Shown in pieces: positions 1-23,631 of a DNA stretch of 23,631 nt. Both the position numbers and the translations under genes were made by a program. Origin of the DNA: a virus; IMG/VR virus record IMGVR_UViG_3300049893_003531, positions 1 through 23,631 of that record. One strand, written 5' to 3'. Every line of letters starts with the position of its first letter. Position 1 is the first letter of the stretch. The notes beneath the pieces are model-generated. The model was not told the origin of the DNA and did not search any database. It saw nothing but the letters and a program-made list of their open reading frames with translations.

Positions 1-348
1 GCCATCGACACAACCTGGGGGCGCTCATCGACTCCCAAGACAGCGTCGTACGCAGTAAAGTTCACGATCTTGGGCGGAGACCGCCTGCTCGTGTCATATC
101 AGGTCATCACTAACTTCGCATCGGAGAAAGAGATGATCATGATGAAGAGAGGGTGCCTAGAAGAGTCGAAAGACGTCATCGCAGCTCACCTCTCTGCAGT
201 CAAGTCCGTCTACAAGGAGCTGACAGGAAGCGCTCTCAAGACTAAGGAGCAGGGCGCTTCTGATTCTCTCGAGATCATCGGCTTCGCAGTTCACAATCCC
301 AAGAGGACAGCGTACTACAGGAGGAAAGTCATCCTGGAGATTGCATGA
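1..348 (+). CDS. Uncharacterised protein, 5'-truncated, upstream of terminase
   Basis: The reading frame is open from the first base of the window, so the true start lies outside it; 115 codons are visible. An internal TTG at 70 could be read as a start, but the open frame upstream argues for truncation. The visible part is a mixed alpha/beta sequence with a hydrophobic strand (YAVKFTILGGDRLLVSYQVI) and a closing strand (YYRRKVILEIA). No signal peptide or membrane segment is visible. Its stop overlaps the terminase start as ATGA, so the two are translationally coupled. T4 places small terminase gp16 immediately before gp17, but I see no gp16 features and do not assign that function. Confidence 0.75.
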   Translation, partial: AIDTTWGRSSTPKTASYAVKFTILGGDRLLVSYQVITNFASEKEMIMMKRGCLEESKDVIAAHLSAVKSVYKELTGSALKTKEQGASDSLEIIGFAVHNPKRTAYYRRKVILEIA

Positions 349-1964
349 GTCCTCCCAAAAATTTGTCGCGCCAGCAGCAGGTCTCTGAAATCCTGAAGTG
401 CGGCAAAGATCCCGTCTATTTCATCAACACGTACCTAAAAATCCAGACGACTGAGCACGGTCTTGTCGACTTCAAGACGTTTGACTTCCAGGACAATTGC
501 ATAGCCGAATTCGAGAAGCATCGGCTCAACATCGTGTTGAAGGCACGTCAGCTTGGTCTGTCTACAGTCACGGCAGCATATGCGCTGTGGATGGCGCTCT
601 TTAAGAAGGACAAGAACATCCTTGTCATTGCAACTAAGCTTCCGACCGCTGTCAACTTCATCAAAAAGTTGCGCGTCATGCTGGAGAACATTCCATCATG
701 GCTTTTGCTGACGAAGTTTGAGATCACCAAACAGGAGATTCGATTCACCAACGGCTCTACTGTCAAGGCGATTCCGACTTCCGAGGACGCGGGTCGTTCT
801 GAGGCACTCTCTCTGCTGATTATTGACGAAGCTGCGTGGATTAGAGACTTTGACGAGATCTGGACGGGTCTCAAGCCAACTCTGTCAACCGGCGGCGCAG
901 CAATCATCCTGTCTACGCCAAACGGTGTTGGAGGACAGTACTACACACTGTGGGTCAATGCTGTCTCTGGAGCAAATGGATTCAACCCCATCAAGCTGAT
1001 GTGGGATGTCCATCCCGACCACGACGAGGAATGGTTCAAGAAAGAGACTGCGAACATGTCAAAGATGAAGGCCGCCCAGGAGTACCTGTGCGATTTCATC
1101 TCCTCGGGCGACACATTTCTGCAGGCATCTGATCTAGAGAAGGTCAGAGACTTGATTGCTAATCCTGTCGAGATGACAGGACCACAGAACGGCGTGTGGA
1201 TCTGGAGACGCCCACAGCATGACAAGCGGTACGTTCTATCTGCTGACGTTGCTCGAGGCGACGCGTCTGATTTTTCGACATTCCACATCATCGACTACGA
1301 GACGTGTGAGGTCGTTGTAGAGTACATGGGAAAGTACCCAGCAGACAAGCTGGCCGATCTGCTGGCAGAGTATGGCAAGAAGTACAACAATGCGCTGATC
1401 TGTCCCGAGCAGAACGGATTCGGCTACTTCACGTGCAAGCGTCTCCTCGAGCTCAGGTATCCAACTCTCTATTACCAGAACTCAATGGGAGATCCGTTTG
1501 CATTTCAGCAGCCCGCTCCCGATGCTGTCCCAGGATTCTCAACCCAGACCAAGACGCGCGCCCAGATCCTGACAAAGCTCGAGGAGCTGTTCCGAAACGG
1601 AATCGTCAAGTCTTATTCACAGCGGCTGTATGATCAGCTTCTATCGTTCGTCTGGCACGGCAACAAAGCGTCTGCTATGAAGGGATTTCACGACGACCTT
1701 GTGATGAGTCTTGCCATCGGAACGTGGATTTGTCTCGGAGACAGCAAGTCGGATCAAAATGGGTATGACATGGCGATGGCCATGCTCAAGGCAACCACCC
1801 GCATGTCTTCATCAATTCATGAGCTGCCCGGCGGCATTGATCAGGTTCGGCCCGTCTTTAATGCTCAGCAGGCAATGTTCACGTCTGAGAATGTTCACAA
1901 GCCCCGGAGGCCCGAGGACGTCAAGCACATCTCGGTCTCAGATTTCTCGTGGCTCTTTCGGTGA
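345..1964 (+). CDS. Terminase large subunit (T4 gp17-like packaging ATPase/nuclease)
   Basis: This is the motor that pumps DNA into the prohead and cuts the concatemer. The 539-residue protein has the expected two domains. The N-terminal ATPase has a Walker A-like segment LKARQLGLST (residues 65-74), the degenerate form usual in gp17 terminases, then Walker B with catalytic Glu in LLIIDEAAW (157-165; D161, E162) and a coupling motif LSTPNG (189-194). The C-terminal RNase H-like nuclease shows an acidic residue in LSADVARGD (D301), E355 in CPEQNGFGY and the FHDDLVMSLA end motif (D450, D451). Its length is somewhat below T4 gp17 (610 aa). The start is fixed by the ATGA overlap with the upstream gene. 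A portal gene follows after one small gene, as expected for a packaging module. Confidence 0.97.
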   Translation: MSPPKNLSRQQQVSEILKCGKDPVYFINTYLKIQTTEHGLVDFKTFDFQDNCIAEFEKHRLNIVLKARQLGLSTVTAAYALWMALFKKDKNILVIATKLPTAVNFIKKLRVMLENIPSWLLLTKFEITKQEIRFTNGSTVKAIPTSEDAGRSEALSLLIIDEAAWIRDFDEIWTGLKPTLSTGGAAIILSTPNGVGGQYYTLWVNAVSGANGFNPIKLMWDVHPDHDEEWFKKETANMSKMKAAQEYLCDFISSGDTFLQASDLEKVRDLIANPVEMTGPQNGVWIWRRPQHDKRYVLSADVARGDASDFSTFHIIDYETCEVVVEYMGKYPADKLADLLAEYGKKYNNALICPEQNGFGYFTCKRLLELRYPTLYYQNSMGDPFAFQQPAPDAVPGFSTQTKTRAQILTKLEELFRNGIVKSYSQRLYDQLLSFVWHGNKASAMKGFHDDLVMSLAIGTWICLGDSKSDQNGYDMAMAMLKATTRMSSSIHELPGGIDQVRPVFNAQQAMFTSENVHKPRRPEDVKHISVSDFSWLFR

Positions 1965-1972
1965 CGATATAC

Positions 1973-1988
1973 CTATAGCGACAGAGGA
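1973..1988 (+). promoter_or_regulatory. Candidate late-promoter element CTATAGCGACAGAGGA
   Basis: This sequence lies in the 30-base gap after the terminase gene. It resembles the element just before the major capsid gene (CTATATCGACTCAGGA, 9766-9781): 13 of 16 bases match. The CTATA part could act as a T4-late-like -10 box. The AGAGGA part also serves as the ribosome binding site for the gene at 1995. Partly the shared purine run is simply the ribosome site, so the promoter reading is tentative. Confidence 0.35.
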
Positions 1989-1994
1989 CCTCGC

Positions 1995-2303
1995 ATGCCC
2001 AGAATCACACTGAACAAGATCAAGGAGATCATCCGTGAGGAGTTGCTTCGCGAGGGCGAAGAGCACCAGGCCGCCGTCGACATGGCAGATGCTTCTGCAA
2101 AGCTTCTCAAGGCACTTGAGGCTTTTGAGGAGCACGCAAGCGAGAAGCTAAAGTCTGATGTCCGCGCACACGTCGATGATCTCAAGCAGACGCTTGGACG
2201 CGTGGTCTCGTCCCCCATGACATATGTTGACGCGCCCAAGAAGGTTGTCACCCCCGCCAAGAAGGTTTCTTTCAAGCCAGACACCGGCGGCCTGGTGAAG
2301 TAA
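1995..2303 (+). CDS. Small head-associated protein with N-terminal targeting-like helix
   Basis: This is a 102-residue protein of unknown function. The N-terminus is an amphipathic helix LNKIKEIIREELLRE followed by Gly. This matches similar helices on the proteins at 6402, 6879, 13650 and 19671, and ends in a T4 gp21-type L-x-E cleavage context (LRE/G). The middle (residues 25-70) is Ala/Glu/Lys-rich and probably helical. The C-terminal third is Lys/Val/Pro-rich and probably disordered. It lies between terminase and portal with a ribosome site AGAGGA upstream. I infer a packaged internal protein or prohead core component; no enzymatic motif is visible. Confidence 0.8.
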   Translation: MPRITLNKIKEIIREELLREGEEHQAAVDMADASAKLLKALEAFEEHASEKLKSDVRAHVDDLKQTLGRVVSSPMTYVDAPKKVVTPAKKVSFKPDTGGLVK

Positions 2304-2348
2304 GATCACGCTTCGAAGGGCCGCGCCCACAATGGTTCGGCAAAGAAG

Positions 2349-4400
2349 ATGGCTAAGAAAGAAGACAAGACTCTATTTCAGCGGTTGACTAGACTCTTCA
2401 AGAGTGGTCCGGTCGTTCGTCGTAAGCTGCGCAATCAAGACACGACGATTGCGGTTGCAGACAAGACAAAGAGCAGTGGAGCACTTCTCTTTCAAAAGTC
2501 TATGTCGCCCACGTATGCGACTATCACTGCAAATGCTTACAACCTGAGCGAGCGCCTGATGCGCTATCAGGACTTCGGCGAGATGGAGTACACTCCCGAG
2601 CTTGCATCTGCGCTTGACATCTATGCTGACGAGACTGTGGCGCAGGACGAGAAGGGAAGATCTCTCCACATCTACTCGGACAACGAGAAGATCAAAGAGA
2701 CGCTTGAAGAGCTCTTCTACGATACGCTCAATGTAGAGTTCAACCTTCGTCCCTGGACTAGGAATCTCTGCAAATACGGCGATTTCTTTCTCTACAATGA
2801 CGTCCATCCAGAAGAGGGTGTCATCAACGCATTTCCGATTCCTGTGAATGAGATCGAGCGTGAGGAGAACTACGATCCCAACGATCCCATGGCTGTCAGG
2901 TTTAGATGGATCACTTTGGGTAATAGGACTCTGGAAAATTGGGAAGTATCTCACTTCCGCCTCATGGGCAATGACATGTTCTTGCCCTACGGCTCTTCAG
3001 TCATCGAACCAGCTCGGCGCATCTGGCGCCAGCTCATTCTGGTTGAAGACGCCATGTTGGTTTACCGCGTGGTCAGAGCTCCTGAGCGCAGAGTCTTCTA
3101 CATCGACGTCGCGAACATTCCTCCCGAGAATGTGCCCATGTACGTGGAGGAACAGAAAAAGAACCTTCGATCGAATCAAGTAATTGATCGAAGCACGGGA
3201 AGAGTCGATCTGCGGTACAATCCGCTATCTGTAGACGAGGACTACATTGTTCCCGTCAGAGGCGGAGACACGGGCACAAGGATTGACACGCTGTCGGGCG
3301 GTCAAAATACTGCAGCAGTCGAAGATGTTGCTTACATTCAGAAGAAGCTGTTCGCAGCTCTCAAGATTCCGAGAGCTTACTTGGGATACGATGAGGCTCT
3401 ATCAAGCAAGGCAACTCTTGCCCAAGAAGACATTCGATTCTCTCGCACCATCAACGTTATTCAGAAGACGTTGATTACGGAGCTAAACAAGATTGCTATC
3501 ATCCACCTCTATGCAAGAGGGTTTGACGCCGAGGATCTTCAGAATTTCACTCTACGACTTTCTAATCCCTCCACAGTTGCTCAACAGCAGAAACTTGAGC
3601 TTTGGCGCACAAAGTTCGAGATCGCTGGGTCAGCTCCCGAAGGTCATATGAGCAAGAACTTCATCCGCAAGGAGATCTGCGGCCTGAATGATGAACAGTG
3701 CCAGACGATCGATGATGAGCGCCTTCGTGAGAAGCTGATTGACGCTGCTATCGAAAATGCCAAACCCGACGACTCCGGAGCTGGAGGTGATGAGGGTGAA
3801 GACATGTTTGGCGGTGGAGAAGAAGGCGGCGATGAGGCCGGCGGTGAGGAAGCTGCTGCAGGTGGTGAAGAAGCTGGTGGAGAAGGTGGCGGAGAAGATC
3901 TCTTCGCAGGAGACGACGCTGAAGAGAAGGAGCCTCAGCTTGATCTCCTCTTGTCGTCAGATGATCCCGATGATGACGAAGATTATCCTGCCAAGATCAC
4001 ATCGAAGGACGGTGTTCCTGTCAAGGCTCAGTCTCAGCTTGACAAGGCTCGTTATGCACGTGCTCGGATCGACCACGGTGGAGCATCCAAGACTCACATG
4101 CCCGACATGAGTAAGATGCTGAGCCACAAATCCAAGTCGATGACAGATCCTTTCGATCAAGACTTTAGAGATAGCTACGTCAAGAACCCACTGGGTGAGA
4201 CAAAGACATACGTCACAAGCGATATCGCTAATGCAGTAGCGAACATGTTTAGATCCAAGCGCTTCTCGGCTTTTACCGACAATCAGACGACCAAGACGAG
4301 CATTCTTGCTGAGTCAGCCGAAGAGCCTGCTGCTGATCTGAACGAGCATAGGACAGTACTGATCATTGACGACGATGACGATGGGAGCGAAGACACATGA
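2349..4400 (+). CDS. Portal protein (T4 gp20-like) with acidic C-terminal extension
   Basis: The dodecameric portal forms the DNA channel vertex, nucleates head assembly and docks the terminase. Family hallmarks are PYGSSVIEPARRIWRQL (213-229), EDAMLVYRVVRAPERRVFYI (233-252), EDYIVPVRGG (297-306), GTRIDTLSGG (309-318) and KKLFAALKIPRAYLG (332-346). T4 gp20 has 524 residues; this protein has 683. The excess is a C-terminal extension. Residues about 476-546 are a Gly/Asp/Glu-rich low-complexity stretch (blocks such as GGGEEGGDEAGGEE), followed by a Lys/Ser-rich tail ending in an IIDDDDDGSEDT acidic patch. A similar Gly/acidic linker occurs in the scaffold gene at 7754. The stop overlaps the next start as ATGA. 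Upstream AAAGAAG is only a weak ribosome site. Confidence 0.96.
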   Translation: MAKKEDKTLFQRLTRLFKSGPVVRRKLRNQDTTIAVADKTKSSGALLFQKSMSPTYATITANAYNLSERLMRYQDFGEMEYTPELASALDIYADETVAQDEKGRSLHIYSDNEKIKETLEELFYDTLNVEFNLRPWTRNLCKYGDFFLYNDVHPEEGVINAFPIPVNEIEREENYDPNDPMAVRFRWITLGNRTLENWEVSHFRLMGNDMFLPYGSSVIEPARRIWRQLILVEDAMLVYRVVRAPERRVFYIDVANIPPENVPMYVEEQKKNLRSNQVIDRSTGRVDLRYNPLSVDEDYIVPVRGGDTGTRIDTLSGGQNTAAVEDVAYIQKKLFAALKIPRAYLGYDEALSSKATLAQEDIRFSRTINVIQKTLITELNKIAIIHLYARGFDAEDLQNFTLRLSNPSTVAQQQKLELWRTKFEIAGSAPEGHMSKNFIRKEICGLNDEQCQTIDDERLREKLIDAAIENAKPDDSGAGGDEGEDMFGGGEEGGDEAGGEEAAAGGEEAGGEGGGEDLFAGDDAEEKEPQLDLLLSSDDPDDDEDYPAKITSKDGVPVKAQSQLDKARYARARIDHGGASKTHMPDMSKMLSHKSKSMTDPFDQDFRDSYVKNPLGETKTYVTSDIANAVANMFRSKRFSAFTDNQTTKTSILAESAEEPAADLNEHRTVLIIDDDDDGSEDT

Positions 4401-5254
4401 GCGGCAAGAACCACAACAAGCGGAGGAACTCTCTACTCGTCTACGAGTTTCTCGTCAGGACTATCTCACGCGCTTTGGTCGAGGGTGACAAGAAGAAGTC
4501 CTCTGCAGCGCTCAAGATCTTGAAGAAGTACTACAAGCCTGGCACCAATCTTTACCGCGAATTCAGGCTTGTCAATGCGCTTGCAAAGACAACTGTCTCG
4601 TCAGAGCACGTCGCTGCTTCGATTCTTAAGGAGGCGCGTTCTGCCGCTATGAGCATCGATGCCAGAGAGCTTGATAGAGAGAAGTCGCTTCTCATCAAGA
4701 GCATCAATCACACGCTCAATGATGACAACTTCTACGATCAGCAGGTCTCTGAATATAGGTCGTATGCAACTCTTCAGCAGCTAGTCAACGAATGGAGAGA
4801 GACGCACAAGGATCTTGAGAAGCTTGCCTCATTTGAGGATCAACTCATGACCATGTTGACCACGCCAAAGATCGCAGAACCCGACAAGACGATGACCGAG
4901 GAATCTGCGGGAACCGCACGTCTTCTCATGAAGGTAATGACCAAGAAGCTCAATGAGAAGTATGCCGGCGTTCTTAGCGATCGTCAGAGAAACTTGGTGA
5001 AGACCTACGCACTGGCAGCTGCCACCGACAACAAGTCCATCGTTGAGAACAAGCTGTGCGAGATCAGAGATGCTCTCTTGCCTCTTCTCAACGAGGCCAT
5101 CTCGTCTGAGTCTACCGGAGAGTTCCTAAAGAACAAATTGGTCGAGACGCAGGAAGTTCTGATGTCAGAGGATCTCGAGAACATCGACGATTCAACGATC
5201 ACACGATTCATGTTGTACTCCAAGCTCCAGTCGGAGCTTGAGTCAAAGGAGTGA
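4397..5254 (+). CDS. Uncharacterised helical protein between portal and protease (prohead core position)
   Basis: The 285-residue protein appears almost entirely alpha-helical and highly charged, with no membrane segment or catalytic motif I can recognise. A basic N-terminus (SGKNHNKRRN) leads into LLVYEFLVRTISRAL and KILKKYYKPGTNLYREF. Two more long helical regions span about 95-160 and 170-285, the last ending ESKE. In T4 the portal-protease interval holds the core genes 67 and 68; this gene holds the same position but is much larger, and no sequence similarity is evident to me. It is coupled to the portal by a 4-base overlap and is followed within 3 bases by the protease, with AAGGAG near its end serving as that gene's ribosome site. 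An assembly-core or scaffold-associated role is inference from position. Confidence 0.85.
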   Translation: MSGKNHNKRRNSLLVYEFLVRTISRALVEGDKKKSSAALKILKKYYKPGTNLYREFRLVNALAKTTVSSEHVAASILKEARSAAMSIDARELDREKSLLIKSINHTLNDDNFYDQQVSEYRSYATLQQLVNEWRETHKDLEKLASFEDQLMTMLTTPKIAEPDKTMTEESAGTARLLMKVMTKKLNEKYAGVLSDRQRNLVKTYALAAATDNKSIVENKLCEIRDALLPLLNEAISSESTGEFLKNKLVETQEVLMSEDLENIDDSTITRFMLYSKLQSELESKE

Positions 5255-5257
5255 GAG

Positions 5258-5875
5258 ATGTCCGCTGTTGATATGAAGCTTTTGAGCTCGTACGAGATTT
5301 TCAACTACACACCCGAGATGATCAAGGAGTCGCGCGAGAAGAACGGCGGCAAGATCATCATGAGAGGCATTCTTCAGAAAGCGGACATTCTCAATCAGAA
5401 CGGACGCATCTATCCGCACGCGGTCCTAGACAGAGAGGTCCGAAACTATCAGAAATTCATTGCTGAGAATCGAGCGCTAGGTGAGCTGGATCACCCGGAC
5501 TCTTCTGTGGTCAATCTAAAGAATGCATCTCACTTGATCAAAGAGGCCTACCTCGACGGTGGCGTCGTCTACGGCACGGTAGAGATTCTCAACACCCCCT
5601 CGGGCAGGATTCTTCAGGATCTCATTGAAGGTGGCGTAAAGCTCGGCATCTCGTCAAGAGGAGTGGGTTCTACCAAGAAGCAGGGCGACTATCAGCTAGT
5701 TCAGGACGATTTCCAGCTGATCTGCTGGGACTTCGTTTCTGAGCCGTCCACTCCCGGTGCATTCATGCTCCCAGAGGGAAAGACAATCAACTCTGCAGAG
5801 CTTAGAGCCATCTTCAACAAGTCAGACCGAATCGACAGAGTGGTCAACGACATCCTCGCCCTCAAGAAGGCTTGA
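5258..5875 (+). CDS. Prohead core protease (T4 gp21-like)
   Basis: This serine protease of the T4 gp21 family (with the herpesvirus assemblin-like fold) digests the scaffold and trims head proteins at (L/I)-x-E sites before DNA packaging. The 205-residue length is close to T4 gp21 (212). Visible motifs are NQNGRIYP (46-53, substrate-strand region typical of the family), GELDHP with catalytic His79, and GISSRG with the nucleophile Ser at 132 or 133, followed by DFVSEPSTPGAFM (158-170), whose Asp158 lies near the third active-site position. The ribosome site AAGGAG sits in the end of the preceding gene. Targets probably include the capsid protein, the scaffold and the small proteins with LxE-ending N-termini listed here. 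Confidence 0.95.
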   Translation: MSAVDMKLLSSYEIFNYTPEMIKESREKNGGKIIMRGILQKADILNQNGRIYPHAVLDREVRNYQKFIAENRALGELDHPDSSVVNLKNASHLIKEAYLDGGVVYGTVEILNTPSGRILQDLIEGGVKLGISSRGVGSTKKQGDYQLVQDDFQLICWDFVSEPSTPGAFMLPEGKTINSAELRAIFNKSDRIDRVVNDILALKKA

Positions 5876-5919
5876 GAACGATTCACAGTCGCAAAAGGTT
5901 GTAGCGGAGCAGGCTGATC

Positions 5920-6405
5920 ATGGAAATTGTCAAGTACCCCACTGAGACCCTTCTTCAAACAAGCAAGCGCGTCGAGGATTTTGATGCTTCGCTTGCGTCT
6001 CTTGCAGACGCAATGGTCGAGACCATGTATGCCAACGACGGAGTTGGTCTAGCAGCCCCACAAGTTGGCAGGAATATTCGAATGATTGTCGTTGATCCAT
6101 CCTCAGGACACAAAAAAGACAGTTTGCTGGTTCTCGTGAATCCTGTCGTGATGTGGAGATCGAAAGATGAGTCGACGCAAGTCGAGGGCTGCTTGTCGAT
6201 CCCGGGCATGACCCGTGCAATTCCACGCCCAAGCGCAGTGACGATCGTATATCAGACTCTCACGGGAGCAGCACACGAGACAACGTTCGTCGGACCAACT
6301 GCACGAATCATTCAGCATGAGATTGATCACCTTGATGGCATTTTGATCAATAGCCAAAAAATCAAGGCAACATCAAGTTCCAAAACGAAAGAGGCGAGAG
6401 CATGA
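5920..6405 (+). CDS. def: Peptide deformylase
   Basis: The enzyme removes the formyl group from the N-terminal Met of nascent bacterial-type proteins, acting at the ribosome. All three motifs are intact in 161 residues: GVGLAAPQVG (41-50), EGCLS (89-93, metal ligand Cys91) and QHEIDHLDG (132-140, ligands His133 and His137, catalytic Glu134). It lacks the long C-terminal extension of cellular forms, as is usual for phage deformylases, though a short Lys/Ser tail remains. It lies between the prohead protease and small head genes and overlaps the next gene as ATGA, so it is expressed late with structural genes. Phage deformylases are known, for example in cyanophages; this location in the head operon is less expected. 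Confidence 0.96.
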   Translation: MEIVKYPTETLLQTSKRVEDFDASLASLADAMVETMYANDGVGLAAPQVGRNIRMIVVDPSSGHKKDSLLVLVNPVVMWRSKDESTQVEGCLSIPGMTRAIPRPSAVTIVYQTLTGAAHETTFVGPTARIIQHEIDHLDGILINSQKIKATSSSKTKEARA

Positions 6406-6833
6406 AGCTACGGAAGGCAGACCTCAAGGCTATCGTCAAGGAGTGCCTCGTCGAAATTCTGCAAGAGGGTTTGGCGGGAGTTCCTCTGATGGAGCGCAGA
6501 AATGTTCCTCGAGCAGTTGCGCCTGATACTGTTGATAGAACACGGACCGCGCCTTCTCCTCAGGCCCCGCCCGCTCTTGGCTCAATCACGCAGCAAATGC
6601 GCGAGACAATCAAACGTGAGGCTGGAGGAAATCGAATCATGGAAGAGATCTTTGCTCACACTGCAGCCACTACTCTTCCTGCGATGATCAGCAACGACAA
6701 GGCAGGTGTCTCGAAGGATCCTGTCACTCAGTTCGTAGACTCGGTCGAGCCCACACAAATCTTTGGAGAAGACGCTGCTGCCAAGTGGGCAGAGCTTGCT
6801 TTCATGAACGCTCCCCCAAAGAGTCGAGAATAA
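6402..6833 (+). CDS. Head-associated protein with N-terminal targeting-like helix
   Basis: This 143-residue protein has no recognised enzymatic motif. It begins with the amphipathic helix DLKAIVKECLVEILQE followed by Gly, a gp21-type L-x-E context (LQE/G). A Pro/Arg-rich disordered region follows (residues about 35-65: VPRAVAPDT, SPQAPPALG), then helical segments. Near the C-terminus is AAAKWAELAFM, which loosely recalls the RWxxLxGIIK tails of the scaffold and the ParB-fold protein. It is coupled to deformylase by a 4-base overlap. The most likely role is a packaged internal or core protein processed by the prohead protease; this is inferred from the N-terminal motif and location. Confidence 0.8.
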   Translation: MKLRKADLKAIVKECLVEILQEGLAGVPLMERRNVPRAVAPDTVDRTRTAPSPQAPPALGSITQQMRETIKREAGGNRIMEEIFAHTAATTLPAMISNDKAGVSKDPVTQFVDSVEPTQIFGEDAAAKWAELAFMNAPPKSRE

Positions 6834-6843
6834 CTTCACGTCC

Positions 6844-6853
6844 GTGATACTTA
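6844..6853 (+). promoter_or_regulatory. Candidate late promoter, GTGATACTTA
   Basis: The 10-base string GTGATACTTA recurs exactly at 21986-21995 before the tail sheath gene. Its TACTTA core is also found before the genes at 13650, 17083 and 18280. If the last A sits at -6, as in the T4 late box TATAAATA, transcription would begin near 6859 and give a 20-base leader containing the GAGGG ribosome site of the gene at 6879. Confidence 0.55.
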
Positions 6854-6878
6854 AAGCTGAGTCACAGCGAGGGAATAT

Positions 6879-7127
6879 ATGAAGCTCACTAGCGCGCTGC
6901 TCCGAAAGATCATTGAAGAAGAAGTCGGAAAGTTCGGCAAGCCCGAGACGACCGAGAAGAGAGCCAAAGAGACCGAAGAGGTCGACGCCGACGAGCTGGG
7001 TGACGACAAGGTCGCTGCCAAGCACATCGACTACTATAAGGCGCTCAAGATCGAGGAGACGAGAATTCGTCGTCGACTCAATAAGATCCAAGAGATCAAG
7101 AAGCGCATGTCTTCAAGGGCGCGATAA
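6879..7127 (+). CDS. Small charged helical head protein with targeting-like N-terminus
   Basis: This 82-residue protein is dominated by Lys, Glu and Arg. The N-terminus MKLTSALLRKIIEEEVGKF is the same kind of amphipathic helix as at 1995, 6402, 13650 and 19671, with I-E-E as a possible prohead protease site. Residues 50-82 form a probable coiled coil ending in RRRLNKIQEIKKRMSSRAR. Size and composition resemble T4 prohead core proteins such as gp67/gp68 in kind, not in sequence. It has its own candidate late promoter and a GAGGG ribosome site, and the next gene follows after 11 bases. Function is unknown; a core or internal protein is inferred. Confidence 0.8.
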   Translation: MKLTSALLRKIIEEEVGKFGKPETTEKRAKETEEVDADELGDDKVAAKHIDYYKALKIEETRIRRRLNKIQEIKKRMSSRAR

Positions 7128-7138
7128 GGAGAACGACG

Positions 7139-7741
7139 ATGGCAGGCGGAAAATTCCCGGGTGGTGGTCGGTACACAATCTATGTGGCTGACACATCCAC
7201 GACGGCAAAGCAGACAAGGATCGCGACCCTTCGCAAGATGTTCAACGCGCGCGCTGGTGATCAGGGTGCCATCTACGGCAAGGTCGACGAGACCGACAAT
7301 GGAGCCGCCGCTGACGTCGTCTCTGCAAGAGCAAAGGCTCTCTTTGCTGCAGGCGTCGGCGATGCTCAGATGTTCCCGACTCCTGTCAAGATGGATTACT
7401 CAGGAGCACCTGATCTCACAAAGCCACTGATCGGGGGAGCAGATGCTGCATCAGCTCCAGGCGGCCCCAGCAATCCATACGTTCCCAATCTATACTCTCC
7501 TGGACCCGCCCCTGGCTCAGATCAGACAGATACTGCCGGCGGAGCCCCCAAGACCAATGTCGTTCTTAAGGTAAATGACCCAATTCCGGTCGCGGACATC
7601 AAGCCGCTGTACGGAACTCCCGGAGACATTCCGCCCGAGGCCGTCGACGGAAAGGGAACGACATCCCCCAGCACAACTTCTTCCACGGTGGGAACAACAT
7701 CAATTGGACATGTTCTCACGCCGGGTAAGTCCAGCAAGTGA
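7139..7741 (+). CDS. Uncharacterised Gly/Pro/Ser-rich structural-type protein
   Basis: The 200-residue protein starts with a Gly-rich patch (AGGKFPGGGRYTIYVAD), then a compact segment to about residue 90. The remainder is low-complexity: Pro/Gly/Ala-rich (APGGPSNPYVPNLYSPGPAP) and finally Ser/Thr-rich (TTSPSTTSSTVGTTS). There is no membrane segment or enzymatic motif. The start is supported by TAAGGAGA, which overlaps the preceding stop. Lying between core-type genes and the scaffold, it is probably a virion or assembly protein. I do not recognise its family. Confidence 0.8.
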   Translation: MAGGKFPGGGRYTIYVADTSTTAKQTRIATLRKMFNARAGDQGAIYGKVDETDNGAAADVVSARAKALFAAGVGDAQMFPTPVKMDYSGAPDLTKPLIGGADAASAPGGPSNPYVPNLYSPGPAPGSDQTDTAGGAPKTNVVLKVNDPIPVADIKPLYGTPGDIPPEAVDGKGTTSPSTTSSTVGTTSIGHVLTPGKSSK

Positions 7742-7753
7742 CAAGAGGATGAG

Positions 7754-9748
7754 ATGACCAAACAACTCTACGAAGAGGCTCTTGCCGACGTCAAGAAGCT
7801 GCGTGAAGTCGCAGAGGGAAATGCGATGCGCGCTGTCTTTGAGGCCGTCACGCCTCGCATTAAGGATCTGATCGAGAACGAGCTTCTTCGAGAGCCCGGC
7901 CTTGATGGCGACCCAGACGATGAAAGCCTGCTCTTTGATGATGAGGCTGGACTTCCTGGAACGGACACAGCGCCTATGGTCCCTGCAGCTGTCGCATCTG
8001 CTGCACCTTTGCCCGGAACTTCAATGTCCGTTGGAATGCCGGGAGAATCTGTCCCAGAGACAACTCCTCTTGGAAGCAATCCTGGGATGACAGCCAGTAC
8101 AGCTCCCATCACTCCGACTGCTGCAGGCGTCATGCCTTCATCGATGCCTGCTGTATCATTGGATTCGACCGGTGCAGCAGTCTTGGATCTCGGTCAGTTG
8201 ACATCTGAGGAACAGCCACTTCCTCCGCTCGACGGTGAGCCTATGGACGAACTTCCTCCCGGTGAGGACGACGTCTATGAGCTCAGCTTTGAGTCAGCGG
8301 TAGCGCTTGGGGCAGTTCTATCGAACGTCGACAAGAGAGAGGCGCCTTTCGCTGCCAAAACAAAGAAACTTGTGGAAGAGACTCGCCGTCTGGTGACGGC
8401 GTCTAAGATGATCAAGGAATCTGCGGGCTATGCCAGCGTTATCGATTCGACTATTTCAAAAGTCGAGAATACGTATGCGTACCTTCAGGAGAATCTGACA
8501 TCGTCCGCAAGGAAGAAGGATTACGAAAACGCCCTAGAGCGTTGCTTTCAGACTCTCAAGAAGCTCACGGAGCAGAACATGAACAAGACCGGAAAGAACA
8601 AGCTCAGCGAAGGAAAGCTGACCTTCACCATCGATGGCCTCCCGGATGACATCGAGGATTCGCTGGAAGGTCTCAACATCGAGATCGAGGCCCCGGCGGG
8701 CGAGGAAGGCGAAGAAGGCGGCGACGAGCTGGATCTCGGCGGCGACGAGGGTGGTGAGGGCGATGAGCTCGACCTCGGCGGCGATGAGGAAGGCGGAGAC
8801 GACGGCGCTGAGCTGGATCTCGGCGGCGACGATGAGGACAAGATGGAGTCCCGCAAGCTGTCCGACGACACAATCGTCGAGATCAGCGAGTCAATGCTCC
8901 GAAGAGAGATCAGCCGCATGAAGGCTCTCCGCGAGGAGAAGGACATGCCCAAGAATGCTCCCAAGGGCCACGGCGCCGGCAAGGTCGCCAAGGGATTCCA
9001 GGAGAAGGATGAGGGTGACCCATTCGAGCATGGCAAGGTGACAACCGAGTCAGACGGCGCCGATGATGCTGATGACAAGAAGAAGGACCTCGATGAGGTC
9101 GACGGTTGCGTCGATGAGCTCGATGAGTACGACGGCATGGGTCAGGCAACTGATCACTCGAATGATGATGAGCAGACGAACAAGCAGAATAGAATGCCCG
9201 AAGCGTTCCGTCGTCGCCTCGCAGCTGAGCGCAAGCTCCAGGCTGAGGCTCGTGAGCGCGCCGCCTCCGCCAAGAAGCGCGGTCTTATGGGAATCTACGA
9301 AGTTCAGGCAAGAAGGTTCAACGAGTCTGTGGCTCGCGTGAATGCCATGAAGAGCCGCCTCGCAGAGGCGGGCAAGAAGGTCAGCCAGAATGGCTCCTCC
9401 ACAGGGTCCGCGGAGAACCAGAAGCTCCGCGCAGAGTTGGCAGAAAAGAGTCTGTTCAACGCAAAGCTTCTCTACGCGAACAAGCTTCTCCAGAACGAGT
9501 CTCTCACCAAGCGCCAGAAGGCGGAGATGATTGAGCGGCTCGACGAGGCGAAGAACGACCGCGAGGTGAAGCTGGTGTACGAGTCGCTCGTGAAGACGCT
9601 GCAGAGCACCAAGAAGCTGTCGGAAGGCAGCGACCGTGCTCTTATCGGTTCGTCGTCTCGTGCATCGCGTCCCGCCTCAGCCACATCCAATCTCAACGAG
9701 AGCTACGAAGCCGATCGTTGGGCAAGGCTGGCGGGCATCATCAAGTGA
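7754..9748 (+). CDS. Probable prohead scaffold protein (gp22 position), with acidic repeats and RWxxLAGIIK tail
   Basis: Directly upstream of the capsid gene, where T4 has its main scaffold gene 22, lies this 664-residue acidic protein. T4 gp22 is about 270 residues, so this one is very large. In order: an N-terminal helix ending RIKDLIENELLRE (35-47), resembling the targeting helices of neighbouring genes; a Pro/Gly/Ser-rich linker (about 50-170); helices (175-290); a Gly/Asp/Glu region (315-362) with three ELDLGGD repeats; a further charged linker; and a long Ala/Glu/Lys/Arg coiled-coil region (about 480-635). The tail RWARLAGIIK (655-664) is shared with the ParB-fold protein at 13650. Scaffold C-termini commonly bind the capsid shell, so the tail may be a shell or core docking element (inference). 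Ribosome site AGAGGA. Confidence 0.85.
   Translation: MTKQLYEEALADVKKLREVAEGNAMRAVFEAVTPRIKDLIENELLREPGLDGDPDDESLLFDDEAGLPGTDTAPMVPAAVASAAPLPGTSMSVGMPGESVPETTPLGSNPGMTASTAPITPTAAGVMPSSMPAVSLDSTGAAVLDLGQLTSEEQPLPPLDGEPMDELPPGEDDVYELSFESAVALGAVLSNVDKREAPFAAKTKKLVEETRRLVTASKMIKESAGYASVIDSTISKVENTYAYLQENLTSSARKKDYENALERCFQTLKKLTEQNMNKTGKNKLSEGKLTFTIDGLPDDIEDSLEGLNIEIEAPAGEEGEEGGDELDLGGDEGGEGDELDLGGDEEGGDDGAELDLGGDDEDKMESRKLSDDTIVEISESMLRREISRMKALREEKDMPKNAPKGHGAGKVAKGFQEKDEGDPFEHGKVTTESDGADDADDKKKDLDEVDGCVDELDEYDGMGQATDHSNDDEQTNKQNRMPEAFRRRLAAERKLQAEARERAASAKKRGLMGIYEVQARRFNESVARVNAMKSRLAEAGKKVSQNGSSTGSAENQKLRAELAEKSLFNAKLLYANKLLQNESLTKRQKAEMIERLDEAKNDREVKLVYESLVKTLQSTKKLSEGSDRALIGSSSRASRPASATSNLNESYEADRWARLAGIIK
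8720..8835 (+). repeat. Three in-frame acidic repeats (GAGCTGGATCTCGGCGGCGA type) in the scaffold gene
   Basis: Three near-identical 21-base units encoding ELDLGGD occur at about 8726, 8765 and 8811. They differ mainly at synonymous positions and are separated by Gly/Glu codons. The repeats could expand or shrink by slippage or recombination, giving length variation in the linker. Confidence 0.8.
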
Positions 9749-9765
9749 TGTGAACCCCCACCCAA

Positions 9766-9781
9766 CTATATCGACTCAGGA
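9766..9781 (+). promoter_or_regulatory. Candidate late promoter/leader element CTATATCGACTCAGGA before the capsid gene
   Basis: It lies 10-25 bases before the capsid ATG and matches the element at 1973-1988 in 13 of 16 positions. CTATA may be a late -10-like box. AGGAGA is the capsid ribosome site, about 8 bases from the ATG. The capsid gene is expected to be the most strongly expressed late gene, so a promoter here is plausible but unproven. Confidence 0.4.
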
Positions 9782-9790
9782 GACAAGACA

Positions 9791-11662
9791 ATGGCATCTA
9801 ACAAGTTTTTCAGCCTCGAGCAGCTGGCTCAGGGCATTCGTGACAAGCACGTCGGCGCAGAGCGTGCACGTCTGACGGAGAAGTGGAGCCGCACGGGCCT
9901 CCTCCGCGGACTCGACGGCCAGAAGCGTGAGATGATGTCGCAGCTTCTCGAGAACCAGACGGCTCAGCTTCTCCGTGAAGCGAACGTCCTCTCGACGGGC
10001 GGCGGCAACGTCGTCGGCAGCGGCCAGATCCAGGGCTTCAGCAATGTCGCCTTCCCGATCGTCCGCCGCGTGTTCGGAGGCCTCGTGGCCAACGAGCTCG
10101 TTTCGATCCAGCCAATGAGCCTCCCCGCGGGACTCATCTTCTACCTCGACTACGTGTACGGCGGCGATGTTGGCAAGCCCACGGGCGCCACCTCTTCGAC
10201 CTACACCCGCGGCCAGTCGCTGTACAACAGCCCGACTGGCAAGGGCATTCAGTCGTCGTCTCTCGGCGTCGGCGGTATGTACGACCTGGTGAACACGGGC
10301 TACTCTCGCGTCACTGGCTCGGCAATGGCTCTGTCCTTCACCGCAGTCGGCGCCTGGAAGGGCACCAACGGTGACACATGGACCTCGGGCGGCACCCTCG
10401 CCGCGGCCACCGACTTCAGCGGAACGAACGCTCGCTTCGCGAACTACGACAGCCAGGTGGAGAACGACCTCGCAGCGGGAACCCTCGACGCAGCATTCGC
10501 TGTTGTTGACATCTCGACTGCTGGATTTGCCAACATGGACAAGCTCGCTGCCAACCAGCTCGCTGTTCACGACGGCGTCGCCGGCCCTGGAACGGCTTGG
10601 GGTGAGACCTATCAGGTCGGCACCGGAATCCTGAACCTCCGCCGCACCAACGTGCGCGGTAACTGGAGCGCAGGAACCTTCACACCAGATGCACTCAACG
10701 GTACACACATCCTGACCATGGTCAAGGGTGCCAACGGCGCTCTTCTCTCTGGCTCGGCCGGAAACGTTGACGTCACCTTCTCGGTGTCGTCTGCTCTGTC
10801 GGTCGACTCCTCCAGCGGTGCAACCGTGACGATTCCCTCCTTCGAGTCTGACTTCGGCGCCACCCCGTCGCCGGTCATCCCGGAGATCGAGATCAAGATC
10901 GAGTCTATCTCGATCGTCGCTGAGACCCGCAAGCTCCGCGCGAAGTGGAGCCCTGAGATGGCTCAGGACCTCAACGCGTACCACAGCACGGACGCCGAGG
11001 TCGAGCTCACCTCGATCCTCTCGGAGCAGATCGCTCTCGAGATTGATCGCGAGATCCTCAACGACCTGCTCACGCAGGCCAACGGCGCGAACTTCTACTG
11101 GAGCCGCTCGCCCGGTCGCTTCGTCAACAAGCGCACCGGCGCCCGCCAGGCTCTCTCGGACTCGCTCCAGATCGGACCTCAGTTCACTGGCACGATTCGT
11201 GAGTGGTATGAGTCGCTCATCGAGACCATCATCGACGTGGCGAATGAGATCCACAGGAAGACCCTCCGCGGCTCCGCGAACTTCCTCGTGACCGGCCCCG
11301 ACGTCTGCACCATCCTCGAGAGCTCGGTCCTCTACAAGCCGAAGTTCTCCATGGACGGTGAGGGACAGGTCGGATCCCCCTTCACCATCGGCGCAGAGGC
11401 GATCGGCACCGTGTCGAACCGCTTCACGGTCTACAAGGACCCCTACTTCCCCCGCAACCGCATCCTCGTCGGTTACAAGGGCGGCAGCTACCTCGAGACC
11501 GGCTACGTGTACGCCCCGTACGTTCCCCTCATCGTCACCCCGACGATCTTCGCACCCGAGGACTTCACACCCCGCAAGGGCGTGATGACCCGGTACGGCA
11601 AGAAGACGGTCCGCTCGGACTTCTACGGAACCGTCACCCTCCTCGACATGCAGGTCATCTGA
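9791..11662 (+). CDS. Major capsid protein (T4 gp23-like)
   Basis: The main shell protein, 623 residues against 521 in T4. Family hallmarks are EKWSRTGLL (30-38), MMSQLLENQTAQLLRE (48-63), FPIVRRVFGGLVANELVSIQ (88-107), PAGLIFYLDYVYGG (112-125) and a C-terminal HK97-core block IKIESISIVAETRKLRAKWS (368-387) to QIALEIDREIL (413-423). LLRE63/A64 is a good match to the gp21 cleavage rule and to the T4 maturation site after residue 65. Residues about 130-362 are Gly/Ser/Thr-rich with low family similarity and probably form an insertion domain on the outer surface. Codons are strikingly C-ending (CTC, GTC, ACC, CGC) compared with TerL and portal, suggesting selection for high expression. A strong hairpin terminator follows. 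Confidence 0.96.
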   Translation: MASNKFFSLEQLAQGIRDKHVGAERARLTEKWSRTGLLRGLDGQKREMMSQLLENQTAQLLREANVLSTGGGNVVGSGQIQGFSNVAFPIVRRVFGGLVANELVSIQPMSLPAGLIFYLDYVYGGDVGKPTGATSSTYTRGQSLYNSPTGKGIQSSSLGVGGMYDLVNTGYSRVTGSAMALSFTAVGAWKGTNGDTWTSGGTLAAATDFSGTNARFANYDSQVENDLAAGTLDAAFAVVDISTAGFANMDKLAANQLAVHDGVAGPGTAWGETYQVGTGILNLRRTNVRGNWSAGTFTPDALNGTHILTMVKGANGALLSGSAGNVDVTFSVSSALSVDSSSGATVTIPSFESDFGATPSPVIPEIEIKIESISIVAETRKLRAKWSPEMAQDLNAYHSTDAEVELTSILSEQIALEIDREILNDLLTQANGANFYWSRSPGRFVNKRTGARQALSDSLQIGPQFTGTIREWYESLIETIIDVANEIHRKTLRGSANFLVTGPDVCTILESSVLYKPKFSMDGEGQVGSPFTIGAEAIGTVSNRFTVYKDPYFPRNRILVGYKGGSYLETGYVYAPYVPLIVTPTIFAPEDFTPRKGVMTRYGKKTVRSDFYGTVTLLDMQVI

Positions 11663-11684
11663 TCAGCGGCTGAGGAAAGAGGCA

Positions 11685-11708
11685 GGAGGCCGCCGCAAGG
11701 CGGCCTTC
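11685..11708 (+). terminator. GNRA-type hairpin terminator after the capsid gene
   Basis: The arms AGGCCGCC and GGCGGCCT pair perfectly (8 bp, 11687-11694 with 11699-11706) around a GCAA tetraloop. They are followed by TTCGCCATTT rather than a strong T run. This marks the end of the head operon. It could partly be an mRNA-stabilising hairpin given the weak T tract. Confidence 0.75.
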
Positions 11709-11766
11709 GCCATTTAAGCGCCCTAAAACATGCGTGAAATGAGTGCGTCTTTCTTCTTGGGGCCGC

Positions 11767-11779
11767 ATATTTACGGGCA
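11767..11779 (+). promoter_or_regulatory. Candidate late promoter, ATATTTACGGGCA
   Basis: The TATTTA core (11768-11773) with following CGGGCA recurs as CTATTTACGGGCA at 18479-18491. Its predicted start of transcription (six bases past the last A) is about 11779. That gives a 16-base leader with AGGAG before the gene at 11795. It lies just after the capsid terminator, as expected for a new transcription unit. Confidence 0.55.
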
Positions 11780-11794
11780 ACGCAGGAGCATCCC

Positions 11795-12271
11795 ATGGCA
11801 GTACGAGTCAGAATCACAGCTAACGGCATCATCGAAGAGCAGGTCACCGACGTCAACCCCACGTCCGAAGTCACCTTCGACGTTCCCGTCACGCTCACCT
11901 CAGAAACAAGCACATCTGAGTCAATCGGCACACTTGCAGTGACTTCTCAGCTCCAGCCCAGCGGCTCTACCGTCTTCCCGCTCGCCGCTGCTGTTCAAGT
12001 GATCAAAGAGGCACAGGATCCTTCGTGGACTCAGGTTGATGTGTCGGGAAAGACCGTCGTTCCCGTCTCCGCATCGATCACGGGCACGGTCGGCGGATTC
12101 ACTGTCGTCGGAGCGACCCCAGGACAGATGTGCATCTTCGTGAACACAGGGCCCAAGACCGTGAGGATGGCTCCGCTCGCTGACAGCACTTATCCCAACA
12201 TCCCGCCCAACATGATGTTTCAGGCGCTCTTCATCGGATCGAATTGGTATAAGATGAGCGGATCTTACTGA
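11795..12271 (+). CDS. Uncharacterised beta-rich protein, possible virion surface protein
   Basis: This 158-residue protein is rich in Val, Thr and Ser, with alternating hydrophobic strands (VRVRITANGIIEEQV, EVTFDVPVTLTS, VPVSASITGTVGGFTVVG) and the ending FIGSNWYKMSGSY. It has no helix-rich N-terminal targeting motif and no catalytic signature. The composition fits a beta-sandwich decoration or fibre-type protein. Its place immediately after the capsid gene, with its own candidate promoter and AGGAG ribosome site, favours a head-decoration role, but this is inference. It converges on the LamG gene across a nested inverted repeat. Confidence 0.8.
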   Translation: MAVRVRITANGIIEEQVTDVNPTSEVTFDVPVTLTSETSTSESIGTLAVTSQLQPSGSTVFPLAAAVQVIKEAQDPSWTQVDVSGKTVVPVSASITGTVGGFTVVGATPGQMCIFVNTGPKTVRMAPLADSTYPNIPPNMMFQALFIGSNWYKMSGSY

Positions 12272-12272
12272 G

Positions 12273-12394
12273 TCTAAGCGCAGCCTGTAAAGGAACGACC
12301 ATCGGAGACACGCAGAAATTCTCTGTGTATTTCTCCGATGGTCGACCTGTTTGGTTTATCGGAATATTCTAGGACTTGCTCATTCGCGCTTAGA
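12273..12394. terminator. Bidirectional terminator: nested inverted repeat between convergent genes
   Basis: The inner arms GACCATCGGAGA (12297-12308) and TCTCCGATGGTC (12332-12343) are perfect 12-bp complements. The 23 bases between them can pair further (CACGCAGA with TCTGTGT-type pairing). An outer perfect 9-bp pair, TCTAAGCGC (12273-12281) and GCGCTTAGA (12386-12394), encloses the whole gap and touches both genes: it starts 2 bases after the + strand stop and covers the - strand stop. T-rich stretches flank on both strands. Termination of the two convergent transcripts is the likely role. Confidence 0.75.
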
Positions 12395-13139
12395 AAGGTC
12401 TCAGAGCTGATCTTGTTGCACCTTGCTTTGGCGTCACCGACACGCCGTTGCCGCTCGAGTCTGCGTAAGCACCAGAAACGCTTCGCACATTGAGCAGTAG
12501 TTTTGTCCCAGCGACGGAGCTAGGCAGAGAACGACTCGGCGTGAAATCACTTACATACAGAGCGGCTCCAACGACATATCTGAAGCCTGTGATCTGACCC
12601 ATAAAGAACGTGGAATCAACAGCATTTCCAATCACGCCGTCGGCTGTCTCTGTTGCGATGGCAAAATAGTGTCCTGCGTTATACGCAGCATTGTTTGAAT
12701 TGTTCGACCCTGCCCCCGAGATGTTAGTTCCATTTCTGTAGGCTTTCACGACTCCCGAGGATCGCACGATCGCATAGTGGACCCAAGTGTTTAGAGTTGC
12801 ATTGTGCGAACCCAGCGATGTCCCGACGGCGTTGGCTCCCGTGCCCAACCAGTAGTAGAAGTTTCCAGCAGAGAAGCTGACAGCTGCGGTACAGCCCACC
12901 GAGTACTTTCCGATCGACCAGATTCTCGCGTTGGTCTGAAGATTTTCCGTTCTCTGCCACCACTCTACCGTAAGGTCACCTGTTCCTGGCGCAAACGATG
13001 CAGAGTTTTCGACGAGAGAAAAATCGTTCGTACCGTCAAACGACATCGAACCGGCAAGCGGAGAAGAGAATCCACTGCCGAACCCAACGCTGCCAAGCTC
13101 GCTGCTCCCCCAGTCTTGGTTGAAACCGCAGTCACCCAT
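12390..13139 (-). CDS. LamG/concanavalin A-like lectin-fold protein
   Basis: The 249-residue protein has the pattern of a LamG-type jelly-roll: SMSFDGTNDFSLVEN (31-45), then DLTVEWWQR, a middle NTWVHYAIVRSSGVVKAYRNG (the strand pair typical of the family), GQITGFRYVVGAALY and FTPSRSLP, ending TKLLLNV near the C-terminus. Such domains bind glycans and are common on virion surfaces and fibres. No signal peptide is seen. It is second in a two-gene - strand unit, 7 bases after the 129-residue gene, inside an otherwise + strand late region, with only a weak ribosome site. I infer a surface-displayed adhesion or decoration protein. Ligand and virion location are unknown. Confidence 0.85.
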   Translation of the reverse strand: MGDCGFNQDWGSSELGSVGFGSGFSSPLAGSMSFDGTNDFSLVENSASFAPGTGDLTVEWWQRTENLQTNARIWSIGKYSVGCTAAVSFSAGNFYYWLGTGANAVGTSLGSHNATLNTWVHYAIVRSSGVVKAYRNGTNISGAGSNNSNNAAYNAGHYFAIATETADGVIGNAVDSTFFMGQITGFRYVVGAALYVSDFTPSRSLPSSVAGTKLLLNVRSVSGAYADSSGNGVSVTPKQGATRSALRPF

Positions 13140-13146
13140 GGTCGTT

Positions 13147-13536
13147 TCAGCCGACGCCCGGGAAGCCGCTGGATGCAGAGATCGGAGTCAACATGCTCGA
13201 TGGAATCGTCGTCAGACCGCACACTAGCGAGAAGCTGGTCGTTCCTCCGCCGGCTCCCGACAGGAACAGACGATCAGACCTCAGATCAGCAGAGAAAGAC
13301 TCAGATCCGCTGAGGATGAAGAAGTTGGAGTTTGATGGCTTGAGGCCGTTGGCAGTAAATGCAACAGCCAATGTTCCCGCTGCAGAGGTGTTTCTCACCA
13401 CAATGAATTTGGAGATGTATCCGAACGGGATCTCCACTGTGCTGCCCTGAGCCACTGTCGATGATGTGACGAACGGCGTTGATGAAATTTGATAGGCGCT
13501 GACGTAGCCTTCGCCCTGCATCGGATAGTTTAGCAT
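13147..13536 (-). CDS. Uncharacterised beta-rich protein, putative virion decoration protein
   Basis: This 129-residue protein is rich in Ser, Thr, Gly and Val, with strand-like segments GSTVEIPFGYISKFIVVRN, GTLAVAFTANG, NFFILSGSESFSADL and DRLFLSGAGG, ending in a Ser/Gly/Pro tail. It looks like a small single-domain beta-sandwich. It leads the - strand pair and precedes the LamG gene, so the two are probably co-expressed and may act together on the virion. A GAGGTG ribosome site lies 8 bases before the ATG. The divergent gap upstream holds a TAATTA box (13558-13563), which could be its promoter. No function can be assigned from sequence. Confidence 0.8.
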   Translation of the reverse strand: MLNYPMQGEGYVSAYQISSTPFVTSSTVAQGSTVEIPFGYISKFIVVRNTSAAGTLAVAFTANGLKPSNSNFFILSGSESFSADLRSDRLFLSGAGGGTTSFSLVCGLTTIPSSMLTPISASSGFPGVG

Positions 13537-13622
13537 TTGTTGAACACCTCAGACACGTAATTATCGCTCTGCGGTACTTGTGATGCCTGTGGGAGTTTTT
13601 CTCGAATCGTACTAAATTCTTT

Positions 13623-13631
13623 CATACTTAC
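13623..13631 (+). promoter_or_regulatory. Candidate late promoter, CATACTTAC
   Basis: The TACTTA core (13625-13630) lies in the divergent gap (13537-13649). The predicted transcription start near 13636 gives a 14-base leader containing AGAGGTG before the ATG at 13650. Confidence 0.5.
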
Positions 13632-13649
13632 ACTCTAGAGGTGTCCCAC

Positions 13650-14645
13650 ATGCGTCGAACAGATGAGGCAAAGTTGAGAAGAGTCATTGCGAAGGCAGTT
13701 CGTTCTATGCTGCGCGAAGAGAAGCTCAGCTGGGGTTCTAACTACGAACAGTTCGTAGCGGCTATTTCTCACAATGCAGACGATCCCAAGGTCAAGGCAT
13801 TTCTCGGTGGAGGTCTCAAGGACGGCGCAGATGCTTCTGACGACAAGTTCACCTTTCAGGACGGTGCCATCGACGTGTCAAAGCTTGTTCCCACGCAGAA
13901 CGAGATCGACATCAACGGCTCTCTCAAATGGGCAATCAAGGATCCCAAGACGTTTTGCAACTATGTGACATCCGATGGTCCCTTCTCACCAGGCGGAAAG
14001 ATCGTCATCTTCAACGGTCACTACGTCATCGATGGTCACCACCGCTGGTCGCAGGTCTACTGCTGCAATAAGAATGCCAAGATCGAGGCCACCAACGCTC
14101 AGATCGAGGGAGTCGAGCCGCTCGACGTGCTCAAAGCTATGCAAGCTTCCATCGCTCTTCAGCTTGGCAAAGTCCCAACCGCCAGCGTCCAGGGGACGAA
14201 CCTGCTCCAAGTCGACAAGGGCGTTCTTGACTCATACCTCGACAAGAACCTCTCTGATCAGTTCGTGAAGGGAGTGGCGTCAAACAGCGACGCTGTGTCG
14301 AAGATGAAGTCCGCAACAGGATCTGTCACGGGTGAGGCTGATGAGGCTGCGCCTGAGGAAGGAAGCGATTCCGGAGACGTCAAGGAACTGATCAAGGCAT
14401 ACATCTGGTCCAACGTCGAGCAGATGCGCCAGACCTCGCAGCCCATCGAGGGCGCCCCCAAGAGAGACTACATGCCCCAGACAGATGATGCCAAGGGAGA
14501 TGCCGACTGGAAGATCCCACTTGCTAAGGGCGAGGTCGACGTCAAGTCGCCCCACTTCGGCAGCAAGAAAGAAGAGGGAAGAGCACCCCTCAATCACCCG
14601 ATCTTGGAGCGCTGGCAGAAGCTGTCAGGCATCATTAAGGGCTGA
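13650..14645 (+). CDS. ParB/sulfiredoxin-fold domain protein with head-targeting-like N-terminus and RWxxLxGIIK tail
   Basis: I choose ATG 13650 rather than GTG 13641, because the GTG is part of the AGAGGTG ribosome site; this gives 331 residues. The N-terminal helix KLRRVIAKAVRSMLRE (8-23) ends in a gp21-type L-R-E site. Residues about 75-155 contain KIVIFNGHYVIDGHHRWSQV (117-136), the ParB-like nuclease/Srx core, with the GHHR box at 129-132. In this fold the box binds nucleotide or phosphate; whether this protein is a CTPase, nuclease or kinase is unknown. A Glu/Asp-rich linker follows and the tail is ERWQKLSGIIKG (320-331), shared with the scaffold. The combination suggests an enzyme co-assembled inside the prohead and perhaps injected (inference). 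Confidence 0.85.
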   Translation: MRRTDEAKLRRVIAKAVRSMLREEKLSWGSNYEQFVAAISHNADDPKVKAFLGGGLKDGADASDDKFTFQDGAIDVSKLVPTQNEIDINGSLKWAIKDPKTFCNYVTSDGPFSPGGKIVIFNGHYVIDGHHRWSQVYCCNKNAKIEATNAQIEGVEPLDVLKAMQASIALQLGKVPTASVQGTNLLQVDKGVLDSYLDKNLSDQFVKGVASNSDAVSKMKSATGSVTGEADEAAPEEGSDSGDVKELIKAYIWSNVEQMRQTSQPIEGAPKRDYMPQTDDAKGDADWKIPLAKGEVDVKSPHFGSKKEEGRAPLNHPILERWQKLSGIIKG

Positions 14646-14669
14646 CCAAGCTCATTCAGAAAAATCGTG

Positions 14670-14704
14670 AGAAAATCTCCTTAGGTCAATCCGGGAGATT
14701 TTCT
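14670..14704 (+). terminator. Hairpin terminator after the ParB-fold gene
   Basis: The arms AGAAAATCTCC (14670-14680) and GGAGATTTTCT (14694-14704) are perfect 11-bp complements with a 13-base loop. The descending arm itself supplies TTTTCTTG. The A-rich upstream and T-rich downstream arms fit an intrinsic terminator that could work in both directions. Confidence 0.8.
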
Positions 14705-14748
14705 TGCATTTGTCATGCGAACAGAAAGTTCGTAGATGACAATTTGTC

Positions 14749-14777
14749 TTGAACAATGACTCTGGGTGTCGTACGAT
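14749..14777 (+). promoter_or_regulatory. Sigma70-like promoter TTGAAC - 17 bp - TACGAT
   Basis: A -35-like TTGAAC (14749-14754) and a -10-like TACGAT (14772-14777) are separated by exactly 17 bases, just after a terminator and 51 bases before the ATG at 14828. This is the only clear host-type promoter I see in the window. It suggests the gene at 14828 can be transcribed by unmodified host RNA polymerase. Confidence 0.6.
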
Positions 14778-14827
14778 GATTATCAACAGACAGAGCCACC
14801 AAATTGACTCTGAGGAGAGACATCAGC

Positions 14828-15088
14828 ATGGCACGAAAGAACTACGTTCCGTCGAACCGCAACGCCGTGATCCGCTCGCGTGAGGATCGCACTGGCAAGA
14901 CTCGCACCGAGACCCATCGTCGCGATTCGGGCGTGGACGTCGCAATCAGCACGAACCCGAAGACCAACTCGACGAACCTCTTCGTCGACCTGCCCGACGG
15001 CAACACCTTCGTCGCCGACGGCCGCACTGCTCGCACGATCTACCGAGTTCTGCAGGCGCACTACTCGGCGACCGGCAAGACCTTCTGA
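14828..15088 (+). CDS. Small basic protein in its own transcription unit, unknown function
   Basis: The 86-residue protein starts at ATG 14828, preceded by GAGGAGAG at a suitable distance; an upstream in-frame TTG (14804) has no such site. The N-terminal half is very basic (MARKNYVPSN, VIRSREDRTGKTRTETHRR). The C-terminal half has strands NLFVDLPDGNTFVADG and a helix TARTIYRVLQAHYSATGKTF. This could be a small nucleic-acid-binding protein, but no known motif is evident. It is flanked by terminators on both sides and has a sigma70-like promoter. Its codons are C-ending and CGC/CGT-rich like the capsid gene, suggesting strong expression. Early or constitutive expression in the host is inferred. 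Confidence 0.8.
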   Translation: MARKNYVPSNRNAVIRSREDRTGKTRTETHRRDSGVDVAISTNPKTNSTNLFVDLPDGNTFVADGRTARTIYRVLQAHYSATGKTF

Positions 15089-15112
15089 GGTCACCCCACA
15101 ATTAGGGAATAG

Positions 15113-15140
15113 GGCAGCAGGAGCATTGCTCCTCGCTGCC
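15113..15140 (+). terminator. Hairpin terminator/attenuator GGCAGC...GCTGCC
   Basis: The outer arms GGCAGC (15113-15118) and GCTGCC (15135-15140) enclose an inner GGAGCA/TGCTCC pairing, with a small bulge and a tight loop, followed by TTGTCCTGTT. It separates the small basic gene from the operon at 15165. The next gene's strong TAGGAGGA ribosome site begins shortly afterwards, so partial read-through is possible. Confidence 0.65.
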
Positions 15141-15164
15141 TTGTCCTGTTAGGAGGACTCGAAC

Positions 15165-15794
15165 ATGAAGCTTACCAAGCGTCAGGCGCTCGCGGCATAC
15201 GTTGCGTTGGCAAAGGCAGATACATACGATGACGAATCGGAATTTTTGCGCAACGAACTTGCCGAGTTCCTCACGATCGAAGAATCATCCGAAGATTCCG
15301 ACGCAGATGATGATGATGAGTCCTACGAAGATGAGTCTGACGAGGAATCTTACGATGACGAAGAAGATCTCGACGACGACTCCGACGAGGATGGCGTCTG
15401 CTCCTGTCCTGAGTGTTACGGCTGCGACGCCGACAGCGAGGAAGATGAGGACAGCTCCAAGCCTGCAACAACCTACTACAATGTCGTATCGTCCACTCAG
15501 CTCCTCAATTTGAGACCCATGAAGGTCCTCAATGAGGACGGCGAATCAGGACACCTGTCATTCTCGGCAGACGAAGACGGTGTTTATGCGCTTTTCGACA
15601 TTGATGCAAGAGACACGCCTATCACAAAGATTGCCGTGTCGCTTGCTGACAAGCAGATCGAGATCAGACTGCAGGACAGCTGGGAGGTGTACAGCTACAC
15701 GAAGTTTCCCAAGAGCTGGGCAGATCTCCTTGGCACGAACGCGGAGTACGTAGTCTTTGGCATCCAGAACGACGAGGAGGAAGACGATGAGTAA
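15165..15794 (+). CDS. Highly acidic protein with central Asp/Glu/Ser tract and Cys cluster, unknown function
   Basis: The 209-residue protein has three parts: a short helical N-terminus (MKLTKRQALAAYVALAKAD); an extreme Asp/Glu/Ser tract (about 40-100) interrupted by a Cys cluster CSCPECYGC (four cysteines, possible metal site); and a compact C-terminal domain (about 105-200) with strands GVYALFDIDA, TKIAVSLADKQIEIRL and WEVYSYTKFP. The acidic tract resembles DNA-mimic or histone-chaperone-like linkers in composition only. The strong ribosome site TAGGAGGA supports the start. It overlaps the next gene by 8 bases. Function is not recognised. Confidence 0.85.
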   Translation: MKLTKRQALAAYVALAKADTYDDESEFLRNELAEFLTIEESSEDSDADDDDESYEDESDEESYDDEEDLDDDSDEDGVCSCPECYGCDADSEEDEDSSKPATTYYNVVSSTQLLNLRPMKVLNEDGESGHLSFSADEDGVYALFDIDARDTPITKIAVSLADKQIEIRLQDSWEVYSYTKFPKSWADLLGTNAEYVVFGIQNDEEEDDE

Positions 15795-16194
15795 GAAGAA
15801 GAAGTATGTCGAGGTCGAGACGCAGTTCTCTCTATCGAGATCACAAGTATTGTCGCTTTATACTCTCATGACCACGGCTGCATCTTCGCTTCGACGGGTC
15901 GATGAGGACTTGAGCGACGAGATTCGCAAGAACGCTCTCTATGAGATGTTCGAAGATTTTCTGTCCACCCCCACAGCACCGATGGATCCTGTGGTGCGTA
16001 GCATTGAGAGATCGATTCGTAAGGCTGCTGACTTGGCCTTTGCATCTCCTAATAAGATTGCAAAGTCGAAGACGAGACCTTCAATGGTTGACGAGAACAC
16101 CTATGCGCAGGCAGTGGTAGCTGAGGCTGATGATGCAACCCGGGTCAAAGCTGCAGAAGAAGAGACACTCAAACAGTGGCAGGATAAGCAATGA
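15787..16194 (+). CDS. Uncharacterised helical protein
   Basis: The ATG at 15787 is preferred because GAGGAGGA lies just upstream, inside the acidic gene's end, giving a 135-residue product that overlaps the upstream gene by 8 bases. The protein starts MSKKKKYVEVETQFSLSRSQV, is helical and charged, and ends KAAEEETLKQWQDKQ. No enzyme or DNA-binding motif is obvious. It is the middle gene of a translationally coupled trio (15165, 15787, 16191), so its role is probably linked to those two proteins. Confidence 0.8.
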   Translation: MSKKKKYVEVETQFSLSRSQVLSLYTLMTTAASSLRRVDEDLSDEIRKNALYEMFEDFLSTPTAPMDPVVRSIERSIRKAADLAFASPNKIAKSKTRPSMVDENTYAQAVVAEADDATRVKAAEEETLKQWQDKQ

Positions 16195-16658
16195 TCACAT
16201 TTGAGCTCACTGACAGAGAGGCACTTGTTCTTCTGGAGATTCTGGCAGGAGTCGCTGCTGCTGAACGCATCGTCGTTCCCAAGGATTCAGAGAAGAATCG
16301 CCATGTCCATGCTAAGATTCGCAAGGTGATTGAGGATCAGCTCTGTTACAATCAAGAGGCGCTCGACCTCGAGGTCGGCCGAGACATTGGTCGATACATC
16401 GAGAGTCAAGCAAATCCCGAAAAAGCCCGACATGTCTCTGTCAGCACAGTCGTCGCCGACGTGGTCGAAGCAGCCGCAGCCAAAGCCAAGATCCAGGATC
16501 AGCTTTCTGCTCGGTCTTATGAAGAGATCATAGCTGAACTCGAGAAAATGAAGGCCGAACAGACTCGCGACGCAGCCATTTCTCAAATGGATTCAGATCT
16601 TGAGCGGCCTTCAGATTTGAAGCAGCTTCATCTGCCATTCGACAAGAAGAACAAGTGA
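16191..16658 (+). CDS. Uncharacterised helical protein with C-terminal QLHLPF motif
   Basis: The 155-residue protein overlaps the previous gene as ATGA. It begins MITFELTDREALVLLEILAG, a hydrophobic helix-strand start, continues with charged helices and ends DLKQLHLPFDKKNK. The hexapeptide QLHLPF near the end fits the bacterial sliding-clamp-binding consensus (compare QLSLPL in Hda), in a flexible, solvent-exposed tail position where such motifs often lie. That suggests a link to replication, but one short motif can arise by chance. No catalytic signature is seen. The gene lies 26 bases upstream of the tmRNA gene. Confidence 0.8.
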   Translation: MITFELTDREALVLLEILAGVAAAERIVVPKDSEKNRHVHAKIRKVIEDQLCYNQEALDLEVGRDIGRYIESQANPEKARHVSVSTVVADVVEAAAAKAKIQDQLSARSYEEIIAELEKMKAEQTRDAAISQMDSDLERPSDLKQLHLPFDKKNK

Positions 16659-16664
16659 CAGCTC

Positions 16665-16680
16665 GGGCCTACGTAGGCCC
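16665..16680. repeat. Perfect 16-bp palindrome GGGCCTACGTAGGCCC just upstream of tmRNA
   Basis: The palindrome can form a 6-bp GC-rich stem with an ACGT loop. It ends 4 bases before the first tmRNA base. It may be a processing hairpin for the tmRNA precursor, a terminator or stability hairpin for the upstream mRNA, or a protein-binding site. Confidence 0.7.
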
Positions 16681-16684
16681 ATAC

Positions 16685-17051
16685 GGGGGTGACAGGATTC
16701 GACAGAGCGACGACGTTTTACTCTGCAAGCTCCAGTGCACGAGGGTCTGGAACAAAAACCCATGTGACGTACAAACGCCAACGACAACGGTGTTGCTCCT
16801 CTCGCCATCGCGGCCTGAGGAATGGGGTCCTAGCACCTAGAAACAGAACGCTAGGAAAACGCCGGGGAACCAGGCGTAATCTGGAACACGTCGAAGCGCT
16901 GGACGTAAAACGAAGTGCCGTCCGTGGTAGTCTTGGACGCTAAAGTTCGACTGTCTAGACCTTCCCGAGGTCGAGCACCAAGAGGGACAAGCTTGTGGAT
17001 GAGGAGTAAAATGAGGCGTTTTGGACTTGGGTTCAACTCCCAACACCTCCA
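16685..17051 (+). ncRNA. ssrA: Transfer-messenger RNA (tmRNA), one-piece
   Basis: tmRNA rescues stalled ribosomes and adds a degradation tag, working with host SmpB. The ends fold as expected. The acceptor GGGGGTG (16685-16691) pairs with CACCTCC (17044-17050) and includes the G3-U70 wobble that alanyl-tRNA synthetase requires. The T-arm is TTGGG-TTCAACT-CCCAA (17027-17043). The 5' GGATTCGAC segment is typical of tmRNA. Helix H2 pairs TTTTACTC (16716-16723) with GAGTAAAA (17004-17011). A PK1-like GGGT/ACCC pair (16743-16746, 16758-16761) lies before the tag, and an H5-like CCTAGC/GCTAGG pair (16829-16834, 16850-16855) lies after it. The tag ORF is at 16777. After discriminator A17051 comes CTA, not CCA, so CCA would have to be added. 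No SmpB gene is in the window. Confidence 0.95.
16777..16818 (+). other. tmRNA tag reading frame, peptide ANDNGVAPLAIAA
   Basis: From resume codon GCC (16777-16779) the frame reads ANDNGVAPLAIAA and stops at TGA (16816-16818). The AND(N) start and the hydrophobic small-residue end match bacterial tags. The final AIAA replaces the usual ALAA seen by ClpXP. The resume codon lies 15 bases after the PK1-like stem, in line with known tmRNAs. Confidence 0.9.
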
Positions 17052-17072
17052 CTATTTTTGACACCTCCACCA
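17043..17072 (+). repeat. Direct repeat of the tmRNA 3' end (ACACCTCCAC, 18-bp period)
   Basis: ACACCTCCAC occurs at 17043-17052, where it forms the folded acceptor end of the tmRNA, and again at 17061-17070. Copy 1 continues TAT and copy 2 continues CAT, so copy 2 reads CACCTCCACCA, which is the acceptor strand plus discriminator plus an encoded CCA. This looks like a duplicated or displaced tmRNA 3' terminus at the junction with the endonuclease gene. Confidence 0.8.
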
Positions 17073-17080
17073 TACTTAGA
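17071..17080 (+). promoter_or_regulatory. Candidate late promoter CATACTTAGA directly before the endonuclease ATG
   Basis: The TACTTA core (17073-17078) is separated from the ATG at 17083 by only 4 bases. There is no ribosome binding site in that gap. If used like a T4 late box, transcription would start essentially at the initiation codon. Confidence 0.45.
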
Positions 17081-17082
17081 TC

Positions 17083-17841
17083 ATGTACAAATGTGATGAG
17101 TGTGGTGGAGAGTACGAGACATGGCAAGCAAAGGCCAACCACGTTCGATGGAAACATAAGCCTACGCAATACACTGAAGACGGGCTTCGTCGTTTGCGTG
17201 AGTCTGTCAAGCAGACCAACAATAGGATTCATGGTCCAAAGTCAGAAGTCACAGAAGATCGCACCTGCTTGTGCGGCAAGAAATTCTCTGTGACATTCTC
17301 ACCTGAGCGTAGAACTTACATTCGAAAGACGTGCTCAAAGGAGTGCGCTTCTCGACATCCTCAGACGCAAGAGACAAATGACAAGAGGAGCCGAAAGCTG
17401 AAAGAGCTCTTTCGAACGAATCCTGAGTCATTTGAAAATTGGATGCGAGCAGGATATGATGCTAAAGGTTCTCGTTTTTCGTCCAAAGCTGAGAGAGCGC
17501 TAGGCGAAGCTCTTCGACCATATGGGTATCGACGTCATCAGCTGATCAAGACTGGCGACATCAAGTTCGATGTAGACATTGTCTCAGAGGACATGACAGT
17601 GTGGGTCGAATCTGACGGAGAGTACCACTTCAGAAAAGTGCACGAAGGACATAACTTTGACGCAACGAGACTGAGAGATCAGATAGAAGAAGCAGAGGCA
17701 GTGTTTCGAAAAGTCTTGCTTGTCCGAGTCAACAATCAAACAACGACGATCGATGAGCAAGTCGCTTTTGTTATGACGTCTGTTGCGTCCTGGGATAGAG
17801 TAGAAGGAAAGATCGTCAAGCTGGGCTTCGATGATCTTTAG
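17083..17841 (+). CDS. Putative free-standing homing endonuclease: zinc fingers plus Vsr/PD-(D/E)XK-like nuclease
   Basis: The 252-residue protein starts with a C2H2-type finger YKCDECGGEYETW...H (C4, C7, H20, H25). A second Cys cluster (C62, C64, C84, C88) resembles a zinc ribbon. The C-terminal half (132-220) looks like a very-short-patch-repair/PD-(D/E)XK-type nuclease: SKAERALGEAL (E137), IKFDVDIV (D163, D165), VWVESDGEYHF (E176, D178), then a helix HEGHNFDATRLRDQIEEAEA and strand KVLLVRVN. Similar Vsr-like (EDxHD) domains occur in phage homing endonucleases such as I-Bth0305I. The gene begins 31 bases after the tmRNA, next to a duplicated tmRNA end, which suits a mobile gene. The ATG is the only suitable start. 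The exact nuclease subfamily is uncertain. Confidence 0.85.
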   Translation: MYKCDECGGEYETWQAKANHVRWKHKPTQYTEDGLRRLRESVKQTNNRIHGPKSEVTEDRTCLCGKKFSVTFSPERRTYIRKTCSKECASRHPQTQETNDKRSRKLKELFRTNPESFENWMRAGYDAKGSRFSSKAERALGEALRPYGYRRHQLIKTGDIKFDVDIVSEDMTVWVESDGEYHFRKVHEGHNFDATRLRDQIEEAEAVFRKVLLVRVNNQTTTIDEQVAFVMTSVASWDRVEGKIVKLGFDDL

Positions 17842-17854
17842 CGAGAGGATTAAC

Positions 17855-18037
17855 ATGTCTGCAACAAGCGAGAAGCTGTACGAAAAAATTCGAACTCTTG
17901 AGGAGTCCATCGCGAAGGCCTATGCTCGTCACGACGATGCTCTTGTCGCTGATCTGAGAGCTGAGCTGTCGTCTTGCAAGGCACAGCTCGCCGAAGCCAA
18001 CCAGTCGCTCTCCGAAGGCAAGGTTCTCAAGGGATGA
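17855..18037 (+). CDS. Small coiled-coil protein, unknown function
   Basis: A 60-residue protein starting at ATG 17855 behind GAGAGGA; the earlier in-frame ATG at 17831 lies inside the endonuclease gene and lacks a ribosome site. It is one continuous predicted coiled coil (SEKLYEKIRTLEESIAKAYA to ADLRAELSSCKAQLAEANQS). It overlaps the next gene by ATGA. It may be a structural adaptor or an assembly helper; nothing further can be said from sequence. Confidence 0.75.
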   Translation: MSATSEKLYEKIRTLEESIAKAYARHDDALVADLRAELSSCKAQLAEANQSLSEGKVLKG

Positions 18038-18264
18038 ACATCGAAGCACAGAGAGTCAATCTCTACGAGCCCCTTATCGCTGATCGCCGAGGACCTGCTC
18101 CATTGGCTCTTCGGGTCGGCACGTATCCCCAGGCAGGATACAGCCCAGTCGGTTCAGTCACAGCAGGCTTGGTGGTCGAGAACTATGTGAGATTGTCAGC
18201 CCTGCCAGAGGAGCTACGAGCAAAAGTAGAGCTCGCAGTTCAGGCGCTCATTGCAGGAATGTGA
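18034..18264 (+). CDS. Small uncharacterised protein
   Basis: ATG 18034 is chosen because it overlaps the preceding stop as ATGA with AAGGG upstream; a longer frame from 17974 would run through the coiled-coil gene. The 76-residue product has a mixed N-terminal part (MNIEAQRVNLYEPLIADRRG), a Gly/Pro-rich middle and a C-terminal helix EELRAKVELAVQALIAGM. It is coupled to the coiled-coil gene. Function is not recognised. Confidence 0.7.
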   Translation: MNIEAQRVNLYEPLIADRRGPAPLALRVGTYPQAGYSPVGSVTAGLVVENYVRLSALPEELRAKVELAVQALIAGM

Positions 18265-18279
18265 CCCCTACTTAGGGTC
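18263..18279 (+). promoter_or_regulatory. TACTTA element inside a GACCC/GGGTC inverted repeat, abutting the next ATG
   Basis: TACTTA (18269-18274) is exactly five bases before the ATG at 18280 and is bracketed by perfect 5-bp arms GACCC (18263-18267) and GGGTC (18275-18279). It may be a late promoter giving a leaderless mRNA. Alternatively, it is a small RNA hairpin at the start codon. Confidence 0.5.
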
Positions 18280-18471
18280 ATGCCTCGTCGGCGAACCGAC
18301 TCACAGATTGTCAATTCTAAAATCGGAACCTCATTGGGCGGCGCTATGCCCGGAGGTACGAGAGACTCAAGAAAGCATCTCGTCGGTGATAGTGATGAAC
18401 CCGTCGATGGACCAGAGCTAGATGAGGCTCTGCTGAGAGAGCTCATTGCACAAGTGATTCGCTTGCTGTAG
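18280..18471 (+). CDS. Small uncharacterised protein, possibly leaderless
   Basis: This is a 63-residue protein with a basic, disordered N-terminal half (MPRRRTDSQIVNSK, GGAMPGGTRDSRKH) and an acidic-hydrophobic C-terminal helix PELDEALLRELIAQVIRLL. No canonical ribosome site fits before the ATG; instead a TACTTA box lies 5 bases upstream. The C-terminal helix resembles the head-targeting helices in character but is at the opposite end. It lies just before the gp13-like neck gene. Its short length lowers certainty. Confidence 0.65.
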   Translation: MPRRRTDSQIVNSKIGTSLGGAMPGGTRDSRKHLVGDSDEPVDGPELDEALLRELIAQVIRLL

Positions 18472-18478
18472 CTTGCTC

Positions 18479-18491
18479 CTATTTACGGGCA
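18479..18491 (+). promoter_or_regulatory. Candidate late promoter CTATTTACGGGCA at the start of the neck operon
   Basis: TATTTACGGGCA is identical over 12 bases to 11768-11779. The last A of TATTTA (18485) is exactly six bases before the A of ATG 18491, so a T4-like late start would fall on the initiation codon. No good ribosome site is present. Confidence 0.55.
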
Positions 18492-19666
18492 TGCCCAGCT
18501 TTGTGCAGACTATTGCTCCGACCTCGTTCGGATTCTTCGATTCTGACCCTGCCTTTCAGGCGGAGGCCGACTCGATGGTTACCTTCGTCAGACGAATGTT
18601 GGGCGGAGATGTCCTGTCGGTTGAGCTCACGACGCACACAATCTGGACCTGCTTCGAGTTGGCGTGTTGCGAGTACAGCAGGCTCGTGCACGAGACGAAA
18701 ATCACGTCAGAGCTCACCAACATGCTTGGTCTCCCGACGTCGTCTTCTCTCACGAACAAGTATCCACGTCAGACGCTGGAGTATCTTCTGAGAATGGCAG
18801 ATCCGTACGCAACTGAAGCGTACGTCGGAGGTTCATTCAACGGAACGATGGGATACTTCAATGTGGAGTGGGGACGTCAGGATTACGACATCTACACAGA
18901 ACTTCTGGATGTTAATACCAACACACCCGTCTACGACTCTTTGCCGTCTGGCTCTAAGGGCAAGCTGAAGATCGTGGAATTGTTTCACTTTTCTCCCTTC
19001 GCTGCTCAGCAGACTCTTCTCAATGCGTCCAACATCACCAACTTTCTAGCGACAAACTTCAACTACGAGTCGTACGTCAACTCGACGATCTTCTACGTTT
19101 TGCCCGTCTTTGAGGATGTTCTGCGTCGAGGCATGTTGGAGACAGCGACAAGAGTTCGCCGCTCTCACTACTCATACCAGATCTTGGGCAGCAAGCTGCG
19201 CATCTTTCCCATTCCTGCAGTCGATGCAAGCGTTGGAAAGATGTACTGCAAAGTCATGCCGCCTCATGATCCCCTGAATCCGTCTGCCTACGGCGACGAC
19301 TCCGTCAACGGTATCTCGGGACCTGCTCAGGTGCCTCTCGACAACATTCCATACTCGACGATCAACCAGCCTGGCAGGCAATGGATTCGTCAGTACACTC
19401 TGGCTCTTGCCATGATTCGTCTTGGAATCATTCGCTCCAAGATGAAGAACATGCCCATTCCCAACGCAGATCTCCAGCTAGACGGAGACGACTTGAAGGC
19501 GATGGGCAAGGAAGATCGAGAGAAGCTGGAGACAAATCTCAAGGAGTTCTTGGCGAATCTCACGCACCAGAAGCTGCTTGAGACGAATGCCAACGCAGCA
19601 GAGAATCTCAATAAGCAGCTGAGATACACTGCTATGCCCTTGGGCAAGGCCATCACCATCGGATGA
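18491..19666 (+). CDS. Probable neck protein (gp13 position)
   Basis: I choose ATG 18491 (392 residues) over an upstream TTG at 18473, which has no ribosome site and would include the promoter-like element. The protein is mixed alpha/beta: MPSFVQTIAPTSFGFFDSD, a helical block with ADSMVTFVRRMLG, then FNVEWGRQDYDIYTELLD. The C-terminal segment GRQWIRQYTLALAMIRLGII precedes IPNADLQLDGDDL and charged helices ending AMPLGKAITIG. Its place before gp14-like, gp15-like and sheath genes corresponds to T4 gene 13 (309 residues), whose product completes the head and joins it to the tail. The assignment rests mainly on gene order and general pattern. Confidence 0.75.
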   Translation: MPSFVQTIAPTSFGFFDSDPAFQAEADSMVTFVRRMLGGDVLSVELTTHTIWTCFELACCEYSRLVHETKITSELTNMLGLPTSSSLTNKYPRQTLEYLLRMADPYATEAYVGGSFNGTMGYFNVEWGRQDYDIYTELLDVNTNTPVYDSLPSGSKGKLKIVELFHFSPFAAQQTLLNASNITNFLATNFNYESYVNSTIFYVLPVFEDVLRRGMLETATRVRRSHYSYQILGSKLRIFPIPAVDASVGKMYCKVMPPHDPLNPSAYGDDSVNGISGPAQVPLDNIPYSTINQPGRQWIRQYTLALAMIRLGIIRSKMKNMPIPNADLQLDGDDLKAMGKEDREKLETNLKEFLANLTHQKLLETNANAAENLNKQLRYTAMPLGKAITIG

Positions 19667-19670
19667 TCAA

Positions 19671-20132
19671 ATGAGCACTCGTCTTCTGAGAGAGTATGTC
19701 AGACACGTGATGAGTGAGTCATCTCATTCTACATTGTGCGCTTTTGACTTTGATAACACGCTTTGTGCCACTGATGCTACGAAGTTCGAGGAGTTCTTGA
19801 AGCCTCTCAAGAATCCTAAGCCTCTTCCCACGCTTTCGATACTTCGACAAAGACTGCGCGCAGGTGCCACATGCATCGTTCTAACTGCCCGACCCGCGAT
19901 TGGTCTTGATCCAATCACGCAGTTCTTTGAGGCAATGGGTATCAAGGGTGTGGAGCTCGTGGGTGTGGGAAGCAGCGCTGCAAAGAAGAAGTCTCAATAC
20001 ATCGCTTCAGTGCTTGACAGCACTCACTATGAACGCGTGGAATTCTACGACGACCTCCCGCAGAATGTGGCTGCGGTCCAATCCCTGCAGGATTCCTATC
20101 CCGATACTGAGATCGTGTCGACGGTCGTCTAA
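19671..20132 (+). CDS. HAD-family phosphatase with head-targeting-like N-terminus
   Basis: The 153-residue protein has the four haloacid dehalogenase motifs: CAFDFDNTL (nucleophile D26, general acid D28), VLTAR (T72), a Lys in AKKKSQYIA (105-107) and EFYDDLPQN (D127, D128). The cap is small. Such enzymes hydrolyse phosphomonoesters; a polynucleotide 3'-phosphatase-like substrate is possible because the architecture recalls the phosphatase domain of T4 polynucleotide kinase, but this is unproven. Before the catalytic core lies RLLREYVRHVMSES, an amphipathic helix similar to those on the internal head proteins. It sits between the gp13-like and gp14-like genes, 4 bases after the former. Packaging into the virion is inferred. 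Confidence 0.88.
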   Translation: MSTRLLREYVRHVMSESSHSTLCAFDFDNTLCATDATKFEEFLKPLKNPKPLPTLSILRQRLRAGATCIVLTARPAIGLDPITQFFEAMGIKGVELVGVGSSAAKKKSQYIASVLDSTHYERVEFYDDLPQNVAAVQSLQDSYPDTEIVSTVV

Positions 20133-20148
20133 ACGCTCACGCTCTCCT

Positions 20149-20156
20149 AGTTACTA
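20149..20156 (+). promoter_or_regulatory. Weak promoter-like box AGTTACTA before the gp14-like gene
   Basis: TTACTA ends at 20156, exactly six bases before the A of ATG 20162. This is the same placement as the TAYTTA boxes at 18269 and 18480, though the core sequence is degenerate. No ribosome site is obvious in the gap. Confidence 0.25.
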
Positions 20157-20161
20157 GCGCC

Positions 20162-20836
20162 ATGTCGCGCATCTTCATCACTCAGCGGGAGCTAAACTTC
20201 ATTGCTGACATCACAAAAGAGTACGTCAAGGACGTTCTCGGAAACAAGATCTACCTCTATCCGATCTCCGAGCTGAAGACTAAGGCGCATGACGTCTACA
20301 ACGAAGCTCTTCAGAAGGTGTATGACAATCCGATTGCGATCGATGCAGTCGTAGATGCTCAGTACCAGCAAGACACCAAGATTGACAAATTCGGAGTCGA
20401 CAATCAGTACAAGCTGGAGGTCTTTCTTCAGTATAGAGACTTGGTCGACAAGGGCATCGAGGTGATGATTGGAGACGTCTTCTCCTTCAGCGACATCTTC
20501 TATGAGGTGACTAACGTCACAGTCATCAAGAACATCTTTGGTCTCCCTGAACACAGAGCTGGTGTCAAGATTGTTGGAACGAAAGCGCGTCAAGGTCTAT
20601 TTGATGCGCCTCTCATTGGTCCCACTGATTACGCTCGAACAGACGCAGATGCTGTCCAGAACACATTTGTTCAGCAGCGGGGCGAAGCCACAGACCCATA
20701 CGGAAATCCTACGGGAGACTTCAGAGAGCTTATTAAGAACGGAGCTCTAGATCCTGCTATGTCTGGTCCTCGTGAAGTGTCTCCCAAGGGCGACCACGAG
20801 AATGTTGGATCTTCTTTTTACGACGAAGACGAGTGA
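20162..20836 (+). CDS. Probable neck protein (T4 gp14-like)
   Basis: This 224-residue protein is close in size to T4 gp14 (256). Between an N-terminal helical part (MSRIFITQRELNFIADITKE) and a disordered tail lies a compact strand-rich stretch: GIEVMIGDVFSFSDIFYEVTNV followed by the FGLPEHRAGVKIVGTKARQG block. This corresponds in layout to gp14's [20 protein letters not shown] segment. The acidic tail GSSFYDEDE also resembles the gp14 ending. gp14 forms part of the head-to-tail neck. The following gene starts 3 bases after the stop. Assignment is moderately secure from order and pattern. Confidence 0.75.
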   Translation: MSRIFITQRELNFIADITKEYVKDVLGNKIYLYPISELKTKAHDVYNEALQKVYDNPIAIDAVVDAQYQQDTKIDKFGVDNQYKLEVFLQYRDLVDKGIEVMIGDVFSFSDIFYEVTNVTVIKNIFGLPEHRAGVKIVGTKARQGLFDAPLIGPTDYARTDADAVQNTFVQQRGEATDPYGNPTGDFRELIKNGALDPAMSGPREVSPKGDHENVGSSFYDEDE

Positions 20837-20839
20837 CCC

Positions 20840-21970
20840 ATGCCCACCCGATATTTTTCTCGAGGTCAAAGCAACCAACTGCAGCCGCCGCTGCCCACAG
20901 GCTATGAGGTCGGTTCAGGCCCTCACGATCTGTACATACCTCCGGTCGGTCTTACAGACGTCGACCGTGCTCTATTCAATCTTTTCAAGGACGAGATTTC
21001 ACCCGTCGTCGCCGACAAGGGGCCGGGCGCGGAGAAGAAAGTCCCAATCATTTTCGCTTCGGCAGAGAAGTGGGCCATGTTCAAAAAGCAGAGAGGCGTC
21101 CGAGACAGGAATGACTCTCTCATCATTCCTCTGATCACCATTGTGCGCACCGACGTGAGTCAGGACATTTCGTCTGACGTTACCGGCCGCGGAATCAACC
21201 AACAGACAGGAGAGCTGGTGGTCAGAAGAAAACTTGATAAATCAGACCGTGGTTACCAAGCCCTGATTAATCGATTTCTTCTGAGGAACCAACCAAACGT
21301 CGCAGTGCCATCTGTTCAGTCGACGCAAGAGTCTCTGGCAACAGAGCGACAAGTGGGCGACCTGGCCGATCCTTCTTACGATCGACAGGGCGGACCTTAC
21401 TTGGAGTCCAACATCACGAACAACATCGTGGAGACCATCGTGGTGCCCTCCCCACAGTTCTACACTGTGAAGTACGAGGTCACGATCTGGACGCAGTTCA
21501 TCCAGCACTCCAACCAGATCATCGAGAAGATCGTGTCTTCTTACCTCCCGCAGGGTCAATGCTGGCGCCTCGACACGCCCGCCGGCTACTGGTTTGTTGC
21601 CTCTGTCGACGGTGGAGCCTTTGCTTCAGAAAACAACTTCGACGACATGTCACAGCAGGAGAAGTTCATCAAGCACACGTTCTCTGTCGTAGTTCCTGCT
21701 TATTTCTTTATTCCGCGTTTGCCCGGAACTCCCATTCCTGTCAAACGATACGTGTCGTCTCCGACGATCACATTTGACGTAGATCCTTCGTCCGAGAACG
21801 AGCTCGAGGTCACTTGCGCTGATCCGACAGACACTTCTGATCCTACTCTTCCAATGACGTCTTTGTTGTCGCCCAGAAAAATCAAGGTTGTCGCATCGAG
21901 AAAGACGTGCGAGACCGTGTTCACTGGCGCTCAACTGCAGGGACTTGAAATTGTGATTGTTGGAAAGTGA
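20840..21970 (+). CDS. Probable tail sheath stabiliser/completion protein (T4 gp15-like)
   Basis: The 376-residue protein has a region IIFASAEKWAMFKKQRG...SLIIPLITIVRTDVSQD matching the gp15 layout (imposed-strand segment, then a conserved IPLI-type block). It continues with QFYTVKYEVTIWTQFIQHSNQIIEKIVSSYLPQ, the best-known part of the family, followed by FIKHTFSVVVPAYFFIPR. T4 gp15 (272 residues) caps the tail tube and sheath before joining the neck. The length excess lies in Pro/Ser/Asp-rich C-terminal and central segments. It starts 3 bases after the gp14-like gene and is followed by the sheath gene, as expected for this function. Confidence 0.82.
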   Translation: MPTRYFSRGQSNQLQPPLPTGYEVGSGPHDLYIPPVGLTDVDRALFNLFKDEISPVVADKGPGAEKKVPIIFASAEKWAMFKKQRGVRDRNDSLIIPLITIVRTDVSQDISSDVTGRGINQQTGELVVRRKLDKSDRGYQALINRFLLRNQPNVAVPSVQSTQESLATERQVGDLADPSYDRQGGPYLESNITNNIVETIVVPSPQFYTVKYEVTIWTQFIQHSNQIIEKIVSSYLPQGQCWRLDTPAGYWFVASVDGGAFASENNFDDMSQQEKFIKHTFSVVVPAYFFIPRLPGTPIPVKRYVSSPTITFDVDPSSENELEVTCADPTDTSDPTLPMTSLLSPRKIKVVASRKTCETVFTGAQLQGLEIVIVGK

Positions 21971-21985
21971 TTCGTGGAATTTCGT

Positions 21986-21995
21986 GTGATACTTA
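21986..21995 (+). promoter_or_regulatory. Candidate late promoter GTGATACTTA before the tail sheath gene
   Basis: This is an exact 10-base repeat of the element at 6844-6853. The predicted transcript start near 22001 gives a 25-base leader with the strong AAGGAG ribosome site (22013-22018) before ATG 22026. The 55-base gap otherwise holds nothing else recognisable. Confidence 0.6.
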
Positions 21996-22025
21996 TCGGA
22001 GAACGCGAAGTCAAGGAGATATGTA

Positions 22026-23631
22026 ATGTCAGAGCAGACCTTCAAGTCGCCGAATTTCTACGAGCGTGAGATCGACCTATCGGCGCCCACCACGAAGGGC
22101 CCCGTCGGCGTCCCCGCGGCCGTCATCGGCACATCCAACAAGGGTCCGGCATTCGTCCCGTACACGGTGGCTAACTTCAGCGAATTCGCTGATAAGTTTG
22201 GCGGTCTGGATCCGAAGCACTACGGTCCCTATGCCGCGAATGAATACCTGAAGCACCGGTCTGCTCTCACGTACTTGAGAGTCCTCGGGGCGGGTTCCAA
22301 TGCCTCGGACGCGGATCTGACGAACACCCAGACAAAGGGAATTGTTAGAAACGCTGGATTTACTCTGGGCGGAACCGCTGCAGGAGACGGACGCCACAAG
22401 GGAGTTGTGCAGTTCCTTGTCGCCAACCACACGTTGGGCTCCAAGGAGGCAGCTGGCCTCCCGATGTTCACAGACAACGACACGGTTCAGGGATCTGCAG
22501 TCAACCTCGTGCGCGCGGAGATCATGACTCCCAACACGTCAAGAGTGATGATTGCACCCTTCTCCACGTTCTCGGGAGTTCCTTCGCAAGACAGCACGAC
22601 CGTTTCGTCGGGCAAGTTCAAGCTTGTCATCTCCTCGTCGCTTGGAACTGCCTTCGCTAACGACGACGGCTTTCCGGGAGTCAAGATCTACACAGCGTCA
22701 TTCGACCCATCCGACAAAGATTACTTCGGAAAGCTGCTCAACACAGATCCCGACAAGTTCTACCAGGCTCAGCACTACCTCCACGCCGACTTCGCAGTGG
22801 ATGTTGCTGCTGCTTATGTCGACAACGGCGGCGCCTGCGCAATTCTTTCGGGCTCGACGAACGTGTCCACCAACGGAGACAACACGCTCTCTTTCCGCGA
22901 AGTCTTCGGTTCGTTCAACACTCGCTACACAGCACCCAAGACGTCGTTCTTCATCTCTCAGCCCTTTGGTAAGACTGAGTACGACCTCTTCAGGTTTGAA
23001 GCCATCGACGACGGCGAGTACGCCAACCAGCTCTACAAGGTTTCTATCTCGAACATCCGAGCTTCGACGAACAACGCGAACAAGTACGGAACATTCAACG
23101 TTCAGATCAGGGCATGGGACGACACTGACACGTCGCTCAATGTTATTGAGCAGTTCTCAAACTGCACGCTTGACCCAGCGTCTCCCAACTACGTGGCGAA
23201 GATGATTGGAGATCGCAAGGTCTTCTTCAACTTTGACACTGTGGATCCTGGTGAAAAGCGTCTCGTGGCGACTGGCAAGTACGACAACAAGTCGCGCTAC
23301 GTCAGAATTGTCATGGCCGATGCAGTGGAGAAGAAGCTCGTTCCTTCTGACGCTCTTCCCTTTGGATTCCGAGGTCCTGAGCACTTGAACGTCAACCCGA
23401 GCATGAAGGTCACTGATGTTCTTCCTGCATCTTCGGCTCGCCTCGGCGGAGTCCTCTCTGGCGCCGGCCTTGCTCTGACCAGCTCCTTCTTTCCTCCTGT
23501 TCCCATGAGATTCAAGGTGACACGGGGTGAGGTCTCTTCGACTGCACCTTGGGCAGGAGCTCCTGGAGCATCTGAGCAGGCGAACGTTGCCTATTACTGG
23601 GGTGTCAAATTTGAGCGAGGTTCTACCTCGT
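22026..23631 (+). CDS. Tail sheath protein (T4 gp18-like), 3'-truncated by the window
   Basis: The frame runs open from ATG 22026 through the right edge, 535 codons, with no stop. The AAGGAG site at 22013 supports this start; the ATG at 22021 is followed at once by TAA and is not used. The N-terminus TFKSPNFYEREIDLSAPT and GVPAAVIGTSNKGPAFVPYT (about 30-49), with YGPYAANEYLKHRSALTYLR, are characteristic of myovirus contractile sheath proteins, in which subunits polymerise around the tube and contract to drive it through the cell envelope. Middle segments (residues about 95-390) are beta-rich and variable, as in gp18, where the protruding domains lie. T4 gp18 has 659 residues, so perhaps a fifth of the protein lies beyond the window. 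The tail tube gene gp19 would be expected next. Confidence 0.93.
   Translation, partial: MSEQTFKSPNFYEREIDLSAPTTKGPVGVPAAVIGTSNKGPAFVPYTVANFSEFADKFGGLDPKHYGPYAANEYLKHRSALTYLRVLGAGSNASDADLTNTQTKGIVRNAGFTLGGTAAGDGRHKGVVQFLVANHTLGSKEAAGLPMFTDNDTVQGSAVNLVRAEIMTPNTSRVMIAPFSTFSGVPSQDSTTVSSGKFKLVISSSLGTAFANDDGFPGVKIYTASFDPSDKDYFGKLLNTDPDKFYQAQHYLHADFAVDVAAAYVDNGGACAILSGSTNVSTNGDNTLSFREVFGSFNTRYTAPKTSFFISQPFGKTEYDLFRFEAIDDGEYANQLYKVSISNIRASTNNANKYGTFNVQIRAWDDTDTSLNVIEQFSNCTLDPASPNYVAKMIGDRKVFFNFDTVDPGEKRLVATGKYDNKSRYVRIVMADAVEKKLVPSDALPFGFRGPEHLNVNPSMKVTDVLPASSARLGGVLSGAGLALTSSFFPPVPMRFKVTRGEVSSTAPWAGAPGASEQANVAYYWGVKFERGSTS

Follow-up and report, generated by a model that had tools for sequence, protein, structure and literature searches.

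Phage-encoded tmRNAs are known from Bxz1-type mycobacteriophages and, in permuted form, from Methylophilales phage Melnitz. By 2021, a tmRNA had been found in 402 of 18,146 phage genomes, or about 2% (PMC9004378), and one is present in the T4-like Stenotrophomonas myophage Marzo (PMC8928761); the statement in the original prediction for this locus that such RNAs are known but uncommon is thus fair, if dated. Among mobile nucleases, T4 SegB is a GIY-YIG enzyme acting in a tRNA intergenic region, and I-TevI has an operator that copies its target together with a hairpin that limits translation (PMC2988022). The T-loop of tmRNA is itself invaded by group I introns, which have been described in 883 tmRNA sequences, with LAGLIDADG nuclease genes in 23 of 844 founding introns (PMC11915505).

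The window, by which we mean the whole 23.6-kb stretch of DNA analysed here, is a virus record with head genes of T4 type. PHROGs matches identify, in order, a T4-type terminase, portal, prohead protease and gp23-type capsid protein, as well as a gp13-like neck protein, and tblastn of the window proteins matches T4-like phages. No near-identical phage is present in the phage collection, and the nearest isolates by protein are Microcystis phage Mel-JY01 and Flavobacterium immuto phages (34–45%). The tmRNA 5′ end, used as a guide to host lineage, matched three unrelated candidate-phylum genomes and was uninformative. Flanked by the prohead protease and scaffold genes is a peptide deformylase gene (5920–6405; PF01327, E = 7e-46), found at the same place in three relatives (G013, G069 and G092). 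The window portal gene is uninterrupted; those of G090, G092 and G069 (L208, L212 and L214) are in pieces, with intron- or intein-like gaps of 1–2 kb at about residues 82, 235, 294 and 352.

Lying between the major capsid gene (9791–11662) and the gp13 neck gene (18473–19666), where the original prediction had placed it, is a one-piece tmRNA (ssrA) gene on the forward strand (16685–17054). The two programs named in that prediction as a check agree on it: ARAGORN, run over the whole window, reports the tmRNA as the sole RNA gene (16685–17052, tag ANDNGVAPLAIAA), and Rfam cmscan places RF00023 at 16685–17054 with 77.1 bits (gathering score 47; E = 1.2e-28), a match that covers the full model (1–374), is not truncated and gives no group I intron in the window tmRNA. 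A complete tmRNA in a T4-like structural region is thereby confirmed. The predicted start at 16685 stands; the predicted end, 17051, is the discriminator A, and the Rfam end lies at 17054. As the trinucleotide encoded at 17052–17054 is CUA, not CCA, CCA addition would be needed; in relatives' genes this position reads CUA, CUC, CAA, CCG or CCA.

All of the predicted elements could be located on the forward strand. The acceptor strand GGGGGUG (16685–16691) pairs with CACCUCC (17044–17050) and includes G3-U70. The T-arm (17027–17043) reads UUGGG-UUCAACU-CCCAA and, together with the 3′ acceptor strand (17027–17050), contains in DNA letters the motif TTCAACT-N8-CTCCAC. The long P2 helix, or H2, is formed by a 5′ strand at 16715–16731 and a 3′ strand at 16990–17012, with 16715–16723 paired to 17004–17012 and 16725–16731 to 16990–16996. 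PK1 comprises CCAG/CUGG plus GGGU/ACCC, and PK2–PK4 were read by eye from the window sequence alone. The tag frame ANDNGVAPLAIAA (16777–16818), reported by ARAGORN, has a GCC resume codon and a UGA stop, and 3′ of it is an H5-like hairpin, CCUAGC/GCUAGG. As in Bxz1 and Marzo, the window tmRNA is in one piece, with a tRNA-like domain, pseudoknots and a tag, and no phage SmpB was found; it differs from permuted Melnitz in form, and from known phage tmRNAs in encoding CUA for CCA, in its capsid–neck location, in its nuclease partner and in a clade-specific tag, ANDN(G)..AA.

The tmRNA begins 26 nt past the stop codon of a small forward-strand protein gene taken from the ORF list (16191–16658), and is therefore probably co-transcribed with it and then processed out; in G005, G009 and G090 it likewise begins a few tens of nucleotides past a 5′ stop codon. 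No promoter-like site was found directly 5′ of the window tmRNA. The T4 late promoter TATAAATA, allowing at most one mismatch, occurs nowhere in the window (0 matches against 1.66 expected, with the reservation that promoters of non-close T4 relatives may differ), so that the late transcription context of the original prediction now derives from gene order only. Three bases 5′ of the tmRNA start is a perfect palindrome, GGGCCTACGTAGGCCC (16666–16681), replaced by a different hairpin in G092; it is possibly a processing signal.

Locus scans with the neck protein and the capsid protein returned 67 and 47 loci, respectively. Eight phages carry the tmRNA at the same site (the window, G005, G009, G013, G069, G090, G091 and G092), in the shared order MCP..o14804..tmRNA..o17974..gp13, the o17974/gp13 side being seen where the contig extends that far. 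The capsid–neck placement is conserved in this clade of large T4-like phages. ARAGORN misses the genes of G005 and G009. Across the eight sequences, which are 61–84% identical, 173 of 176 cells of the acceptor, T-stem, P2a and PK1-S1 are paired (98% standard; the misplaced PK1 row of G013 in the covariation table is to be disregarded), about 10 of the 22 stem pairs show two-sided, compensatory changes, among them pairs of P2a, and G3-U70 is kept in all eight. The tags are homologous (ANDNGVAPLALAA, ANDNGYAALALAA, ANDNGYAALAHAA, ANDNDYAPVALAA, ANDNGYVPVNLAA and ANDNGFADDVRLAA), following the pattern ANDN(G/D)...AA. Their ends (LAIAA, LALAA, LAHAA, NLAA or RLAA) keep the AA, which does not support the altered protease routing proposed originally. 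Elsewhere, inside a tRNA cluster on an otherwise unrelated viral contig, is a tmRNA (L013:2675–3042, tag GNDNNQFALAA) that has the 5′ end motif of the window.

Other relatives have lost the gene or replaced it. A short scar joining its 5′ and 3′ parts is left in L110 (G055), a scar with a nuclease remnant in L093 (G004), and the site is clean in seven (L016, L113, L115, L122, L132, L137 and L139). L138 has tRNA-like genes at the corresponding place (17090–17355), which marks the site as a general RNA-gene slot. The tmRNA gene is thus dispensable, as it would be if it were a passive, functionless relic captured from a host chromosome, for example by integration at ssrA. The tag of G069 (L173:1501–1874), which has lost its stop (GCGGCATTAG) to give a 34-residue read-through tag, would also suit a relic; this loss is possibly decay, or a sequencing error at the contig end. 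We nevertheless regard a relic as very unlikely, since the stems have changed in compensation, the tag frame is conserved and G3-U70 is invariant despite the sequence divergence, and the annotated proteins of the window include none recognised as integrase-like. An integrative element at ssrA was rejected for the window on the latter ground and because no convincing displaced tmRNA 3′ end was found there.

A search of 19 phage records gave no SmpB, and the tmRNA would therefore depend on the SmpB of its host. The same observation would suit a decoy RNA that blocks trans-translation in the host by competing for its SmpB; this has been proposed for phage DS6A, whose tmRNA is tRNA-like only and is reported to inhibit tmRNA (PMC4131195, PMC11915505). 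The tag frame and pseudoknots of the window tmRNA are, unlike those of DS6A, complete and conserved, and a decoy is the least probable of the explanations considered here. The tmRNA is real and conserved, and probably functional, and its structure and covariation make a role in ribosome rescue plausible.

Absent from the original prediction is the gene that follows. Beginning 29 nt downstream of the tmRNA, on the same strand, is an open reading frame (17083–17841) whose 252-residue product combines an N-terminal C2H2-like finger and Cys4 ribbon with a C-terminal region that aligns as Vsr/DUF559-like and carries an ExDGxxHF motif. Domain matches are weak (DUF559, E = 0.006, below the cut-off; MTES_1575), and the search gave no GIY-YIG family match, the core being ExDGxxHF instead. 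A single-sequence fold was unusable (pLDDT 39); an AF2 model built with eight sequences reached pLDDT 78, and its highest-probability Foldseek match is 1vsr (0.75), at a non-significant E of 0.44. Together with family linkage, the alignment and model make a Vsr-like homing endonuclease likely but not proven, and we refer to the putative enzyme here as the nuclease. A candidate member of the EDxHD/Vsr-like enzymes such as I-Bth0305I, it resembles them in its putative Vsr-like C-terminal core, ExDGxxHF motif and modular DNA-binding N terminus, and differs from them in its N-terminal fingers and in giving no significant sequence or fold match.

A scan of viral contigs with the single protein returned no relatives, a two-sequence nuclease alignment used as the query returned 16 loci, and no plasmid relatives were found. 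The sole relative in annotated phages, in the 735-kb phage LR756501, lies about 90 nt after a tmRNA whose sequence is interrupted, in or near the T-loop, by a group I intron (96 bits). In IMG/VR, four relatives (L181, L182, L183 and L184) follow a one-piece tmRNA by 40–55 nt, that of L234 also comes after a tmRNA, that of L186 precedes a permuted tmRNA by about 100 nt, and that of L185 adjoins an antisense tmRNA-like gene scoring below the cut-off (28.9 bits). The N-terminal fingers recur with an HNH-like C terminus 3′ of tRNA-Ala(TGC) in L191–L194 and, in L195/L196, 3′ of a tRNA-Ala that a group I intron interrupts. Exceptions are the nucleases of L188–L190, near-copies of each other, which are not near a tmRNA. 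Across unrelated phages, this nuclease family is found again and again next to tmRNA or tRNA-Ala genes, which suggests that mobile nucleases regularly target phage tmRNA genes and perhaps carry them along as passengers.

One alternative is that the tmRNA is an ordinary one, under selection because it helps translation, and that an unrelated nuclease is free-loading in a tolerated gap behind it. Clade members carry the tmRNA with no nuclease (G005, G009, G013, and G069 as far as its contig goes), as do other phages (PMC9004378), and intergenic gaps of T4-like phages often hold free-standing nucleases (PMC2988022). Against such a chance association stand the recurrence, in several unrelated phages, of one family next to tmRNA or tRNA-Ala and a nuclease leader that repeats the T-loop/acceptor end at the tRNA spacing, and we consider it unlikely.

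In that leader the tmRNA 3′ end is repeated as ACACCTCCACCAT (17061–17073, forward strand), a second copy found by repeat search (shuffle P = 0.001). It is identical at 12 of 13 positions to 17043–17055, from which it lies 18 nt downstream, and its CTCCAC sits 18 nt upstream of the nuclease start codon. A YTCCAY motif, the acceptor part of a T-loop-N8-CTCCAY mimic, is present in 10 of 12 nuclease loci, against 0.59 expected, at a distance of 18–29 nt on the 5′ side of the start codon, and at that position in none of eight control tmRNA loci that have no nuclease; as the motif was chosen post hoc, after the loci had been read, and several loci are related, the tail value overstates the significance. 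More independent is the spacing: tried at every distance, the T-loop consensus gives a single peak at N8 (47/60, against 6–26 elsewhere), as in a genuine T-arm and acceptor. In the window mimic the acceptor half is good and the T-loop part matches at only three of six positions. By a simple and blunt local alignment, the last 45 nt of the tmRNA match the downstream spacer significantly only in the window and L182, and marginally in L195.

Formed by the second copy and the first nuclease codons is a hairpin (17062–17114, forward strand) that encloses the nuclease start codon, with a minimum free energy of −28.2 kcal/mol (z = −5.4) reached by none of 200 shuffles. A similar leader hairpin is found in L181 (z = −5.9), and those of other loci are weaker. 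The likeness to I-TevI is a copy of the presumed target just 5′ of the start and a hairpin that hides the start codon; in contrast to I-TevI, the window nuclease is not intron-borne and is of another type, and the operator role is putative.

The second copy could instead be a mere scar of insertion into a tmRNA gene, with no operator or hairpin function. In bacteria, integration at tmRNA 3′ ends is common. Displaced 3′ ends past the nuclease are clear by the scored test in L192 and the remnant locus G004, and by eye in L185, and point to insertion at the T-loop/acceptor region; the match of L186 in this test is the permuted tmRNA itself. In the window, a weak and unconvincing match past the nuclease (11/13, P = 0.018) falls within the following gene, and displaced ends as a universal rule were rejected, being clear only in the three loci just named. 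A scar does not account for a distance to the start codon held at 18–29 nt, a T-loop-N8-acceptor spacing kept in unrelated loci despite differing flanks, or the very stable hairpin that the window copy makes over the start codon, and we think this reading doubtful, though it merits more weight than a free-loading nuclease.

The displaced copy in L093 reads GACAGTA. In the tmRNAs of L085 (G005), L086 (G009) and L173 (G069), the T-loop is GGCAGUA, not UUCRANU, and the D-loop is changed to UAGU(U/C)UCGAC or UAGCUUCGAC; ARAGORN misses these genes. Such alleles could be nuclease-resistant.

Capsid and tmRNA trees disagree. The capsid (MCP) tree groups the window with G090 and G091 (99/99) and the tmRNA tree with G092, G069 and G013 (100/100), and swapped topologies are rejected (AU P = 1.6e-5 for the tmRNA and 0.0067 for the capsid). 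By these trees, the site has stayed fixed while tmRNA alleles passed from phage to phage. Homing would cause such a conflict, and ordinary phage recombination could as well. G092 and G004 carry broken nuclease copies, which fits a homing cycle where invasion is followed by decay and loss.

We regard it as reasonably likely that the phage tmRNA at this locus works and that its neighbour is a free-standing homing endonuclease directed at the T-arm/acceptor of alanine RNAs, a tmRNA counterpart of T4 SegB. The tmRNA would be transcribed together with the structural genes around it, matured by the tRNA-processing enzymes of the host, given CCA and charged with alanine through G3-U70; with host SmpB, it would free stalled ribosomes and add ANDNGVAPLAIAA to the proteins they had been making. 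The nuclease would recognise the T-loop/acceptor end of alanine-type RNA genes, with TTCAACT-N8-CTCCAC as the proposed site, and cut nuclease-less alleles in co-infecting phages. Repair would then spread the tmRNA–nuclease segment, as for SegB and the T4 tRNA region, while the mimic in the nuclease leader, as one arm of the hairpin around the start codon, would limit expression in the manner of I-TevI. As with SegB, a free-standing nuclease lies beside RNA genes in a T4-like phage and is expected to bias inheritance of the region; unlike SegB, it is of a zinc-finger and probably Vsr-like type and tied to tmRNA/tRNA-Ala. The region coincides with that invaded by the T-loop group I introns, one of which splits the LR756501 tmRNA near a homologous nuclease, whereas the window tmRNA is intronless and its nuclease free-standing and not LAGLIDADG.

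Counting against the homing reading are the four clade members with a tmRNA and no nuclease (G069 to the end of its contig), the L188–L190 nucleases that lie away from any tmRNA, and the presence of the presumed site in the phage's own tmRNA. A kill-and-replace device would have the nuclease cut this common T-loop/acceptor site in host ssrA, host tRNA-Ala genes and the tmRNA genes of rival phages, with the phage's own, protected tmRNA taking over rescue and spreading mainly by way of the nuclease. We consider such a device improbable, more so than a chance association of tmRNA and nuclease.

Phage tmRNAs themselves were already known; the repeated loss and exchange of the gene, like the duplicated 3′ end, had not been part of the original prediction. 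What is new is that tmRNA/tRNA-Ala genes are tied to a nuclease family whose leader carries a target mimic; in the openly accessible literature, we found no report linking a phage tmRNA with a homing endonuclease. The family may exemplify recognition modules that are shared while the nuclease domains are swapped, and with it the invaders known for the tmRNA T-loop, group I introns and islands, come to include free-standing phage nucleases. Its tie to tmRNA and tRNA-Ala offers a testable answer to the question of why some phages carry tmRNA, one in which no benefit to the phage is needed: homing may be what keeps a phage tmRNA gene in place and drives its exchange.
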